Source: Acidobacteriota bacterium (GTDB lineage Bacteria > Acidobacteriota > Terriglobia > Acidiferrales > UBA7541). Taken from it: a DNA stretch of 64,000 nucleotides. The position numbers and the translations under genes are program-made. Under the pieces are notes generated by a model that saw only the letters and a program-made list of their open reading frames with translations, was not told where the DNA came from and searched no databases. Where the stretch lies: contig QHYK01000074.1 in assembly GCA_003224085.1 (NCBI GenBank), positions 1 to 64,000 on the forward strand, written 5' to 3'. Shown here one piece after another: positions 1 to 64,000 of this stretch (position 1 is its first letter; each line of letters starts with the position of its first letter).

Positions 1-2
1 AC

Positions 3-80
3 AACGAGAACGTCTACCTGGCGGCCTTGGCCAAACACAACTCGCCGCTGGTGGCAGCAACGAAAGCGGTGGCGTTGTGA
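3..80 (+). CDS. C-terminal end of an unidentified protein (partial)
   Basis: An open frame enters from the left edge and ends with TGA at 78-80. Only 25 codons are visible; the last residues read KAVAL. The composition is ordinary coding, but the fragment is too short to assign to a family. The 170 bases after it hold nothing I recognise. Confidence 0.45.
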   Translation, partial: NENVYLAALAKHNSPLVAATKAVAL

Positions 81-253
81 GAAACGTGTTTGAAAATTGT
101 GCAGGAGGGGGGGTGAATTTTCCTGTGGAAAGTCAATTTCTCCTTGACAGCATTCCTCAGAAATCTGAAGGCAAGGGGCTTTACGGCTCCCCTCGGTAAT
201 CAGCAAAACGGCGTCAGATGATTTGGAAAGGGAATCGAGGGAAATAAATCTCC

Positions 254-652
254 CTAGCAGCCCCTTCTCAAAACTGAAGTCGCGCAAAACGTTATTATCA
301 GGGTTGGGGGAATTGCTAGAATCCAGGTTTCTTCCGAGGATCCATACCGAGCCGTCGGTCGCCTGGCAAACCTGATAGGGCAAAAAGGCTTCACGTAGAA
401 CTCCTGCAGGACCTGCATGCTCAAAAAGCCCTCGCGCTCCTTCCACAGCTCGCCGATCAGCTTTTTCGCAATCTCGTGCTTGCGTCCGGCATCCACGTCG
501 TGCGAGTAGATCAGTACATTGGTATTCACAACCGTTTTACCGCTCATGGAGTTCATCCCGGCGCTGGTTTCCCACCCAATCGGAAGCCCTCTTCCAGGAA
601 GGCATCGCGCCCGCCGTTCTGCGCGCTCGTAGGCTTCTTCTTCGACGGAGAA
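254..652 (-). pseudogene. Decayed PIN-domain toxin with antitoxin remnant (VapBC-like)
   Basis: The 100-codon frame 254-556 begins like a VapC/PIN ribonuclease: VVNTNVLIYSHD followed by helix AGRKHEIAKKLIGELW and SMQVLQEFYV. After about residue 57 the similarity stops and the C-terminal acidic residues of the PIN fold are missing. The first catalytic Asp, normally in a DTNVLIY motif, reads Asn (codon AAT). Upstream in transcription order (602-652) an out-of-frame stretch reads FSVEEEAYERAERRAR. This resembles the start of a ribbon-helix-helix antitoxin, but it has no start codon and runs out of register. Both halves therefore look inactivated. The toxin frame alone could be expressed, but an active nuclease is unlikely. 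PIN identity is fairly sure; the antitoxin assignment is inferred. Confidence 0.6.
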
Positions 653-750
653 CTTACAACTTAGGACTTACGACTGCGAAGCGGAGGAGGGCTGGGCGAG
701 CGGGGAACGATCAGCGAGAGAAAGCTGTGGAACGGGGATGCGAGCAGACG

Positions 751-1677
751 CTACCGTGACGAAGCCGACACGGGGACGCCGAATTCCTTAAGCTTCGCGC
801 GGGCGTAGCGTTCTTCTTCGCTGCCCGGAAAACGCCTCACTACTTCACGAAGATCGCGGACACCGGAGCTTTTCTGGCCGAGTTCGAGCATCGCCATTCC
901 GCGGTGGAGGAGGGCGGGAGCGAGCTTCATGCTCTTTGGATAGTTGTTCAAAACTTTGTCGTACTCGGCAACAGCTTGCTGGTAGTTCTTCTGTCGGTAA
1001 GCGATTTCGGCGATATAAAACTGGGCGTAGGAAGCAAGATCGGTGCCGCCGTAATGCTTCAGGTAGTCCTGAAATTCCGAGCGCGCCAGATCATATTTGC
1101 CGCTCTGAATGTCTTTCAAGCCGTTCGAATAGAGAGTGTCGGCGGACGGGGCGTGGCCGGAAGGAGCGGCGGAGCCTGAGGAACCCGAAGGCGGTAGATT
1201 GCCTGCGGTCGGCGTGGGAGTTCCAGCACCGGTGGCTGGTGCGCCGCCGGAAGAAATTTTGGCGTCGAGGCCCTGCACGGCGTTTTGAAGATCAACGAGC
1301 TGCTGGTTGAGCTTGCCGAGGCGCGACTTTATTTCTTCAAGATTGTCCGAGAGGCCCTGGACTTGCGTGGACATGGTATCCAGCCGAGCGCCGGAATTGG
1401 CCTGCACGTCCTGCACTGATTTTTGCAGCGAGCCCATAGTGCCGTTCAGCTTGTTGATGTTGTCATTGAAACCGCCAACAATGGCCTTGATGGCAGCGTG
1501 GTCCTGAATCATCTGCGTGGAGATATCTTTTTGTCCTTGGAGCAGGGAAGTGACGTCGCGTTGGAGGTCGATGATTTCGCGGGCGACGGCTTCGACCGGG
1601 CGGGGGCCGATGAGGCTTCCGCAAACGGCACCGGCGAAAACGGCGGCACTAAAAATAGCGACATTGCGTGTACGCAT
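751..1677 (-). CDS. cpoB: Tol-Pal system periplasmic protein CpoB/YbgF
   Basis: This 308-residue periplasmic protein closes the Tol-Pal operon. It has an N-terminal membrane-spanning signal (residues 5-25), a long heptad-rich coiled coil (about 33-140), a Gly/Pro/Ser linker (143-178) and three tetratricopeptide repeats (about 180-300, e.g. SGKYDLARSEFQDYL and KNYQQAVAEYDKVL). This is the CpoB/YbgF layout. In E. coli CpoB links outer-membrane constriction with peptidoglycan synthesis at the septum. The ATG at 1677 is chosen because AGGAGG lies 8 bases upstream; a longer frame to 1833 lacks such a site. Gene order directly after pal supports the call. Confidence 0.88.
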   Translation of the reverse strand: MRTRNVAIFSAAVFAGAVCGSLIGPRPVEAVAREIIDLQRDVTSLLQGQKDISTQMIQDHAAIKAIVGGFNDNINKLNGTMGSLQKSVQDVQANSGARLDTMSTQVQGLSDNLEEIKSRLGKLNQQLVDLQNAVQGLDAKISSGGAPATGAGTPTPTAGNLPPSGSSGSAAPSGHAPSADTLYSNGLKDIQSGKYDLARSEFQDYLKHYGGTDLASYAQFYIAEIAYRQKNYQQAVAEYDKVLNNYPKSMKLAPALLHRGMAMLELGQKSSGVRDLREVVRRFPGSEEERYARAKLKEFGVPVSASSR

Positions 1678-1854
1678 GACCAATCCTCCTAAAGGATCCG
1701 AATCCAGAACCGCCTGGGAAGAAGCCGTGTGGAATCGCAGAATCATTTTCTCATGGGTTAAAGCTCGATGGAAATTGCGGACCGTTGTGCCGGGTGTCCA
1801 GTCCGGGCCCCACGCGCCACACAGACTCAACAAATCGTCTCCACTCTAATTAAG

Positions 1855-1896
1855 AAGGCCGCAAGCAGGCAAGAGTTTGCCCGGCCTTGCGGCCTT
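1855..1896 (-). terminator. Long inverted repeat between pal and cpoB
   Basis: AAGGCCGCAAG (1855-1865) pairs with CTTGCGGCCTT (1886-1896), and an inner GGCAA/TTGCC stem (1868-1872/1877-1881) extends the hairpin. On the minus strand it is followed by CTTCTTAATTAG, a poor U-tract. It may be an attenuator that lowers cpoB expression relative to pal, or a transcript-stabilising stem. Confidence 0.5.
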
Positions 1897-1914
1897 ATCG
1901 ATTACCAGGGAAGT

Positions 1915-1947
1915 AAAGGACGCAAAGGAAGGAAAGGAGGCAAAGGA
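1915..1947. repeat. Four AAAGGA units at a 9-bp period
   Basis: AAAGGA occurs at 1915, 1924, 1933 and 1942, each followed by three variable bases, giving a perfect 9-bp rhythm in the pal-cpoB spacer. The stretch is purine-rich and non-coding. I do not know a function. Confidence 0.7.
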
Positions 1948-2037
1948 AAAGAATTGACCCTTACCGCCGATGACTTCCGTCAACTAAGCTGCCGCCACAT
2001 GGGGATTGTTCTCCCGACGGATGAACGACCACGGCCG

Positions 2038-2784
2038 TCAGTTGGCTTTGACGAGATGGCCGCGGCGATTCTGCTGCCAGCAGGTCTCGTTGTGCTCCAT
2101 GCAAAAGGGCTTCTCCTTGCCGAAACTGACGGTGTTGAGTTGGCTCGCGGAGACGCCGAGGGAAACAAGATATTGCTTCACGGCGGCGGCGCGGCGGTCG
2201 CCGAGACCGAGATTGTATTCGGTCGAGCCGCGTTCGTCGCAGTGGCCCTCGATGGTCGCCTTAACCGAGGGATGCGCTTTGAAGAACTCAGCCGTTTGAG
2301 CGAGCGCGGTACGGGCGTCGGCGCGGATGTCCGCTTTGTCAAAATCGAAGAAAGCATCTTGCACTTCCCTCGCCCATAGCTCGTCGATGGATGGCTCCGG
2401 CTTTGGCGGCGGTGGCGGAGGGGCATTCACGGAAACTGCCGCGGTGGCCGTAGCGGAGCCGCCGGGGCCGGTAGCGGTAATGGTGTAAGTCGTGGAGTCG
2501 GTGGGCGAGACTTTCGTGGAGCCTTCCGCGGTCACCGTGCCGACGCCGGGATCAATCGAAAGCTGCGTAGCGTCGGTGGAATTCCAAGTCAGCGTGGAGG
2601 ATTCACCTTTATTGATGGTGGTTGGATTGGCCTGCAGCGTCACGGTGGGACGAGCGGGCGGAGGAGCCTCCTGCTTGGGTGGCGGAGGCGGAGTCACTTT
2701 TTTTGCGCAACCAAGACCAAGGACAGCAGCACCGAGCAAGGCAACCAAACCAGTTCGATGGAACAAGCGTGAAGCCAAAGTCAT
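2038..2784 (-). CDS. pal: Peptidoglycan-associated lipoprotein Pal with Ig-like insert
   Basis: This outer-membrane lipoprotein anchors the envelope to peptidoglycan and binds TolB. The signal peptide ends in lipobox LGLGC, so Cys26 would be lipidated. A Pro-rich stretch follows (31-45), then an Ig/PKD-like beta domain (about 47-119, ending in TATAAVSV), a second Pro-rich linker (121-131) and the OmpA domain (about 142-248). The OmpA domain has FDFDKADIR and IEGHCDERGSTEYNLGLGDRR, which carry the diaminopimelate-binding Asp and Arg. At 248 residues it is longer than typical Pal (about 170) because of the Ig-like insert. ATG 2784 has AGGAGG 7 bases upstream. It lies directly after tolB, separated by a 345-base gap with its own promoter-like site. 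Confidence 0.93.
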   Translation of the reverse strand: MTLASRLFHRTGLVALLGAAVLGLGCAKKVTPPPPPKQEAPPPARPTVTLQANPTTINKGESSTLTWNSTDATQLSIDPGVGTVTAEGSTKVSPTDSTTYTITATGPGGSATATAAVSVNAPPPPPPKPEPSIDELWAREVQDAFFDFDKADIRADARTALAQTAEFFKAHPSVKATIEGHCDERGSTEYNLGLGDRRAAAVKQYLVSLGVSASQLNTVSFGKEKPFCMEHNETCWQQNRRGHLVKAN

Positions 2785-3129
2785 CAAATCCTCCTGAACT
2801 GTAGAATCCCCGTATTCACCCCAACAGGGCCACTATCCTAACACCAGCGGGCTGGGCGGGCGCAAAGTATCGTAACACGATATATTATAGACAGCCGCAA
2901 GAGGCAAGCGAAACCAACAACCGAAACCCAAATTTCCAGGGGAGCAACAGCTGCTTACCGCGGGTCCACTCATGAGATGCATGGGCGGCTCCCCAAGTTC
3001 CAATTTGATTCTCAGCAGCTTCTTCGAAGGATCTTTCAATAGAGTCGAAAGCCGCATAGAGCAAGCCAGGATTCCTCGTCGCTTCGCACCTCGGAATGAA
3101 ACGCATTAGCGCTTCCTGCACTGGCTCTG
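2785..3129. other. Intergenic gap between tolB and pal
   Basis: This 345-base stretch holds no convincing gene. The minus-strand frames in it have no ribosome binding site and no family resemblance. It contains the pal Shine-Dalgarno and a TATAAT-type -10 on the minus strand. Confidence 0.6.
2884..2889 (-). promoter_or_regulatory. Possible -10 box for pal
   Basis: The minus strand reads TATAAT about 100 bases upstream of the pal start. The best -35 at 17 bases is TTCGCT, only a fair match. It would allow pal-cpoB to be transcribed independently of the upstream tol genes. Confidence 0.4.
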
Positions 3130-4482
3130 CTAATGGGTGGACCAGTTGGGCGATTCGTTGTGACCGGTGAAGGTGAGCTGGTGCGGCTGGGAGCCGTCGG
3201 CGAGCATGGTCCAAATCTGGCGCGTGCCGACGCCAGTACGCGTGGACTCAAAGACGATGTGGCGGCCATCTGGCGCCCAACTGGGACGCTCGTTGCGGCC
3301 CTGGTCGCGAGTCAATTCGACGAGCTGGCGGGAAGCAGCGTCCATGACGTAGATATCGTAGTCGTCGCTGGGGCGGCGCCAGCTGAAGGCCAGAAGCTGG
3401 CCGTTGGGCGACCAGGCGGGGTCGATGACGTAGCCCTTTTCCGGGAGATCGATTTTTGTTGCGCCGGTGCCGTCGGCGTTCATGAGATAGAGCTGGGGAG
3501 TGCCGCCGCGGTCGCTGACGAAGGCGATGGTCTGGCCAGTCTTGGGGTTCCAAACGGGGGACATGTTGGCGCCATTGGACGGGGTAAGGCGCTTGGGACG
3601 ATTGCAGTTGACATCGCAAACGTAAAGCTCGGGATTGCCCTGCATGGAGGAGGAGAAAATGATTTGTGCGCCGTCAGGTGACCAGGCGGGGGTGATGTTG
3701 GTGCCCGCGAAGCGAGGGAAAGAGATAACTTTCCCGGTGTCTATGGAATACATACAAATCTGCGGGCTGTTGATGCCTTTGTAGGGGGCGAAGCAGGTGA
3801 AAGCAATGCGCGAACCGTCAGGCGCCCAGCGAGGCGTGAGAGCGATGGAGTGAAGGTTCGTAAGCTGGTGCTGGTTGGCGCCGTCGTAATCCATGACCCA
3901 AATTTCCTTGTTGCCGTTGCCTGTGGAACGAACGAAGGCAATCTGCGTTTGCGCGACGCTGGGCAAGCCGCCGGAAAGCTTGCTGATGATTTCGTCGGCG
4001 AACTCGTGCGCGTATTTGCGAACCTGCAGGTCTGTTGGGCCGCCGCGATAAACTTTGCCGACGACAGGCTGAGAAGAAGGATTGCGAACGTCGAACAGCC
4101 AAGCCTGAATGGTGACTTCGGAAGGAGACTCGGTCAAATTGCCGAAGCCGACGTAATTGGCGTTGGTGGGCTGCGCGACCCAAGCGGGAGCTTTCAATTC
4201 CGATGGGACGGTAGGCACTTCAGAAGGATAGAAGCTCGGGCTGGCGAGATCGAGGATGCCGCTGAATTGCAGGTCGTCGCGGACGACTTGGGTGAAGAGC
4301 GTGGCGTGAGGTTTTGCGGCGTCGGAGCGGGCCGCGAAGTCGGCGATGGCCAGGCGCGGCTTGGCCTGGCCAAGGCCAGTGCCCGTGCGGAACCAGTCTT
4401 GGCCAGAAGCGCAACGGCCGGTCAACAAAACGACAGCAGTGAAGAAGAACAGTCCTGCACATCTTGTTGCGGATTTCAACAA
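3130..4482 (-). CDS. tolB: Tol-Pal system beta-propeller protein TolB
   Basis: This 450-residue periplasmic protein bridges Pal and the inner-membrane TolQRA machine. Residues 1-27 are a signal peptide ending ASGQ. Residues about 40-165 form the TolB N-terminal domain (RLAIADFA, VVRDDLQFSGIL). Residues about 180-450 form a WD40-like six-bladed propeller with repeated signatures such as PRWAPDGSRIAFT, PAWSPDGAQIIFSS, PVWNPKTGQTIAFVSDR and PSWAPDGRHIVFEST. The start is TTG (two adjacent TTG codons) behind AAGGGGG. It lies 46 bases downstream of tolA and is clearly part of the same operon. Length and motifs match the family well. Confidence 0.95.
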   Translation of the reverse strand: MLKSATRCAGLFFFTAVVLLTGRCASGQDWFRTGTGLGQAKPRLAIADFAARSDAAKPHATLFTQVVRDDLQFSGILDLASPSFYPSEVPTVPSELKAPAWVAQPTNANYVGFGNLTESPSEVTIQAWLFDVRNPSSQPVVGKVYRGGPTDLQVRKYAHEFADEIISKLSGGLPSVAQTQIAFVRSTGNGNKEIWVMDYDGANQHQLTNLHSIALTPRWAPDGSRIAFTCFAPYKGINSPQICMYSIDTGKVISFPRFAGTNITPAWSPDGAQIIFSSSMQGNPELYVCDVNCNRPKRLTPSNGANMSPVWNPKTGQTIAFVSDRGGTPQLYLMNADGTGATKIDLPEKGYVIDPAWSPNGQLLAFSWRRPSDDYDIYVMDAASRQLVELTRDQGRNERPSWAPDGRHIVFESTRTGVGTRQIWTMLADGSQPHQLTFTGHNESPNWSTH

Positions 4483-4528
4483 GTTTCCCCCTTAAGTACT
4501 GAAAACCCTGCCCTTCGAGCGAGAGCGG

Positions 4529-5329
4529 CTACTGCGTCAACGAAAGATCGAAGTCAAAAGTGACGTCCACATACGTCCCCATATAGTCGTTGGGAAGCGG
4601 ACGGAATGCATCGATACTCTGCAGCGCGCGCATGGCGGAATAGTCCATGGACGAGTTGCCGCTGCTTTGAGCGATGCGGATGTTGGAAATTGAACCGTTG
4701 GCATTGATTCGGAACGTCATTACCGTGTGCGCGCCATGCACTGCCCGAACGGCTGCTTCGATGGTGCTTTGGTCCCAGGACTGGCGAATGCGGCTTCGCA
4801 CGGAGTCTACATACCAGGGATAGCGGCCGCCGAAGTCGCCTCCGCCCTGGCCGATGACCTTTTCGCCAGCAGAAGAAGGACCGGGAGTCGGAGAAAAGCC
4901 GGTGGGGAGGTCCGGGTTGCCGCCGTGGCCGGGGATGGCGTTGTCCGCTTCAATTGTTTTGTTTTCGAGAGTGCGAGTCTTGCGAGAAGACGGCAAAGGT
5001 TTTTCTTTTTCAAACTTGGGGATCTTGGTGGCGTTGGTTTTTGGCTCGGGTGGGAGGGGTTTGGGGTCTTCCTTGTGGAGGCTCTTGGTGGGATCGACGG
5101 CTTTGCTTTCCGTGACCATTTCTTCCCTGGGCATGGGAATGCCCGCGGGGCTGACGAGACTCACTTTAGTGCCGCCGAGTTTGCCGCCGACGCCGCCCCA
5201 GCCTGCCCCACGACGGTCAAAATAGGCAGCGCTCAAGGCCACGACAATCAGCAAGACATGGAAGAAGATGGAGTGGAAAAAGTATTTCCTAAGCGCGAGG
5301 TCGTTCGGGATGGCGAGAGCGGTTGCCAT
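4529..5329 (-). CDS. tolA: TolA-like TonB-family energy transducer
   Basis: This 266-residue protein has one membrane anchor near the N-terminus (about residues 14-36), a Pro/Lys/Glu-rich periplasmic stretch (about 70-130), a Gly/Pro linker, and a C-terminal TonB/TolA domain (about 165-266). That domain includes the motif region VMTFRINANGSISNIRIAQSSG and an ending in a beta strand. By position between tolR and tolB it is the TolA of this operon, passing proton-motive force from TolQR to TolB/Pal. It is shorter than E. coli TolA (about 420) and lacks the long Ala/Lys helical domain, as in many non-proteobacterial versions. Its end is 46 bases before tolB. Confidence 0.87.
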   Translation of the reverse strand: MATALAIPNDLALRKYFFHSIFFHVLLIVVALSAAYFDRRGAGWGGVGGKLGGTKVSLVSPAGIPMPREEMVTESKAVDPTKSLHKEDPKPLPPEPKTNATKIPKFEKEKPLPSSRKTRTLENKTIEADNAIPGHGGNPDLPTGFSPTPGPSSAGEKVIGQGGGDFGGRYPWYVDSVRSRIRQSWDQSTIEAAVRAVHGAHTVMTFRINANGSISNIRIAQSSGNSSMDYSAMRALQSIDAFRPLPNDYMGTYVDVTFDFDLSLTQ

Positions 5330-5338
5330 AGCCTTATT

Positions 5339-5755
5339 TTACTTCGAGCGCGCACGCTCCGTCAGCGGCTCAGTAACAATGCTGATGTTGTTGATGCCGG
5401 AGACGCGGAGCGTGTCGACGACCGAGGCAAAAACGCCGAAGGGAACGGCTTCGTCGCATCGCAAGAAGACACTTTGCCGGGTGTCCTTCAGTTGGGAGTG
5501 AATCTTAGGGCCGAGCTGATGAATATTGATGGGATCGTTGCCGAGATAGATGCGCTGCGCTTTGTCGATGCTGACGACGAGGCGGTCCTGGCTGATGTCT
5601 TTGATGGTCTTGGTCTTGGGGACGTCGACTTCGATGCCGGATTGCAGGATGGGCGCGGTGATCATGAAGATGATGAGGAGAACGAGGACGACGTCCACAA
5701 ACGGGACCATATTGATTTCGGAGAGCGAAGTTTGCGTTGATTTGACGATTTGCAT
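5339..5755 (-). CDS. tolR: TolR/ExbD-family biopolymer transport protein
   Basis: This 138-residue protein has a single membrane helix (about 17-38) containing NMVPFVDVVLVLLIIFMITA. Asp21 corresponds to the proton-carrying Asp of TolR/ExbD. The periplasmic domain ends in the usual ExbD fold (SVFLRCDEAVPFGVFASVVD). ATG 5755 fits the family N-terminus; a longer frame to 5866 overlaps tolQ and adds only basic, non-conserved residues. It sits 40 bases after tolQ and 9 bases before tolA. With TolQ it forms the proton-driven stator that energises TolA. Confidence 0.93.
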   Translation of the reverse strand: MQIVKSTQTSLSEINMVPFVDVVLVLLIIFMITAPILQSGIEVDVPKTKTIKDISQDRLVVSIDKAQRIYLGNDPINIHQLGPKIHSQLKDTRQSVFLRCDEAVPFGVFASVVDTLRVSGINNISIVTEPLTERARSK

Positions 5756-5795
5756 TGTGATTTTGCGCCGCGGCTGGTGGGACGGCCGCGAAAAA

Positions 5796-6554
5796 TTAGT
5801 TAAATGCCTTCTCGACCTGCGCGGTGACTTCCATAGCGAAATTGTCCAAGCGTTGCCCCAGGTCACGAATGTTCTGCAAAAACTGGTTGTAAAAGATGAC
5901 CGCGGGGATGGCGGTAGCCAGGCCCGCGGCCGTGGTGATCAGCGCTTCGGCAATACCTGGTGCGACGGCGCGAAGGCTGGCGGCGCCGGCGCTGCCGAGG
6001 CCGGCGAACGCGTCAATGATGCCCCAAACCGTGCCGAAAAGGCCGATGAAGGGGGCTACGGAGCCGGTGGTGGCAAGCCAGGCCATCCCTTTCTCGACGC
6101 GGCGCACTTCTTCGGCGGAAGCGAGCTGCATGCTGACCGTGACCGCCGACAGGCTCTTCAATCTCGGCGGATGCGGATTCGGGGCAATGCCGCCCACTTG
6201 CGCCTGGAGTTCGCGATAGCCTGCCGCATAGACATTGGCGAAGGGCGAGCCAGAGGACGCGAGCGCCTGAGGATTGGTGACCCCGTGGGTCGAGCGGAAA
6301 ATGTGCAGGAATTGGGCGCTTTGACGGCGGATGCGGCCGAACATGCCCCATTTTTGAAAAATCATGGCCCAGGAAATGAGGGAGAAGAGAAGAAGGATCG
6401 CAAGAACGCCGCGGGCGACCCATCCGGTCTGCACGAGAATTTCCGTAATATCGGTCGCAAGAATCGCGTTGAAAAGAAAAATGATGTGCCCCTCAGCGAA
6501 AGGGAAATTTTTTCTGGGCGTAAAAACCGTAGCATACGCACCCAACCCCCGCAA
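5796..6554 (-). CDS. tolQ: TolQ/ExbB/MotA-family proton channel
   Basis: This is the inner-membrane stator subunit of the Tol system, with three hydrophobic segments. The first is near residues 44-66 (VARGVLAILLLFSLISWAMI); the other two lie in the C-terminal half around TTGSVAPFIGLFGTVWGII and the Ala-rich AEALITTAAGLATAIPAV. These are the TolQ/ExbB signature helices. The start is uncertain. The frame opens at TTG 6554 with no ribosome site and a non-hydrophobic leader. A GAGGGG motif lies 6 bases upstream of an ATT codon at residue 25, which would give a more usual family N-terminus. It heads the tol operon. Confidence 0.92.
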   Translation of the reverse strand: MRGLGAYATVFTPRKNFPFAEGHIIFLFNAILATDITEILVQTGWVARGVLAILLLFSLISWAMIFQKWGMFGRIRRQSAQFLHIFRSTHGVTNPQALASSGSPFANVYAAGYRELQAQVGGIAPNPHPPRLKSLSAVTVSMQLASAEEVRRVEKGMAWLATTGSVAPFIGLFGTVWGIIDAFAGLGSAGAASLRAVAPGIAEALITTAAGLATAIPAVIFYNQFLQNIRDLGQRLDNFAMEVTAQVEKAFN

Positions 6555-6602
6555 CCAATACGATGCGAGAGTTTCGGATTTTGATGCTTATGAGGAAACA
6601 TG

Positions 6603-6637
6603 GCTCGTGACTCGTGTTCGTGACTGGTGACTTGTGA
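6603..6637. repeat. GTGACTN heptamer repeat, copy 1
   Basis: Degenerate 7-bp units based on GTGACT run through this non-coding stretch. The 18 bases at 6620-6637 are identical, in reverse orientation, to 26518-26535. A weaker relative lies at 9699-9721. Confidence 0.6.
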
Positions 6638-6717
6638 TCCTCCGATTCGGTCGTACAAGCCGTTGATGCTTGCTTCGTGTGGGCAGGTCGGCTCGCCTCG
6701 AAAAGCGAGAGCCGAGT

Positions 6718-7578
6718 TTACCTCCCTAACAGGTCGAGGGCGGCGCGGAAGCCAGCGGCAAGCTCCTCGGCCCCAGTAATGCAAAAAGATTACGGGCGGC
6801 TGCGTCCCCAGCATGTGGTGGTGGACGGCAACGACGTTCAGTTTGTGTTCGCGGGGAGCTTTGAGAACGGCATTGAGTTCGGCTTCGCGCATGGCAATGT
6901 CGCCGGCAATTTGCGCGTCCGAGTCGTTCCCGGCAAAGGCGGCCCAGGAGTTGAGGCCCATGCGCGCGTTGATTGCGGCTCCGTTCTCTTTGAGGCCAAG
7001 GTCGTCGCGTCCAGAGTGAATTTCTAAACCGGCCCGAGACTTTCACCCTTTTGGCCGACTATTTTGTCGCGGGCGACGAGGTTGAATGCGGGCGACGCGG
7101 CTGGGGGAGCCGATGCGGGAGCGGGCGGCTTGGGGATGAGATCGAGCGCTGGCTTGAGGCTTTTTGCAAGCGTCACGGCGTCGCCGTGAGCATGGACGTG
7201 CATGAAGTAGATACGCGGCTCCTCGACGAAAAAGTGATGGTGAAGGGCGGTGACCTCAATGCCGTGATCGAGCAGGGCGGAAAGAACCGCATTGACTTCT
7301 TCTTGCGTGAGGACGAGGTCGCCCATCAGGACATCCATACCGGCGTCGTCTTTGGTCATGGCTACCCACCCGCCAAAACCGAAGGGCGTTGGCGTGGGCT
7401 GACCGGAAATCGTCACGTGCAAATCGCTGCGGGGGATGTTCACTTTCAGGACGTTGGCTTTGAAATCGCCGCAGCGACCCAAAAGGGCAAGGACCTGCTG
7501 ATATTCCTTGGGAGTTTCCTGAGCGGAAACAGAAATGGATATGAGGGCAAGCAGGCACCCGATGCGAATGGGTTTCAT
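6718..7578 (-). pseudogene. Broken DUF1259 (LppY/LpqO family) gene
   Basis: The first half (7578 to about 7024) encodes a signal peptide and one DUF1259 domain with the paired motifs ITISGQPTPTPFGFGGWVAM and EVTALHHHFFVEEPRIYFMH. A second copy of the same domain follows, with MGLNSWAAFAG and VVAVHHHMLGTQPPVIFLHY. Between them TAG interrupts the frame at 7024-7026, where homologues carry an aromatic residue (GPVYK), and a base is lost a few codons later before GRDDLGLKENGA. A further frame change near 6765 separates HYWG from the end AEELAAGFRAALDLLGR. One stop and two frameshifts make this a pseudogene, unless they are assembly errors. ATG 7578 has GAGG upstream. Function is unknown; members are secreted. 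Confidence 0.8.
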
Positions 7579-7778
7579 AATGATCCTCAATGTTGACCCT
7601 TTTTCCCTTGGTTTGCAGATTGCAACTTTACGCCGAATAAAGAATGCGGGGAACCTTACGAGAAGTAATGGAAGGTGCCGTGGCCAAAAGAAAAGCGGCG
7701 GCCCATTGCAAAAGACGCTCAGGGTAAAGAAGGCTGCCGCACTCCCAAAAAGCAGGTGTGGTAAACTGCGAATTGAGC

Positions 7779-9179
7779 ATGAGTAAACCGTTTGACTTCG
7801 ACATTGGAAGACTGACCGGCGAGGCGAATTATTCCGGCCGACCGCCGGCGGACTTTGCTCAGACGCCGGAGCGCGGCACTTTTTTCCTGGAGACTTTCGG
7901 CTGTCAGATGAACGACCACGATTCTGAAAAAGTGGCTGGGGTACTGCTCGCGCGCGGCTACCGGCAAGTGGAAACGCCGGAGGCAGCTGGCTTGATCCTC
8001 TATAACACTTGCAGTATTCGCGAAAAAGCGGCGCAAAAGGTTTTTTCGCGTTTGGGGGAGTACCGCGCCAAGCAGAGCCAGGGGAAAATTATCGGCGTGC
8101 TGGGATGCGTGGCGCAGCAGGAAGGCGAGGACATTTTCGAACGTGCGCCGTGGGTGAGCCTGGTGTGCGGCTCGGCGAGTTACCGGAAGCTGCCGGAGTT
8201 GATTGCGCAACTGGAGTCTGGAAATCATCGCGTAACCGGACTGGATACGGACACGGAGGAAACGTTCGAGACGGAAATTACCCGGCGCGACAATCCGTTT
8301 CGCGCGTATCTGACCATCATCGAGGGCTGTGACAAGGCTTGTTCGTATTGCGTCGTGCCCTACACGCGGGGGCCGGAACGCAGCCGCGCGAGCGATTCGA
8401 TATTGCGGGAAGTGAGGCAACTCGCGGAATTGGGATACTCGGAGATTCAACTGCTGGGGCAGACCGTGAATTCCTATAAGGACCCTACGCCGAGGAAAAT
8501 GCGTTTTGCCGAGCTGCTGCTGGCCGTGGCGGGCGTTCCGGGAGTTCGCCGGGTGCGATTCACGACTTCGCACCCGAGCGACTTTACCAAGGATATTGTG
8601 GAAGCCATCGAGGCGCAGCCGAAGATCTGTGAGCACGTGCACTTGCCGGTGCAATCGGGTTCGACGAGGGTTCTGCGCGCGATGCAGCGGACTTACACGC
8701 TCGAGGAATATCTCGAGAAAATCGCGATGATTCGCGGAGTGTCGCGGCCCATTGCGATTAGCACGGACATCATTGTGGGATTCCCGGGCGAAAAGGAAGC
8801 GGATTTTGAGGAAACGCTGTGTTTGCTGGATGAAGTGAAGTACGAAAGCTTGTTTTCGTTCAAGTATTCGCCGCGGCCCAACACGCCTTCTTTGAAAATG
8901 GACGACGCGATTCCGGAGGAGGAGAAGAGCCGGCGCCTTGCGATTCTTCAAGACCGGCAGCGGGAAATCCAGAAAGCGCGCAATGCAAGGCTGGTCGGAG
9001 ATACGTTTGAGGTGCTGGTGAGCGGGAAGTCGCGGCGCGAGAACCAGTGGTCGGGATATACTAGTTCGAATCGGTTGGCAAATTTCACTTCACAAGAGCA
9101 AGAACTTCTGGGAACCTACGTTCAAGTCCGTGTGACAGGAGCGACACCGAACAGCCTGGTGGGAGAACACGTGGTTTGA
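7779..9179 (+). CDS. miaB: tRNA-2-methylthio-N6-dimethylallyladenosine synthase MiaB
   Basis: This radical-SAM methylthiotransferase modifies A37 of tRNAs reading UNN codons. It is 466 residues long. The N-terminal UPF0004 domain carries the cluster cysteines in FGCQMNDHDS (Cys42), YNTCSIR (Cys78) and VLGCVAQQ (Cys110). The radical-SAM cluster is GCDKACSYC (Cys184, 188, 191), followed by VVPYTRGPERSR. The C-terminal TRAM domain covers about 400-466. ATG 7779 is chosen over an in-frame GTG at 7758 by alignment with the family. No strong Shine-Dalgarno is visible. The BFN-domain gene follows after 16 bases. Confidence 0.96.
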   Translation: MSKPFDFDIGRLTGEANYSGRPPADFAQTPERGTFFLETFGCQMNDHDSEKVAGVLLARGYRQVETPEAAGLILYNTCSIREKAAQKVFSRLGEYRAKQSQGKIIGVLGCVAQQEGEDIFERAPWVSLVCGSASYRKLPELIAQLESGNHRVTGLDTDTEETFETEITRRDNPFRAYLTIIEGCDKACSYCVVPYTRGPERSRASDSILREVRQLAELGYSEIQLLGQTVNSYKDPTPRKMRFAELLLAVAGVPGVRRVRFTTSHPSDFTKDIVEAIEAQPKICEHVHLPVQSGSTRVLRAMQRTYTLEEYLEKIAMIRGVSRPIAISTDIIVGFPGEKEADFEETLCLLDEVKYESLFSFKYSPRPNTPSLKMDDAIPEEEKSRRLAILQDRQREIQKARNARLVGDTFEVLVSGKSRRENQWSGYTSSNRLANFTSQEQELLGTYVQVRVTGATPNSLVGEHVV

Positions 9180-9195
9180 CCTAGGGGAGGCCTCC

Positions 9196-9681
9196 ATGGA
9201 AGTGGAAATGAAAATCCGCGGCCTGATGATGGATCCTGTGACGAACATGCCGATTGTCGTGCTGAAAGACGTGCAAGGCCAGGCAATCCTCCCGATCTGG
9301 GTTGGTGTTTACGAGGCCAACGCCATCGCGCTGGAAATCGAAAAAGTACACACGCCCCGGCCGATGACCCACGATTTGTTGAAGAACGTGCTGCTTGGGC
9401 TCGAAGTGCGCGTTCAGAAAATTGTAGTGAATGACCTGAAAGACGATACGTTTTACGCGTTAATCTGGGTGGAGCGCGACGGGCAGATGATGACCATTGA
9501 TTCGCGACCGAGCGATGCTTTGGCGCTGGCCCTGCGGATGGATTGCCCCATCTATGTGGATGACGCAGTGCTCAAGAATTCCAAGGTTTCGAGCGCGTTT
9601 ACCGAGCGCAATACCAACGAGCAACTACGCAACTGGCTGGAAGGGCTCTCCGACGAGGACCTTGGCCGGTATAAGATGTGA
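9196..9681 (+). CDS. Bifunctional nuclease (BFN/DUF151) domain protein
   Basis: This 161-residue cytoplasmic protein of the BFN/DUF151 family starts MEVEMKIRGLMMDP and contains the conserved blocks ILPIWVGVYEANAIALEIE, RPMTHDLLKN and TIDSRPSDALALALR. Homologues include stand-alone bacterial proteins and plant nucleases with RNase/DNase activity. The role in bacteria is not settled. An excellent Shine-Dalgarno (AGGGGAGG) lies upstream of ATG 9196. It follows miaB by 16 bases, so the two are probably co-transcribed. Confidence 0.9.
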   Translation: MEVEMKIRGLMMDPVTNMPIVVLKDVQGQAILPIWVGVYEANAIALEIEKVHTPRPMTHDLLKNVLLGLEVRVQKIVVNDLKDDTFYALIWVERDGQMMTIDSRPSDALALALRMDCPIYVDDAVLKNSKVSSAFTERNTNEQLRNWLEGLSDEDLGRYKM

Positions 9682-9775
9682 AAGGGGGGACTGGTTAGTT
9701 GTGACTCGCGGTGAGTTGTGAAAACCTCACGCATATAACCACCTAACTTTTAAGCAGTTCCTCGAAAAATCAGGA

Positions 9776-9814
9776 CGGAAAAGAAAAAGGTGGCGAAGGA
9801 GGTGCTTCGCCACC
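9776..9814 (-). terminator. Rho-independent terminator of the MATE operon
   Basis: GGTGGCGAAG (9789-9798) pairs with CTTCGCCACC (9805-9814) around a 6-base loop. On the minus strand the stem is followed by TTTTTCTTTT (within 9776-9788). It ends transcription of the two-gene operon above it. Confidence 0.85.
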
Positions 9815-9842
9815 TGAATAGTGGCTTTGCCATATTGCGAGC

Positions 9843-10331
9843 TTACGAGTTGGTCTCTGCTTCCTTCATGTCGTCAGTGGCTTGCTTGTTGGCTTTCTTG
9901 ACCTCGGACTTTGCGTTAGCGCTTGGTTCAAGCGCCTCGATAGCTTTGCCAAGGCTCATTGCGCCTGTTCCCGTGACTTTGGCTTTCAGAGCATCGAACC
10001 CGCCGGGAATATTCAGGTTGTTTGCGACGTGGGCCGCAGCCATACACTGGCCCAGATTCTTAAAACCTTTGCAGGCGGTAGCCGCATCTTCGTTGGTCAA
10101 CGCTTTGATTTTGCCGGCGATGGCGGTGTTATGGCTGAGCACCGTGCCGGGAGAAGCGTGCGACATGTCTGTATGATTCATTGCCTTAGCGCCGGGCGCA
10201 CCTCCGTTCGAGTTCGCGGCGCTGGGACCGTGACCTGCGGGCGGGCCGCCGCCATGGCCGCGCTGGGCAAGCGCCGGCGAACTCAAGGCAAGCGTCATGG
10301 CCGTAATTAGGATGAAGTGCTTGTGCTTCAC
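9843..10331 (-). CDS. Small secreted protein of unknown function
   Basis: This 162-residue protein has a clear signal peptide (residues 1-22, cleaved after SSPALAQ). A His/Gly/Pro-rich low-complexity stretch follows (24-60), then a helical Ala/Lys-rich region with GFKNLGQCMAAAHVANNLNIPGG. It has two cysteines and no known catalytic motif. It starts with GTG overlapping the MATE gene stop (GTGA), so translation is coupled. A strong terminator lies just downstream. The His-rich segment could bind metal, but that is only inference. Confidence 0.75.
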   Translation of the reverse strand: MKHKHFILITAMTLALSSPALAQRGHGGGPPAGHGPSAANSNGGAPGAKAMNHTDMSHASPGTVLSHNTAIAGKIKALTNEDAATACKGFKNLGQCMAAAHVANNLNIPGGFDALKAKVTGTGAMSLGKAIEALEPSANAKSEVKKANKQATDDMKEAETNS

Positions 10332-11755
10332 GGATTCCTCCTCTGATTGGCTGACTTGAATACCGGCACTGGGCTGGAGTGGTCACCGGGCCTTGCTTGG
10401 GGACAGTGTTCAGCAAGACGATACACCATGCGGCGCCAGGCGAACAGCAAGATGATGCCGATCAGGATGAGCGCGAGACTGAGCCCTGACCAAATCCCAA
10501 AGGCGCCCCAGTTTCGAGCGAAGCAGAGCCAGGCGCCCAGCGGCAAACCAATCACCCAGTAAGCCGTGAAGTGGCAAACCATGGGAGTGCGCGTGTCTCC
10601 CGCGCCGCGCAAAGCGCCGGTGGCCACAGTCTGAATCCCATCAAACAACTGAAAAGCCGCGCCAGCAATCAGGAGCAGGGAAGTGCGGTGAATGACGGTC
10701 TCGTCCGGGGTATACACGCGGACGATCCAGCGAGGAAAGACCAAGAGCGCGATTCCGGCTAGAGTCATGAATCCAGCGCCGAGAAGAATGGCGGTGTAGC
10801 CGGCGTGACCCGCGGAATCGGGCTTTCCGCGTCCGATGGCGTGGCCCACGCGAACGGCGGCAGCGGAGGAAATGCCCAACGGGACCATATAGGTGAAGGC
10901 AACGGTGTTGAGCGCAATTTGGTGGCTCGCAAGAGCGACGGCTCCCAAGCGGCCGATAAGGGCGGTGGCGAGAGCGAAGACGCTGATTTCCAGGGCGATT
11001 TGAACGGCTGCGGGAAGCCCCAGCGAGATAAGGCGGCGGATGCGAGTGAAGTCAATATTGATCGGAGTCTTGAGCAGCTCGGTGCGGTGACGGCGATCGT
11101 ACCAGAGCAGATAGCTGACGAGTACGACTGCCAAATACAAGCGGGAAATGGCTGTGGACCAGCCCGAACCCACCACGCCCATCGCGGGAGCGCCCCATTT
11201 GCCGTGGATGAGAACCCAATTGAAGAAGGCGTTGATGACGTTGGCGCTCACGAGCGCGAAGGCAATCGGCTGGGCCATGTTCATGGCCTGCAGGCAGCGT
11301 CGGACAGCGAAATAAAGCAGGAGAGGAAAAAGGCCGAAGGCCAGCGCCTTCATGTAGGGAACGGCGAGCGCGGCGAGTTGCGGTTCGATGTGCAGACGCC
11401 GAAGAAGAGGAGCGAACAACCAAACTGGAAGCATCAGGAAGGGCGTCATCACCATGCTCAGATAAATGCTGTTGACCAGAGAGCGGTGGCAGTCTTCGCG
11501 GCGGCCCGCGCCGAAGGCTTGCGTGACGAGGGTATCGAGGCCAATGAGGAGACCGCCACCGAAGAAGGCTAAGACGCTGAAAAGATTGGAGCTGATGCTG
11601 ACTGAACCAATGGCGCGCGCACTGTCGGGGAGGTGGCCGACCATGACGGTGTCCACGATGCCCATGCTCATCCATCCGATTTCGGCCAGAACCAAGGGCA
11701 ATGCAAGCCGGATTGTGGGACGGAGTTCGTGGCGAAGTGCCTGGACGGTGATCAT
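10328..11755 (-). CDS. MATE family multidrug/toxin efflux transporter
   Basis: This 475-residue protein has about twelve hydrophobic segments arranged as two related halves. Typical MATE motifs include LPLVLAEIGWMSMGIVDTVMVGHL at the N-terminus and GAGRREDCHRSL and RGAGDTRTPM further on. Members export cationic drugs or metabolites using Na+ or H+ gradients; it is most like the NorM/DinF branch, but substrate is not predictable. ATG 11755 starts the frame. Its last codon overlaps the GTG of the downstream small secreted protein, a pairing that suggests related envelope roles. Confidence 0.92.
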   Translation of the reverse strand: MITVQALRHELRPTIRLALPLVLAEIGWMSMGIVDTVMVGHLPDSARAIGSVSISSNLFSVLAFFGGGLLIGLDTLVTQAFGAGRREDCHRSLVNSIYLSMVMTPFLMLPVWLFAPLLRRLHIEPQLAALAVPYMKALAFGLFPLLLYFAVRRCLQAMNMAQPIAFALVSANVINAFFNWVLIHGKWGAPAMGVVGSGWSTAISRLYLAVVLVSYLLWYDRRHRTELLKTPINIDFTRIRRLISLGLPAAVQIALEISVFALATALIGRLGAVALASHQIALNTVAFTYMVPLGISSAAAVRVGHAIGRGKPDSAGHAGYTAILLGAGFMTLAGIALLVFPRWIVRVYTPDETVIHRTSLLLIAGAAFQLFDGIQTVATGALRGAGDTRTPMVCHFTAYWVIGLPLGAWLCFARNWGAFGIWSGLSLALILIGIILLFAWRRMVYRLAEHCPQARPGDHSSPVPVFKSANQRRNP

Positions 11756-11990
11756 GGGTGCGAACTAAAGAGTGTAAGGGCGACACAGGAAAGGAGCAAA
11801 CCGGAGCACGAGAGGCTCGATGTTACAAGGTGGCAGAGTCCGAGACCAGATCGCTCCCGTGGGGGTTAACTTGCGAGTGTACTGGGAGCGAAGTTCCATT
11901 GACCCGGAAAGAGACGGCTCGTAGGCTGACTGAAGCAGTTTTGAAGGTCTTCACGTTTCCCAGAATTAGCGCAAAAGCCGGGGGCTGATC

Positions 11991-12326
11991 GTGCCACTGC
12001 AAGAACACGCGAAGTTTGAAGCAACAGGGAAGGAAATCCGTGGGAGTGGGCGCCTCAATTCGCGAGTGCGAGTGGCCATCCAGTGCACCGAAGACGGACA
12101 GGTTGTCCGGTCAGAAGGATATACGAAAGATATCAGTGGGAAAGGCTGCCTGGCAGTTGTGCCGCATGCTTTTGCGGTGGGGCAAAAGGTGCGGGTGATC
12201 AACCTGGTGAACCAGAATGCCAGCGATGCGTACTTGATTTGGCGGGGACATCAGAGCCCGGCGGGATGGGAGCTGGGGGTCGAGCTGCAAGAGCCGATGC
12301 AAGACTTCTGGGGACTCGATTTTTAG
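11991..12326 (+). CDS. PilZ-domain protein
   Basis: This 111-residue single-domain protein has an RxxxR element (RLNSR, about residues 21-25) followed by DISGKGCL. These match the two cyclic-di-GMP-binding motifs RxxxR and (D/N)xSxxG of PilZ domains. The remaining strands (AVGQKVRVINL, WELGVELQEP) fit the beta barrel. It starts with GTG and no strong ribosome site. It is the first of a plus-strand run but is followed by a GC-rich hairpin, so probably a separate transcript from parAB. Confidence 0.78.
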   Translation: MPLQEHAKFEATGKEIRGSGRLNSRVRVAIQCTEDGQVVRSEGYTKDISGKGCLAVVPHAFAVGQKVRVINLVNQNASDAYLIWRGHQSPAGWELGVELQEPMQDFWGLDF

Positions 12327-12330
12327 GATG

Positions 12331-12364
12331 CGGGCAGGGCGGGGAGCGCCGGCCCGGCCCGTTT
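12331..12364 (+). terminator. GC-rich hairpin after the PilZ gene
   Basis: CGGGCAGGGC (12331-12340) pairs with GCCCGGCCCG (12352-12361) with one mismatch, followed by only TTT. A plausible weak terminator 5 bases past the stop codon. Confidence 0.45.
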
Positions 12365-12578
12365 GGGAACCCTGAGATTTCCACACGCCTTCCGAAAATC
12401 GCTGAATCCTGTACTTTTTTCCTTGCCAACGAACGGGTTGAAAACGTAGAGTTAACCTAGGCCTTGGGGGTTTTCAGGAGGCGGCACCCATATATAGGAA
12501 CTCAGTTGCCAGATCGCGGCGTGCTTGTGGGCGCGCCCATCGCTGTCGGCGAGGGCGTGCGAGCGGAGGCAGAAGAAG

Positions 12579-13379
12579 ATGACTGCCATCATCACGATTG
12601 CGAACCAAAAGGGCGGCGTAGGCAAGACAACAACGGCAATCAACCTGGCAGCGGCGCTGGCACTTCGCGGCAAGAAAACACTCCTCATTGATCTCGATCC
12701 GCAAGCGAATTCCACGATCGCATTTTATGATGCCGGGGAAGTCTCTACGTCCATGTTTGACGTGTTGGGCGACAGCCGCGCAGGATTGCCCACGGTGATT
12801 AGGGCCACGAAGGATCCCTTGCTGTTCTTGTGCCCTGGCCGGCTGGCTTTGGCGAAGCTGGAGCAAGCGCTCGCGGGACAATTTGACGCACCTTTCCGGT
12901 TGAAAGATGCGCTGGCACCGGTAGAGAAGGACTACGACTACATGATTGTGGACACACCGCCTTCGCTTGGGATTCTGACGGTCAATGCGCTGGTGGCCGC
13001 GACCCATTTGCTTGTGCCCATCCAAGCGGCGTACTTCGCGATCGAAGGAACGGACGATCTTCTCGAGACTTACGAGCGGATTCGCGCGCGGCCGAATCCC
13101 GGGCTGAAAGTGCTCGGCGTGGTCATCACGCTTTACGACAAGCGCACGAACATATCCAAGGACACGCACGGACAGATTCGCAGCGTGTTCGGGGAAGTGC
13201 TGTTCAAGACGAAAATTACCAAGAACGTGCGGCTGGAGGAGAGCCCGGCCTACAAGGAAACGATTTTTACATTTGCACCGAAATCACCCGGCGCCGCCGA
13301 GTACAAAAAACTCGCGGGGGAGGTTGTTCAACGTGTCGAAGAGGATCGGGTTGCCAGTCACGCTGAAGATGCGGCATGA
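12579..13379 (+). CDS. parA: ParA family partition ATPase
   Basis: This 266-residue protein has a deviant Walker A KGGVGKTTT at residues 11-19, LLIDLDPQANST (Walker A-prime region) and DYMIVDTPPSLG (Walker B), which is the Soj/ParA layout without an N-terminal DNA-binding extension. Chromosomal ParA works with ParB to move origin regions or other cargo. ATG 12579 follows GAGCGGAGG. The 3' end overlaps the parB start by about 47 bases. There is no rsmG/mnmG neighbourhood, so this may be a second, non-canonical parAB pair rather than the origin-linked one. Confidence 0.92.
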   Translation: MTAIITIANQKGGVGKTTTAINLAAALALRGKKTLLIDLDPQANSTIAFYDAGEVSTSMFDVLGDSRAGLPTVIRATKDPLLFLCPGRLALAKLEQALAGQFDAPFRLKDALAPVEKDYDYMIVDTPPSLGILTVNALVAATHLLVPIQAAYFAIEGTDDLLETYERIRARPNPGLKVLGVVITLYDKRTNISKDTHGQIRSVFGEVLFKTKITKNVRLEESPAYKETIFTFAPKSPGAAEYKKLAGEVVQRVEEDRVASHAEDAA

Positions 13380-14190
13380 CGCGCACTACGTAGAATCGCT
13401 GACAAGCTATAGCGGGGCGGCCGTCGGGCGGATGATCCGGCTGGATCAGATCCGTCCGAATCCAGATCAGCCGCGCAAGGCGCTGGGCGATTTGCGCGAA
13501 CTGGCTGAGTCGGTGCGCGAGAAAGGCGTGCTCGAGCCGCTGCTGGTGCGCTACGTACCGCGCGAGGATTGCTACTACATCATCTCCGGCGAACGCCGCT
13601 ATCATGCGGCGCGTACGGCTGGATTGCGGGAAGTGCCGTGCATCGAGAAGATGGCGGATGACGCGGAAACTCTCGAACTCGGGTTAATCGAGAACATCCA
13701 GCGCAAAGATCTGACACCGTTTGAAGAAGCGGATGGGCTGCACCGGCTGAGCACACAATTCGAATACACGCACGAAGACATCGCGAAGAAAATCGGGCGG
13801 GCGCGTTCTTCTGTGACGGAAACGCTCTCGCTGCGAAGCATCCCCGATTTGTTGCGCAGAAAGTGCGTCGATCATGGAGTTATGTCCAAATCGCTGCTGC
13901 TGCAAATTGCGCGCCAACCCAACGAAAAGAAAATGGCCGAGATGCTTCAGCGCATTTTGCAGGGAGGGCTGACGCGCGATGAGGCGCGGCGCGAACGCAG
14001 GCAAGAGCGAACAGGTCCACAGCGGCCCAGGCCCTTCATCTTCCAATTCGAGCCGCCGAGCGAAACCTTCAAGTTCCGGATTCAATTCAAGAAAAGCCAT
14101 GTTTCGCGCGATGAACTGATTTCAACGCTGCGGGAAATTCTGGCGCAGCTTGAAGGAAGTTCCTCGGAAGCGGATACCACGGCTGCGTAA
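13333..14190 (+). CDS. parB: ParB/RepB/Spo0J family partition protein
   Basis: This 285-residue protein has a ParB N-terminal domain with IRLDQIRPNPDQPRK, SGERRYHAARTAGL (the CTP-binding GERR box) and LIENIQRKDLTPFEEA. A helix-turn-helix follows at EDIAKKIGRARSSVTETLSL. A basic, Pro-containing linker leads to a C-terminal dimerisation stretch. The GTG at 13333 is chosen because GGGGGAGG lies about 9 bases upstream, inside parA; a longer frame from 13273 has no such site. The N-terminal MRHDAHYVE segment before the ParB domain is not part of canonical Spo0J. parS sites were not recognised nearby. Confidence 0.9.
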   Translation: MSKRIGLPVTLKMRHDAHYVESLTSYSGAAVGRMIRLDQIRPNPDQPRKALGDLRELAESVREKGVLEPLLVRYVPREDCYYIISGERRYHAARTAGLREVPCIEKMADDAETLELGLIENIQRKDLTPFEEADGLHRLSTQFEYTHEDIAKKIGRARSSVTETLSLRSIPDLLRRKCVDHGVMSKSLLLQIARQPNEKKMAEMLQRILQGGLTRDEARRERRQERTGPQRPRPFIFQFEPPSETFKFRIQFKKSHVSRDELISTLREILAQLEGSSSEADTTAA

Positions 14191-14253
14191 GCCCAGCCGC
14201 ATAAGCGCCGCTGCTTGCGAAAACATGTTGAAACCGGCCAATAATGCAATGGA

Positions 14254-14589
14254 ATGGTTGAACTCTCTCCGAAGCAAATGCAGGTGATGGAGCGGCTTTT
14301 TGAAGCTGGCTTTCGCCCAATCGCGATTCCGCCTTACGAAAACGCACTGTGCATGAGAAAGGGCGATTGCGTCGCGGCATTGGCGCCAGTTTCGAATGGG
14401 GGATTGAAGCTGCTCGCGCCGCCCGCGTATCTGGTGGATGGAAATTTCAGCGTGAAGCTGAGGTGCGCGTCTGGCGAAGCGTTCGTCTGGAAGAAGAAGG
14501 AAGTGCAGGCTACGCCAGAGAGGGTGCGCGAGCTGGAATCCTTCCGCACGGAACTTCAGGACATTCTGGAGTCCGCCGCAAAGCAATAA
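14254..14589 (+). CDS. Conserved-looking hypothetical protein
   Basis: This 111-residue soluble protein has no signal or membrane segment. It begins with a helical MVELSPKQMQVMERLFEAGF, then a beta-rich middle (GDCVAALAPVSNGGLKLL, DGNFSVKLRC) and ends with a charged helix (ATPERVRELESFRTELQDIL). I do not recognise a family. It sits 64 bases after parB and 48 before the reductase gene, in the same direction. No ribosome site is obvious at the ATG. Confidence 0.65.
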   Translation: MVELSPKQMQVMERLFEAGFRPIAIPPYENALCMRKGDCVAALAPVSNGGLKLLAPPAYLVDGNFSVKLRCASGEAFVWKKKEVQATPERVRELESFRTELQDILESAAKQ

Positions 14590-14637
14590 TTCGCCCGAAT
14601 TGCAATTCTTCGCGCCTCGCGGCAAACTCAAATTCTC

Positions 14638-15609
14638 ATGAAAACCTACGACATTATCTGCATCGGCGCGGGGCCGACCGGGCTTGCGACCGCCATCGAA
14701 GCGAAACGCGCGGGGATGCAACCCCTGGTGATTGACAAGGCTTGCGTGTGCAATTCGCTGTACCACTATCCGGTGAACATGGTGTTTTTCACCACGCCGG
14801 AGTTGCTCGAAATCGGGGACTTGCCGCTGGTTAGTGCAGGGGAGAAGCCCACTCGCGGGGAGGCGCTGAAGTATTACCGGAAAGCTGCGGAACATTATGA
14901 GTTGGAAGTGCGGCTCTACGAGCGCGTGATCCACGTGGATGGAAATGACAGGAACTTCACGGTCGTGACGAAGACGGAGAAGGGAGGACAGGAGAGATAT
15001 CACGGGAAAAAGATTGCGGTGGCGACGGGCTATTATGATTTACCGAATCTGCTCGGAGTGCCGGGAGAGGATCTCCCCCACGTTTCGCATTACTACACGG
15101 AGCCGCACCCGTTCTGGAAGCAGGACGTGGTGGTGATTGGTGGAAAGAACTCGGCGGCGGAAGCGGCTTTGGACCTGTATCGGAACGGAGCGAACGTGAC
15201 TCTGGTGCACCGGGGAAGGGAATTGGGCGCGACGATCAAGTATTGGGTTCGCCCGGATATCGAGAACCGCATCAAAGCGGGGCAGATTAAGGCGCTGCTG
15301 AATACTCGGGTCGAGGAGATCACCAAGGATGAGGTGGTGGTGGAGAATCACGCGCAGACAAACCGGATTCCTGCGAAACAGATTTTTGCGCTGACCGGAT
15401 ATCACCCGGACTTTTCGTTTATGGAAAGCATGGGGGTGCAACTCGATCCGGAGAGCAAGCGGCCGGCGCTGGACCTGAATACTCTCGAAAGCAACGTTCC
15501 GGGGATTCATCTGGCGGGAGTGGTGATCGGAGGACGACATACGGGAGAAATTTTCATCGAAAATGGGCGCTTTCACGGGAAACAGATCATCGGAGCGCTG
15601 AAAAAATGA
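14638..15609 (+). CDS. ypdA: YpdA-family FAD/NADPH reductase (putative bacillithiol disulfide reductase)
   Basis: This 323-residue thioredoxin-reductase-like protein has an FAD Rossmann motif IGAGPTGLATAIEAKRAG at the N-terminus and an NADPH motif VVVIGGKNSAAEAALDLYRNG in the middle. The redox CxxC of thioredoxin reductase is absent, and the N-terminal KACVCNSLYHYP region matches YpdA proteins. YpdA (Bdr) reduces bacillithiol disulfide in Firmicutes, and homologues occur widely with bsh genes. No bsh gene is in this window, so the thiol partner is inferred. The lone nuoI follows 79 bases later. Confidence 0.88.
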   Translation: MKTYDIICIGAGPTGLATAIEAKRAGMQPLVIDKACVCNSLYHYPVNMVFFTTPELLEIGDLPLVSAGEKPTRGEALKYYRKAAEHYELEVRLYERVIHVDGNDRNFTVVTKTEKGGQERYHGKKIAVATGYYDLPNLLGVPGEDLPHVSHYYTEPHPFWKQDVVVIGGKNSAAEAALDLYRNGANVTLVHRGRELGATIKYWVRPDIENRIKAGQIKALLNTRVEEITKDEVVVENHAQTNRIPAKQIFALTGYHPDFSFMESMGVQLDPESKRPALDLNTLESNVPGIHLAGVVIGGRHTGEIFIENGRFHGKQIIGALKK

Positions 15610-15651
15610 GGCCTTGCGCGGAAATCCCGCTGAAATCGTTGCATGGCTCAT

Positions 15652-15680
15652 TTGCCCGGTCCCGTGCGCTTTGTTAGACT
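15652..15680 (+). promoter_or_regulatory. Putative promoter of nuoI
   Basis: TTGCCC (15652-15657), a 17-base spacer and TAGACT (15675-15680). The nuoI ATG is only 8 bases after the -10, so the transcript would start at or next to the start codon. Confidence 0.5.
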
Positions 15681-15688
15681 GCTAGCTT

Positions 15689-16168
15689 ATGCCATCGGTA
15701 TTGCGTGAAGTGGGTGAAACGTTCGAAGCGCTGGTCAAGGGTTTTAGCGTGACGTTCCGGAACATATTCCGGAAAACGGTGACGGAAAACTACCCCCATG
15801 AGTCCGTGCATTTTCAGCCCCGGTATCGCGGGATTCATGTGTTGCACCGCGACGAGAACGGGCTGGAGAAGTGTGTAGGTTGCTTTTTGTGCGCGGCAGC
15901 TTGTCCCGCGAATTGCATTTATATCGAAGCTGCGGAAAACACGGATGCGAACCGGATTTCGGCTGGCGAGCGGTACGCCAAGGTGTACAACATAGATTAT
16001 TCGCGCTGCATTTTCTGCGGGTACTGCGTCGAAGCATGCCCGACGGATGCGATCACGCATGGCCACGGATTTGAGTTAGCTACCTACGACATCAATTCCC
16101 TGGTCTACCGCAAAGAGCAGCTACTTGAGAAAACGCCGGCGGCAGTTGCCGCGGTTTCCGGCCGCTAG
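15689..16168 (+). CDS. nuoI: NADH-quinone oxidoreductase subunit I (NuoI), unlinked
   Basis: This 159-residue ferredoxin-like subunit of complex I has two 4Fe-4S motifs, CVGCFLCAAACP and CIFCGYCVEACP, separated by about 37 residues. The N-terminal amphipathic stretch (GETFEALVKGFSVTFRNIF) and HESVHFQPRYRGIHVL are characteristic of NuoI. In complex I it carries clusters N6a/N6b. No other nuo gene is in the window, so it is detached from a full operon or is an extra copy. No Shine-Dalgarno is visible; a -10 box lies 8 bases upstream of the ATG. Confidence 0.92.
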   Translation: MPSVLREVGETFEALVKGFSVTFRNIFRKTVTENYPHESVHFQPRYRGIHVLHRDENGLEKCVGCFLCAAACPANCIYIEAAENTDANRISAGERYAKVYNIDYSRCIFCGYCVEACPTDAITHGHGFELATYDINSLVYRKEQLLEKTPAAVAAVSGR

Positions 16169-16470
16169 CCTAGTCTAGATTCCCCTATAATCTGATTGGC
16201 GTTTCGCAGGCTGCCTACGTTTGTGCGCAATCTCAGCGCTTGTGTCTTCGGCGTGAAGTGCTCGCGACGCTTCGCAGGGTCTCCTAATACCTATAAGGCT
16301 GCCAAGACGTAAGAAGGCGGAGCAAAACGTGGGAGACGCACGGCCCAGGATGGGAATTGGTGGAAGCGAGACCCGAGAGTGCGGCGCTCCGGGGAGGAGC
16401 GTCGCACCGAGCGGCCTTCGGTTGGCGCCTATTATAAAGGTGCGTCCCACGATTCCCAGGGCAGCCTACG
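16169..16470. other. Intergenic gap after nuoI
   Basis: This stretch of about 300 bases lies between the convergent nuoI and MOSC genes. A TATAAT occurs on the plus strand at 16186-16191 without a good -35. I see no credible gene or known RNA. Confidence 0.5.
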
Positions 16471-17271
16471 CTAACGCAGCAAAGAATCTCCGACGCGGAG
16501 GAGCTTGCCGGCTTCGGAAGGCGAGACGCGAGTGTTCGTGGCCAGGCGGTAGTAGTGATCGAAGCGCGCTTCGGGAGTCCAGCTGGGAATGTGGCTGCGG
16601 CGATAGTCGGAAAAAATCTTCTGAAAACCAGGAATAATCGCTCCCGTTTGCGGATTACGCGGAGGGACGGCGCAGCGCGCGCAGGGATTGCTGCCCTCGA
16701 ACTGCACTTCACCGATGCGAAAAGGCACGAGTTTCTCTGGCTCTGCGGCGAAGAGCTGGTCTTCCCATAAGGGCGGGACGCCGTCGATTTCCAGCGTGGT
16801 GCGAAAACGCAGCCGCATGTCGTTGGCGGTCAATCCGGGGAACAAAGCCGCCATCGCATCAAGCGTGGCGGTCGAAATGATGGTAGGGCCGTTGGCGACG
16901 GCATCGTCGGGAAAGCCTTCCGGTGAATAACGCACGGTGATGGACTGGTCGAAAAAAGCGCTAAACCACTGCGCGGCGTCGGCGAACCCGCCGGGAAAGT
17001 CGAGGGTTTTCGTGGGAGTGCCGCGGCGGTCGGGAACGGAGAGGGTGACGGAGCTGAAGTCCGGCGCATAGGTTGCGCGAATCAGATGAACAGCCGCAGT
17101 GCGCTTGCCATTCACCCATTGGCCATCCGCGGAGTAGAGAGCCCAGACGCGGTCAAATTCCAGTCCGCCACCTGGCCCGATGCGAGCTTCCCTGACCTGC
17201 ACCGGATCGAGCGCCTTAATCGGGTGCAACTGAATGATGGCAAGCCGCGGCGAAACCGTCGAGGTTTCCAC
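16471..17271 (-). CDS. MOSC-domain protein (YcbX/mARC-like)
   Basis: This 266-residue protein has a MOSC N-terminal beta-barrel domain (LAIIQLHPIKALDPVQV, GGLEFDRVWALYSADG) followed by a MOSC domain. The latter contains EGSNPCARCAVPPRNPQTG, where the first Cys of NPCARC corresponds to the molybdenum-ligating Cys of the mARC/YcbX family. Such enzymes reduce N-hydroxylated compounds with a molybdenum cofactor and a ferredoxin or flavoprotein partner. No fused ferredoxin domain is present. It starts with GTG. It lies 60 bases past the end of the DUF3307 gene. Confidence 0.87.
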   Translation of the reverse strand: METSTVSPRLAIIQLHPIKALDPVQVREARIGPGGGLEFDRVWALYSADGQWVNGKRTAAVHLIRATYAPDFSSVTLSVPDRRGTPTKTLDFPGGFADAAQWFSAFFDQSITVRYSPEGFPDDAVANGPTIISTATLDAMAALFPGLTANDMRLRFRTTLEIDGVPPLWEDQLFAAEPEKLVPFRIGEVQFEGSNPCARCAVPPRNPQTGAIIPGFQKIFSDYRRSHIPSWTPEARFDHYYRLATNTRVSPSEAGKLLRVGDSLLR

Positions 17272-17331
17272 GCCCAGATTCTAACAAAACTGAGAAGGAA
17301 AGCAGCGCATGGGGAACGGCGCTGTGGAAAT

Positions 17332-18126
17332 TTATCCCGTGACGTGAAACTGGCCCAGGACTATGCGTGCGAGGACCGCACCACCGAGAACCGCGATCGA
17401 GAAGCTCAGAAGCGTGCCGATCAGAAAATATTCTGCGAAGTGTTCGGACTTGAATTCGGGATAACGCGCAATCGCTTTGGCGGCCAGGATCAGTCCAGCC
17501 GTACCCGGAGATTGCAGCAGCAAGGCGGTGAGCAGCAGAAAGCGCTCGAGCCAACCGATGTACAGGCCGGCGTTTTGCATAGGGTCGTTGCCTTTTTCCT
17601 CTGGATACAGCTTGACGCTTTCCGCCAGCGGACGCGTCAGGGCGCGAATCAGATAGCCGCCGCCAAAAATCACGGTGATGTAAATGACGGGCACCACCAA
17701 CAGCTTGCTCGGAATGGCGCGCCCGCTTGCAAGCAGCGCGGCTGCTTCCGCGAGGGAAGGCCCCGGTGAAAGCAGCCAGGCGGCCAAGGCGACGGTCAAA
17801 AAGTGAAGAAACTGGTCGGAAACATAGGCGATGGCCCCGTCCTTGACAAAAGCCATTTGGGCGAAGCGGATTTTCGCCATGTCGATGAGCAAATGGACAA
17901 GCGTAAGGACGAGAAGGACTAAATGCGTACGCAACTGTAAGCCGGATCCTGCGAGGAAGAAGCTTACGAGAATGACCGCGGCGAGGTAGTGGATGAGGCC
18001 GTGAAGGAAATAGGCAAAGAATTTGCCGCGCCGCTTTTGTTCGACAAGGCGATGTGTCTGAAAAACGAAATCGGCCAGCAGATGAGCCAGGTAAATCGCC
18101 AGGAACGCCCGGAAGAGGATTTGCAT
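17332..18126 (-). CDS. DUF3307 multi-pass membrane protein
   Basis: This 264-residue protein has about seven hydrophobic segments. Conserved polar pairs sit in or beside membrane helices: HLLAD (His15/Asp19), HGLIH (His42/His46) and HLLID (His78/Asp82). The pattern recalls membrane-bound metal-dependent hydrolases, but that activity is inference; DUF3307 has no known function. ATG 18126 is chosen. An in-frame TTG at 18138 lies inside a TTGTACAA operator, and the first membrane helix starts directly after the ATG. It follows the SatD-like gene by 51 bases, and that spacer carries three TTTGTACAAA-type sites. Confidence 0.8.
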   Translation of the reverse strand: MQILFRAFLAIYLAHLLADFVFQTHRLVEQKRRGKFFAYFLHGLIHYLAAVILVSFFLAGSGLQLRTHLVLLVLTLVHLLIDMAKIRFAQMAFVKDGAIAYVSDQFLHFLTVALAAWLLSPGPSLAEAAALLASGRAIPSKLLVVPVIYITVIFGGGYLIRALTRPLAESVKLYPEEKGNDPMQNAGLYIGWLERFLLLTALLLQSPGTAGLILAAKAIARYPEFKSEHFAEYFLIGTLLSFSIAVLGGAVLARIVLGQFHVTG

Positions 18127-18129
18127 AGC

Positions 18130-18170
18130 TTTGTACAAATTTCCCGATTTGTACGTTTTTGTGCAACAAA
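18130..18170. promoter_or_regulatory. TTTGTACAAA operator cluster before the DUF3307 gene
   Basis: A perfect palindrome TTTGTACAAA is at 18130-18139, ATTTGTAC at 18147-18154 and a degenerate TTTGTGCAACAAA at 18158-18170. They fill the 51-base gap between the SatD-like and DUF3307 genes and overlap the latter's translation initiation region. The motif is the same as in the array upstream of satD. Confidence 0.7.
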
Positions 18171-18176
18171 TGATAA

Positions 18177-18821
18177 CTAACGAAAAGAGCGTTCGATGAA
18201 CGCCCCGGCTACTTTAGCAGTTTCGGCGAGTTGCCAATAGTATCCCCGTTTCAAGTTTCGGGAAACCGTCGAAACATCCAGCTTGAGCCGCTTGGCCGTT
18301 TGCTCGAGAGCCGGTTCGTCCAGGAAGCGGCGAATCGTTTCCCACTGTTTCGCGGTGATCTGGGCCACCAGGGTATCGTGCAAGCCGTAAAGCAGATTGA
18401 TGGTCTGGTCAAAGACTTCGTTATGCGAAGCAAAGGCGGTCAGAACCTCGAATTTGAAGAGGCCGCTGGCCTTGACATTTTCGAGGGCCCCGCGCGCGAA
18501 CTGAAAGGCCTGGCCGGTGAGCCGGTTGACGGGAGGCTGGATGCGGTCGGCAACATCGCCGATACCGATTCCTGCACGAAGGGACAAAGGCTGAAAGGAG
18601 ACGCGCAAATCCAAAAGCAGCGCGGGAAGCGACGCCAGGGCTCCGGTGACGGTCTGGAATTCGTCGCCGGCGGTCACGCTATAGGGCAGGCGAATGAGCT
18701 TTTCGCGCAAGTGCTTTTCTGAAGCCGCGGCGAGCTTCTTGCCCAGCAGCGTCCGCAGGTCCTTGCGGTCGCTGGAGGCCAGGACGTCAGCGATCAGCAC
18801 TCCGTGGATTGCGCAAGACAT
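18177..18821 (-). CDS. SatD-family protein with C-terminal helix-turn-helix
   Basis: This protein has 214 residues from ATG 18821. The N-terminal region reads like the SatD family: HGVLIADVLASSDRKDL, SVTAGDEFQTV (about 48-58) and LRAGIGIGDVADRI (about 81-94). These blocks resemble, at motif level, the metal-binding Asp, the GDxF loop and the R-x-GIxxG strand of class III nucleotide cyclases/GGDEF folds. Residues about 159-198 form a helix-turn-helix (ALEQTAKRLKLDVSTVSRNLKRG). Function is unknown. The DNA-binding end and the operator array directly upstream suggest an autoregulator. An alternative ATG at 18851 touches the operator. It is followed by the DUF3307 gene. Confidence 0.78.
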   Translation of the reverse strand: MSCAIHGVLIADVLASSDRKDLRTLLGKKLAAASEKHLREKLIRLPYSVTAGDEFQTVTGALASLPALLLDLRVSFQPLSLRAGIGIGDVADRIQPPVNRLTGQAFQFARGALENVKASGLFKFEVLTAFASHNEVFDQTINLLYGLHDTLVAQITAKQWETIRRFLDEPALEQTAKRLKLDVSTVSRNLKRGYYWQLAETAKVAGAFIERSFR

Positions 18822-18850
18822 GGTATGCCCATTTCCGGGCTTTTCTTTCA

Positions 18851-18960
18851 TTTGTACAAACGGGCAAATCTAAGCATTTGCGCAATAATGTACAAATACA
18901 TATTGTTGTACATAAACATACAAATACTAAGATTTGTACAATACTGTACAAACCAAGAAA
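18851..18960. repeat. Iteron-like array of four 26-28 bp repeats with TTTGTACAAA palindromes
   Basis: Four head-to-tail units lie at 18851-18876 (26 bp), 18877-18904, 18905-18932 and 18933-18960 (28 bp each). Each starts with a TTTGTACAAA-type palindrome (TTTGTACAAA, TTTGCGCAAT, GTTGTACATA, TTTGTACAAT). In units 2-4 a second palindrome-like copy is centred about 10 bp further on (AATGTACAAA, ACATACAAAT, ACTGTACAAA); in unit 1 only the CAAAT half remains. The array lies upstream of, and touches, the SatD-like gene and covers its likely promoter. Confidence 0.85.
18867..18895 (-). promoter_or_regulatory. Putative satD promoter embedded in the operator array
   Basis: On the minus strand TTGTAC (18890-18895) and TAGATT (18867-18872) are separated by 17 bases. 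The -35 is part of one palindrome, and the expected start of transcription falls in the TTTGTACAAA at 18851-18860. That is a classic repressor geometry. Confidence 0.5.
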
Positions 18961-19140
18961 TGTCAAGCAAAATTTGCACTGTTTGGGGTCTCCTGCGGCC
19001 CGGCGGATAAGCTTCGGTGCCGGTCCGCCGCCCAGGACCCTAAACTCGCCCGGCACGCAAAGGCTCGGCTTTGTTAGCGCGAGGCCGACAGGGTTGTTCC
19101 TGCGAGTCGGAAGTGGCTGCTCGCTTGGCAGTGCCGTTCC

Positions 19141-19497
19141 CTAGCGCGGCGGCATTGCGGCAGCGCTGGCGGCGGCCTGGACGGGCTTGTAACCGCACGT
19201 CGCGGCCTTCCGCATGGCTTCCAACCCTTCCGCGTTGGACAGCAGCGCCGTGGTCTGGCATTCGCGCAACGAGCCGCCGGCGCCAAACGCCAGAGCAATC
19301 GCCGCCGCCGAGACGTTATCCGGCATGTCCGTGATGAGCACGGCATCGTACTGCCCGAACGCAAAGTACGAGCTCAGCACTCTGCCTCCGAGCTTTTCGA
19401 TCGGTGCGCGTACGGCGTCGAACCGGTTCTGCGGATTCGCAATGAGCTTGGCCAGGGCTTCGGGCGTGTAGCTGACTTGATGAAGAAAGAAAGGCAT
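19141..19497 (-). CDS. GYD-domain protein
   Basis: This 118-residue protein is of the GYD family: MPFFLHQVSYTPEALAKLI, then VRAPIEKLGGRVLSSYFAFGQYDAVLITDMPD, which holds the G-x-YD signature (GQYDAV). The C-terminal 20 residues are Ala-rich. GYD proteins are small ferredoxin-like-fold proteins without an established role. ATG 19497 is preceded by AAGGAGG. A single TTTGTACAGA site (19517-19526) lies just upstream of the ribosome site, the same motif as in the neighbouring satD array, so it may be co-regulated. Confidence 0.88.
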   Translation of the reverse strand: MPFFLHQVSYTPEALAKLIANPQNRFDAVRAPIEKLGGRVLSSYFAFGQYDAVLITDMPDNVSAAAIALAFGAGGSLRECQTTALLSNAEGLEAMRKAATCGYKPVQAAASAAAMPPR

Positions 19498-20116
19498 GAC
19501 AAACCTCCTTGGACACTTTGTACAGATAAGAACATCCCGGGGAAACAGGACAATTTGTTTGTCGCGGACTATCTGCCGATGATTCATGCGCGTCAAGAGG
19601 CTGGCGCGCGAGATACGTAAAGACTTGGATAGCTGTTCGGATTTGGGTATACGGCGCCTTGTTATTTAACGGAGTCCATCCGCCCGGCTTGGGGCGCTTC
19701 TTGCGGACGACGGGGAAGAAGGGAGGGGTGCATCGCTCGAAAGTGCGGGACGGAGCGCTCCTTTGCCTTGGTGCAGCCCTCCTGGCGAACAGCCGCCCAA
19801 GGCAAGGGAAGTAGTGTCGCTCGTCAATATTCCGTGCCAGCGCACCTACTTCGGTTCGCTGGCTGTGCGGTCGCCCGAGCTCGGCGAACCGTACGCCGTT
19901 CACGCCCACCCCCGGATGCACCGGCGTGATCGGTCTCGGCGACAAGCGGACGGACCAGTTCCATACCACGGCGAAAGAAATCGCCGAAGAGTCTCGCCCG
20001 CGAGCTGAATGGCGACTCGGGGGAGGCGCGTCCCATAAGGAATATTATGTTAACTAATAGGCGGGCACAAATCCCTCCACTAAGGGTGCGGTTGTTCACG
20101 ACCGGATGCCCTTCTT
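19498..20116. other. 619-base gap between the GYD and DsbA-like genes
   Basis: I find no gene here with start, ribosome site and plausible composition. Near the GYD end are its Shine-Dalgarno and the TTTGTACAGA site. TTGCCTTGG (19763-19771) and CCAAGGCAA (19797-19805) form an inverted repeat with a 25-base loop and no T-tract. An AT-rich patch with GTTAAC lies near 20045. The rest is featureless to me and could be a decayed gene or hold an unrecognised RNA. Confidence 0.5.
19517..19526. promoter_or_regulatory. Single TTTGTACAGA site upstream of the GYD gene
   Basis: Nine of ten bases match the palindrome TTTGTACAAA of the satD array 560-670 bp away. It lies 20 bases upstream of the GYD start codon, next to the Shine-Dalgarno. 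Confidence 0.5.
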
Positions 20117-21043
20117 CTAGGGCTTGCTAGCTCTTTCCGCTGATTTGGTCGGGTTCAGTTTGGCGAGTTCGTAGTTGATAAATTGCTGGAGCAGGCGCTC
20201 ATCGGCGCCTACCATCCGGCGGCCATTTACAAAGAGGGTGGGCGTGCTGTTGACCTCCAGCTGTTCGCCGTTGGCATGGCTCGCATTCACGGCGGCTGCC
20301 GCTTTAGGGCCGGCCATACAACCCTTAAACGCTTCGGCATCCAGACCTGACTGGCTGGCATAGTCGACCATCTTGGTCCACGCGTTGGCCGCCGAGATGA
20401 CCTCCTGGTTGTCATAGACGAGATCGTACAACTTCCAGAACGCTTCCGGCCTCTGCTGGTAAGCGCAGCGGCCAGCAATCGCTGCGGTTCGCGCCCAGGG
20501 ATGGAGCTGCTCGAGGGGGAAATCTTTGAATATGACGCGCACCTTGCCCGCGTAATTAGGCAGCATTCCTCTCAAAACGTCGTGGAGGTTACGGCATACG
20601 GGACACTCGAAATCGGAGTATTCCACGATGGTCACGGGCGCCTTGGGATCACCCAGCGTGGGCGCATCGCTCATGTGGATCTGAGTAAGATTTTCCGCCA
20701 GCGGGTCCTTGGTCATATCCGAGAGCTCGCCGCGGAAAAGGTACCTCCCGTCCTTGCTCACGTAGAATTTAGCCTTCTGCTTGTTGTCACCAACGGTGAC
20801 GTCGATGTTCGTCTCCAGGATTCCTTCTATCTGCGACTCTTTGAGCGGCCCGACAATCACGCTCACGTCAGACCCAAACGCGTAGAGGTTCCGCAAATAG
20901 GCTTCAATATTCTTCTGCGTCTGGGTCGGCGCGGACGACCCGGTTGCGGGTGCGCTTGGCAGCTGCGCCGCGGCGACGGACACAAACAGAGCGGCGGCCA
21001 GGGTTGCGGTAAGTTGACCTAGCATTTTCACAAACGACCTCAT
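20117..21043 (-). CDS. DsbA-like secreted thiol-disulfide oxidoreductase
   Basis: This 308-residue protein has a signal peptide (about 1-26, AAAQ) and an N-terminal extension resembling a DsbC-type dimerisation region (about 45-120, DVSVIVGPLKESQIEGILETN). The thioredoxin-like DsbA domain covers about 125-300. The active site is CPVC (147-150) in YSDFECPVCRNLHDVL, and the cis-Pro loop is in NSTPTLFVNG. The DSBA/BdbD-type arrangement suggests periplasmic disulfide formation or isomerisation. ATG 21043 and ATG 21025 are both possible starts; neither has a strong ribosome site. Confidence 0.88.
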   Translation of the reverse strand: MRSFVKMLGQLTATLAAALFVSVAAAQLPSAPATGSSAPTQTQKNIEAYLRNLYAFGSDVSVIVGPLKESQIEGILETNIDVTVGDNKQKAKFYVSKDGRYLFRGELSDMTKDPLAENLTQIHMSDAPTLGDPKAPVTIVEYSDFECPVCRNLHDVLRGMLPNYAGKVRVIFKDFPLEQLHPWARTAAIAGRCAYQQRPEAFWKLYDLVYDNQEVISAANAWTKMVDYASQSGLDAEAFKGCMAGPKAAAAVNASHANGEQLEVNSTPTLFVNGRRMVGADERLLQQFINYELAKLNPTKSAERASKP

Positions 21044-21122
21044 TTCATGTTGTCGGCGTCTCACTGTTTTTTTGCTTTCCTTTTAAACTTTCAACGGTCG
21101 ACTTTTCAACTTTCTTTGCAAA

Positions 21123-22760
21123 CTAAGGAACAAACTTCTGCGCAATCGGAAACGGCCGGCCAAACCCGAACGCTCGCGAAGTTATTTTCAGCCCCGGCGC
21201 CGCTTGCTTGCGTTTGTACTCATTGTGGTCCACGCGCAGGGCAATGTCTTGCACCAGCTTTAGGTCGAATCCATAGTGGTCCGCAATTTCATGCGGGCTG
21301 TGCAAATCCTCGATGTAGGCTTTCAGGATGCGGTCCAACACCTCGTACGGAGGCAGGCTGTCTTCATCCTTCTGATTGGGGCGCAATTCCGCGGACGGCG
21401 GCTTCTCGATCGTCGAAGTGGGAATCACTTCCCTTTGGCGGTTAATCCAGCGCGCCAACTCGTACACCATGAGTTTCGGCACATCGGAAATCACCGCCAA
21501 TCCCCCCGCCATGTCGCCATAAAGCGTGCAATAACCAACGGCAATCTCCGACTTGTTTCCCGTGCTCAGAACCATCGAGCCAAACTTGTTGGACAGCGCC
21601 ATCAAATAATTCCCGCGAATGCGCGCTTGAATGTTTTCTTCCGTGACGTCTGCGGGCCGGTCCCCGAAAGCGGGCGTCAACGTTCGCTTGTAGGCTTCAA
21701 ATACATCGGTAATTGGCAAGGCGAGGAATTCAATCGCAAGATTCTTCGCCAGCGCCTGCGCGTCGGCCTTACTCCCTGGCGACGAGAATGGCCCCGGCAT
21801 GGACACGCCTAGCACATTTTCCGCGCCCAGCGCATCCACAGCGATGGTCGCCACCACGGCGGAGTCTATGCCGCCGCTCAAGCCGACATGCACTTTCTTG
21901 AAACCGCATTTGCGAACATAGTCGCGCGTCCCCGTAACCAGCGCGCGATACGCGTAAGCAATCTCTTCGCGCGGCTGTTCATGCACATCGCCTTTCCCGG
22001 TGGCGGTGTCGAAGATGACCAGGTCTTCCTCAAACGCTTTGGCTTGAGCGGCTACTTTTCCGTCCGCCGTCAACGCAATGCTCGCACCATCGAAAACGAG
22101 GCTGTCATCTCCTCCTACCTGATTCACGTAGATCACGGGCCTTTTGTGTGTCAGAGCAATGGAGCGCAACATCTCGAAACGCAGCGCGCGCTTGTCGAGC
22201 GAATAGGGGGACCCGGAGAGATTCAGCAACACCGTACTTCCCTGCCGGATAATTTCGCTGACCGGGTCGCGTTCGTAAAGCTGCTTGGCCCAGAAATTCT
22301 TGTCGTTCCAGACGTCTTCGCAGATGGTGATGCCCAGTTGCTCGCCGTCCAGGCCAAACACGTATTGGCGATCCGCCGGCTGGAAGTAACGCGTTTCATC
22401 GAACACGTCATAAGTGGGCAGCAGCATTTTGCTTTGCTCAAAAACCACCCGCCCACCGCAAATCAGCGCGGCTTTGTTCGCAATGGACTTCCCTGTTCCA
22501 TTTTTCACCCTTCCCACATAGCCCACAATTGACGGCACCGGAATCTTGCCCGCAAGCTCTTTCAATTGTTTATGATTTCGTTCGATGAAGGCGGGCCGTT
22601 CGAGCAGGTCCAGCGGAAAATAGCCGCACAAGCACAGTTCGGAGAACACCACGAGCCCCGCGCCTCGTTCGTAGGCCTCGGCTGAAAGGCTCAGGATGCG
22701 CGCAGAATTCCCCGCGAAGTCCCCGACTGTGGGATTGAACTGAGCAAGAGCTATTTTCAT
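21123..22760 (-). CDS. nadE: Glutamine-dependent NAD+ synthetase
   Basis: This 545-residue two-domain enzyme converts deamido-NAD to NAD with glutamine-derived ammonia. The N-terminal nitrilase-type glutaminase (1-260) carries the triad Glu in VVFSELCLCGY, Lys in SKMLLPTYDVFDE and Cys in GITICEDVWND. The C-terminal synthetase (about 285-545) has the PP-loop GLSGGIDSAVVA and STGNKSEIAVGYCTLYGDMAGG. ATG 22760 matches the family start MKIALAQFNPTVGD; the open frame runs further upstream without support. A good promoter lies just upstream. Confidence 0.96.
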   Translation of the reverse strand: MKIALAQFNPTVGDFAGNSARILSLSAEAYERGAGLVVFSELCLCGYFPLDLLERPAFIERNHKQLKELAGKIPVPSIVGYVGRVKNGTGKSIANKAALICGGRVVFEQSKMLLPTYDVFDETRYFQPADRQYVFGLDGEQLGITICEDVWNDKNFWAKQLYERDPVSEIIRQGSTVLLNLSGSPYSLDKRALRFEMLRSIALTHKRPVIYVNQVGGDDSLVFDGASIALTADGKVAAQAKAFEEDLVIFDTATGKGDVHEQPREEIAYAYRALVTGTRDYVRKCGFKKVHVGLSGGIDSAVVATIAVDALGAENVLGVSMPGPFSSPGSKADAQALAKNLAIEFLALPITDVFEAYKRTLTPAFGDRPADVTEENIQARIRGNYLMALSNKFGSMVLSTGNKSEIAVGYCTLYGDMAGGLAVISDVPKLMVYELARWINRQREVIPTSTIEKPPSAELRPNQKDEDSLPPYEVLDRILKAYIEDLHSPHEIADHYGFDLKLVQDIALRVDHNEYKRKQAAPGLKITSRAFGFGRPFPIAQKFVP

Positions 22761-23061
22761 GCTCGAACTAAAGCATACGAACTGTCGCCCGAGATTGCAA
22801 ACAATGCCCTGCGCAATCTGCGCAATACCGCTTTGACGGGGCCATGGACATTTATTGCAGGCATTTGTGGAGTACGGGTTCACCTGAGCCGCGAAGGGCA
22901 GCCTTGCTGCCGCTTTTCTTTGCCGGTTACTTCGGCCTGCCATTGGCGAAGTGCAATTTCGTGCGAAAGTCGGCGCACGGGCACGCTTCACCGCGTCCCC
23001 GGTCATTTCACCAGCCGCGGGTATCGAAGTCCCGTAAGCTGGGACAATCTGGCCTATTCAC
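22761..23061. other. Gap between nadE and the methyltransferase gene
   Basis: 301 bases with the nadE promoter at its left end. TTGCGCA occurs twice on the minus strand around 22811-22828. Nothing else is recognised. Confidence 0.5.
22772..22800 (-). promoter_or_regulatory. Putative nadE promoter
   Basis: On the minus strand TTGCAA (22795-22800), a 17-base spacer and TATGCT (22772-22777), with the nadE ATG 11 bases downstream. Confidence 0.6.
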
Positions 23062-23694
23062 CTATTTGTGATGGTTGCTTGCGGCTGTAGGCTTCCTCGC
23101 CGCAAGGCTGGCAATTCCCTGCCCCGCCCGCAGCTCGCGGTAAAAAACTGTCTCAAATTCTGGGAAGGTCCGCCTGAGTTCACCCTTATCCAAAAGGTGC
23201 TCCGGATCCCGCGGTCCGCCCGAAAAATCCAGCTGTGCTTTCGTGTACGTCTCCAATAGCAGCATTCCTCCCGGACGCAGCGCGCGGCAAATTTGCGGAA
23301 ACAGCGATCGCTGCAAATAGCGCACGCACAAAACCAGCAAATAGCTGTTCGCTGGCAGCTGCACGCGTTCGAGATCAGCCTGCACCAAGTCAATTCCCGC
23401 GGGCGCAGCGTGTTTTGCTTCTCCAATCCTGTGTACTCGGCGCACGGGAATGTTCATCGCCTGCGCGCGTTCTTCCACGATGTCGAACGCCACCGCCGAC
23501 CAGTCCACCGCCGTAACGTGCCGCCCATGCTCGGCCAGGAAAAGCGCGTTTCTTCCTCTGCCGCACGCCAAATCCAGCGCGGCTCCCGCGGGCAGCAGCG
23601 GCCACAGCTCGCTCAGAATCCCCGCTGGCGCCTCAGCGGCTTCTGTCGCCGCCGCACTATGCTTTGCATCCCAATCTGATCGACTGAAAGTCAT
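23062..23694 (-). CDS. Class I SAM-dependent methyltransferase (TehB-like)
   Basis: This 210-residue protein has the SAM motif I ALDLACGRGRNALFLAEHG, motif II VTAVDWS, and later LVLCVRYLQRSLFPQICRALRPGGMLLLETY. The layout is that of small-molecule methyltransferases such as TehB; the substrate cannot be told. ATG 23694 is chosen over the upstream MCLLL start because the following MTFSRSDWDAKH fits family N-termini. A bidirectionally placed hairpin, the terminator of erpA, lies 25 bases upstream, so it is transcribed separately from erpA. Confidence 0.85.
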   Translation of the reverse strand: MTFSRSDWDAKHSAAATEAAEAPAGILSELWPLLPAGAALDLACGRGRNALFLAEHGRHVTAVDWSAVAFDIVEERAQAMNIPVRRVHRIGEAKHAAPAGIDLVQADLERVQLPANSYLLVLCVRYLQRSLFPQICRALRPGGMLLLETYTKAQLDFSGGPRDPEHLLDKGELRRTFPEFETVFYRELRAGQGIASLAARKPTAASNHHK

Positions 23695-23712
23695 AAAACG
23701 AAGCAGAAGGCA

Positions 23713-23746
23713 CAAAAAAGGCTCCTGAACCCTTCGTCCAGGAGCC
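23713..23746 (-). terminator. Rho-independent terminator of erpA
   Basis: GGCTCCTG (23720-23727) pairs with CAGGAGCC (23739-23746); the minus strand continues TTTTTT (23714-23719). It lies about 40 bases after the erpA stop. Confidence 0.88.
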
Positions 23747-23786
23747 CCAAAACTCGCCGAAGTGCCTTGGCGCTTCCCTGCACCAA

Positions 23787-24110
23787 TTAAACGCTGAACG
23801 AGCTGCCGCAGCCGCAGGTGCTCTTCACATTCGGGTTGTTGAACTTGAATCCAGCGCCTTCGAGCGTCTCGATGTAGTCAATCTCGACTCCGTCCAGGTA
23901 CATCGAGCTCATTTGATCCACGGCTACTTTCAAGCCGTCAAAATCGAAGACCTGGTCGGCTTCCGTGGTGTTGTTCTCGAACGCCATGTGGTATTGAAAT
24001 CCGGAGCATCCTCCGCCCACCACCGCCACGCGCAAGGCGGCCGGCACAGGGCTCTGCATATTCATGATTTCCTTAACCTTGGAACTCGCAACGGGCGTTA
24101 AACTCAGCAT
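23787..24110 (-). CDS. erpA: A-type iron-sulfur cluster carrier (ErpA/IscA family)
   Basis: This 107-residue HesB/IscA-family protein has the three conserved cysteines in GGGCSGFQY and at the end in STCGCGSSFSV. A-type carriers receive Fe-S clusters and pass them to apo-proteins. No isc or suf genes are adjacent, typical for ErpA as a lone gene. ATG 24110 follows AAAGGA. A TATAAT box on the minus strand at 24163-24168 and a strong downstream terminator frame it as a monocistronic unit. ErpA rather than IscA is chosen from the sequence tail and context; the exact subfamily is not certain. Confidence 0.92.
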   Translation of the reverse strand: MLSLTPVASSKVKEIMNMQSPVPAALRVAVVGGGCSGFQYHMAFENNTTEADQVFDFDGLKVAVDQMSSMYLDGVEIDYIETLEGAGFKFNNPNVKSTCGCGSSFSV

Positions 24111-24293
24111 AATTCCTTTGGCCTCCGCGCCCCGACCCGGTCGGGACGCCAGCTACAGTTAGATTATAGCAAAACGTTGCAACCGGGGCACCTTCCAGGA
24201 CACTTTCCCGACCCCCTGTGTTGAGCTTGGAAACACCGATTTCGCGCCCGGTTTCCACATCCTCAAACGCTTCGCATACAATGAGATGCAACC

Positions 24294-25310
24294 ATGAAAC
24301 ATCAAGTTACGCTCATTCCTGGCGAAGGCATCGGTCCTGAAGTGGCCGCCGCTACCCGCCGCGTCCTGGAAGCGGCCGGCGTGGAAATCGAGTGGGAAGT
24401 CATCGCTGGCCGTGCCGATGAATCGACCGACCAAAGCCAGCGTGTCAATCAGGCGGCCATTGAATCCGTGCGCCGTAATCGCGTCGCCCTGAAAGGTCCC
24501 ATGGCCACCGCCATCGCCGGAGGTGCCCCCAGCGTGAACGTAGCGCTCCGCAAATCCCTGGATCTATACGCCAATTTGCGGCCCGTAAAGAACATTCCCG
24601 GCGTCAAATCTCATTTCGAGGACGTGGACCTGATTCTGGTCCGCGAAAACACCGAGGATTTATACTCCGGCCTCGAACATGAGGTCGTTCCCGGCGTCGT
24701 CGAAAGCCTGAAAATCATCACGGAAAAGGCCTCCACGCGCATTGCTCGCTTTGCTTTTGATTACGCGCGCCGCCATGGCCGCAAGAAGATTCACGCCATC
24801 CACAAAGCCAATATCATGAAGCTTTCCGATGGCTTGTTTTTGCGCTCCGTCCGCACCGTAGCCGCGCAATTCCCCGAAATGCAGTACAAGGAATTGATCG
24901 TCGACAACGCGTGTATGCAAATGGTTATCGATCCGCTCCAGTTTGACATGCTTTTGCTGCCTAATCTCTATGGCGACGTGATGAGCGATCTTGCCGCAGG
25001 TCTCGTCGGCGGCTTGGGCGTGGTTCCTAGCGCCAATATTGGAGACCGCTGCGCCATGTTTGAAGCCGTCCATGGCACCGCGCCCGACATCGCCGGGAAG
25101 GGTCTGGCCAATCCCACGGCCCTGCTTCTAAGCGCCGTTTTGATGTTAGAGCACCTCGGAGAACCAGTTGCCGCCGAAAGGATTGAAGCGGCCATCCTGA
25201 AGACCTACCGCGACGGGATCTACCTCACGAAGGACGTCGGCGGCAAAGCCAACACCGAGCAGTTCACCAACGCCGTCTTGGACGGCCTCGCTGCGGCGAC
25301 TCCCAAGTAA
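24294..25310 (+). CDS. NAD-type isocitrate/isopropylmalate dehydrogenase family (likely isocitrate dehydrogenase)
   Basis: This 338-residue beta-decarboxylating dehydrogenase begins [13 protein letters not shown] and carries [19 protein letters not shown] (isocitrate-type substrate loop), the Lys in [10 protein letters not shown], and the metal/cofactor segment [20 protein letters not shown]. The ENTEDLYSG block and length match the homomeric NAD-dependent isocitrate dehydrogenase branch rather than LeuB. It would act in the citric acid cycle. TACAAT lies 11 bases before the ATG, and no Shine-Dalgarno is clear. A weak GC hairpin followed by TTTCACTT lies downstream (25332-25348). Confidence 0.88.
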
Positions 25311-25485
25311 ATGCGCTGTCGCTGCCTTTGCCGGGCGCGGGCTGCCCGTTTCACTTAGGGAGCAGCATGCTACACCCAGCCAAGTACTAGCAGTTTTAAA
25401 TGGTTATTCGGCTTGCCTTTTGTGACTTTTTGTGGCAGTATCGATCCAGACGTTTTGTGTCCTTGTCCGTTCGGAAAGCTCTTCT

Positions 25486-25890
25486 ATGCAGAGAACGCGT
25501 TATCCAGAGCGTCGCCGCACGGTTCGCCTCCCCCTTCAGATTCCCGTGAAGGTGCGCTGCCGCCTTCCTGAAGGCGAAACTATCGACCTGCACGCCTCCA
25601 CTTACGTCGTCAGCGCGCATGGCGCTCTCTTGCTAATGGACACGCCGCTCATCCCCGGACAAAGTATCCGCATCTTCAATGAAATGACCGCCGAGTCCGC
25701 CGAATGCCACGTCACTTCTCTGCGCGAGAAGCGCGAGCGCCGTTTCGTGGGGATTACCTTCGCTTCGCCCAATACGGATTTCTGGCACATCGTCTTCCCC
25801 AAGGCCGGCACGCGCCAAGCCGTCCGCTCCCCGCAGACCGGCGCGCTGGTTCCCCCTGGATTCCGCCAGGACGACAACAACCAGTTTTAA
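25486..25890 (+). CDS. Divergent PilZ-domain protein
   Basis: This 134-residue protein has an Arg-rich start (RYPERRRTVRLPLQIPVKV) corresponding to the PilZ RxxxR element. The second motif is weak: VVSAHGALLLMDTPLIPGQSIRIFN instead of (D/N)xSxxG. The rest of the barrel (CHVTSLREKRERRFVGITFASP) fits. Loss of the Asp and altered loop suggest it may not bind cyclic-di-GMP, as in many acidobacterial PilZ homologues. ATG 25486 is chosen; upstream codons belong to no conserved block. Confidence 0.72.
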   Translation: MQRTRYPERRRTVRLPLQIPVKVRCRLPEGETIDLHASTYVVSAHGALLLMDTPLIPGQSIRIFNEMTAESAECHVTSLREKRERRFVGITFASPNTDFWHIVFPKAGTRQAVRSPQTGALVPPGFRQDDNNQF

Positions 25891-26057
25891 CTCCTATTAC
25901 CTTGCGTTGTTTCAGTTTTTTTGAACCGGCTACGGAGTTCGGACGCTGGAGCGTTCACTCGTGGATGGAAGAGGGGGTGCCGCACCCTTCGGATTCTAGG
26001 GGTGGGGGTTTTTCTGTGAATTTCGATCCCTGAACTTCAGCCGCTCGGCCATTTGAC

Positions 26058-26480
26058 TTACCTGGGCGCATAAATCTGATACACCATAAGATAAATGATC
26101 ACGCCTGTCACCGACACGTAGAACCACAACGGCAGCGTCCAACGTGCAATCAGACGATGCTTATCGAACCGTCCCAGCCACGCGCGGCGTAGCGTCAGAA
26201 GGATCAACGGCACAATCATCACCGCCAGAATCGTATGTGACGTCAGCAGCGTAAAATAAACCGGCCGAATCCACCCTTGACCCTGAAACAGAACAGCTTT
26301 GCCCACGCGTACGTGGTAGGTCACATAAGAAATCAGAAAAATCACGGACGCCGCAAACGCAGACAGCATGAACGCCTTGTGCACATCTTTTTTACCGCTC
26401 CGTATCGCCGCATACCCGCAAGCGAGCAAAATCCCGCTAAGCCCGTTCAGGCACGCATTTAGCGCAGCATTGGAAATCAT
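26058..26480 (-). CDS. DUF420 membrane protein
   Basis: This 140-residue protein has four hydrophobic segments and the conserved His-containing blocks KKDVHKAFMLSAFAAS, VTYHVRVG, LTSHTILAVMIVPLIL and FDKHRLIARWTLPLWFYVSVTG. These are typical of DUF420 (YozB-like) proteins. The family is regularly linked to haem A synthesis and cytochrome oxidase genes, and here it follows ctaA-ctaB. A role in oxidase assembly is inferred. ATG 26480 starts the first membrane helix; no strong ribosome site is seen. Confidence 0.85.
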   Translation of the reverse strand: MISNAALNACLNGLSGILLACGYAAIRSGKKDVHKAFMLSAFAASVIFLISYVTYHVRVGKAVLFQGQGWIRPVYFTLLTSHTILAVMIVPLILLTLRRAWLGRFDKHRLIARWTLPLWFYVSVTGVIIYLMVYQIYAPR

Positions 26481-26511
26481 AGTCGCGCTTTGTATGGCGT
26501 AGGCTGTCTTC

Positions 26512-26543
26512 CACGAGTCACAAGTCACCAGTCACTAGTCACC
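26512..26543. repeat. GTGACTN heptamer repeat, copy 2
   Basis: Four 7-bp units (minus strand GTGACTA, GTGACTG, GTGACTT, GTGACTC) lie between ctaB and the DUF420 gene. The 18 bases 26518-26535 are the exact reverse complement of 6620-6637. Confidence 0.7.
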
Positions 26544-26547
26544 GTCT

Positions 26548-27441
26548 TTAGCGCGGCAGCTTATCGTAGACCATTAGCCCGAGCAGCAGTGGGATGTGCA
26601 AGACCGTCGCGTGCATCAGCCATTTCGCACGCGAATTCGTTTTGTTGCTCGCCGCCCACAGGCAGATTTGCACCAGCGCGGTGCACACCACGAGCGCCCC
26701 GAAAAAGTACACGATGCCCGCCAGCCCAAACACCGCGGGTAGCAGGCTTACACCCACCAGCGCAGCGGCGTAAAGAATGATCTGCCGGAACGTGCGCTTG
26801 CCCTCACGGTCCACCACCGGTAGCATCACGATTCCCGCGCGTGCGTAGTCTTCGCGATACATCCACGAAATCGCGTAGAAATGCGGAAACTGCCACAGGA
26901 ACAGAATCCCGAACAGCAGCCACGCTCCGCGGCCAAGTGAACCGGTCGCCGCCACCCACCCAATCATGGGCGGAATCGCGCCAGGAAAAGCACCCACAAA
27001 AGTCGCCCAAACCGTGCGCTTCTTCAGGGGCGTATACGCCAGCAAATAGCTGAGGCACGTCAAAACACCCAGCCCGGAAGCAAGTAGCCCCGCCGCCAAA
27101 TACAAATCAATGGCTCCGGCAACGGCCAGCGCCAAGCCAAACTCCAACGCACGCCCCGGCTCCAGCACGCCGCTCGGCAGCGGCCGCGAAGCTGTCCGCC
27201 GCATATAGCGGTCGGATTCGCGCTCCACGTAATGATTCAGCGCCGCCGTTCCTCCGGCGATGAGCAGCGTCGCGAAAATCACGTGGCTCATATGCAGCCA
27301 GTTGACCGGGTCACGCGCGCCCATGTAATACCCGGCGGCCGTGGTCATCAGCACGAGAAACGATACGTCCGGCTTCGTCAACGCAATGTACGCATTGGCG
27401 CGCGAAGCAAGTGTGAGATCGACACTGCGAACCGTGCTCAT
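26548..27441 (-). CDS. ctaB: Protohaem IX farnesyltransferase (haem O synthase)
   Basis: This 297-residue UbiA-family membrane enzyme adds a farnesyl group to haem B to make haem O. The prenyl-diphosphate/metal motif is NHYVERESDRYMRRTASRPLP (first Asp-rich motif DxxxD, with RTxxRPLP), and the second block is WQFPHFYAISWMYREDYARAGI. About eight membrane segments are present. ATG 27441 overlaps the ctaA stop as ATGA; the open frame continues upstream within ctaA without meaning. Together with ctaA it supplies haem A for a terminal oxidase. Confidence 0.96.
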   Translation of the reverse strand: MSTVRSVDLTLASRANAYIALTKPDVSFLVLMTTAAGYYMGARDPVNWLHMSHVIFATLLIAGGTAALNHYVERESDRYMRRTASRPLPSGVLEPGRALEFGLALAVAGAIDLYLAAGLLASGLGVLTCLSYLLAYTPLKKRTVWATFVGAFPGAIPPMIGWVAATGSLGRGAWLLFGILFLWQFPHFYAISWMYREDYARAGIVMLPVVDREGKRTFRQIILYAAALVGVSLLPAVFGLAGIVYFFGALVVCTALVQICLWAASNKTNSRAKWLMHATVLHIPLLLGLMVYDKLPR

Positions 27442-28358
27442 CCCGCCGTCACCGGTGGCGCCGTCGCGGCCACTTCCGCGCCGCGCGGCACCAAGCGATA
27501 GCACAGGAGCACAACCAGGACGGAAAACGCAAACAAAATCGCCCCCACCACGGTGTGAATCACCGTGAGCCAAACCATCAGCGGCATCGGTTGCGGCGCG
27601 TCGGCGGTCGTGAGCCGCGACCAATACGCCAGCAGCCCCAGCAAGAACTGCGCCCCAAAGATAGCGTGCAGCAAAATGCGCGCCTTGCCGAGCTCCGGCG
27701 AAGCGCCAAACCTCTTGCGGAGTGCCACCGCAGTCCAAGTTACCGTGCCAAGAACTACCAACGCCCCTGCGGCGTGGGGCCAGATCGCAAAGTCCTTATG
27801 CCGGAATCCTGCGCCAAGAATCACCTGCAAATAAATCACGAGGGCATTCCATATCGCGACTGAATGAATCGATGGCGAACCCTTGTCTTCGAGTTGCGGC
27901 CGTTCCGAAACCCACCACTTGCTTGTGAAAACCGCAATCCCCAGCACCGCCGCAAAGACAATCTGCGCAAAGCAAGCGTGAATCACCGGCAGCCAGTAAT
28001 GCAGAAGCTGAATCACAACCTGGCCACCGAGTATTGCCTGCACTACAACTCCGAGCACGGCAATCCCGCCCAGCCAGCGCAGCCAAACGCGGCTCTCCTC
28101 CCCTAGCAGCAATACCGCCAGGACCAGCGTAAAGATCCCCAAACCTCCGGCTACAAAGCGATGCGAAAACTCAAAGAAATCACCGCCTTGCAGCGAACTG
28201 AGCGGAGGCACCCAGGCGCCGTGCGATTTCGGCCAGTCCGTCACCGAAAGCGCCGCGTCTTTGGAGGTCACCAGCGCGCCTGCGACAAACAGCAGAATCG
28301 TCCAGCAAACGGTGAAAACGGCAAATTTGTGCACACCTGATTTGTACTTAGCTGTCAT
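27438..28358 (-). CDS. ctaA: Haem A synthase (COX15/CtaA family)
   Basis: This 306-residue membrane protein has about eight hydrophobic segments and the conserved haem-ligand regions FEFSHRFVAGGLG, HYWLPVIHACFAQ, WPHAAGALVVLG and WLTVIHTVVGAI. It oxidises haem O to haem A. ATG 28358 opens the three-gene run ctaA-ctaB-DUF420, with ATGA coupling to ctaB. The DUF2007 gene is divergent upstream. Confidence 0.95.
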   Translation of the reverse strand: MTAKYKSGVHKFAVFTVCWTILLFVAGALVTSKDAALSVTDWPKSHGAWVPPLSSLQGGDFFEFSHRFVAGGLGIFTLVLAVLLLGEESRVWLRWLGGIAVLGVVVQAILGGQVVIQLLHYWLPVIHACFAQIVFAAVLGIAVFTSKWWVSERPQLEDKGSPSIHSVAIWNALVIYLQVILGAGFRHKDFAIWPHAAGALVVLGTVTWTAVALRKRFGASPELGKARILLHAIFGAQFLLGLLAYWSRLTTADAPQPMPLMVWLTVIHTVVGAILFAFSVLVVLLCYRLVPRGAEVAATAPPVTAG

Positions 28359-28571
28359 CGACTCTTGTTAGATGCGGCCCAGCGGCGGATTATACCTTGA
28401 GTTCCCGCGATTTTGCGAAATCGAATCCCTTCCGAAAAGCCACCACGTCATTAAGGCACCATTTACTGCGAGTTGTCATGCTCCAGCGACAAAGCATCTC
28501 AACGTAAAGAATCGCTTGACCCTGACCCGTTGTGGAACACCGCTGTACAACCGGGCAGGGGTGTGCAGGCG

Positions 28572-28577
28572 TATAAT
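28572..28577 (+). promoter_or_regulatory. TATAAT box 6 bases before the DUF2007 start codon
   Basis: A consensus -10 lies at 28572-28577 and the ATG at 28584. Transcription would be expected to begin at or beside the start codon. No Shine-Dalgarno is present and no convincing -35 was found. Confidence 0.55.
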
Positions 28578-28583
28578 GGCCGC

Positions 28584-29039
28584 ATGGATCGCAGCAAACT
28601 CGTGGTCGTTGACCGCTTTGCCTCGCAGGTCGAAGCCGACCTTGCCAAGACTGCGCTCGAATCCGCGGGCATTGACGCCATGATTCAGGCCGATAGAGCG
28701 GGTGGCATGCGTGACCATTTGGCATGGAGTGGGCTCGGTTTCAAAGTCCTGGTCCGTGAAGAAGAAGCTTCTGAGGCGCACCATGTACTTCAGCCTCCGC
28801 CCGAGAGTGAGCTTGTTTTTGTTCAAGCATTCCGCACGCAGGCTGAAGCGGATCATGCTAACAACGCGCTCTTGTCCGCAGGCGTTCTCGCTGCGATACA
28901 GGATACCGTCGCTGGTGTCCCTCTATCCTTGACCTCGAACGACTTCCGGTTTCGCCTGTCGGTGCGGGGAGAAGACTCCGAAAAGGCTCGCTACGTCCTT
29001 AGGCGGCTTGGTGAAGGGCCCACGCAGGAAAGCAGTTAG
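28584..29039 (+). CDS. Tandem DUF2007-type signal-transducing-like protein
   Basis: This 151-residue soluble protein has two repeats of the DUF2007 (putative PII-like) fold. The first is LVVVDRFASQVEADLAKTALESAGIDAMIQAD with FKVLVREEEASEAHHVL. The second is VFVQAFRTQAEADHANNALLSAGVLAAIQDT with FRLSVRGEDSEKARYVL. DUF2007 domains usually occur singly in about 70-100 residues, so this is an internal duplication. Function is unknown. The start is ATG 28584, 7 bases after a TATAAT box, suggesting a leaderless message. Confidence 0.82.
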   Translation: MDRSKLVVVDRFASQVEADLAKTALESAGIDAMIQADRAGGMRDHLAWSGLGFKVLVREEEASEAHHVLQPPPESELVFVQAFRTQAEADHANNALLSAGVLAAIQDTVAGVPLSLTSNDFRFRLSVRGEDSEKARYVLRRLGEGPTQESS

Positions 29040-29051
29040 AACTGCACTCCG

Positions 29052-30101
29052 TTAAACTGTCGCGCCACCCATTTGCGCCGAGGCCACCGGCGTGGAGGAC
29101 GAGGGTGGTTCTATTCCCACGGCTCGCAGCACAAGATCCTTGAGCGCCCCGATAAAAAGTGGCGAATCTCCCACCGCCGGCATCATGCGGAACGTCTTAA
29201 TTCCAAACTTCTTTGCATCCGCCCGGGCCTCGATATTGATTTCGTGCAGCGTCTCGATGTGCTCGGTCACAAACGAGATGGGAACCACCAGAATTTCCTT
29301 GACGCCTTTACGGCCAAGTTGCTCAATGGTCCCCGTCAGCGGCGGCTGCAGCCATTTTGCCGGCCCAACGCGGCTTTGGTAACAAAGCAAATGGGTCCGT
29401 GGCCAGCTAGAGTAATGCTTTGCACCGAACTCGCACACCGCGCTCACCGTCGCTTCGATCTGCTTGGGATACGGATCCCCCTTCTCGACCAGGCTCATCG
29501 GCAATCCATGCGCGCTGAAAACTAAATCAATTCGCGAACTATCCTCGAACTGCCGCAACACCGAGCCAATTTTTTCAACCAGCGCCCGAATGTAGAGCGG
29601 ATGATCGTAAAAATGATCGATGGTGCGCTCCGGCGGCCCGCCGTTAGGTTGTCCATACACGCGCCGCCATTCTTTCAGGCTGCTCAGCGTCGTCGCGTAG
29701 GAAAAGTGCGGATAAAGCGGCAAGAGCACAATTTCGTCCAGCGGGCCTGCCCTCCGCAGTGCCTCCACTGCCTCTGCCGTCATCGGGTGCCAGTAGCGCA
29801 TGGCCGTCACGATAACCGGGTCAATGTGAGCTACCAGAGCGTCCATCAAGCGGACCCTCTGCCGCTCGGTAAGCAGCCGAATCGGAGATCGCCGCCCGAT
29901 TTCTCTGTATTTCCCGGCCACGGGGACCGAGCGTTTCGAGGAGATGAGCCTGGCGATGGGGCGCCGCAACCATCCCAGCGGCCCTAGCGGAATAATGTCC
30001 GGATCGAGAAACAAATTGAGAAGAAAGGGCTCGACGGCGTCCAGCGAATCCGGCCCTCCCAATTGGAACAATACGATTCCGATACGCTTCTTCCCGGCCA
30101 A
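29052..30101 (-). CDS. hemH: Ferrochelatase
   Basis: This 349-residue enzyme inserts iron into protoporphyrin or coproporphyrin. It begins GKKRIGIVLFQLGGPDSLDAVEPFL. The catalytic His lies in DLVFSAHGLPMSLVEKGDPYPKQ, and the second conserved block is ICYQSRVGPAKWL-like (LLCYQSRVGPAKWLQPP), with VVPISFVTEHIETLHEI near the end. TTG 30101 is chosen because AGGAGGG lies 7 bases upstream and the family starts here; the frame remains open to 30215 without support. It is the last gene after ccmABCD, linking haem supply to cytochrome c maturation. Confidence 0.93.
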   Translation of the reverse strand: MAGKKRIGIVLFQLGGPDSLDAVEPFLLNLFLDPDIIPLGPLGWLRRPIARLISSKRSVPVAGKYREIGRRSPIRLLTERQRVRLMDALVAHIDPVIVTAMRYWHPMTAEAVEALRRAGPLDEIVLLPLYPHFSYATTLSSLKEWRRVYGQPNGGPPERTIDHFYDHPLYIRALVEKIGSVLRQFEDSSRIDLVFSAHGLPMSLVEKGDPYPKQIEATVSAVCEFGAKHYSSWPRTHLLCYQSRVGPAKWLQPPLTGTIEQLGRKGVKEILVVPISFVTEHIETLHEINIEARADAKKFGIKTFRMMPAVGDSPLFIGALKDLVLRAVGIEPPSSSTPVASAQMGGATV

Positions 30102-30211
30102 GCTGACCCTCCTAGATCGTTGTTGCGGGTCTTTTCGCGACTTTTGCGTCCCGGTTCGCACCGGGAAGACCCGTGCTCTTTCTTTCTCCAGCAGGAACCT
30201 TCTAACGGTGA

Positions 30212-30355
30212 TCACTTTCCTTTATTCAACATCGCCTTCAGCCGCTCTACTTCTTCGCGCAACGTGCTCATGCGCTGCGAGACGGAAATGTAATACACGA
30301 AGAAAATGGCCCAGCCCGCGAGATATGCCGCCAGCACACTATCCAGATTTTTCAT
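30212..30355 (-). CDS. ccmD: CcmD-like small membrane protein
   Basis: This 47-residue protein has one membrane helix (about 8-25, AAYLAGWAIFFVYYISV) and a charged C-terminal helix (STLREEVERLKAMLNKGK). Size, topology and position directly after ccmC identify it as CcmD, which helps release holo-CcmE from CcmABC. The ATG overlaps the ccmC stop (ATGA). Its sequence is too short to confirm by motif. Confidence 0.8.
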   Translation of the reverse strand: MKNLDSVLAAYLAGWAIFFVYYISVSQRMSTLREEVERLKAMLNKGK

Positions 30356-31029
30356 CGAACCTCTGCCTCCCTTCGCAAGTCCTCTACCCCGGCACGCAAT
30401 GCCTCCAGCCGGTACCGTGCGCTCAAAAGCAAAATCAGCAGCCCCGTCAGCGCCCCCCACATCAACAAATACGAAACACGCATCCGCGGTTCCAACCCCG
30501 AACCCGGTCCGCCCAGGATCACAGGTTGCGGGTGCTGTGTCCTCCACCAGCGAATCGAAAAATACACCAGCGGCACGTCCAAAAACGCAAAAATGCCGAA
30601 CAGCGCGCTGAACATCGCCCGCTTGTCCGGCTCTTCAATCATCGAGCGCAGCAGCAGGTAGGAAAGATAGAGCAGCCCGAGCACAAACGTCAGCGTCAGC
30701 CGCGCGTCCCAGGTCCACCAGATTCCCCACACCGGATGCGCCCAGATCGGGCCGGTAATCAGTACCACGGTAATGAACGCCAGCCCCACTTCCGCCGCCG
30801 ACACGCCCAGCCAATCCGACTTCGGCTCGCGGGTAAACACGTATCGAAGGTTCGCGTAGAAACATGTCCCGAAAGCCACGAACGCGCTGAACGCGCAGGA
30901 AATGTGCAAGTAGAAAATCTTCTGGACCACGCCCATGGTCTTCTCGATGGGCGCGTAGTAAAAAGCTAGGTACGCCGTGGAAGCAATCAGCGCAAACAAG
31001 ACCGCGGCGCGCAGGATGCTCTTCGTCAT
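30352..31029 (-). CDS. ccmC: Haem transporter/handling protein CcmC
   Basis: This 225-residue protein has six membrane segments. The tryptophan-rich haem-handling motif is WGIWWTWDARLT, flanked by the conserved His residues in FYLHISCAFSAF and in the following periplasmic loop (RTQHPQP). CcmC attaches haem to CcmE. ATG 31029 is chosen, giving MTKSILRAAVLFAL. An upstream in-frame start at 31062 adds a polar leader. Transcribed with ccmB above and ccmD below. Confidence 0.95.
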   Translation of the reverse strand: MTKSILRAAVLFALIASTAYLAFYYAPIEKTMGVVQKIFYLHISCAFSAFVAFGTCFYANLRYVFTREPKSDWLGVSAAEVGLAFITVVLITGPIWAHPVWGIWWTWDARLTLTFVLGLLYLSYLLLRSMIEEPDKRAMFSALFGIFAFLDVPLVYFSIRWWRTQHPQPVILGGPGSGLEPRMRVSYLLMWGALTGLLILLLSARYRLEALRAGVEDLRREAEVR

Positions 31030-31124
31030 TGCGAGTGACCTCTTTTGCGGACTGTCTTCCAATCAAACCGCATCTTCAAAGCTCCTCAAGCCGTCCGTTG
31101 CGAAGCTTTTCCGCGAGTCACCCC

Positions 31125-31799
31125 TCACTCTTCCAGCAGGTATTCGCCGAAAAGCCATATCGCCGTTAAAAACACGACATCAAAACCAGCAAGAAACCCG
31201 AGCCAGTCGCGACGCAACTCTGGATTGGCCTCGAGAAGAGCGCCCGTGGCCTCCGTGCTGGCAATGAGGACGGGCGTCAAAAGTGGAAGAAGAAGAAGCG
31301 GCAACATCAGCTCGCGCATGCGCGCCTGCGCCGAGATCGCCGAAAAAGCCGTTCCCGGGATCGCTACCCCCAGGCTGCCAAGAAACAAAACTAGCACAAG
31401 CTGCGGGAAAACCGGAAGAACAGGCAGGTTATAGAGAACCGCGAAAACCGGCAGCATCAATACTTCCGTCAGCAGCAGGAATAACGTATTCGCGCTCAGC
31501 TTGGCGAGAAAAATCGAAAACGGATCGGGCACCGACAACCGCAGTGCGCTCAGCGTATCGTTGTTCTGCTCGCGCAAAAAGCACGGCTGCAGCATCAGCG
31601 ATGCCGCAAACAAAAAGGACAGCCACAACAGGCCGGGGCCAAACCTTCGCGACTCGCCGATGCTGGGATCAAAAGTAAAGCTGAAAAGCACCACCACCAC
31701 CAGAATGAATACGACCGTCGTCGTCAGCAGTTCCCGCGAACGGAACTCTGTGCGAAGTTCCTTGCCCAGCAGCACCGCCATGTCAGCAATCAGCGCCAT
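31125..31799 (-). CDS. ccmB: Haem exporter subunit CcmB
   Basis: This 224-residue ABC-type membrane subunit has six hydrophobic segments. Family features include the N-terminal LLGKELRTEFRSRELLTT and the LQPCFLREQNNDTLSALRLSVPD cytoplasmic loop characteristic of CcmB. With CcmA it drives release of haem-loaded CcmE. It lies 144 bases after ccmA and 95 before ccmC. Confidence 0.93.
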   Translation of the reverse strand: MALIADMAVLLGKELRTEFRSRELLTTTVVFILVVVVLFSFTFDPSIGESRRFGPGLLWLSFLFAASLMLQPCFLREQNNDTLSALRLSVPDPFSIFLAKLSANTLFLLLTEVLMLPVFAVLYNLPVLPVFPQLVLVLFLGSLGVAIPGTAFSAISAQARMRELMLPLLLLPLLTPVLIASTEATGALLEANPELRRDWLGFLAGFDVVFLTAIWLFGEYLLEE

Positions 31800-31943
31800 C
31801 GTTTTGCGTTCAAAGGAATCAAGCCAGTACGCCGCGTCACTGCGCTTGCTACTTGAAAAACTCGGTCATGCGACGGTCGCATTAGCAGATCCCTGGGAGC
31901 ACTCTCTGCCCCCGTCCCCCCTCTCAACTTTCGACCTCTTACG

Positions 31944-32693
31944 TTATGCGCCTGCAAGCGAAAGAATTGCGTGCATGTCCGAGCCCGCGCGCGTATCGGC
32001 CACCACCGACCCTGCATCCAGCCGAATCGCGCGCGTCGCAAGCGCGGAGATCTCCGATTCGCCGTGCACGCTCATCAGGATCGTGCGCCCCGCGTCCCGC
32101 ATCCGGCCGAGCGTATTCGCCAGCCAGGTAATTCCCTCCGGATCGAGGCCAGTCGCCGGCTCGTCCAGCAGCAGCACCGAAGGTTCGTTGAGCAGCGCCC
32201 GCGCAATGGCCACGCGCTGCCTCATTCCACGCGAGAATGTCCGCACCACAGAGGCGCGCCGCTCGGAAAGTCCGACTTCTTCTAGTAGTAGCGCCGCCCG
32301 TTTGCTCGATTCCGCAATTCCCTGCAGCTTGGCGAAGAGCGAAAGGTTCTCTTCGGCCGTCAATTCGTCGTAAACCATCGTGGCGTGCGCCACAAAACCG
32401 ATGGGGACGTCTGCTGGGGTCGCCGCCTGTTGCGGCGGGTTTACCCGGCCGTCCCCTGCTTGACCATCGTTTCCAGTCTGGCCAAAAAAACGGACAGAAC
32501 CAGCCGAAGGCCGAACTAATCGCGCCGCGATGCGCAGCAGCGTCGTCTTCCCCGACCCGTTTCTACCCGCGAACGCAACGCATTCGCCTGCGCCTATTTC
32601 TAGCGACACTCGTCTCAGTGCGTAAAGCCCGCCGTAGCGTTTTTCGATGTTGTCAAACCGGATTCCTCTGGGGGTAAAGCCCGCTGCCGTCAC
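31944..32693 (-). CDS. ccmA: Haem exporter ATPase CcmA
   Basis: This 249-residue ABC ATPase has Walker A GRNGSGKTT, a Q-loop region around GFVAHATMVYDELTAEENL, signature FSRGMRQRVAIARALL, Walker B SVLLLDEPATGLDP and the H-loop His in LMSVHG. The short length and linkage to ccmB/ccmC identify CcmA. A stretch rich in Gly/Gln (QTGNDGQAGDGRVNPPQQ) is inserted between Walker A and the Q-loop. GTG 32693 has GAGG 7 bases upstream. Confidence 0.92.
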   Translation of the reverse strand: MTAAGFTPRGIRFDNIEKRYGGLYALRRVSLEIGAGECVAFAGRNGSGKTTLLRIAARLVRPSAGSVRFFGQTGNDGQAGDGRVNPPQQAATPADVPIGFVAHATMVYDELTAEENLSLFAKLQGIAESSKRAALLLEEVGLSERRASVVRTFSRGMRQRVAIARALLNEPSVLLLDEPATGLDPEGITWLANTLGRMRDAGRTILMSVHGESEISALATRAIRLDAGSVVADTRAGSDMHAILSLAGA

Positions 32694-33072
32694 CGTGCAG
32701 CCTCGAGAGCGGCCAACGTCTGAAAGGCATAGGTTGCGGGTGACCTGGACAGCCGCAAGCGGTTGCAAAAGCCAGTGAACAGGCCGCCCGAGGGGCGCAC
32801 TTCAGCGCATCCCCAGGTGTCTTTCAAGTTGCGTTTGCCGAACATAAGGTGCAACGACATGTTGCTGCCCTTTGTTTTCATGCACTTACAAACTGCCGAA
32901 TTTGCAAGGCCCTTGTTTTGATAGTGTTGCAACAGTACGGGGGGCCGCTACCTCACTCCCTCCATTCTTCGGTAGGTTCTTTTCCGTTCCGTATAGGCTA
33001 AGTCCTTTGTTTCTCACTATTGCGAAAACTGCCGGGTGTGGGTTTCCCTGACCCCCAAAAGCAGACTCTTTC
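32694..33072. other. Gap splitting the ccm cluster
   Basis: 379 bases between the regulatory-domain gene and ccmA. A minus-strand frame of about 80 codons (32690-32932) is open but has no recognisable family or good ribosome site. The region probably carries a ccmA promoter; I could not place one. Confidence 0.5.
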
Positions 33073-34470
33073 CTACGCCCGCACCAGGTCTCGCAGCACC
33101 TTCTCGGCCTTCGCGCGCTCCCGCGTGTACTCTTCCTCGGTGATCGTACCGGCCTGATGCCGCAACTCCAGACGGAACAAACTCTCCTTCAGCGCATCGA
33201 GGCTGGTTCCGATGGCCGCGTCTACAACTGACAAACTAGCTGGCCCATTGGAGGGCGCCTTACCTGCCGGGGACGAAGCGGAAGGAGGCGCGGTCGTAGG
33301 TTGCCCTTTGGGCTTTTTGGATTTCCCCGCAGGAACCGCTTCTGCCGCTACCGCACCACCGCCAACGGCCACAACAGTCTTCCGGGAAAGCAGATACGCA
33401 AGCAATCCGAATACGACGGCAAAGCCCCCAAGCAGCGGCCATTTCAGGCTGTCGAGCCTGCCCGGAACCGCCTGGATGGTCGCGCTGCCGGATTCTGCTC
33501 CGGCGTCCTGTGCCTCCCGGCCCTGCGGCGCGCTTTCTGCTCCTCCGCCCCCGGAGGGCGCAGTGCCAGTAACCTTCACCGCCACCAGCGTACCGGCAGG
33601 GACGTCTTGCCGCAGATAGAGGTTCATTCCCTGCTCCTGGCCCGCAGCCGCAAACCCGTCGCCGCTCACTTGCAACGTCGGAGGAGCCACCAGCAACAAG
33701 CGCGCTCCCGGATAAATCGTGGGAATCTTAAGACTCGCCGCATTGTCCTGATATGGTAGGCCGTAGGAATAGCGCACGGTGCTGTCGCCCGGGCGAAATG
33801 CGAACGCGATCGAATAACGATTGTGCTTCTTGTCGATGGGGAGTTGCGTCACCGGCATTCCGGCTGGCCCGGCGGCCGCCACGTTTTCCAACTCGCCTTT
33901 TTCCGGCAGCGAGAAGCTAAAACTTCCGTCCGTACGGAAATACGCGTGTGGCGGCTGCGACTTGTTCTCGATCTGGTATTCCTCCGCCACCTTCAAAGCC
34001 GTCCCACTCGGCTCGAAAATCACGAAGTGCGAAGTGACGTTGATCGTCTTCGGATCCTTGGAAGGCTCGAAAATATCCACCTGCACGTTGCCGGTGCCTG
34101 GCGGCACCATGGTATTGAAATGAACGTTGTTGTAGGTCGCGCGCACCAGCATCGGCTGCGCGCCGATGTCGGGATGGTCAAAACTGAATTCGCCTTGTGA
34201 TCCGCTCTTGGCGTGAGCCACCTCCTGCATCCCGCCCATCGGCTGGACTAAAGTAAGCTCCACGCCCGCGGCAAGTTGCCCGGTCGTGCCGTTTCGTACT
34301 GTTCCGTGCACCGTGCCAGCGTGTGCTGCGGAAAACGGTACGAGGAGCAGAAAAAGAAGCAGCAATCGTGCGCCAGGCGTTGCCTGCTGCTGGCCACTCG
34401 CTGGCCCCGAGCTTCGAGGGGGTAAGCGTTTACTGCGAGCTTCGAGGGGCCATTGGCCACTGGTTTTCAT
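33073..34470 (-). CDS. Membrane protein with carboxypeptidase-regulatory-like domain in the ccm cluster
   Basis: This 465-residue protein has an unusually long basic N-terminal region and a signal sequence (about 34-51, LLLLFLLLVPFSAAHA). A carboxypeptidase regulatory-like beta domain follows (about 52-130), then further beta-rich periplasmic sequence and a single membrane helix (about 344-362). The Lys/Pro/Ala-rich cytoplasmic tail ends in ALKESLFRLELRHQAGTITEEEY (about 426-448). That last motif resembles the SHOCT/CcmI-type short helical hairpin and the one in the next gene. The ATG overlaps the preceding stop (ATGA). A role in cytochrome c maturation is inferred only from the position. Confidence 0.75.
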   Translation of the reverse strand: MKTSGQWPLEARSKRLPPRSSGPASGQQQATPGARLLLLFLLLVPFSAAHAGTVHGTVRNGTTGQLAAGVELTLVQPMGGMQEVAHAKSGSQGEFSFDHPDIGAQPMLVRATYNNVHFNTMVPPGTGNVQVDIFEPSKDPKTINVTSHFVIFEPSGTALKVAEEYQIENKSQPPHAYFRTDGSFSFSLPEKGELENVAAAGPAGMPVTQLPIDKKHNRYSIAFAFRPGDSTVRYSYGLPYQDNAASLKIPTIYPGARLLLVAPPTLQVSGDGFAAAGQEQGMNLYLRQDVPAGTLVAVKVTGTAPSGGGGAESAPQGREAQDAGAESGSATIQAVPGRLDSLKWPLLGGFAVVFGLLAYLLSRKTVVAVGGGAVAAEAVPAGKSKKPKGQPTTAPPSASSPAGKAPSNGPASLSVVDAAIGTSLDALKESLFRLELRHQAGTITEEEYTRERAKAEKVLRDLVRA

Positions 34471-34835
34471 TGCGCGCTCCGGTCAGCGGGATGTGCGGTT
34501 CTTGGCCGCCGAACCTGCGCTTCCGTTACTTGATCGATTTCCGAAAGCACTAGCGCTGCTTCATTTTCCAGAGCGGTCTTCATGGCCTCAAAATCGCCTT
34601 CCGAATATTTTCCCGACCGGTATTCAAACCGCAAATCCCGCAAATTGTCATAAATGGTGTCCCGCCGCTCCAGCAACTGATCCAGCTTGGTGCGGTGCGG
34701 CGCAAGGTCCGACGCATCCGGCTGAATATAAAAAATGAATAGCGCAACGGCCACGGCGAGCATCAGGCATGCTCCGAGGACGGCCCAGTCTCCGGAATCT
34801 GCAACCATCGCTGCAAAAAGAAGAGTCCGCACCAC
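34467..34835 (-). CDS. CcmI-like small membrane protein
   Basis: This 122-residue protein has one membrane helix (about 18-37) followed by a helical segment LLERRDTIYDNLRDLRFEYRSGKYSEGDFE (about 54-83; given here only as motif region). This is like the cytoplasmic loop of CcmI (NrfG/CycH N-terminal part). The TPR domain of full CcmI is missing. It starts with GTG (two adjacent) behind CGGAGG and lies directly after ccmH, with ATGA coupling to the next gene. A role in apocytochrome delivery to CcmFH is inferred. Confidence 0.72.
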   Translation of the reverse strand: MVRTLLFAAMVADSGDWAVLGACLMLAVAVALFIFYIQPDASDLAPHRTKLDQLLERRDTIYDNLRDLRFEYRSGKYSEGDFEAMKTALENEAALVLSEIDQVTEAQVRRPRTAHPADRSAQ

Positions 34836-34838
34836 TGC

Positions 34839-35363
34839 TCAGTCCTCCGTCTCGCGCGCAGCCAGCTTCCTGGCCCGCTCCAAGAGTTCCGGGGGAAGGG
34901 ACTTTGCTGGAGCACTGCTCGAAACGGTCTCCGGCTCGTTTTTCTTTACCCACCGCGAAATCACGAAAATCACGACCACCGCTCCAACAACAAGATAGAA
35001 CGTCGGCATCATCCACGCGACCATGCTGAATCCCGACTTTGGCGGTTCCGCGTAGACCGTGGGCCCGTATTGCGCGACCAAGGAGTCCATGACCTGCTGT
35101 TCGGTCTTCCCCTGCGCGAGAAGCGTGTCAATTTGCTGGAGTGCAGGCAGCGCCCAGGCTTGACACGGACCGGAGAACTCGCCGCCAGGATGCGAACAGC
35201 CGCCCGCCGTCATGCTGCACGAGCCGCACATGCACTTGAGCTTCATTCCTATTTGCTTCGAGCGGTCGGAAATCTTCTGCGCACCGACGGGCGGAAACAA
35301 CAGCGGCAGTGTGGCAAATCCCAGCAGGACAGCAACGGCTATCCGGAGAAGAGCTTTAATCAT
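34839..35363 (-). CDS. ccmH: Cytochrome c maturation thiol protein CcmH
   Basis: This 174-residue protein has a signal sequence (1-28). The CcmH redox region is LKCMCGSCSMTAGGC (Cys44, 46, 49, 56) instead of the standard LRCxxCQ motif, followed by the helical AQGKTEQQVMDSLVAQYGPTVYAEPP. A membrane helix lies at about 120-138 with a charged tail. CcmH reduces the haem-binding thiols of apocytochromes together with CcmF. ATG 35363 lies within the end of ccmF (8-base overlap). Confidence 0.9.
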   Translation of the reverse strand: MIKALLRIAVAVLLGFATLPLLFPPVGAQKISDRSKQIGMKLKCMCGSCSMTAGGCSHPGGEFSGPCQAWALPALQQIDTLLAQGKTEQQVMDSLVAQYGPTVYAEPPKSGFSMVAWMMPTFYLVVGAVVVIFVISRWVKKNEPETVSSSAPAKSLPPELLERARKLAARETED

Positions 35364-37416
35364 GGCCCTCTCGCAAGGCGACCGATGTAGTGACCGCATG
35401 CGGCAGCGGTTGCACGGCAGAAGGTTGTTCAGCGGGCGCCAGCACGAGTACCGAGCGGCGATTCGGCAATAGCGCGATGAGCGTTCCAAACACCACGGTG
35501 ACGCCTCCAAACCAAATCCATTTCACCAGCGGATTGAGGAAAGTATGAATTACCGGCAACTGCGCATCGGGATCCATTCCGGCGAACACCACGTACAAAT
35601 CTTCCCTCAGCGTGGAATAAATGGCCACCATCGTGCCGTTCTCTTTGTTGGTGATAAAATTTCGTTTTTCCGGAAACAGCATCATCATCGGTTTATTGTC
35701 GCGCAACACTTCCACCAGTAAGCGTTGCGCCGTGTAATTCCGCTCCGGCTTGGTGTCTACGCCTTGCAGCAGCACGGTATAGGAGCCGATTTGCATCGTC
35801 TCGCCCACCCGCATGGCCTTCTGCACGTCGCGATTGAATGCGTTGCCAGCCAAGCCGATAAACACGAACACCATGCCTATGTGGATGATGTAGCCGCCGT
35901 AGCGGCGCGTGTTGCGCATCGTCAAATCAATGGCGCACGCGGCAATGGAGGCGCCCGAACGCGCGCGAATCACTTTCGCGCCACGGTAGAACTCCAGCAA
36001 AATCGTCGCGGCCACAAAAGCGCACAGGATGAGGCAGACCACCGAAAAAAAATCGCGGAATCCCAAAGCAAGAGCCACCGTGCCAACCACGGCGCCGATG
36101 AGCAGTGGCCATCCAAAATTCCGCTTCAAGCTTTCTGTGGAAGTCTTTCTCCACGCGAGCAGCGGGCCGACCCCGGTCAGGAACAGAATCAGCAGCCCGA
36201 TGGGAATATTCACGCGGTTGAAGTAAGGTGCGCCCACGCTGATCCGGTTGCCGGTGAACCACTCCGAGAAAACAGGAAAAAGCGTTCCGGAAATCACCGC
36301 AATGCACGCCACCAGGAAAAGCAAATTGTTGAATAGGAAGCTCGACTCGCGCGAGACTACGGCATCCAGATGGTTCTCACTTGCCAGATAATCACGGTTC
36401 TTCAAATACGCGCCTAAACAAACCGCCAGCGTGATTCCCATGAACGCGACAAACCACGGCCCGATATTCGACTGCGCAAACGCATGAACAGAACTCACCA
36501 CCCCGCTTCGCGTGAGGAACGTGCCGAGAATGCACATCAGGAACGTGCAGAACACCAGCCACACGTTCCACACTTTCATCATCCCGCGCTTTTCCTGCAT
36601 CATAACCGAGTGCAAAAAGGCTGTTCCCGTCAGCCACGGAAGCAGCGACGCATTCTCGACGGGATCCCAGCCCCAGTATCCGCCCCAACCCAGCACCGCA
36701 TACGCCCAATGCGCTCCAAGCATGATCCCCAGCGACTGGAACATCCACGCAATCATGGTCCACTTGCGCGTCAGGTGGATCCACTTCTCACCCGGGTACC
36801 GCGCCAGCAGCGCTCCCAGGGCAAACGCAAACGGAATCGTGAATCCGGTGTAGCCGGAATACAGGTTCGGCGGGTGAATCACCATTTCCGGGTATTGCAG
36901 CAGCGGATTCAAGCCGTTTCCGTCGCTCCGCGTGACAAAGCTCAGCACGCCGTCCGCCCCCGATGTCCCTAGTGCCTTGAACGGGCTCTCGATGAAATTG
37001 CTCAGCGCCAGAAAGAAGAGCTGCACGCCGGCCATCACCACACCGACGTAGGGCATTAACTCGCCATTTTTGTTACGGTAGGTGATCAAAACGGACAGAA
37101 CATAGATGGCCAGCAGGAAGCTCCAAAACAGTAACGACCCTTCCATACCCGACCACAGCGCCGCAATTTTGTAGAACGTGGAAAGGTCCCGGTTGCTGTG
37201 CGAAACCACATAGGAAACGGAAAAATTATCGGTGAAAAATAGATATTCGAGGCTGAAAGTGGCAAGGAAAATCAATCCGCACGTGGCCATTCCTGCCTGG
37301 CGCGTGCTTTTAACCAGCAGTGGGTGGCGCGTGATAATCGCCGCTATGCCTCCCACAAGGGCATACGCGGCACACACGAAAGCTAGCAGGAGTGCAAAGG
37401 AACCAAATACATCCAC
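35356..37416 (-). CDS. ccmF: Cytochrome c haem lyase subunit CcmF
   Basis: This 686-residue membrane protein has about fifteen membrane segments. The tryptophan-rich haem motif is GWGGYWGWDPVENASLLPWL. Conserved His residues occur in YPEMVIHPPNLYSGY and near GGYIIHIGMVFVFIGLAG. CcmF receives haem from CcmE and ligates it to apocytochrome c with CcmH. It is 36 bases downstream of ccmE and overlaps ccmH. Length and motifs match the family. Confidence 0.97.
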   Translation of the reverse strand: MDVFGSFALLLAFVCAAYALVGGIAAIITRHPLLVKSTRQAGMATCGLIFLATFSLEYLFFTDNFSVSYVVSHSNRDLSTFYKIAALWSGMEGSLLFWSFLLAIYVLSVLITYRNKNGELMPYVGVVMAGVQLFFLALSNFIESPFKALGTSGADGVLSFVTRSDGNGLNPLLQYPEMVIHPPNLYSGYTGFTIPFAFALGALLARYPGEKWIHLTRKWTMIAWMFQSLGIMLGAHWAYAVLGWGGYWGWDPVENASLLPWLTGTAFLHSVMMQEKRGMMKVWNVWLVFCTFLMCILGTFLTRSGVVSSVHAFAQSNIGPWFVAFMGITLAVCLGAYLKNRDYLASENHLDAVVSRESSFLFNNLLFLVACIAVISGTLFPVFSEWFTGNRISVGAPYFNRVNIPIGLLILFLTGVGPLLAWRKTSTESLKRNFGWPLLIGAVVGTVALALGFRDFFSVVCLILCAFVAATILLEFYRGAKVIRARSGASIAACAIDLTMRNTRRYGGYIIHIGMVFVFIGLAGNAFNRDVQKAMRVGETMQIGSYTVLLQGVDTKPERNYTAQRLLVEVLRDNKPMMMLFPEKRNFITNKENGTMVAIYSTLREDLYVVFAGMDPDAQLPVIHTFLNPLVKWIWFGGVTVVFGTLIALLPNRRSVLVLAPAEQPSAVQPLPHAVTTSVALREGHD

Positions 37417-37451
37417 AACGACCCCGCCTCTCCCCCGGTCATCCGGGCGTT

Positions 37452-37892
37452 TTACATGCTGCTTTGCTGCGTAGAACCGGCTGCGGCCCCCTTAGTATCT
37501 CCCCCCGGAGCCGCTTCGTACTTCGACGCACATTTTGCTTGTACATGTTCGGCCATAAACCGGCCATCGGTGCTGAGGTGGCCCTCCACCAGGGCTTGCG
37601 ACTTGTCTTTAAACGTGTCCGGCAGCGGATCGCTGCCGGAGTAACTTACCGGAAGGGCTTTGCCTTCGCCTTCCAAGACGAAATCCACACGCCCGGCAAG
37701 GCGCCGGATGCTGCCCACGGCAACGGTGCCGCCAACACGCATGCGCTGCGACCGCTCCGAACTCTTCAGCGTTTGCAATTCTACAATCGTGTGGTAGTAG
37801 GTCTTGCTCTCGCCATAGCCGAGCCAGGCCAGGAATCCCAACGCCGCCACGATGATCCCCATCCCCAGACCAAATTTAGCTTGTTTTTTCAT
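37452..37892 (-). CDS. ccmE: Haem chaperone CcmE, Cys-type variant
   Basis: This 146-residue protein has a membrane anchor (about 7-25) and an OB-fold periplasmic domain (RMRVGGTVAVGSIRR, VDFVLEGEGKALPVSYSGSDPLPDTFKD). The haem attachment region reads VQAKCASKYEA: Cys121 replaces the usual His, and Tyr125 is kept, giving CxxxY instead of HxxxY. Such variants are known from some archaea, Desulfovibrio and other bacteria with a modified System I. The C-terminal tail is Gly/Ala/Ser-rich. SD AAGGAT precedes the ATG. It is first in the ccm run. Confidence 0.93.
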   Translation of the reverse strand: MKKQAKFGLGMGIIVAALGFLAWLGYGESKTYYHTIVELQTLKSSERSQRMRVGGTVAVGSIRRLAGRVDFVLEGEGKALPVSYSGSDPLPDTFKDKSQALVEGHLSTDGRFMAEHVQAKCASKYEAAPGGDTKGAAAGSTQQSSM

Positions 37893-38002
37893 GATCCTTG
37901 CTCTTTGTCAATTCTACTCTACCACAGGCAAGAATGCGGTCTATCTCCTTCTAGTGCCGCGAAGTACAACGTCCAAAACATCGCCCATGGTTGTACCTTC
38001 GT

Positions 38003-38593
38003 TCAGGTCCGCCCTGGCCTGGATAGCATTTCCCGAAAGCGGGAAAGACTGATTTCTTCGACCGAGGAGCTCCAGCTGAAGGGCTTCCCGCCATCGGAAA
38101 CAATCCTACAGCCGACATCCACGGAAAGGACATCCTGGACGATCAGTTGAGGCACATCGTTGACCAACATCACACTGTTTGGCTTCAGCGAACGCCGAAT
38201 CCGTGAGGCCGCCGCCGGGAGATGTTTGCGCAGCAAATCCACTACCTCAGGCCCGGAATTGTGGCCCTGCTCCAAAGGGCATTCCAGGAGATGCGCCAGG
38301 AAAAGCCCCGCGCTCTGAAACTCCGCCTGAACCGCTTCGGCAGACTTCCCTTCAAAGGAAATCCCCACGGCGCGAAGCAATTGCGCTGCTTCTCCCCGGA
38401 ACTCCCCGGCTGGAGAGTACAGAAACTCTTGGTCCTCTCGCGGAGCCACGCTGCCCAGCAATAGGGTTTGGATGTGCACGGGCCTATACCGCGTCGCCCC
38501 TTCCAGCCGTCGCAACCTCCGGGCGATATGCTCGGCCGACGCCGGTTGCCCACATCCATCGCACCGCAAACCATTGGGATTTGGCGTTATCAT
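38003..38593 (-). CDS. Hypothetical protein with N-terminal zinc-finger-like motif
   Basis: This 196-residue soluble protein starts with a CDGC cluster (Cys11, Cys14) followed by QPASAEHIARRLRRLEGATRYRPVHIQTLLLG (motif region only). A helical middle with LLECPLEQ and a C-terminal part with SVMLVNDVPQLIVQDVL and SFREML-like ending follow. I cannot name the family; the arrangement of an N-terminal CxxC and RYRPVHIQ recalls hypothetical proteins with a uracil-DNA-glycosylase-like fold, but this is weak. ATG 38593. It is 110 bases upstream of ccmE on the same strand. Confidence 0.65.
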   Translation of the reverse strand: MITPNPNGLRCDGCGQPASAEHIARRLRRLEGATRYRPVHIQTLLLGSVAPREDQEFLYSPAGEFRGEAAQLLRAVGISFEGKSAEAVQAEFQSAGLFLAHLLECPLEQGHNSGPEVVDLLRKHLPAAASRIRRSLKPNSVMLVNDVPQLIVQDVLSVDVGCRIVSDGGKPFSWSSSVEEISLSRFREMLSRPGRT

Positions 38594-38735
38594 TACCCTA
38601 TAGGATTCACCTCACAGCCGCCCAGGGCAAGCTTTCTTCTGAAACACAATGGGGCCTGCCGCGTTATAGAAGCAGGCAGCCAACCAGGGGGCTCCCAATC
38701 GAAGCCTTGCCTTCAACGGGCGTTGTGGCGAGAAT

Positions 38736-38763
38736 TTGACTTTCCGGCAGTCTGGGGTGGAAT
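38736..38763 (+). promoter_or_regulatory. Putative promoter of the ADOP permease gene
   Basis: TTGACT (38736-38741) and TGGAAT (38758-38763) are 16 bases apart, 31 bases before the start codon. A small hairpin GCCTGC/GCAGGC (38654-38677) lies further upstream. Confidence 0.5.
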
Positions 38764-38794
38764 TGGAATCCGAGTTCGGAGCAAGGAGTCATCG

Positions 38795-41269
38795 ATGAAG
38801 ACACTAGTTCTATTCGTTCGGGACGTTAGGCTGGCGATTCGTTCCCTGATGCGTTCCCAGGGGCTAGCTCTAACGGTCATCGCGACTCTTGCCCTGGGCA
38901 TCGGCGCGAACGCCGCTATTTTCAGCCTCGTGCGTGGCGTGTTACTTCGGCCGCTCATCAATGCTGATGAAAACCGGCTCATCTACATTCAGCAGAGCGC
39001 CCGCGGAATCGGCATGGATGACGAACATTTCTCCGTCCCCGAAATCCAAGACCTGAAGGCTAGCGTTAAGACAGTTTCCGAATTTGGAGACTTCTCGGAG
39101 ATTGGGTTTTCTATGGTGGGCCTGGGCGAACCTCGCGAAGTGCAAGCCGGCGTTGTCGGCGGCGACTATTTCGCGGTCGTCGGCCTCCACCCGGTTCTCG
39201 GCCGTCTCATCGAACCCCAAGACGATGGTCCGAAAGCCGCCGGGGTTGTCGTTCTCACTTATCCATTCTGGTCCACGGCTCTAAAGAAAGATCCTTCGGT
39301 CATCGGCAAACAGGTTCGCCTCGAGAGCTTTGATGCCCGCACTGCCACGGTCATCGGCGTCCTCGAACCCTCCATCCCTTATCCCGCCGATACCGCCATC
39401 ATCGCCAACGTCGTTACGAGCGCGCACCACCTCGACGCCACCATGGTCACTGGCCGCGTCCATCGCATGACCGAACTTTTCGGCCGGCTAGCTCCCGGCG
39501 CAACGCTCGAACAGGCTCGCGCCGAGCTGCGTTCCGTTTATGCCGCGATGAAGAACGATCACCACAAAGATTACCCCACCAACGGCGACTTCCACATTGA
39601 TGCGAGGCTTCTCCGCGACCAGATTACTTCCGGCGCTCGCACGGTCCTTCTTGTTCTTCTGGCCGCTTCCGGTCTTGTGTTCATCATTGCTTGCTCGAAC
39701 GCGGCCAACCTCATCCTAGCGCGCACCGTGCGGCGCGAAGGAGAGTTGAGCATTCGCGCGGCCCTCGGAGCCACCAGCGGCGCCCTGCGCCGGACGCTGC
39801 TGGCAGAAAGCCTGGTCCTCTGCGTTGCCGGAGCCGCGCTAGGCGTGATGATCGCGCGCCCCCTGCTCGACGTCCTGGCGCGCTACGCCTCGCGTTTTTC
39901 AGTCCGCGCCGTCGAGTTAACTGTTGATTCGAGCATGCTATGGGTGGGCGCGATTCTTGCCGTTGTCGCCTCGGTTCTTCTCGCCTTTGTTCCGCGCCTC
40001 CCGAGCGCCAACGTTTCGCAGACCCCCGGCCTCGCCGGCGGCAGCGTCCGCATCACCGGGAGCACCAATCGCCGTCTTCGTGCCTTCGCCGTGGTCCAGA
40101 TTGCGGCTTCCTTCATGCTCCTCGCCGGCGCAAGCATGCTTCTGAAAACCCTCATCGCCATGCAGACCGCGCAGACCGGCATGGACACGCGCCACGTCCT
40201 GGCCATCAACGTTCCCGTATTGAAATACCAAAAAACGCCTCAGCAAGTCGTGGATTTTTACAAAGAAATGATCCGCCGCGTTGACGCCCTGCCCGGCGTG
40301 ACCAGGACCGCTTACGGCGTGTCGGCCCCGTGGCGCGACGCCGGTGCATTCGGTCCCGGCCTACAATTCTCCGGCGATGGCCACGTCCAGAGCATCGAAA
40401 ATGATCCGCGCGCGCAGTTCCGTGTCATTTCACCGGGATTTTTTGCCGCGCTCGGCGTTCCCATCCTCGCGGGGCGCGATTTCGACGACCTCGACACCCA
40501 ATCGAAACAGCCCGTTGTCATCGTCAGCGAAAGTGTTGCCAAGCGCATGTTCCCGGGCCAGGACGCCCTGAATCGCCATGTCTATTGGACCGATCCGGTG
40601 TTGCAGTTCATCCCCGGGTTCAAGAGCGAGCCGCTGCGCATCATTGGCGTCACTGCCGATATTGACGAAGAACACGTGGTTCCGCAGCCTACTCTCACTG
40701 TTTACACTACCTTTAACCACGGTCCGATGTTCAACGGGCGCCTCTTTGTCCATACCAGCGTAAATCCGTATTCGTTTGTGACCCCGGTCACGCATATCAT
40801 TCGCGGCATGTCCGCGGAGCAGCCTGTCGAGAAGGCCGCCACTTTGGAAGACATTCGTGCGGAAGTGCTGACCCCGGATCGCCTCAATACCGTGGTCTTT
40901 GGCATCTTCGCAGCGGTGGCGCTTACGATCGCGCTGGTCGGCGTTGCCGGCGTTCTCGCTTTCTCCGTCAGCGCGCGCACGCGTGAGTTTGGTATCCGCC
41001 TCGCTCTCGGTTCCCCGCCGCAGCGGCTTCTCGCCGGTGTGATTGCCGAAGGAGCCGCCATGGCCGTCATCGGATTAGTTGCGGGTGCTCTCGGCGGATA
41101 CTGGCTTGCCCGCATTTCGGAGCGCTATTTCCCGGACTTGCGCATGCCCAGCGTTTTGCCGGTGGTGGGTTCGGCGATCATTCTTCTAGCCGCCGCAGCG
41201 ATCGCGTCGGCCTTGCCGGCAGCCCGCGCTGCCCGCGTAGACGTCATGCAAGCCCTGCGCTCGGAGTAG
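38795..41269 (+). CDS. ADOP family (acidobacterial duplicated orphan) MacB/FtsX-type permease
   Basis: This 824-residue protein has two MacB/FtsX permease units. An N-terminal helix (about 17-40, GLALTVIATLALGIGANAAIFSLV) precedes a MacB periplasmic domain (about 45-270) and an FtsX helix bundle with ACSNAANLILARTVRREGELSIRAALG. A second periplasmic domain (about 440-690) leads to the final FtsX block VLAFSVSARTREFGIRLALGSPPQ, ending ARAARVDVMQALRSE. No ATPase gene is adjacent. This duplicated orphan layout is a hallmark of Acidobacteriota; substrates are unknown. ATG 38795 follows AAGGAG. Gene stands alone. Confidence 0.93.
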   Translation: MKTLVLFVRDVRLAIRSLMRSQGLALTVIATLALGIGANAAIFSLVRGVLLRPLINADENRLIYIQQSARGIGMDDEHFSVPEIQDLKASVKTVSEFGDFSEIGFSMVGLGEPREVQAGVVGGDYFAVVGLHPVLGRLIEPQDDGPKAAGVVVLTYPFWSTALKKDPSVIGKQVRLESFDARTATVIGVLEPSIPYPADTAIIANVVTSAHHLDATMVTGRVHRMTELFGRLAPGATLEQARAELRSVYAAMKNDHHKDYPTNGDFHIDARLLRDQITSGARTVLLVLLAASGLVFIIACSNAANLILARTVRREGELSIRAALGATSGALRRTLLAESLVLCVAGAALGVMIARPLLDVLARYASRFSVRAVELTVDSSMLWVGAILAVVASVLLAFVPRLPSANVSQTPGLAGGSVRITGSTNRRLRAFAVVQIAASFMLLAGASMLLKTLIAMQTAQTGMDTRHVLAINVPVLKYQKTPQQVVDFYKEMIRRVDALPGVTRTAYGVSAPWRDAGAFGPGLQFSGDGHVQSIENDPRAQFRVISPGFFAALGVPILAGRDFDDLDTQSKQPVVIVSESVAKRMFPGQDALNRHVYWTDPVLQFIPGFKSEPLRIIGVTADIDEEHVVPQPTLTVYTTFNHGPMFNGRLFVHTSVNPYSFVTPVTHIIRGMSAEQPVEKAATLEDIRAEVLTPDRLNTVVFGIFAAVALTIALVGVAGVLAFSVSARTREFGIRLALGSPPQRLLAGVIAEGAAMAVIGLVAGALGGYWLARISERYFPDLRMPSVLPVVGSAIILLAAAAIASALPAARAARVDVMQALRSE

Positions 41270-41270
41270 G

Positions 41271-41594
41271 CTAGTCTTGCATCGCCGCGGCTTCCGAGGG
41301 CAGCTTGGAGCGCAGGCACCATTTGAGTTCCTGGCTCATCTCAAGGACTTCCATACCCGGCATGACGATGAATTTGCAACTGAGCATCTCGCGCGGTTCG
41401 TTGTCGTCGGGCAATTGGCAGGTCACGCGGCAATACTGGCAATCCTGATTCCAGCAGAACCGCCCGTAGGGAATCGTCTCCGGGCTGATGAATTGGAAGC
41501 AGCGCAGGAGCGAGTTGCGCTCCGGAACCTGGAACTTTCTCCCGAAGATGACGATATCAACCAGCTTTTCGTAAGGACGGAAGGGCTCGGACAT
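41271..41594 (-). CDS. Small 2Fe-2S ferredoxin-like protein
   Basis: This 107-residue protein starts MSEPFRPYEKLVDIVIFGRKFQVPE, a ubiquitin-like/ferredoxin beta grasp, and carries cysteines in FCWNQDCQYCRVTC plus MLSCKF. The pattern C-x4-C-x2-C ... C resembles the 2Fe-2S site of Fer2-type domains at the start of NuoG or molybdopterin dehydrogenases. It is probably an electron carrier; a partner is not in the immediate vicinity. ATG 41594 is taken; the open frame extends 58 codons upstream without support. It is convergent with the ADOP gene, one base apart. Confidence 0.72.
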   Translation of the reverse strand: MSEPFRPYEKLVDIVIFGRKFQVPERNSLLRCFQFISPETIPYGRFCWNQDCQYCRVTCQLPDDNEPREMLSCKFIVMPGMEVLEMSQELKWCLRSKLPSEAAAMQD

Positions 41595-41663
41595 GACGAT
41601 TCCTGCTCTCTGCGGACCGGATGGACCGGCAAGATCCTCAAGAAGACTCAGCAAAGTCCTCCA

Positions 41664-41787
41664 AAGGACCAGCAAAGGTCCTTTAAGACGGGCCCACAAG
41701 CTCTCTTTACAGCTACGACTCGCCGGGGTGAGTGCGCCAACAGAGTAAAACGCACGATGGGAGCGCACAACGCCTCAGGTTGTGCGC
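41664..41787 (-). terminator. Hairpins after accA
   Basis: GCGCACAAC (41763-41771) and GTTGTGCGC (41779-41787) form a 9-bp stem with a 7-base loop about 60 bases after the accA stop. AAAGGACC/GGTCCTTT (41664-41685) forms a second, smaller one. Neither has a perfect U-tract on the minus strand, though GTTTTACT follows the first. Confidence 0.5.
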
Positions 41788-41844
41788 GTTTCCAATGTGC
41801 TACGGGGTCAAAAAGTCAGCGCGGTGGGATTTGGGGAGCCCACG

Positions 41845-42834
41845 CTAGGTGTTTGCCAAATCGAAAAACTGGCCCATCCGGCGAAATTTTTCGTAGCGCG
41901 CTTCCAGCAATTCGCGGGGAGGCTGATTCATCAAAGTCATGAGCTGCCGGTCCAGCACCTCATCTAGCAGGCGTGCTGCCGCTTCGTGATCCGTATGCGC
42001 ACCTCCGTCCGGTTCGGGAACGATTTCGTCCACAATGCCCAGCTCGCGCAAATCTTTCGCCGTAATCTTCATAGCCGCGGCCGCGGTTTCCGCTTTCGAC
42101 GCGTCGCGCCAAACGATGGATGCGCAACCCTCCGGAGAAATGACGGAATAGAAGCTATTCTCGAGGATGTTCACTTTGTCGCCGACGGCAATGGCCAAGG
42201 CTCCGCCCGAGCCCCCTTCCCCCGTCACGGTAACGATGATTGGCACGGCCAGCCGCGCCATTTCCCGCAAGTTCCGTGCGATGGCTTCGCCCTGACCGCG
42301 TTCTTCCGCATCGATGCCGGGATAGGCGCCTTGCGTATCCACAAAGCTGAGAAGCGGCCTGCCGAACTTGGCCGCGAGTTGCATTACGCGCAGCGCTTTC
42401 CGGTATCCTTCCGGTTTGGGCTGGCCGAAGTTGCGCGCCAGGCGCTGCTTGGTGTCGCGTCCCTTTTGATGGCCGACGATCGCCACGGGCCGGCCGTGAT
42501 ACTTCGCAAGGCCCGCAACGATGGCTTTGTCGTCGGCGAAGCCGCGGTCGCCATGCAGTTCCATGAAATCCGTAAAAAGATAATTGACGTAGTCCAGCGT
42601 GTAGGGTCGCTGTTGGTGCCGCGCGATTTGTGCGCGCTGCCAGGGCCCCAAATGGGTATAAAACTCGCGACGCAGCTCCGCCACTTGCCGGCGGATGCGC
42701 TCCAGCTCTGCCTCTTCGTTCCCATCGCCGGACAAGCGCCGCAGTTCCTCGACATCTTTCTCGAGATGTTCGATCACTTTCTGGCGTTCGGCCTGTTGCT
42801 TGCCCTTTTCTTTTTCTTTCTCTTTCGTTCTCAT
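41845..42834 (-). CDS. accA: Acetyl-CoA carboxylase carboxyltransferase subunit alpha
   Basis: This 329-residue enzyme subunit of fatty acid synthesis has a Lys/Glu-rich start, the AccA helical N-terminal domain, then FMELHGDRGFADDKAIVAGLA, FGQPKPEGYRKALRVMQLA, FVDTQGAYPGIDAEERGQGEAIA and TVTGEGGSGGALAIAVGD. All of these are classic AccA blocks in the carboxyltransferase crotonase fold. ATG overlaps the dnaE stop (ATGA), so replication and lipid synthesis genes are coupled here, an arrangement also seen in E. coli (dnaE-accA). Confidence 0.96.
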   Translation of the reverse strand: MRTKEKEKEKGKQQAERQKVIEHLEKDVEELRRLSGDGNEEAELERIRRQVAELRREFYTHLGPWQRAQIARHQQRPYTLDYVNYLFTDFMELHGDRGFADDKAIVAGLAKYHGRPVAIVGHQKGRDTKQRLARNFGQPKPEGYRKALRVMQLAAKFGRPLLSFVDTQGAYPGIDAEERGQGEAIARNLREMARLAVPIIVTVTGEGGSGGALAIAVGDKVNILENSFYSVISPEGCASIVWRDASKAETAAAAMKITAKDLRELGIVDEIVPEPDGGAHTDHEAAARLLDEVLDRQLMTLMNQPPRELLEARYEKFRRMGQFFDLANT

Positions 42835-45800
42835 GCTCCCACCACGACAGCATGTTCCCCGCAGACTCGCCGGATGGCTTCCACTAATTCAGGGGAAGGA
42901 TTCACGCGCTGCTGCGCGCGCATCACGCACACGGATCCGTCCGGCCGGCGCAACTCGAACACGACCGGGCAGACCCCTGGCGCGTCCTCTATCAATTGGT
43001 TCAGCTGGTCCATCGCCTCCTCGCTCAGTTTTCGCAAATCAAGCCGCAAGCGAAACTCACTGGCTGCGGGCCGGTCGGCAATGTCCTGGAGCAGCCGCGC
43101 TTCCTCGAGCGATAGGCGCATCCCGGCCTCTTCCACCTGTACGCGAACTTTCATGAGCAGTGGCTTGCCAGGCTTCAGCATCTGCTCCAGCCGCGCGAAA
43201 CTCTCGGGAAACGCCAGCAATTCCTGGATGCCGGTCATGTCCTGAATCGTAAAAATGGCCCAGCGCGCTCCTTTTCGCGAGCGCATGGGCCGGCTGCTGA
43301 CCACGAGCGCCGCGACGGTGATTTCTTTGCCGTTTCGCTGGCCCTCGATCTGATCGAGTGATACTACCTTCAAACCGGCCAGTCGCGATGCGTATTTTTC
43401 CAGCGGATGTCCGGAAACGTAAAATCCCAGCATGGCATACTCGCTCGCAAGCCGCTCTTCTTCGCTCCAGGGCTCGGCCTCATGCAACTGGAAAGGAATC
43501 GGCGCGGGAGCTGCTGCGGCCATGAACAATCCGTGCTGTCCCGACTCGCGCATGCGCGAAGCGCGTTGCAGCGTGGCGAGAGCATCGTCGACCGATGCGA
43601 GCAGCGCTTCGCGCGGGCCGAATGAATCGAGCGCGCCGGACTTGATAAGGCTTTCGAAGACGCGCTTGTTCAGAAAACGGGATTCGATGCGCTCGCAGAA
43701 ATCGTAGAGCGATTTGAATTCTCCCCGTGCCTGGCGCGATTCGCGAATGGCTTTAGCGGTGTTTTCGCCAACGTTCTTGATGGCCGCGAGGCCAAACCGG
43801 ATAGCTTCTCCCACTGGCGTGAAATACAGATCGCTTTCATTCACGTCGGGCGGGAGGATCGAAATACTCATCCCGCGCGCTTCGTTAATGTACTTCACCA
43901 CTTTGTCCGTGTTTCCGGCTTCGGAAGTCAGTAGCGCGGCCATGAATTCCACCGGATAATGCGTTTTCAAGTAAGCGGTCTGATAGGCGAGCAGCGCGTA
44001 CGCGCAGGAATGGGACTTGTTAAAGCCGTAGCCGGCAAACTCCTCCATCAGGTTGAAAATCTTCTCGGCTTTTTTCTCGGGAATCTTGTTTGCCGCGCAA
44101 CCGGTCATGAATTTCGCGCGCTGCGCCGCCATTTCTTCTTTCTTCTTCTTGCCCATCGCGCGGCGCAGAATGTCCGCTTCGCCCAACGAGAAACTCGCCA
44201 AACGGTTGGCGATTTGCATCACCTGCTCCTGGTAGAGAATGACGCCGTAGGTTTCCTCGAGGATGTCCTTCAGCTGCGGGAGTTCGTAAGTGACTTTCGT
44301 TTTGCCGTGCTTGCGGTTGATGAAATCATCGATCATGCCGCCCTGGATGGGGCCGGGGCGGTAGAGCGCGTTCAGCGCAGTAAGATCCTCGATGCGCGTC
44401 GGTTGGTAGCGACGAAGAATGTCGCGCATGCCGTGCGATTCAAACTGGAAAATCGCGGTGGTGTCGCCGCGGGAAAAAAGTTTGTACGTCTCCTCGTCCC
44501 CCAGCGTCAGGTTATCAATGTCGATTCTTACGCCGCGGTTTTGCTCCACCATGCGCACGGTATCGTGCAACACGGTGAGCGTGGTCAGGCCTAGAAAATC
44601 CATCTTTAGCAGGCCGACGCGCTCCAGCGCGTTCATGTCATATTGCGTGGTGATTTCATCCTTGTTCGACTTGTAAAGCGGAACCACCTCGGTGAGCGGC
44701 CGCGGCGAAATCACTACGCCGGCAGCGTGCGTGGAAGCGTGGCGCGACAATCCTTCCAGGCGCAGCGCGATGGCCATCAGCTCTTTCAGATGTTCATCGG
44801 AATTGACAGCAGCCTTGAGTTGCGGGGCATCTTCTAATGCCTCCTGCAGTTCGATCCCCAGCGTATTCGGGATCAGCTTGGCCAGCCGGTCCACCTCCCC
44901 ATAGGGAATGTTCATTGCCCGGCCAACGTCTTTCACCGCCGCCTTCGCGGCCATGGTTCCAAAGGTGATGATCTGCGCCACGTTCTCGCGTCCGTATTTC
45001 TGCGTGACGTAATCGATCAGCTCGCCGCGCCGTCGCATGCAAAAATCAATGTCGATATCCGGCATGGACACGCGCTCGGGATTTAGGAAGCGCTCGAAGA
45101 GCAAGTTGTATTGCAGCGGGTCCACATCGGTGATGCGCAGGGCGTAGCTCACCAGGCTGCCGGCGGCCGAGCCGCGTCCCGGCCCAACCGGGACGCCCTG
45201 CGCGCGCGCGTAATGCATGAAATCCCAAACGATCAGGAAGTAGCCTTGGTAGCGCATCTTCTTGATCATTTCGATTTCCGCGGTCAGCCGGCGTTCGTAT
45301 TCGGCCAGCGGATGGCGCAGCAAGCCCTGCTTTGCCAGACGCTCAAGGTGCGGAACGCGCGTTGCAAAACCTTCCCGCACCACCTTCTCGAAATAGCTCG
45401 CGGAATCGTATCCCCTCGGAACTTGAAATTCCGGAAACGGATTGGAGATGCGCTCAATCTTTACGTTGCAGCGCCCCGCGATGTCGACCGTGCGGCTGAG
45501 CGCGTCAGAAATCTCGCCGAAAATCTTGGCCATCTCCGCGGCGCTTTTGAAATAGAACTGGTCGGTCGCAAACTTCATGCGGTTCGCGTCGCCCATGGTT
45601 TTTCCCGTCTGGATGCAGAGCAAGACTTCCTGGGCGTGCGCGTCTTCGTGATGCAGATAGTGGCAATCGTTCGTCGCGACTAACGGAATACCCGATTCTT
45701 TGGAGAGGCGAACCAGTTCCGGGTTCACACGCTTCTCGATATCAATCCCCTGGTCCTGAATCTCAAGGAAAAAATTCCCTTTTCCAAAGATGTCGCGCAG

Positions 45801-46331
45801 GCGGTAGGCATTCTCTCGAGCCTGCTCGTACTTCCCCTCGACCACGGCCTCGGTGACCACGCCGCGAAGGCAGGCCGAAAGCGCAATCAGGCCCTGGCTG
45901 TGTTTTGCGAGCAGTTCGTAGTCGATGCGCGGCTTGTAGTAAAACCCCTCCAGGAACCCGGCGGAAACGAGCTTGATTAAATTGTGGTAGCCCTCTTGTG
46001 TCTCGCACAGCAGAACCAAGTGGTTGGTGCCGCGCATTCCCGGTTCCACGTCGGCCTTATCCGGCGAGCCGTTGCCGTTGGCTTTTTCGCCGCGGTCGTG
46101 GCGGCTGCCTTTGGCGACGTAAACTTCACAACCGATGATGGGTTTGACGTCGCGCTTGCTGGCTTCGTAGAAAAAATTCGCAGCTGCGAAAAGATTGCCA
46201 TGATCGGTGATGGCCACCGCGGGCATTTTCTGTCGCGACGCTTCGTCGAGAAGTTCAGACGTTTCGCAGGCCCCGTCAAGCAGGCTGTAATCCGTGTGTA
46301 CGTGCAGATGTACGAACTGCGGTTGCCCCAT
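42831..46331 (-). CDS. dnaE: DNA polymerase III subunit alpha
   Basis: This 1166-residue replicative polymerase is of DnaE1 type. The PHP domain starts FVHLHVHTDYSLLDGA. The polymerase palm has the GPGRGSAAGSLVSYAL loop and the catalytic Asp residues in MPDIDIDFCMRRRGE and LLKMDFLGL. The helix-hairpin-helix/OB-fold region lies near the C-terminus (about 1000-1100, EITVAALVVSSRPMRSRKG). No exonuclease domain is inserted in the PHP, so it is not PolC. A TAGAAT box 6 bases before the ATG and the absence of a Shine-Dalgarno suggest a leaderless message. Confidence 0.97.
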   Translation of the reverse strand: MGQPQFVHLHVHTDYSLLDGACETSELLDEASRQKMPAVAITDHGNLFAAANFFYEASKRDVKPIIGCEVYVAKGSRHDRGEKANGNGSPDKADVEPGMRGTNHLVLLCETQEGYHNLIKLVSAGFLEGFYYKPRIDYELLAKHSQGLIALSACLRGVVTEAVVEGKYEQARENAYRLRDIFGKGNFFLEIQDQGIDIEKRVNPELVRLSKESGIPLVATNDCHYLHHEDAHAQEVLLCIQTGKTMGDANRMKFATDQFYFKSAAEMAKIFGEISDALSRTVDIAGRCNVKIERISNPFPEFQVPRGYDSASYFEKVVREGFATRVPHLERLAKQGLLRHPLAEYERRLTAEIEMIKKMRYQGYFLIVWDFMHYARAQGVPVGPGRGSAAGSLVSYALRITDVDPLQYNLLFERFLNPERVSMPDIDIDFCMRRRGELIDYVTQKYGRENVAQIITFGTMAAKAAVKDVGRAMNIPYGEVDRLAKLIPNTLGIELQEALEDAPQLKAAVNSDEHLKELMAIALRLEGLSRHASTHAAGVVISPRPLTEVVPLYKSNKDEITTQYDMNALERVGLLKMDFLGLTTLTVLHDTVRMVEQNRGVRIDIDNLTLGDEETYKLFSRGDTTAIFQFESHGMRDILRRYQPTRIEDLTALNALYRPGPIQGGMIDDFINRKHGKTKVTYELPQLKDILEETYGVILYQEQVMQIANRLASFSLGEADILRRAMGKKKKEEMAAQRAKFMTGCAANKIPEKKAEKIFNLMEEFAGYGFNKSHSCAYALLAYQTAYLKTHYPVEFMAALLTSEAGNTDKVVKYINEARGMSISILPPDVNESDLYFTPVGEAIRFGLAAIKNVGENTAKAIRESRQARGEFKSLYDFCERIESRFLNKRVFESLIKSGALDSFGPREALLASVDDALATLQRASRMRESGQHGLFMAAAAPAPIPFQLHEAEPWSEEERLASEYAMLGFYVSGHPLEKYASRLAGLKVVSLDQIEGQRNGKEITVAALVVSSRPMRSRKGARWAIFTIQDMTGIQELLAFPESFARLEQMLKPGKPLLMKVRVQVEEAGMRLSLEEARLLQDIADRPAASEFRLRLDLRKLSEEAMDQLNQLIEDAPGVCPVVFELRRPDGSVCVMRAQQRVNPSPELVEAIRRVCGEHAVVVGA

Positions 46332-46337
46332 AAAACG

Positions 46338-46343
46338 ATTCTA
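46338..46343 (-). promoter_or_regulatory. TAGAAT box 6 bases before the dnaE start codon
   Basis: Minus-strand TAGAAT at 46338-46343, ATG at 46331. No Shine-Dalgarno in between; the -35 is poor. Confidence 0.4.
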
Positions 46344-46426
46344 AGACTCTCCCGAGAAATTTGCATTACGCAAACTGAGTTTCCCAAAGCCCTGAAAGCC
46401 CCAATGTGGGTAACGCTTCTTAATTC

Positions 46427-47938
46427 TTAGCGGTGATGTTTCTTCTTGGCCGCGCTCACGTGCCTGGCATGCGCCTTGGCAGCGACGGCCCTGGCTCCCG
46501 GCCTTGTGAGTGCTTCCTTGGCCTTTGCGAGGGGCTTCACTTCTGCTTTTCCTGACGCCTGCTTGCCCCCGTGCTCGGCGCCAGCACCAACCGCGTGCAC
46601 TTTGGCAGCGTGTTTGGCCGGCTTCTTTTCTTTTTCTTTCTTTTTCGGCTGCTCCTTGATGCCGCTCAGCTTGCGCAGGATTTTCTCCCGCTCCTCCGGC
46701 GTTTTCCCGCGCCCCGTGAGCTGCATGGCGAAAACCTGCTCGACAATCTGGTCAAACTTCGCCCCACGCGGCATTCCGAGCGCTTCCAATTCATTGGCCA
46801 CCTGCGGCAGCGCGTTGCGAAGGGGCCGCCACTTGTGCAGATACGCGCGAATTTTAGAAAGCGCGCCGCTTTTGTTCGACTCCGCCAGTAAATACGCCGT
46901 TTGTTCCGCCGGGAGTTTTTCCAGGAACCTATAAGCCTCCACCGGAGCCTGCATCTTCTTGCCCACCAGATCTTTTTGCGCGGCGAGCGCCTTTTCTTCA
47001 AATGTTAAGACGGGCTCCATTTCGGCAGCACGGAACCCGGCTTTCGCAAGCACGCTCGATAGCTCGCGATCCTTCAAACGACCCAAAATAGCTAGGAGCG
47101 TCGGCATGCTGAGCCTTGGGCGAAATCCCGCGGTGAACAGGTCTTCGCGCACTTTCATGAGGCGGTTGATGGCCTCATAGTCCGGGTGCTTTTTAGCTAG
47201 GATCGGATTGATCACTTCCAGCAATTTGGCTTCTTCCCAGGCTTTGAGCACCACGGTGGGCCGCTCTTCCCGGGCCACGGCGCGAAGCTCGCTGCCGGCG
47301 TCTTCCGGCTCGATGGAGTGGTGCAAGTTGCGCTCGATGGCCAAATCGAACCACTCTTGCGTGCGCTGCTCGACTTTGAAGCCCATACGCGCGGCAAATC
47401 GCAGCAAACGCAGCAAGCGCACCGGCTGATTCGTAAAACTGTGGATGCTCAGCGCTCGCACTTCGGCACGCTCGATGTCGGAGAGGCCATTTGTGGGATC
47501 CAAAAGCAATCCACGCGAGGCGGGGTTCAAGGAGATGGCAATGGCGTTCAACGAAAAATCGCGCCGCCGCAGGTCCTCCATGATGGTGGACCAGCGGATT
47601 TCCGGACGCGTTCCCGGCCGCACATAATAATCGTCGTGGGCCGCGGAAATGCTTCCCTCGCAGTCACCGGCAAACAACACTTCGATGTGTCGATATTTTT
47701 CATCTTCAACAAGGACTTTTGCGCCGCCTTTTTCGAGTTCGCGCGCGATGCGCGAAGGGTTTCCTTCCACCGTAAAGTCCAAATCACGCAGTGACGCCCC
47801 GGTGATCAGGTCACGCACGGTTCCGCCCGTAAGATACACATTGAATCCCAGCGCGGCGGAAAGCTCCTGCACGCGCATCATCGCCGCCCGCTGCTCGGGT
47901 GAGAGCCGGCTCTCCAGCAAAAACATGTAATCTGGCAT
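46427..47938 (-). CDS. cca: CCA tRNA nucleotidyltransferase / poly(A) polymerase family protein
   Basis: This 503-residue class II nucleotidyltransferase has the GGTVRDLITG motif with DLDFTVEG (catalytic Asp pair), RRDFSLNAIAIS, the nucleotide-recognition RLLRFAARMGFKVE block and the helical body to about residue 420. From about 423 to the end is a Lys/Ala/His-rich tail (KKKEKEKKPAKHAAKVHAVG and further, ending AAKKKHHR) not present in typical CCA enzymes. CCA-adding versus poly(A)-adding activity cannot be told. Transcribed after xerD, 75 bases away. Confidence 0.9.
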   Translation of the reverse strand: MPDYMFLLESRLSPEQRAAMMRVQELSAALGFNVYLTGGTVRDLITGASLRDLDFTVEGNPSRIARELEKGGAKVLVEDEKYRHIEVLFAGDCEGSISAAHDDYYVRPGTRPEIRWSTIMEDLRRRDFSLNAIAISLNPASRGLLLDPTNGLSDIERAEVRALSIHSFTNQPVRLLRLLRFAARMGFKVEQRTQEWFDLAIERNLHHSIEPEDAGSELRAVAREERPTVVLKAWEEAKLLEVINPILAKKHPDYEAINRLMKVREDLFTAGFRPRLSMPTLLAILGRLKDRELSSVLAKAGFRAAEMEPVLTFEEKALAAQKDLVGKKMQAPVEAYRFLEKLPAEQTAYLLAESNKSGALSKIRAYLHKWRPLRNALPQVANELEALGMPRGAKFDQIVEQVFAMQLTGRGKTPEEREKILRKLSGIKEQPKKKEKEKKPAKHAAKVHAVGAGAEHGGKQASGKAEVKPLAKAKEALTRPGARAVAAKAHARHVSAAKKKHHR

Positions 47939-48013
47939 TGCGCTCCTTCTGCTTCAGGGTGTCCGCATCCAACTCCACGAATCCACCCGCAATGGGCCCC
48001 TCGACCTGCCGCG

Positions 48014-48910
48014 CTATGCGCGCGGATGATGCGCCTTGTAAATCTGCTTCAACCGCTCTTCCACCACGTGGGTATAAATCTGCGTCGTGGAAATATCCGC
48101 ATGGCCCAGCATCAACTGCACCGACCGCAAATCCGCGCCGCCCTCCAGCAAATGGGTGGCAAAGCTATGCCGCAGCATGTGCGGCGTGAGCGCCACGCGC
48201 AACCGCGCCCGCCGCCCATACGCGGACAAAATCTTCCACACGCCAACGCGGCTCAGCGGCTTGCCCCGCCGATTCACGAAAAGTGTCGGGCTCCCCGCAA
48301 ACTTCCCGATCATTTTCGGCCGGGCATCGCGCAAATAACCTTCCACCATGTCTAGAGCCTTCTTCCCAATAGGGACGATTCGTTCCTTATCGCCCTTGCC
48401 GATGCAGCGCACACAACCCACTTTGGTATCTAGGTCGCTAACGCGCAAGCCGACAAGCTCTGAAACCCGCAAGCCTGCCGAGTACAGGACTTCCAGCATC
48501 GCCCGGTCGCGTAAGCCGAGAGGTGTCTTAGCGTCCGGTTGTGCCAGCAGCCTTTCTACCTCTTCCAGCCGCAAATAGCCCGGTAGGGATCGCCGGATCT
48601 TGGGCGATTCGAGATTCACGGTGGGATCCTCGGCGACAAGTTCCTGAATCTGCGCAAAGCGAAAGAAGTTTCGCAGGGAGACCAGGTGCCGCGCCACGCT
48701 TTTGCTCTCCAGCTTTTGCCGGTAAAGCCCCGCCAGAAAATCCACCAGGGCGTCGCGGCTGACCGTTTCAACGGAGAGCTTGCGCTTTTGCGCAAACTCA
48801 CTGAATTTCATCAGATCTCTCCGATAGGCCGAAACGGTATTCGACGCCAGACCTTTTTCAACCCGGATGTGCGTCAAAAAGGACGAGATGGCACCAGAGA
48901 CTTCCATCAT
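48014..48910 (-). CDS. xerD: Site-specific tyrosine recombinase XerD
   Basis: This 298-residue recombinase resolves chromosome dimers at dif with XerC. The N-terminal SAM-like core-binding domain spans 1-95 (FLTHIRVEKGLASNTVSAYRRDL). The catalytic domain has the Arg in SAGLRVSELVGLRV, Lys in GKGDKERIVPIG, HMLRHSFATHLLEGGADLR (HxxR), HADISTTQIYTHV (His and nucleophile Tyr). It lies directly after murJ with overlapping ATGATG. XerD rather than XerC is preferred from the N-terminal motif and length. Confidence 0.93.
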   Translation of the reverse strand: MMEVSGAISSFLTHIRVEKGLASNTVSAYRRDLMKFSEFAQKRKLSVETVSRDALVDFLAGLYRQKLESKSVARHLVSLRNFFRFAQIQELVAEDPTVNLESPKIRRSLPGYLRLEEVERLLAQPDAKTPLGLRDRAMLEVLYSAGLRVSELVGLRVSDLDTKVGCVRCIGKGDKERIVPIGKKALDMVEGYLRDARPKMIGKFAGSPTLFVNRRGKPLSRVGVWKILSAYGRRARLRVALTPHMLRHSFATHLLEGGADLRSVQLMLGHADISTTQIYTHVVEERLKQIYKAHHPRA

Positions 48911-50508
48911 CCACCTGTGTATCCGCTTTCGGCGCCCGCCGTGCGGCGGCGAACGGCGATCCCGTAGACTTCCTCAATCTCATGGCAGCGGAAAATCCAC
49001 GCCAGCGCCAGGTACAGCACCGTTGCTCCGGTAATCAAACCGGAAAACACCAGGAGTTGCACAAGAAACCGCGAGTGTATCGCAAAAGCCGCGTAGTAAT
49101 TTCCGACCCAGCAGCCCACTCCCATGATGCCGGCGCACAAGGAAATCTTTGCGAAAGAACGCATGACTTCCATCATTCCCATCGAACCGTACCGCACACG
49201 AAATATGATGAGCAGGGCGAAGAAATCAAAGAATGTCGCCAAGGCCGTCGCCAGAGCCGGGCCTCCGTTTTGCACCCTGTTGAAGAACACTTGCAGGAAA
49301 AGCATGTTCAGGATGATGTTAATGACCAGCGAGATGGAGGCAACGATCACCGGCGTTTTGGTGTCTCGCGTCGAATAAAACGCCGGCACAACCAGTTTCA
49401 CGGTCGCCAGCGCCGGCAATCCGATCGCGTAATAGAGCAGGGCGCGCGCCGTTAAGCGCGTGGATGCCGCGATGAACTGCCCGTGTTGGAAGAGCACGCG
49501 AATGATGGGCTCGCGCAGCACCATTAATCCCAATGCCGCAGGGATGGTGATAAACGCCACGAGACGAATCGAGAAAGACAACGTCTTCTTTAACGACTCG
49601 TAGTCTTTCGCCGCTGCCTGGTGCGACATCATGGGAAGAATCGCCGTCGCCACCGCGATGGCGTAGCCGCCCAGTACCAATTCCATGACGCGGTCGGCCA
49701 CATAGAGCGCCGCCAGGCTGCCGGCAGGCATTCGCGCGGCCGTGGCAAACTTTGTGTCAATAAGCAGGTTGATCTGGCCTATGCCAATCCCAAACAGGCG
49801 GGGAAGCATCAGGCGCGCTACTTCCTGAATCGCGGGGTGCGAGAAGGAAATCCCAAAACTGAACTTCATCCCCTTTTGCACCAGCGTGGGGACCTGAATC
49901 AAGAACTGAAGAACTCCTCCGACCAATACTCCAACTGCCAGAGAGGTAGCCGCGTCCTTAAAGTGGTGCCAAACGATTCCCATGGAGAAGAGAATGGTGG
50001 CCACGTTTAGGACCACGGGCGTAGCCGCGGGCAACCCAAAAATATGAAAACAGTTGAGGATTCCCATGGCCAGTGCGGCCAAGGCGATGAAAAACAAGTA
50101 AGGAAAAATAATCCGGTTCAGGTCCACAGCCATGTCTCTGGCCACGTTCGCGCCGGAAAACAGTTGCACCACCGCGGGCGAAAAAACCATCCCCAGAACG
50201 GTAATGACTGCCGCAGCCAAAGCGAGTGTCCAGAACAGCCGGTTGGCGAAGTCCCAGACTTCCTCCTTGCGCTTTTCCTGCATGTAGCTAGAAAAGACCG
50301 GAATGAACGAGGCGGTCATCGAGCCTTCGGCGACCAACCTTCGAAATAAGTTGGGAATGCGGTACGCTAGGACGTAGGCGTCTGCGGCAAGCGTGGTTCC
50401 CAGGAGCAAGGTGATGCGCTGGTCGCGCACGTAGCCGAGGACGCGACTGACGATGGTGACCAAAGAAATGATCGAGGCCGATTTTAGGATATGCTTTTTA
50501 TCGGTCAA
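48907..50508 (-). CDS. murJ: Lipid II flippase MurJ
   Basis: This 533-residue membrane protein of the MOP superfamily has fourteen helices. Characteristic blocks are VSRVLGYVRDQRI near the start (conserved Arg residues of the cavity), YRIPNLFRRLVAEGSMTASFIPVFS and FYSTRDTKTPV. It flips lipid II for peptidoglycan synthesis. The start is TTG at 50508; no Shine-Dalgarno is evident. The end overlaps xerD. Confidence 0.95.
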   Translation of the reverse strand: MTDKKHILKSASIISLVTIVSRVLGYVRDQRITLLLGTTLAADAYVLAYRIPNLFRRLVAEGSMTASFIPVFSSYMQEKRKEEVWDFANRLFWTLALAAAVITVLGMVFSPAVVQLFSGANVARDMAVDLNRIIFPYLFFIALAALAMGILNCFHIFGLPAATPVVLNVATILFSMGIVWHHFKDAATSLAVGVLVGGVLQFLIQVPTLVQKGMKFSFGISFSHPAIQEVARLMLPRLFGIGIGQINLLIDTKFATAARMPAGSLAALYVADRVMELVLGGYAIAVATAILPMMSHQAAAKDYESLKKTLSFSIRLVAFITIPAALGLMVLREPIIRVLFQHGQFIAASTRLTARALLYYAIGLPALATVKLVVPAFYSTRDTKTPVIVASISLVINIILNMLFLQVFFNRVQNGGPALATALATFFDFFALLIIFRVRYGSMGMMEVMRSFAKISLCAGIMGVGCWVGNYYAAFAIHSRFLVQLLVFSGLITGATVLYLALAWIFRCHEIEEVYGIAVRRRTAGAESGYTGG

Positions 50509-50623
50509 AGGGCGGTGCTCCAGCGACCTAACCCCAATGAAAACAACAACTTGACAGGAAAAACGTGCTTAACATAACATACATTTCGCCGATTGGCAAA
50601 TTTGTGATTTCCCAACCCGGGAT

Positions 50624-51127
50624 TTGCCGATTTTGAAAACTAAAGCCCCAGCCTCGACGCACAAGAAGGTCGTTCTTGTCCTCGCCGACAGGAAGTCCCT
50701 GCGCGGCTACTTGAACCCTGCCCGCCTTGGCCAGCTTGACCCTGTGGACGTGCTCACGCCGGAGGGGGAACATGTGCAGCTGCCTGTGGCCAAGATTCGC
50801 TCCATCTATTTCGTTCGCGAGTTCTCCGACGACTTTGAACCAAAGCGCAAAGCTTTCTTGAGCCGTCCCAAGCTGGACGGCCTGTGGGTCAGGGTGCGAT
50901 TCAACGACGGAGAGGTCCTTGAAGGGGTCATCCCCAACGACCTATTGTCCCTCCTCGACAACGGTCTGCGGATCACTCCTCCCGACCTGAACTCCTCCAC
51001 CGACCGCATCTTTGTGCCGCGCGCGGCCCTCGCCGAGGTAACTGTGCTTGGCGTTGTGGGCATCGCCCGGCGCAAACCTGCCGCCACGGCGGCGGCCGCG
51101 TCTCAGCCTCGCCTCTTCAATGAATAA
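50624..51127 (+). CDS. Hypothetical two-segment beta-rich protein
   Basis: This soluble protein of up to 167 residues has two similar beta-rich blocks: VVLVLADRKSLRGYLNPARLG with VQLPVAKIRSIYFVREFSD, and LWVRVRFNDGEVLEGVIPND with RIFVPRAALAEVTVLGVVG. The repeated pattern (strand, xxGxx, strand, xxP(V/R)AxxxSxxFV) suggests two small barrel-like folds, as in PilZ-flanking or Sm-like modules of Acidobacteria, but the family is not known to me. It starts with TTG; an inverted repeat GGCAAAT/ATTTGCC (50594-50626) flanks the start region. Confidence 0.65.
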   Translation: MPILKTKAPASTHKKVVLVLADRKSLRGYLNPARLGQLDPVDVLTPEGEHVQLPVAKIRSIYFVREFSDDFEPKRKAFLSRPKLDGLWVRVRFNDGEVLEGVIPNDLLSLLDNGLRITPPDLNSSTDRIFVPRAALAEVTVLGVVGIARRKPAATAAAASQPRLFNE

Positions 51128-51330
51128 CTGGGACTATTCCTCCCAATGCCCTCTTCGCGCTCTTCTATGACTCTCTGGGAACCTTTGACTCTGAGACACC
51201 TAGACTTTTGCACCCGCTGAGACTCTTAAGACCCCACCCGCGCCTTTGCGCCCTCCCCGTCTCTGCGTTATCTTTGTTCTTTCCTTTTCTCCTAAACTCT
51301 TGAGCCTTTAGCGTTTGTACTTCCCTTTGC
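51128..51330. repeat. Pyrimidine-rich low-complexity spacer
   Basis: About 200 bases before lpxD are strongly CT-rich on the plus strand with irregular CTTTG, CTCTG and CTTTCC motifs. No gene. The lpxD Shine-Dalgarno GAGGAG follows. Confidence 0.5.
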
Positions 51331-51345
51331 TTGAGGAGTGCCTCC

Positions 51346-52383
51346 ATGAAACTCTCTGAGCTGGCCCAAAAACTGAACTGTCGCCTGGAAGGGCCGCCCG
51401 ACCTTGAAATCTCAGGCGTCGCGGGCATGGAGCATGCCGCGCCGGGCCAACTCACTTTTCTGGCGAATCGCAAGTATTTCGCGCTGCTCAAGTCGACTCG
51501 TGCCTCAGCGATTCTCATCGAGGAAGGCGTCGCCATCGAGCGCGAGGCTTCCGAGCCTCCGTTAGCCGCGCTGCGCTCGGCAAATCCTTATTTAGCCTTC
51601 GCTCAGGCCATCGAACTCTTTTACCAAGCTCCGAACTATGCTCCCGGAATTCATCCGACCGCCATCATCGCGAAAACCGCGAAGATTGGCGACGGGGCGC
51701 ATATCGGGCCTTACTGTTATGTCGATGAGGAGGCCGAGATTGGCCCAAACGCCCTACTCCACAGCTTTGTGAGCATTTACCGAGGCGCGAAGATTGGCGA
51801 TGATTTTGTGGCTCACTCGCACTCCGTCGTGCGCGAGCACTGCCACCTTGGCAACCGCGTCATTTTGCAGAACGGAGCGGTTATCGGGGGAGATGGTTTC
51901 GGGTTTGCCAAGAGCCAGGATGGCACCTGGTACAAGATGGCTCAGTCGGGCCCTGCGGTCCTTGAAGATGACGTGGAAGTACAATCCAACGCCTGCGTGG
52001 ACCGCGCTACAGTCGGAGAAACCCGCATTGGCCACGGTGCCAAGCTGGATGATTTAGTTTTGGTCGGCCACGCGACAAGTGTGGGCGCGAATACTTTGCT
52101 CTGCGGACAGGTGGGCCTGGCCGGCTCAACCAAAATCGGCAATCACTGCATACTGGCAGGGCAAGTAGGAACGGCCGGGCACTTGACCATCGGCGATGGC
52201 ACGGTCATTACGGCACAGAGCGGCGTGCCGAACGATGTTCCGGCGCAAGCCTTCTACTCCGGCTATCCCGCTGTAGAGAACCGCCAATGGCTCAAGATGA
52301 TGGCCGCGCTGAATCAGCTCCCGGAATTGCAGAAACGCGTGCGCGAACTCGAATCGCAACTCGAGCGGCTGAAGCCAAACTGA
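51346..52383 (+). CDS. lpxD: UDP-3-O-acylglucosamine N-acyltransferase LpxD
   Basis: This 345-residue enzyme adds the second acyl chain in lipid A synthesis. The N-terminal domain (about 1-100) starts MKLSELAQKLNCRLEG with ISGVAGMEHAAPGQLTFLAN. The left-handed beta helix (about 105-300) is made of hexapeptide repeats (IHPTAIIAKTAKIGDGAHIG), with QNGAVIGGDGFGFA and the catalytic His in LVGHATSVG. A C-terminal coiled helix follows (LPELQKRVRELESQLERL). ATG 51346 has GAGGAG 6 bases upstream. Indicates an LPS-bearing outer membrane. Confidence 0.96.
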   Translation: MKLSELAQKLNCRLEGPPDLEISGVAGMEHAAPGQLTFLANRKYFALLKSTRASAILIEEGVAIEREASEPPLAALRSANPYLAFAQAIELFYQAPNYAPGIHPTAIIAKTAKIGDGAHIGPYCYVDEEAEIGPNALLHSFVSIYRGAKIGDDFVAHSHSVVREHCHLGNRVILQNGAVIGGDGFGFAKSQDGTWYKMAQSGPAVLEDDVEVQSNACVDRATVGETRIGHGAKLDDLVLVGHATSVGANTLLCGQVGLAGSTKIGNHCILAGQVGTAGHLTIGDGTVITAQSGVPNDVPAQAFYSGYPAVENRQWLKMMAALNQLPELQKRVRELESQLERLKPN

Positions 52384-52411
52384 GAGAGCTGTGGAAGTCC
52401 TTGCGGTTTGA

Positions 52412-53143
52412 CTAGGCAGCTCCGCAGAAGCCAATCGGCTTCTGATCCGGCGGCAGAGCCGCGGCCATGGCGTCGTGCACTTTCTGATTCAAAATGTCCC
52501 GTTCGTCAAAGCTGAACTTTGAAGCATCAATGGGCTCCAGAAATTCAACGACGATCTCTCCCGGATGAATGACCAGCGAGCGCTTTTCCATGATCCGGTG
52601 CGCTCCAGAACATGCGATCGGCACGATCGGCACCCCCGCCTTGATGGCCATTACCACCCCACCCTTTTTGAATTCCTGAAGGCGGCCGTCGGGGCTGCGC
52701 GTCCCCTCCGGGTAAATCAAAAAGGATTGCCCCTTCTTCATCGCTTCGGTGGCTTTCTCGACGCTGGCAATCGCCGAATCGCGAGCACCGCGGTCGACGG
52801 GAATGAAATTCACAGAGCGGAAGGCTTGCCCAACAATGGGCCACTTAAACAGCGATTCCTTCAGCAGAACTGCGATGCGCTGTGGAATGGCGCCGATGAC
52901 GGCAGGCGCGTCCGCGGCACTGGTATGGTTTGCGGCAAAAAGGCATACGCCCGGCGGAATGCGCTCCACGCCTTTCACACGCACTCTCACCCCAACGGCT
53001 CCGACGAAGAACATCACTCCTTTAAGCCCGGCCCAATAGACCGGATCCGGATTTTTTGTGATCAGTGTGTAGAGTAGCACCGGCGGTCCAACCATCAGGA
53101 TGTAGAGGGAGAGAAAAACGGCGATGAAAAGCATTCGCAGCAT
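52412..53143 (-). CDS. plsC: 1-acyl-sn-glycerol-3-phosphate acyltransferase
   Basis: This 243-residue acyltransferase of phospholipid synthesis has an N-terminal membrane helix (about 5-27). The catalytic motif is NHTSAAD (NHx4D), followed by FIPVDRG, FLIYPEGTRSPDG and VPIVPIACSG, the four conserved blocks of the family. It is the last gene of the long minus-strand run and is convergent with lpxD (28 bases apart). Confidence 0.95.
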   Translation of the reverse strand: MLRMLFIAVFLSLYILMVGPPVLLYTLITKNPDPVYWAGLKGVMFFVGAVGVRVRVKGVERIPPGVCLFAANHTSAADAPAVIGAIPQRIAVLLKESLFKWPIVGQAFRSVNFIPVDRGARDSAIASVEKATEAMKKGQSFLIYPEGTRSPDGRLQEFKKGGVVMAIKAGVPIVPIACSGAHRIMEKRSLVIHPGEIVVEFLEPIDASKFSFDERDILNQKVHDAMAAALPPDQKPIGFCGAA

Positions 53144-53208
53144 GTGCTGCTTAGACTCTCTCCAATTGGCCGCAGCTGGTCAAGCGCACCATGGCATGCC
53201 ACTCCCAA

Positions 53209-55014
53209 CTATTTGCGCGGGGCTGCCGATGTCTCGCCACGCAGCAGGCCCTCGCGGATGCGCCGTGCTTTTTCGCTTGCTTGCGAATCCTCTGAGACTT
53301 CGTAAATGGTTTCCTTGATTTCTCCGAGTCGCAATTCTATGGAAATCTCTTTGTCATCCCGGCGAACTCGCAGCCTGAGCAAATCGCCGGGATTTTGTTC
53401 ATTGACCCAGCGCCCAGGGCGCCGCGGTGGCTCCCCCCCATTCCAAGCGACGATGGCATCGCCGACGCGCAAGCCTGCCTGCGCCGCTGCGCTATCCGGC
53501 TCCACACTTCTTACCGTCAGCAAACCGCTCGAGTCGCGCTCGGCGCCAAAGCTCAGGACGGCCCGCCGTTGCTCTGTGGTTCGCAAGTCCAGTCCTGCGA
53601 GCGCCAAGACTTGCTGATAGGCGAAAGGCTCTGTGCCTGACACGTATTTCTGAAAGAACTCTTCGAACGAGCCCCCTGCGATCTTCTCCGCTTCCAAACG
53701 CACGTCGAGGCTATCGCGGTAAAATTTGCCCTGCTTGGCGAAATCGATGTACATGGAGCGAAGAACATCGTCCAGGCTCTTGGCGTTGTCCGTGCGGTCG
53801 CGGATTAGAATCTCCAGTAAATCTCCCAAGATTTGCCCCTTGGTGTAATACGACACGCTAAAATCCGGCTGATTGTAAAGCGGATATTTTTCAAGCCACG
53901 CGTCCAGACTTGATTGCTCGGCGCTTTGCCAGCGATTCGCAGGGCGGCCTTCGAGTTCGGTGAGCTGTTCGCCGAGGTCTTCGTAAAACCGGTCTTTGTC
54001 CCAGATTCCGCTGCGAACCAGCGTGAACGAGCCGTACGTATTCGTCACGCCCTCGGCGAACCACAATGCTCGCGTGTACTGCTCCTTCGCGTAATCCACC
54101 GGCTCAAGTGTTGCCGGGCGGATGCGCTTCACGTTCCACAAATGAAAAAACTCGTGCGCGGCCACACTCGCCAAATACTCATCGGATGGCACGCCGATGG
54201 CGGTTGAGTTCGAGTGCTCCATTCCTCCGCCGCCTGCGCCTTTTCCGATGTGCAAGATAAATGTGTAGTGCTCAAACGGCGCACTACCCATCAGTTTTAT
54301 TTCGTACTGGCAGATGCGCCTCAGTTCATCTTCGACGCGGTTTTTCCTCCAGTTGTCGCCGTGAATCACCACGGTGATTCGCGGCGACACCCCAGGCAAA
54401 TCAAACTCCTGGAAATTGCTGATTTCGATAGGACCATCCGCAAGGGCATCGTAAGTCGGCGCCATGAAAAAAAATGCTCGCACGCCTCCCGTAAAGTCAA
54501 TCCCGCCGGCCGAGGCGCTTGCTGGCAGCCAATTTTCCGGTGGATTGGGAATGCTGAGCATCACTTTCTCCGGCCGCCGTTCCGGGGCGTACAGCAGGAT
54601 CATCGCCGGATTGATAAACGCGTGTTCGCCGTTCAATTGAGTCCCAAAAGGCCCGACTTCGTTCCAGTACGTAGCGTAGCGAACGGTGATTGTGCCGTTT
54701 CCCTTGACCTTCCACGTCTGCTTATCCACTTTTTCAAAGGGCGCTTTTTTTGAGCCCGCAAATGCTTCTACCTGCTGAACGTGCGAGCTGAAATCCCGAA
54801 TTTGATACAGCGCGTTCCAAGCCGCCATCTGCACCGTGATTTCGCCTTTGACGTCAGGAATTTTCATCGTTACGTGAAAGAGATGCTGTTCGGGGTGTTC
54901 AAGCGAAACGCTATATTGGATGGTGGCCTTGCTGCTTGCGCAGACCGCCAGCAACGCACAAAGATGAAATAGAAAGGGGGGCTGAAAACGTTTCCGGCCG
55001 AGTGGAAACCTCAC
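53209..55014 (-). CDS. M61 family (glycyl aminopeptidase-type) peptidase with PDZ domain
   Basis: This 601-residue secreted or lipidated protein has a signal sequence (about 12-30), an N-terminal beta domain, and the M61 catalytic domain with GGGMEHSNSTAIG and the zinc motif HEFFHLWNVKRIRP (HExxH at 287-291). A downstream Glu lies in LWFAEGVTNTYGS. A PDZ domain lies near residues 480-560 (VRSVEPDSAAAQAGLRVGDAIVAW). M61 enzymes cleave glycine- and acidic-containing peptides. It starts with GTG overlapping the mpl stop (GTGA), so it is co-translated with mpl and may process envelope peptides. Confidence 0.93.
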   Translation of the reverse strand: MRFPLGRKRFQPPFLFHLCALLAVCASSKATIQYSVSLEHPEQHLFHVTMKIPDVKGEITVQMAAWNALYQIRDFSSHVQQVEAFAGSKKAPFEKVDKQTWKVKGNGTITVRYATYWNEVGPFGTQLNGEHAFINPAMILLYAPERRPEKVMLSIPNPPENWLPASASAGGIDFTGGVRAFFFMAPTYDALADGPIEISNFQEFDLPGVSPRITVVIHGDNWRKNRVEDELRRICQYEIKLMGSAPFEHYTFILHIGKGAGGGGMEHSNSTAIGVPSDEYLASVAAHEFFHLWNVKRIRPATLEPVDYAKEQYTRALWFAEGVTNTYGSFTLVRSGIWDKDRFYEDLGEQLTELEGRPANRWQSAEQSSLDAWLEKYPLYNQPDFSVSYYTKGQILGDLLEILIRDRTDNAKSLDDVLRSMYIDFAKQGKFYRDSLDVRLEAEKIAGGSFEEFFQKYVSGTEPFAYQQVLALAGLDLRTTEQRRAVLSFGAERDSSGLLTVRSVEPDSAAAQAGLRVGDAIVAWNGGEPPRRPGRWVNEQNPGDLLRLRVRRDDKEISIELRLGEIKETIYEVSEDSQASEKARRIREGLLRGETSAAPRK

Positions 55015-56456
55015 CGGGCTTTTGCCTTGCTGGGAATTTGCGCAGCCGAGCTGAGTTTCTTCAAAAGCTTTTCACACAACCCGTCAAAGCTGCCGTTCGA
55101 CATGATGAGCAGCAAATCCCCTGATTTGGCTTCGGCAGCAAGATGGTCCGCAATCGCATCGGAATTTGGAAACACGTGCGCATCTCTTCCGAGCTTACGA
55201 ACATCCGCAGCAACCGCTTCCGGATCCATGCGATTCTCGTCGCCCAGCTGCTGAGCACGGTACACTCCCCCCAGAATGACCCGATCGCCAAGGGCCAGGG
55301 CCTTCGGTAAGGCTTCCTGAAACACTTTGCGCCGCATCGAATTGGACCGCGGCTCCAGAATCGCCCATAGACGCCGCCCGGGCCAGCGCGTCCGCGCCGC
55401 TTCCATCGTGGCTTTCACGGCGGTGGGATGATGCGCGAAATCATCTACGATCAATATCCCGCCAATTTCGCCTTTCACGTCCATGCGCCGCTTCACGCTT
55501 CGAAATGTCGCTAACGCTTCGCCGATTAGTTTGGCGCTGATTCCGCGCCCATTTGCAACGGCCATCGCGGCCGTCGCGTTTAGCACGTTATGCTTGCCCG
55601 TGGCCGTCAGCGAAAACTCGCCAAACTGCGTCCCGCGATGCTCCACGCGAAAATGCATGCGTTCGCCATCCACAGCGAATTCTTTCGCCACCCAATCATT
55701 CGCCGAAGCAAATCCATACGTCTCGACGGGACAAAAAGCCTTTTCCGCAGCTCGGCGTAGGGCCGGCCCCGATTCTTCCGTGTCACCCCAAATGACTACT
55801 TTTCCGCGCCTCGGCACGAGATTCACCAGCCGCCGAAACGCCAGTTGGTAGGTCTCAAAATCCGGATAGATGTCCGCGTGGTCGTACTCGAGCGAAGTCA
55901 CGATCAAGTCATCCGGGTGATAATGAAAAAATTTAGGCCCACGGTCCCAAAACGCCGTCTCGTATTCGTCTCCTTCGAGAATAAGTTCCTCTCCTCCGCC
56001 CAGCCCGTAGCTCTTTCCAAAGTTCTCCGCAACGCCGCCAACGAGAAAATTTGGCTCCTTTCCGGCCGTCTGAAAAATCCATGCCAACATTGCCGTCGTG
56101 GTTGTCTTGCCGTGCGTCCCGCTCACGACGACCGAGTGCTTTCCCGGCAGAAAGACTTCCTCCAGCATTTCCGGCAGCGAACGGTACGGAATCCGCTGGT
56201 CCAAAACTTCTTCCAACTCCGGATTTCCGCGCGCGATAACGTTTCCAATCACCGCAAGGTCGGGAGCGGGTTCGAGATGCGCCGCATCGAAGGTGTGATA
56301 GTAGGAAATCCCCAAGCTCTCCAGGAGAGTGGACGCCGGTGGGTAGATTCCTGAATCCGATCCTGTTACGCGAAAACCATGCTCGCGCAGCATTCCCGCC
56401 AGCGGCGCCATGGCCGAGCCACCGATCCCAATCACGTGGACATGTTTTGCTTCCAT
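55011..56456 (-). CDS. mpl: UDP-N-acetylmuramate:L-Ala-gamma-D-Glu-mDAP ligase Mpl
   Basis: This 481-residue Mur ligase attaches recycled murein tripeptide to UDP-MurNAc. It has an N-terminal Rossmann domain (HVIGIGGSAMAPLAGML), the ATP loop VVSGTHGKTTTTAML, LEGDEYETAFWDRGPKFFHYHP, VDDFAHHPTAVKATMEAAR and EPRSNSMRRKVFQEAL. The DEYETAF and EPRSNSMR signatures separate Mpl from MurC. TAATG overlap with the LD-carboxypeptidase gene upstream and GTGA overlap with the M61 gene downstream. Together with the carboxypeptidase it forms a recycling pair. Confidence 0.95.
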   Translation of the reverse strand: MEAKHVHVIGIGGSAMAPLAGMLREHGFRVTGSDSGIYPPASTLLESLGISYYHTFDAAHLEPAPDLAVIGNVIARGNPELEEVLDQRIPYRSLPEMLEEVFLPGKHSVVVSGTHGKTTTTAMLAWIFQTAGKEPNFLVGGVAENFGKSYGLGGGEELILEGDEYETAFWDRGPKFFHYHPDDLIVTSLEYDHADIYPDFETYQLAFRRLVNLVPRRGKVVIWGDTEESGPALRRAAEKAFCPVETYGFASANDWVAKEFAVDGERMHFRVEHRGTQFGEFSLTATGKHNVLNATAAMAVANGRGISAKLIGEALATFRSVKRRMDVKGEIGGILIVDDFAHHPTAVKATMEAARTRWPGRRLWAILEPRSNSMRRKVFQEALPKALALGDRVILGGVYRAQQLGDENRMDPEAVAADVRKLGRDAHVFPNSDAIADHLAAEAKSGDLLLIMSNGSFDGLCEKLLKKLSSAAQIPSKAKAR

Positions 56457-57415
56457 TAAGCCCCCGCCGCCGATTCCAGAAATTCCAATGTTCCTTCACC
56501 CTCCGCGTCTAACCGCGCCTTAATGCCAAGAGGAATTGTCAACATGGGCCGCGCCGTGTGTCCCACGGGCGCGCCAAACACAATCGGAACCCCAAGTGGC
56601 CGGAGAATGCGCGCACAAACATCTCGAATATTCGGCGCGCCAGCCGCCACCGGAGCGCCGTCGGGAAATTCTCCCAGCACGATGCCTTTCACGCCTTCCC
56701 ATTTTCCCGCTTGCTTCAAGTGCATCAGCACGCGGTCCACTTGGTAGGGCTTCATCGCGCGGTCTTCCAGAATCAAAATAGAATCCTTGGTGTCCAATTC
56801 CCACGGCGTTCCAATCGTTGCTTCGACCAGGGTCATGCATCCCCCCAAAACCCTTCCCATCGCCTGGCCCGGGAGTACGGGTTCGCCCTTCAGAGGCAGC
56901 TTCCACCCCGACTCCGCTTTCCCAATTGCTTGCAGGAGGGAATTTTCGTCATAACCTTTCGCGGCACCTGCTCCAGCGTTGATCCCCGCGGCTACCATGG
57001 GCCCGTAAAAAGTCACCCAGCCGCATTTTTGCCAGAGATAAATCTGAAGCGTGGTCAGATCGCTGAAGCCAATCACGCTCTTGGCTTTTTCTAGATTTTT
57101 GTCGAGCTCGAAATCCAGCAGATAATTCGAACCGTAACCGCCGCGCAGCGCAACCAGCCCGTCGATTTGCTCGGATTGGATCCCCGAAACAAACCCATTC
57201 ATGCGGTCCAGCGCCGGTCCCGCGAAGTAGCCCTCCGGCTTGCTGTCTTGACTGGCTACGACTTGAAAACCTTGCCGTTTGAGTTCCGCGAGCCCCGCGA
57301 TCGTCTCCACCGAATCCGCGGGCGATGCCGGAGCAAACACGCCCACCCGGGAACCCTTTATTAGCGCCTTCGGTTTTTTCGGCCCCCCGCTGCTCACGCT
57401 TATGCCTGCACTCAT
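56456..57415 (-). CDS. ldcA: LD-carboxypeptidase (peptidase S66, LdcA family)
   Basis: This 319-residue cytoplasmic serine peptidase removes the terminal D-Ala from murein tetrapeptides. It starts RVGVFAPASPADSV, with the nucleophile Ser in ALRGGYGSNYLLD, then SVIGFSDLTTLQIYLWQKCG, the catalytic Glu in GWxLEDR-like SILILEDRAMKPYQVDRV and the His in APVGHTARPM. ATG 57415 overlaps the mgtC stop (ATGA). The product tripeptide is the substrate of Mpl, encoded next. Confidence 0.93.
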   Translation of the reverse strand: MSAGISVSSGGPKKPKALIKGSRVGVFAPASPADSVETIAGLAELKRQGFQVVASQDSKPEGYFAGPALDRMNGFVSGIQSEQIDGLVALRGGYGSNYLLDFELDKNLEKAKSVIGFSDLTTLQIYLWQKCGWVTFYGPMVAAGINAGAGAAKGYDENSLLQAIGKAESGWKLPLKGEPVLPGQAMGRVLGGCMTLVEATIGTPWELDTKDSILILEDRAMKPYQVDRVLMHLKQAGKWEGVKGIVLGEFPDGAPVAAGAPNIRDVCARILRPLGVPIVFGAPVGHTARPMLTIPLGIKARLDAEGEGTLEFLESAAGA

Positions 57416-58074
57416 TCGTGGCGACCTTCGGCCGGTGCCACTTCGGTGAGGACGCCCTGGCGGTTGAGCTGGTTGACGATCCTCTCCTGCTGCGTGTGGC
57501 TGACCACGGATTCGAATTCTACAATCGAATTTCCTCCAGCCATGGACACGCGAAAATGCTGCATCGGCACTTTCAACTGGGCCATCAAACGTTGCACTTC
57601 TGTCGCGACATTGTCTGCATGGCTCGTCGTGAACCGGAAAACCACGGGCCGGCACTTCAAATCGAATCGCTCTGCGACCCAGCCCAGGCAGACCAATCCG
57701 AAAAGCACAAGGGCCGTCGTATAGGTTGCCACCGCGTAAAGCCCACCGCCCGCAGCCATCCCGATCGCCGCTTCGACAAAAATCGTTGCTGCCGTGGTCA
57801 TCCCGACACGCCCGCCCGCCTCCTTTAGAATTGCTCCGGCACCAAGGAAGCCGATGCCCTGCACGATATTCGATGCGATGCGCGTGCCGCTGGTGTCACC
57901 GAACAAGCGAGCGAGCTCCTGGGAGAGTATGGTGAAAAGCGCGGTCGCCAGGCAGACAAAGAGACTTGTGCGCATCCCTGCTGGCCGGCGCCGCAAGTCG
58001 CGCTCGGTACCAATGACGGCGCCCAGCACTGCGGCGACCGTCAGACGCAAGACAATTTGACGAAGAGTGAGCAT
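57412..58074 (-). CDS. MgtC/SapB family membrane protein
   Basis: This 220-residue protein has four to five hydrophobic segments in the first 140 residues, including IGTERDLRRRPAGMRTSLFVCL and NIVQGIGFLGAGAILKEAG with the MgtC/SapB GIGFLGAG signature. A soluble ACT-like C-terminal domain follows (about 145-215). MgtC proteins affect magnesium limitation, pH and F1F0-ATPase; the role in free-living bacteria is not settled. ATGA coupling to ldcA. Confidence 0.92.
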   Translation of the reverse strand: MLTLRQIVLRLTVAAVLGAVIGTERDLRRRPAGMRTSLFVCLATALFTILSQELARLFGDTSGTRIASNIVQGIGFLGAGAILKEAGGRVGMTTAATIFVEAAIGMAAGGGLYAVATYTTALVLFGLVCLGWVAERFDLKCRPVVFRFTTSHADNVATEVQRLMAQLKVPMQHFRVSMAGGNSIVEFESVVSHTQQERIVNQLNRQGVLTEVAPAEGRHE

Positions 58075-58117
58075 AGCTCTGGCGTCCCACCGCCTGCCTG
58101 CGCGTGATTTTACCCGC

Positions 58118-59026
58118 TTACAATTGGAATTGCGTCAATTTTGCGAAATGCCGTGCCCTGGCGTGTATCTCGTTGCGCTTTAGATGCCGCAACCGGTCCA
58201 AGCCGAATTTTTCCACCGCAAAACTCCCCAGCACTGAGCCGTAAACCATGGCCCGGCGCAGCGAAGCATCGCTTGTGCTCTTGCTCCCCGCGAGGTAGCC
58301 CATGAATCCGCCGGCAAAGCTGTCGCCAGCCCCCGTCGGGTCATGCGGCTCTTCAAGAGGAAACGCCGGCACGCAAAACACCCCACGCTTGTCCACCATC
58401 ATCGCGCCGTATTCGCCGCGCTTGACCACCAGAATACTCGGGCCCATCTTGAAAATGTGCCTGGCGGCGCGCAGCAGGTTGTGCTCGTTGGAGAGCTGGC
58501 GCGTCTCTGAGTCGTTGATCATGAGAATGTCCACGTGCTTCAGCGTTTCCCGCAGCTCCGCGTTGGTGCGTTCGATCCAGTAATTCATGGTGTCCATCGC
58601 GGCGAGCTTTGGTTTCTTTTTGACCTGGTGCAATACGTCACGCTGGAGGTCCGGGGCAATATTCGCGAGAAAAACGTATTCCGAGCTGCGGTATTTTTCG
58701 GGCAGGCGAGGTTTGAATTCGGCGAACACATTCAGCTCCGTCGCCAGCGTCACGCGCTCATTCAAATTCTGAGAATACCGGCCCGCCCAGAAAAACGTTT
58801 TCCCTGCGGCGCGCTCCAAACCATCCAGATTAATCGTCCGCCCATGAAAAATCTGCGCATCCGCCTTGGTAAAATCGTCTCCGACGATGCCCACCAGGTT
58901 CACATGCGTGAAAAAACTGGCCGCCACCGCAAAGTACGTGGCCGCTCCCCCAACCGCACGGTCCACCTTCCCGTATGGACTTTCCAATGCGTCAAACGCA
59001 ACTGACCCCACGACCAATAAGGCCAC
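58118..59026 (-). CDS. PfkB-family sugar/nucleoside kinase
   Basis: This 302-residue ribokinase-like kinase starts LLVVGSVAFDALESPYG, with the substrate GG motif AVGGAATYFAVAASFF and the C-terminal ATP/anion-hole motif DPTGAGDSFAGGFMG (catalytic Asp in GAGD). It is encoded 10 bases after mtnP, so it probably acts on a product of the same pathway, such as ribose or nucleoside derived from methylthioadenosine. The precise substrate is not certain. Confidence 0.9.
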   Translation of the reverse strand: MALLVVGSVAFDALESPYGKVDRAVGGAATYFAVAASFFTHVNLVGIVGDDFTKADAQIFHGRTINLDGLERAAGKTFFWAGRYSQNLNERVTLATELNVFAEFKPRLPEKYRSSEYVFLANIAPDLQRDVLHQVKKKPKLAAMDTMNYWIERTNAELRETLKHVDILMINDSETRQLSNEHNLLRAARHIFKMGPSILVVKRGEYGAMMVDKRGVFCVPAFPLEEPHDPTGAGDSFAGGFMGYLAGSKSTSDASLRRAMVYGSVLGSFAVEKFGLDRLRHLKRNEIHARARHFAKLTQFQL

Positions 59027-59036
59027 GTGTCTCTCC

Positions 59037-59942
59037 CTAGCGGATATATTTTCCGATGATCGCTGCCAGCCGCTTTTTGGTAGCCGGGGGAACGAGCTTC
59101 AGATCGGTAACCAGCGCGTGTTTTAAAGCCGCTCCGCATTTGCACGTGCGCTCGCTGGGGACCTCGCGGACAGCGGTTCGTAGCACCTTCTGCGCGTTCG
59201 CCGCGTTCTGGTTGAGGGTGGCGATAATTTGCGCGGCCGTCACCGATTCGTGCTCCCGATGCCAACAGTCGTAATCCGTAATCATCGCGATGGCCGCGTA
59301 GCAAATCTCCGCCTCGCGCGCCAGCTTGGCTTCCGTCAGATTGGTCATGCCAATCACGTCGAATCCCAATCGGCGATTCACCTCGGCCTCCGCAAGCGTC
59401 GAGAACTGCGGCCCCTCGATACAGATGTAAGTCCCGCCCCGATGTACTTCTACCGCCTCGTGAACGCATGCGTCTGACAGCACGCCGGACAGTTGCCCGC
59501 ACGTAGGATGCGCAAACGCCACGTGCGCCACGAGGCCGTCTCCAAAAAAAGTTGATATGCGATTCTTGGTCCGGTCGAAAAACTGGTCGGGCACGAGAAA
59601 TCCGCCTGGCCGCAAACTTCCTTTCAGCGATCCCACCGCGCTCACGGAAATAATCCTCTCGACTCCCAGCAGCTTCATTGCGTAGATATTCGCGCGGTAA
59701 CTAATCTCGCTCGGCAAAATGCGATGTCCGCGTCCGTGCCGCGCCAAAAACGCCACGCGCTTCCCTTCCAGCGTTCCTAGCACCAGGGCGTCCGAAGGCT
59801 CTCCGAACGGCGTCTTCACGCGAATCTCCCGCCTCTCAGTCAGCCCGCTCATCGTGTAAAGCCCGCTCCCGCCGATGATGCCGAGGCTTGGCTGTGGTTC
59901 GCTTGCTTTGCTTTTGCCTTTCCCCGCCTTCTTTGGCGCCAT
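59037..59942 (-). CDS. mtnP: S-methyl-5'-thioadenosine phosphorylase
   Basis: This 301-residue enzyme cleaves MTA, from polyamine or other SAM-using reactions, to adenine and methylthioribose-1-phosphate. It has LGIIGGSGLYTM, the phosphate/ribose-site RHGRGHRILPSEISYRANI and the base-site CIEGPQFSTLAEAEVNRRLG, FDVIGMTN and ITDYDCWH. An extra basic N-terminal start (KKAGKGKSKASEP) precedes the domain. 14 bases after meaB and 10 before the kinase gene. Confidence 0.95.
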   Translation of the reverse strand: MAPKKAGKGKSKASEPQPSLGIIGGSGLYTMSGLTERREIRVKTPFGEPSDALVLGTLEGKRVAFLARHGRGHRILPSEISYRANIYAMKLLGVERIISVSAVGSLKGSLRPGGFLVPDQFFDRTKNRISTFFGDGLVAHVAFAHPTCGQLSGVLSDACVHEAVEVHRGGTYICIEGPQFSTLAEAEVNRRLGFDVIGMTNLTEAKLAREAEICYAAIAMITDYDCWHREHESVTAAQIIATLNQNAANAQKVLRTAVREVPSERTCKCGAALKHALVTDLKLVPPATKKRLAAIIGKYIR

Positions 59943-59956
59943 GCTTCTCCTTTTTC

Positions 59957-60925
59957 TTAGCGTTCGAATCCGCTGCGTTTCAATATCTCGTTCACGGCAG
60001 TAAACGGGTCTTTCTTACGTTCCGCCACCTCGCTGGCCAGCTCCGTCAGCCGCGCTTCCCCGTCCGCGCTGCCCAGGACGCGCTCCATCAGCCGCGACTC
60101 GAGCAATTCCATCAAGCGGTTCTTCCAATGCTCCACGTGCTTGCGCTTCCGCTCTCCGCTGGCTTCAAAATGCTTTTCAAATTTCTTTACCGCCGCGGCT
60201 AATTCTTCGATTCCCTTGTTTTCCGTGGCCACCGTGCGCACCACCGGCGGATGCCAGCCCTCCCGCGGTATCACCAACGAAAGCATCGCCAGCAGCTGCT
60301 GCTCCAACCGATCCGCCCCTTCGCGGTCCGCTTTGTTCAGCACAAAAATATCGCCAATCTCCATCAATCCGGCCTTCATGTTTTGAATGTCGTCCCCGAG
60401 CCCCGGCACCAGCACGACCAGCACGCAATCGGCCAACCGTACAATGTCAATTTCATCTTGGCCAACCCCCACGGTCTCGATGAGTACATGTTTCTTCCCT
60501 GCCGCGTCCAGCAGCAGCGCGACTTCTGCCGTCGCGCGCGCCAAGCCACCGAGAAATCCTCGCGTGGCCATGGAGCGGATAAACGTTCCCGCATCTCCGG
60601 CGTGCCCCTGCATGCGAATGCGATCGCCCAAGATCGCGCCGCCCGAGTACGGGCTTGTCGGGTCCACTGCGATTACGCCCACTTGTTCCTGATTTTTCCG
60701 GTGAAACGCCGCCAGCTTGTCGACCAGCGTGCTCTTCCCCGTTCCCGGCGCGCCGGTCACACCCGTCAAATACGCCTGTCCTGTGTGCGGAAACAGCAGC
60801 CGGAGCAACTCTTCCGCTGCCGGCGCGTGATTTTCGATGGCCGTAATCGCGCGCGAAACCGCGCGCACGTCTCCCGCGCGCACTTGCTCGGCCCATCGGT
60901 CAACCGCTACGACGGGCACGGCCAT
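59957..60925 (-). CDS. meaB: Methylmalonyl-CoA mutase-associated GTPase MeaB (ArgK family)
   Basis: This 322-residue G3E GTPase protects and reloads adenosylcobalamin mutases. Walker A is GAPGTGKST; further blocks are VDPTSPYSGGAILGDRIRM, HVLIETVGVGQDE and NKADREGAD. It starts MAVPVVAVDRWAEQVRAGD. The mutase itself is not in the window. It follows the acyl-CoA dehydrogenase by 45 bases, consistent with a branched-chain or odd-chain acid degradation theme. Confidence 0.95.
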   Translation of the reverse strand: MAVPVVAVDRWAEQVRAGDVRAVSRAITAIENHAPAAEELLRLLFPHTGQAYLTGVTGAPGTGKSTLVDKLAAFHRKNQEQVGVIAVDPTSPYSGGAILGDRIRMQGHAGDAGTFIRSMATRGFLGGLARATAEVALLLDAAGKKHVLIETVGVGQDEIDIVRLADCVLVVLVPGLGDDIQNMKAGLMEIGDIFVLNKADREGADRLEQQLLAMLSLVIPREGWHPPVVRTVATENKGIEELAAAVKKFEKHFEASGERKRKHVEHWKNRLMELLESRLMERVLGSADGEARLTELASEVAERKKDPFTAVNEILKRSGFER

Positions 60926-60970
60926 GTTTGTCCTGTGGAGCTATTCAAAGAGCGGGAATGCACGCGCCTA

Positions 60971-62119
60971 TTATTTCTTACCCAGGAGTTGGCGTGCAAT
61001 TACCAGCCGCTGGATTTCGCTGGTGCCTTCGCCAATCGTGCACAGCTTCACGTCGCGATAGTATTTCTCCGCCGGGTAGTCCTTGATGAATCCGTACCCG
61101 CCATGAATCTGCACGCATTCGTTCGCCACGCGCACAGCGACCTCACTCGCAAACAACTTTGCCATGCTCGATTCCCGCGTGAATCGCACATTGTTTCTGT
61201 CTGCAAGCCACGCCGCCTGGTACACCAGCAGCCGCGCAGCTTCTACCTGTGTGGCCATGTCCGCCAGTTTGAATTGCACCGACTGAAACTCGCTGATGGC
61301 CTGCCCGAATTGTTTGCGTTGTTTCGCGTATTTTGTCGCCGCCTCAAGCGCGCCCTGTGCCATGCCCAGGGCCAGCGCCGCGATCGAAATTCGTCCGCCG
61401 TCCAGAATCTTCAGACTTCCCGTGAAGCCTTCGCCTTCCGGCCCCAGTAAATTTTCCTGCGGCACGTGACAATCGCTGAAAATCACTTCCGAAGTGTCGC
61501 TCGCCCGCATTCCCAGCTTATTTTCCTTTTTTCCTGGCTTGAACCCGGGCATTCCCTTTTCCAAAATGAACGCGCTGATTCCATGCGAGCCCTTCGATTT
61601 GTCCGTTACCGCCATCGCCACGCAAAAATTCGCATAGTGCCCGTTCGTTGTGAACGTCTTCGCGCCATTCAACACCCAGCACTTTCCGTTGCGCACCGCC
61701 GTTGTTCGCGTTCCGCCTGCGTCGGAACCCGCTTCCGGCTCCGTCAGGGACCATGCGCCAATGGCTTTTCCCGAAGCAAGCGGGACGAGGTATTTTTCTT
61801 TTTGCGCCTCTGTCCCAAACTTAAAAATGTGGTTCGAACACAGCGAATTGTGCGCCGCAACGATCAGCCCCACGGACCCGTCCACGCGCGCTAGCTCCTC
61901 GATCGCCAGCGCGTATTCAATGTAGCCGAGGCCCGCTCCACCGTATTGTTCGGGAAAAATCACTCCCAGCAGACCCATCCCCGCGAGCTTTGGCATGATT
62001 TCCAGCGGAAAGTGGGAAGCCTCATCCCACTCCATCACGTGCGGCGTGATTTCGCCCTCCGCGAACTCCCGCACGCTCCTCCGCAGTTGCTGCTGTTCCT
62101 CCGTAAACGCGAATTCCAC
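60971..62119 (-). CDS. Acyl-CoA dehydrogenase
   Basis: This 382-residue FAD enzyme oxidises acyl-CoA to enoyl-CoA. It starts [24 protein letters not shown]. The FAD-binding [19 protein letters not shown], the dimer/active-site region [22 protein letters not shown] and the C-terminal [21 protein letters not shown] and [17 protein letters not shown] contain the usual family signatures. It starts with GTG behind AAGGGAAG. It heads the long minus-strand run with meaB next. Chain-length preference cannot be told; short-branched types are likely with meaB. Confidence 0.94.
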
Positions 62120-62240
62120 GACGCTTCCCTTTCCACTATCCGTTTTTTCTATACTGCTCCTAAATATCTCTTATACCACGCGGAGGCCTAATCCTCGCGG
62201 CCGGTGCCATTGCCCGGTTCCTCTGTTACACTCGCTTGAC

Positions 62241-62900
62241 ATGCGCCGTCGTCATTTTCTCACGCTTTCAGCCGCAACTCTGGGCGGCGTTCTGGTTTAT
62301 TCTCTCGACCGCAAAGCTTCTCTTCTGGCGTCCCCGCACAAGCCAGTCCGCATCCCGCTTCGCTTCTTTACGGAAACCGAGGCCCTCATCGTCGCCGCTA
62401 CGGCATCGCGCATCTTCCCATCGGACGACTCTGGCCCTGGCGCGCGGGAAGCCGGTGTCGCCATCTTCATCGATCGCCAACTCGCCGGCCCCTACGGCCG
62501 CGACCGCTTCCGTTACACCCAGCCGCCATTTGAAGACGCCCCTCGCGAGTTGGGCTATCAAGGCAGCGCCACCCCGCGCCAAATCTACCGCCAAGGCTTG
62601 AAGGGCCTCGAGGGCTTTCATCTCCTCGCTCCCGCTGGGCAAGACCATGCGTTGCGCAAAATCGAATTGACGCTCTTCTTTTCTCTGCTCCGCCAAAACA
62701 CCATCGAGGGCATGTTCTGCGATCCGATGCATGGCGGCAACGCGGGAATGGTGGGCTGGCAGCTGGTGGGCTTTCCCGGCCCGCGCATGAGCAACTTCGA
62801 CGAAATCGAGAAGTACTACGGCCAGGCGTTTCGCCCTAAGCCCATGAGCCTTCGGCAAACGACCGGCTCAAAGGTTCGCCCCAGCGAGGAGGAGCTGTGA
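62241..62900 (+). CDS. Gluconate 2-dehydrogenase subunit 3-type protein (Tat-exported)
   Basis: This 219-residue protein starts MRRRHFLTLSAATLGGVLVYSL, a twin-arginine signal. The body matches the gluconate dehydrogenase gamma-subunit family: LRFFTETEALIVAATASRIFPSD, GAREAGVAIFIDRQLAGPYG, FHLLAPAG, TLFFSLLRQNTIEGMFCDPMHGGNAGMVGWQL and FPGP near the end. Such subunits carry the catalytic subunit across the membrane by the Tat pathway. The last codon overlaps the GTG of the next gene (GTGA), so they form a complex. Confidence 0.92.
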   Translation: MRRRHFLTLSAATLGGVLVYSLDRKASLLASPHKPVRIPLRFFTETEALIVAATASRIFPSDDSGPGAREAGVAIFIDRQLAGPYGRDRFRYTQPPFEDAPRELGYQGSATPRQIYRQGLKGLEGFHLLAPAGQDHALRKIELTLFFSLLRQNTIEGMFCDPMHGGNAGMVGWQLVGFPGPRMSNFDEIEKYYGQAFRPKPMSLRQTTGSKVRPSEEEL

Positions 62901-64000
62901 AGACGCTCCCTGGCGCGGATGCCGTCATTGTCGGCGGCGGCTGGGCCGGCCTGCTCATGGCCAAAGAGCTAGGCACACGCACTTCGCTAAACATCGTCGT
63001 CCTCGAGCGCGGCCCGTCCCGCGAACCCTCCGATTACACGACCGACATGGATGAACTCGATTACTCGATTCGCCTTCGCATGATGCAGGACCTTTCTCAA
63101 GAAACTGTCACGCTCCGTCATGATGCCACGCGTCGTGCCGTTCCTCTTCGACAGCACGGAGCCTTTCTGCCAGGCGCGGGCATCGGCGGCTCGGGCGAGC
63201 ACTGGAACGCTCAGGTTCCCCGCTTTCTTCCCGACTGCTTTGAGCTGCTCTCGAAGACGACAGAAAGATACGGCGCGAACGCTCTTCCCGAGAGGCATGC
63301 TCTCCGCAATTGGGGCATCACTTACGACGAACTCGAGCCTTTCTATACGCGTGTTGACAAACTTCTCGGGACTTCCGGCCAGGCAGGCAACCTCCGCGGG
63401 AAACTCATCGATGGCGGCAACATTTTTGAAGGCTGGCGAAGCGAAGATTATCCCACGCCTCCCACGAAAGTTCCCTATTTTTCTGCGCTATTCCGCGATG
63501 CCGCAAAATCGCTTGGCTACCATCCTTACCCTGCACCCTCTGCAAACATCAGCCGGTCTTACACCAATCCCGACGGCATCTCTCGCGGTGGCTGCACCTA
63601 TTGTGGTTTCTGCGCCAAGTTCGGTTGCATGGTCGGCGCCAAAGCGCAACCCACGAATCTCCTGCTGCCCGTCATTCAAAAACGGAACAACGTCGCTCTC
63701 CGCACGGCCGCCTGGGTTCGCCGCATCCTCTTCGACTCCTCTCCTAGGCCTGCTGCTCGCGGCGTGACCTACGTTGACGCCACCGGCCAAGAAATCTTCC
63801 AGCCCGCTTCGCTGGTTTTCCTCGCCTCCTGGACTTTCAACAACACTCGCCTTCTCCTGCTCTCCGGCATCGGCGAACCATACGACCCCGCCACCGCCCG
63901 CGGCACGGTCGGCAGCAATCTAACGCATCAGGTCACCGTTTCGGCTGCCACCGCATTTTTCGATCAGCCGCTCAACCGCTTCATGGGCTCCGGCTCGGCA
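62897..64000 (+). CDS. GMC family dehydrogenase, FAD- and probably Fe-S-containing (partial)
   Basis: A frame starting GTG 62897 runs to the window edge without a stop (368 codons visible). It has an FAD motif VIVGGGWAGLLMAKEL, a second nucleotide segment FLPGAGIGGSGEHWNAQVPR and a Cys cluster CTYCGFCAKFGC (Cys233, 236, 239, 244). This resembles the cluster of FAD-dependent glucose/gluconate dehydrogenase large subunits, which carry a 3Fe-4S centre. With the preceding Tat-exported subunit it should form a periplasmic sugar or alcohol dehydrogenase feeding the respiratory chain. The C-terminal substrate domain lies outside the window. Confidence 0.9.
   Translation, partial: MKTLPGADAVIVGGGWAGLLMAKELGTRTSLNIVVLERGPSREPSDYTTDMDELDYSIRLRMMQDLSQETVTLRHDATRRAVPLRQHGAFLPGAGIGGSGEHWNAQVPRFLPDCFELLSKTTERYGANALPERHALRNWGITYDELEPFYTRVDKLLGTSGQAGNLRGKLIDGGNIFEGWRSEDYPTPPTKVPYFSALFRDAAKSLGYHPYPAPSANISRSYTNPDGISRGGCTYCGFCAKFGCMVGAKAQPTNLLLPVIQKRNNVALRTAAWVRRILFDSSPRPAARGVTYVDATGQEIFQPASLVFLASWTFNNTRLLLLSGIGEPYDPATARGTVGSNLTHQVTVSAATAFFDQPLNRFMGSGSA

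Follow-up and report, generated by a model that had tools for sequence, protein, structure and literature searches.

Several described systems share parts of their layout with the satD-DUF3307 gene pair analysed here. Type II toxin-antitoxin operons are autoregulated units of adjacent genes with dyads over the promoter. The Panoptes system (mCpol/OptS) places a palm-fold, cyclase-like protein beside a membrane protein, and the accessible part of its report describes loss of mCpol as freeing a toxic effector (PMC12657230). Regulators of the PucR/CdaR type, for example MabR (Rv2242), combine a GGDEF domain and a helix-turn-helix (HTH) in one protein (PMC11617747, partial text). Within the literature covered, which leaves subscription papers outside its scope, we found no established function for the widespread SatD (PF16264) and DUF3307 (PF11750) families, no text treating the two together and none that describes for them an operator array, a function in common or a domain resembling a cyclase. 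The sat operon of S. mutans reportedly has its own original paper. As far as the accessible texts go, satD is essential yet accessory in S. pyogenes (emm1, emm28 and emm49 strains), is tabulated in S. suis as encoding a DNA-binding protein and also as a small-RNA target (PMC12005413), and gives a product that is among the proteins raised in one S. pyogenes sublineage (PMC10210942).

The satD-DUF3307 locus shares with type II toxin-antitoxin operons the dyads at the promoter and two adjacent, co-directional genes, the first of which would encode the DNA-binding product; it departs from them in that DUF3307 is modelled as a multi-helix protein and SatD has a predicted cyclase-like domain. As in Panoptes, a palm-fold, cyclase-like protein, here a predicted one, is encoded beside a presumed membrane protein. 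Unlike its Panoptes counterpart, SatD carries an HTH and, as argued below, probably an operator of its own, and DUF3307 is modelled as all-helical, with no beta-barrel, unlike the 2TM-beta effector. Autoregulatory operator arrays as such are known. What is new is a fixed 28/29-bp lattice whose letters change through much of the SatD family, together with the predicted cyclase-like domain of SatD as a regulator. The window, that is, the whole 64-kb stretch analysed, encodes both proteins with scores above their Pfam cut-offs, and its features are as follows.

17332 to 18126, minus strand: DUF3307 gene, 264 aa (PF11750, 65.9 bits against a cut-off of 23)
18120 to 18139, no strand: second array, dyad b, overlapping the DUF3307 start, 28 bp from dyad a
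18148 to 18167, no strand: second array, dyad a, a perfect TTGYACN6GTRCAA at 18149-18166
18177 to 18821, minus strand: satD coding sequence (PF16264, 45.8 bits against a cut-off of 29)
18851 to 18869, no strand: degenerate fourth dyad, TTTGTACAAACGGGCAAAT, 26 bp from dyad 3
18867 to 18872, minus strand: -10 element TAGATT of promoter P2, 17 bp from its -35
18877 to 18896, no strand: dyad 3, TTTGCGCAATAATGTACAAA
18890 to 18895, minus strand: -35 element TTGTAC of promoter P2, an arm of dyad 3
18905 to 18924, no strand: dyad 2, GTTGTACATAAACATACAAA
18933 to 18952, no strand: dyad 1, TTTGTACAATACTGTACAAA, perfect
18938 to 18943, minus strand: -10 element TATTGT of promoter P1, inside dyad 1
18961 to 18966, minus strand: -35 element TTGACA of promoter P1, outside the array
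ATG at 19498, minus strand: GYD-domain gene (PF08734)

Positions 18851-18952 hold three good dyads of the form TTTGTAC-N6-GTACAAA plus the degenerate fourth, which one of our dyad detectors counts as a unit and another does not. The centres of the good dyads (18886.5, 18914.5 and 18942.5) are spaced exactly 28 bp apart, and the symmetric unit is a dyad of 18-20 bp built from the half-site (T)TTGTAC and a 6-bp spacer. A sequence-only reading of this DNA had proposed a repeated palindromic array before satD; the array is confirmed, and is larger than first described, extending beyond the limits drawn there. The unit proposed in that reading did not stand: a palindrome of the TTTGTACAAA type is ruled out as the repeat because the symmetry belongs to the whole dyad of two half-sites, and the two palindromes described as about 10 bp from each other each correspond to one arm of a single dyad. 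Nor do the palindromes share one helical face every 28 bp, since 28 bp corresponds to 2.67 turns and sets adjacent dyads on different faces of the helix. The motif TTTGTACN6GTACAAA with up to 3 mismatches matches 7 times in the 64 kb, against 1.15 expected (maximum of 100 shuffles, 4); five of these matches are in the satD-DUF3307 operon and the other two are at 19517 and 21115. With a detector that looks for two dyads 28 or 29 bp apart, the only window tiles to pass are those at 18801 and 18901.

A second, weaker pair of dyads (18120-18167) lies in the gap before DUF3307 and over its start; it fails the two-dyad 28/29-bp detector. Like the array at satD, this pair extends into or close to promoter-like sequence. 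When the 6.8-Mb genome was searched for TTGYACN6GTRCAA with at most one mismatch, 41 places were returned, compared with 27 for a reversed-pattern control. The operon holds 5 of the 41 and two of the three perfect ones; outside it, none of the places are close enough together for an array. A wider regulon in this genome was rejected on the same comparison (41 against 27), and the third perfect place, which has a G+C-rich spacer, reads as chance. The two half-sites TTTGTGCACA...TTTGTACTTA at 28326-28350 form no dyad of the satD-array kind. Just upstream of the GYD-domain gene there is a single TTTGTACA half-site (19517-19536, a dyad with 3 mismatches), possibly stray or weak. A ParB-type protein (ParB_N and HTH_ParB) is encoded at 13273-14190, about 4 kb from the satD operon.

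Of the 89 genomes of the family, 29 (one of them the window's own) have PF16264, with 33 matches in total. Thirty of the 33 were analysed first and comprised 26 loci of the window type and four divergent ones (L002, L003, L004 and L030). The sequence-only reading had named a lack of conservation of the palindrome upstream of orthologous satD genes as grounds for refuting it, and the loci do not bear such a refutation out. By a loose expression, at least one upstream dyad is present in 24 of the 26 loci of the window type (a count that takes in the window itself), and the architecture recurs with other letters in distant relatives (see below); the dyads of the other two loci (L021 and L025) deviate from the expression by one base or more. 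The four divergent loci carry dyads of a CAACC type instead, such as CAACCT-N4-AGGTTG, which is found three times, 29 bp apart, in L002. In three genomes (G006, G008 and G016) SatD of the CAACC type coexists with SatD of the TTGTAC type, and the dyads at the three TTGTAC-type copies are TTGTAC-like, those of L152 being degenerate.

To these loci were added 13 further ones from a draw of 396 genomes of the phylum (SatD in 13, the window's own included), named loci from the best 80 of 556 confirmed stretches (three of which repeat L002-L004) and 4 plasmid records. The resulting set of 127 loci was reduced to 96 representatives less than 70% identical to each other, of which 64 come from a single scan on a GDEF pattern (best 80 of 556) and the other 32 are reported apart. 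Within the 170 bp before the conserved protein start, identical 6-mers in the 96 loci recur at a lag of 28 bp in 146 pairs (4.3 in shuffled sequence) and at 29 bp in 261 pairs (4.5 in shuffled sequence), with second harmonics at 56 (58 pairs) and 58 (101 pairs). The neighbouring lags of 27 and 30 bp gave 3 and 6 pairs, and the next largest counts were 28 pairs at a lag of 17 and 25 pairs at a lag of 12. The best period between 15 and 45 (at least 13 of 20 bases equal) was 28 in 25 of the 96 loci and 29 in 38, as opposed to 2 and 4 in one shuffled set. A detector for two dyads sharing one half-site (pass at 16 or more of 18) accepted 62 of the 96 loci at 28/29 bp, compared with 0-1 of 96 in ten shuffles and 5 of 1388 control tiles taken from these loci; at other periods from 18 to 45 it never accepted more than 3 of 96. 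Counts over 96 retain the 21 loci that score below 15, and in one of these (L021) degenerate dyads are visible by eye. Clear arrays are found in Clostridiales (L097, five units), Lachnospiraceae (L102), Eisenbacteria (L074), Anaerolineaceae (L103), Streptococcus moroccensis (L119, 28 bp), Sphingomonas (L136, 28 bp) and Halorientalis (L134, 29 bp). Overall, satD genes preceded by this architecture come from Acidobacteria, Firmicutes, Eisenbacteria, Chloroflexi, Fusobacteria, a sphingomonad and a haloarchaeon. One SatD subtype (L044-L047; HTH SLMWRREKS or similar) has odd-spacer dyads centred on a base, with periods of 28 and 29 and the half-site TTGCA, except for L046 (TTTTCAT).

The array is likely to be the operator of SatD itself, a reading drawn from these sequence comparisons. 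A SatD dimer would sit on each 18-20-bp dyad through the C-terminal HTH, and several dimers would load on the 28- or 29-bp lattice over or against the satD promoter, holding down the satD-DUF3307 operon; in the window's lineage, the second array would add control before DUF3307. The pair would then be an autoregulated two-gene module, probably an autorepressed one. As to the sign of the effect, net repression by SatD at the array is favoured with moderate confidence, and the promoters are the evidence that bears on it. The promoter TTGTAC-17-TAGATT named in the sequence-only reading (P2) is present, with the -35 at 18895-18890 and the -10 at 18872-18867; a better match to the consensus, TTGACA-17-TATTGT (P1), was absent from that reading. 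The pattern TTGYAY-N17-TANNNT is found in 20 of the 26 window-type loci, counting the window, compared with 0-6 of 26 when the spacer is set to another length between 12 and 22, and in 13 of the 26 its -10 differs from TATAAT by at most one base. A promoter of the P1 type occurs in 7 of the 26, the window again being one. In Streptococcus L119 a TATAAT lies inside the dyads. In a wider comparison, 55 loci were examined and the 32 that matched at the chosen threshold were scored. In 12 of these 32 (ten Firmicutes) the -35 begins 14-16.5 bp 3' of a dyad centre, which means that the array abuts the promoter from upstream, and in L097, L102 and L130 the entire array is upstream of the detected promoter. 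A single promoter geometry was thus not found across the SatD family: arrays of the window type and of L119 overlap the promoter, and those of the 12 abut it. One -35/spacer/-10 unit spans 29 bp and is thus about as long as the 28-29-bp period.

An array that ends just upstream of the core promoter, as in these 12 of 32 scored loci (L097 and L130, for instance), would also allow SatD to bind the same sites and activate its own operon. We consider this reversal of sign unlikely, as the -35 and -10 elements are in or between the dyads in 20 of the 26 window-type loci and the TATAAT of L119 is within them, a placement for which occlusion is the simpler effect.

The letters of the half-site bear on which protein reads the array. 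They vary by lineage and tend to track the last HTH of SatD, in groups that were picked by eye. TTGTAC half-sites go with the HTH STVSRNLKRG; ATGCA with Q-S-[ST]-[VI]-[QN]-R (L083, L097, L099, L102, L115, L123 and others); ATTC with a Q-S-[ST]-[VI]-[QN] helix ending in K (L073, L087, L100 and L125, though not L106, which has ATATG); CAACC with Q-A-[VI]-S-K (L002, L004, L053 and L065); TCACCCA with QVVSRQ (L058 and L059); and TTCGSC with S-x-V-S-E (L042, from the window's phylum, and the archaeal L134). A partial Mantel test that controlled for the rest of the protein, run on the 55 of 96 loci with an array score of at least 24, gave an r of 0.21, a value reached by none of 2000 permutations; where pairs share little N-terminal identity, the gain in operator similarity is small (0.35 to 0.39). 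Covariation of operator and HTH is thus modest, and counts as support for SatD as the binder, not as proof.

The second arrays add to this. In 18 of 69 loci (array score of at least 23 and enough sequence), a pair of dyads at the satD stop, built on the locus's own half-site, outscores all other tiles. Fifteen of the 18 are of the TTGTAC/TTGCAC type (L001, L005, L006, L008, L015, L016, L017, L020-L025, L028 and L050) and make up every scored locus of that type; the other three (L042, L048 and L099) use different half-sites. Non-cognate consensus sequences never matched the second arrays of L042 (0 of 56) and L048 (0 of 58); at L006, L016, L021 and L025, 6 of 55, 1 of 55, 3 of 63 and 1 of 55 of them, respectively, scored at least as well as the locus's own half-site. 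The result for L099 may be due to chance, and the remaining 51 of the 69 loci have no outstanding second array. Where a second array stands out, its letters have changed in step with those of the first, as recognition of the two by a single protein would lead one to expect. Matching second arrays and covariation together support the earlier nomination of SatD as candidate binder, and we consider SatD itself very probably the ligand.

Dyads of this size are common among regulators, and a single TTTGTACA site also precedes the GYD gene at 19517, which would suit another regulator that binds the array and controls satD. Such a regulator is improbable: the array accompanies satD across many phyla with letters that tend to follow the SatD HTH, co-resident SatD types each retain their own letters, and no other array-forming cluster is present among the 41 places of the genome (at most one mismatch). 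With SatD as the reader, the array names a probable regulator, its target and a DNA code that varies with the protein, makes SatD specificity testable with short oligonucleotides, and suggests how several SatD copies might coexist in a genome with no cross-talk between them. The same dyads could also pair in RNA, and three of the four in the window are downstream of the expected P1 start, so that the repeats might act as hairpins of a 5' leader. We regard this as very improbable, because the letters vary around a period fixed to one base, the arrays of L097, L102 and L130 are upstream of the detected promoter and would not be transcribed from it, and Rfam at gathering thresholds gave no match in 17000-20200. 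The "iteron-like" label of the sequence-only reading holds for the regular repeats, which lie in an A+T-rich stretch, but as an analogy only, and true iterons serving a replication initiator of an integrated element can practically be dismissed, given that the units are dyads and not simple direct repeats, that arrays precede satD in 62 of 96 loci with a second array inside the operon, and that nothing was found linking the array to replication.

For the protein itself, we prefer the start at 18821 (MSCAIHGVLIADV) over that at 18851, since in relatives the conserved block is preceded at a distance of a few residues by an ATG. The terminal HTH that the sequence-only reading had seen in SatD is retained, but the larger part of the protein is predicted to be nucleotide-cyclase-like. 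An AlphaFold2 model of a divergent-type SatD (L003, not the window protein; pLDDT 90.4, 13-row alignment) shows an alpha/beta domain at the N-terminus and, at the C-terminus, a helical part that contains the HTH. Its top Foldseek matches are class III adenylyl cyclases (best E 1.2e-4), and a second look placed cyclases, GTP cyclohydrolase III, mCpol OptS (9pd0, Z 9.4) and a GGDEF domain all at Z 9.0-10.5, with nine cyclases among the ten best rows (Z 10.0-10.5, rmsd 2.2-3.6 over 112-147 residues). An hhalign comparison of SatD with 11 cyclases from the phylum gave an E of 0.001 at a probability of just 21%, and paired the IGDMVGS block with the first Asp motif, GDEFQ with GDAYM, and LRVGVGFG with IRIGIHSG. 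The alignment puts D19 and D63 of SatD onto the cyclase Asp motifs, whose Asp pair are metal-binding residues. Each of the two is kept in 31 of the 32 loci that were not selected on the motif; in the other 64 of the 96 representatives GDEF is conserved by selection, the scan having demanded a GDEF peptide pattern. The prediction for the N-terminal domain of SatD is thus a fold of the class III cyclase/GGDEF/mCpol kind that retains both metal-site acids.

Class III cyclases have a transition-state Asn four residues before a conserved Arg, plus a conserved Lys ahead of the second Asp motif, and the 11 cyclases from the phylum are invariant at these positions (K54, N134 and R138). SatD has Y, F or L, not Asn, four residues before its own conserved Arg (94 of 96 loci for the residue and 94 of 96 for the Arg), provided that this Arg, which lies outside the hhalign range, corresponds to the cyclase one, and no Lys before GDE is conserved across 13 SatD sequences. 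As the cyclase Asn and Lys have no conserved SatD counterpart, we do not file SatD as a class III cyclase. PF00211, the class III nucleotidyl cyclase model, gave no row for the window SatD at E <= 0.1 and no match in the window's genome, and a SatD profile found nothing significant among the sequences of solved structures (best E 0.092; cyclase domain 1ybt, E 0.47). The PucR-type HTH and GGDEF-like Pfam domains also gave no rows for the window SatD at E <= 0.1. GGDEF domains of PucR-type regulators are degenerate; Rv2242 (9f80) ranked fifth by Foldseek for the L003 model, with a superposition that is poor over the length (rmsd 13.3). PADLOC returned only CARF rows (best E 2.7e-4, L003), aligned to the HTH region. 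Together, the predicted fold and the conserved metal site make a nucleotide, bound or made by the N-terminal domain, the likely signal that would alter DNA binding; that SatD is under nucleotide control at all is plausible, if somewhat short of an even chance. By joining a cyclase-fold domain to an array-binding HTH, one small protein would couple transcription to nucleotide signals.

The partner, DUF3307, is presumably a membrane protein. Its model is all-helical (pLDDT 88.6) and matched no known fold by Foldseek at E 0.001; a second look gave scores of Z 6.6 at most. A DUF3307-like gene is located downstream of satD in 90 of the 96 loci and shares its strand in 89 of them; three of the six loci without one have less than 900 bp of downstream sequence and three have at least 900 bp. 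In two haloarchaeal annotations and in the ORF list of Streptococcus L119 the two genes overlap. By Pfam models, the 89 family genomes divide into 25 with both proteins, 4 with SatD only, 1 with DUF3307 only and 59 with neither (Fisher p 7e-17, for genomes that are related and so not independent). Two of the SatD-only genomes (G036 and G039) have a DUF3307-like stretch that was found with a model of our own (L023 and L016, respectively), and in the other two (G003 and G066) the satD match is at a contig end. The DUF3307-only genome (G023; L155, C9:2200-5000) has a satD that lacks its 5' half and the upstream array, with DUF3307 and the second array intact. Either DUF3307 without an intact SatD is tolerated, at least in G023, or the break is an assembly effect.

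One extension of the repression model is a guard-type module spread across bacteria and archaea. A palm-fold SatD that binds or makes a nucleotide would, as an array-bound self-repressor, silence the membrane effector DUF3307 by repression plus nucleotide or direct contact, and the loss or disturbance of SatD would free the effector. Essentiality only where a gene is present is, we infer, what would be expected of the repressor or antitoxin of a harmful neighbour, and the essential yet accessory satD of S. pyogenes would be understandable if SatD restrained a harmful partner. Such a module remains speculative in our estimation, and a guard or antitoxin role for SatD is correspondingly doubtful.

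The N-terminal part of DUF3307 is matched by phrog_2470 (E 2e-12), a family of phage membrane proteins in the host takeover category, and a DUF3307 gene in a phage appears in the accessible text of PMC8504454. Carriage of the pair by phages was not borne out by a tblastn search of a phage collection, in which queries with two SatD and two DUF3307 sequences found nothing, though phages may carry their own version of DUF3307. The partner has at least 200 aa in 76 of the 89 loci in which it was measured, and a short form of 95-138 aa is encoded in L044-L047, L092, L103, L106, L107, L121 and L136.
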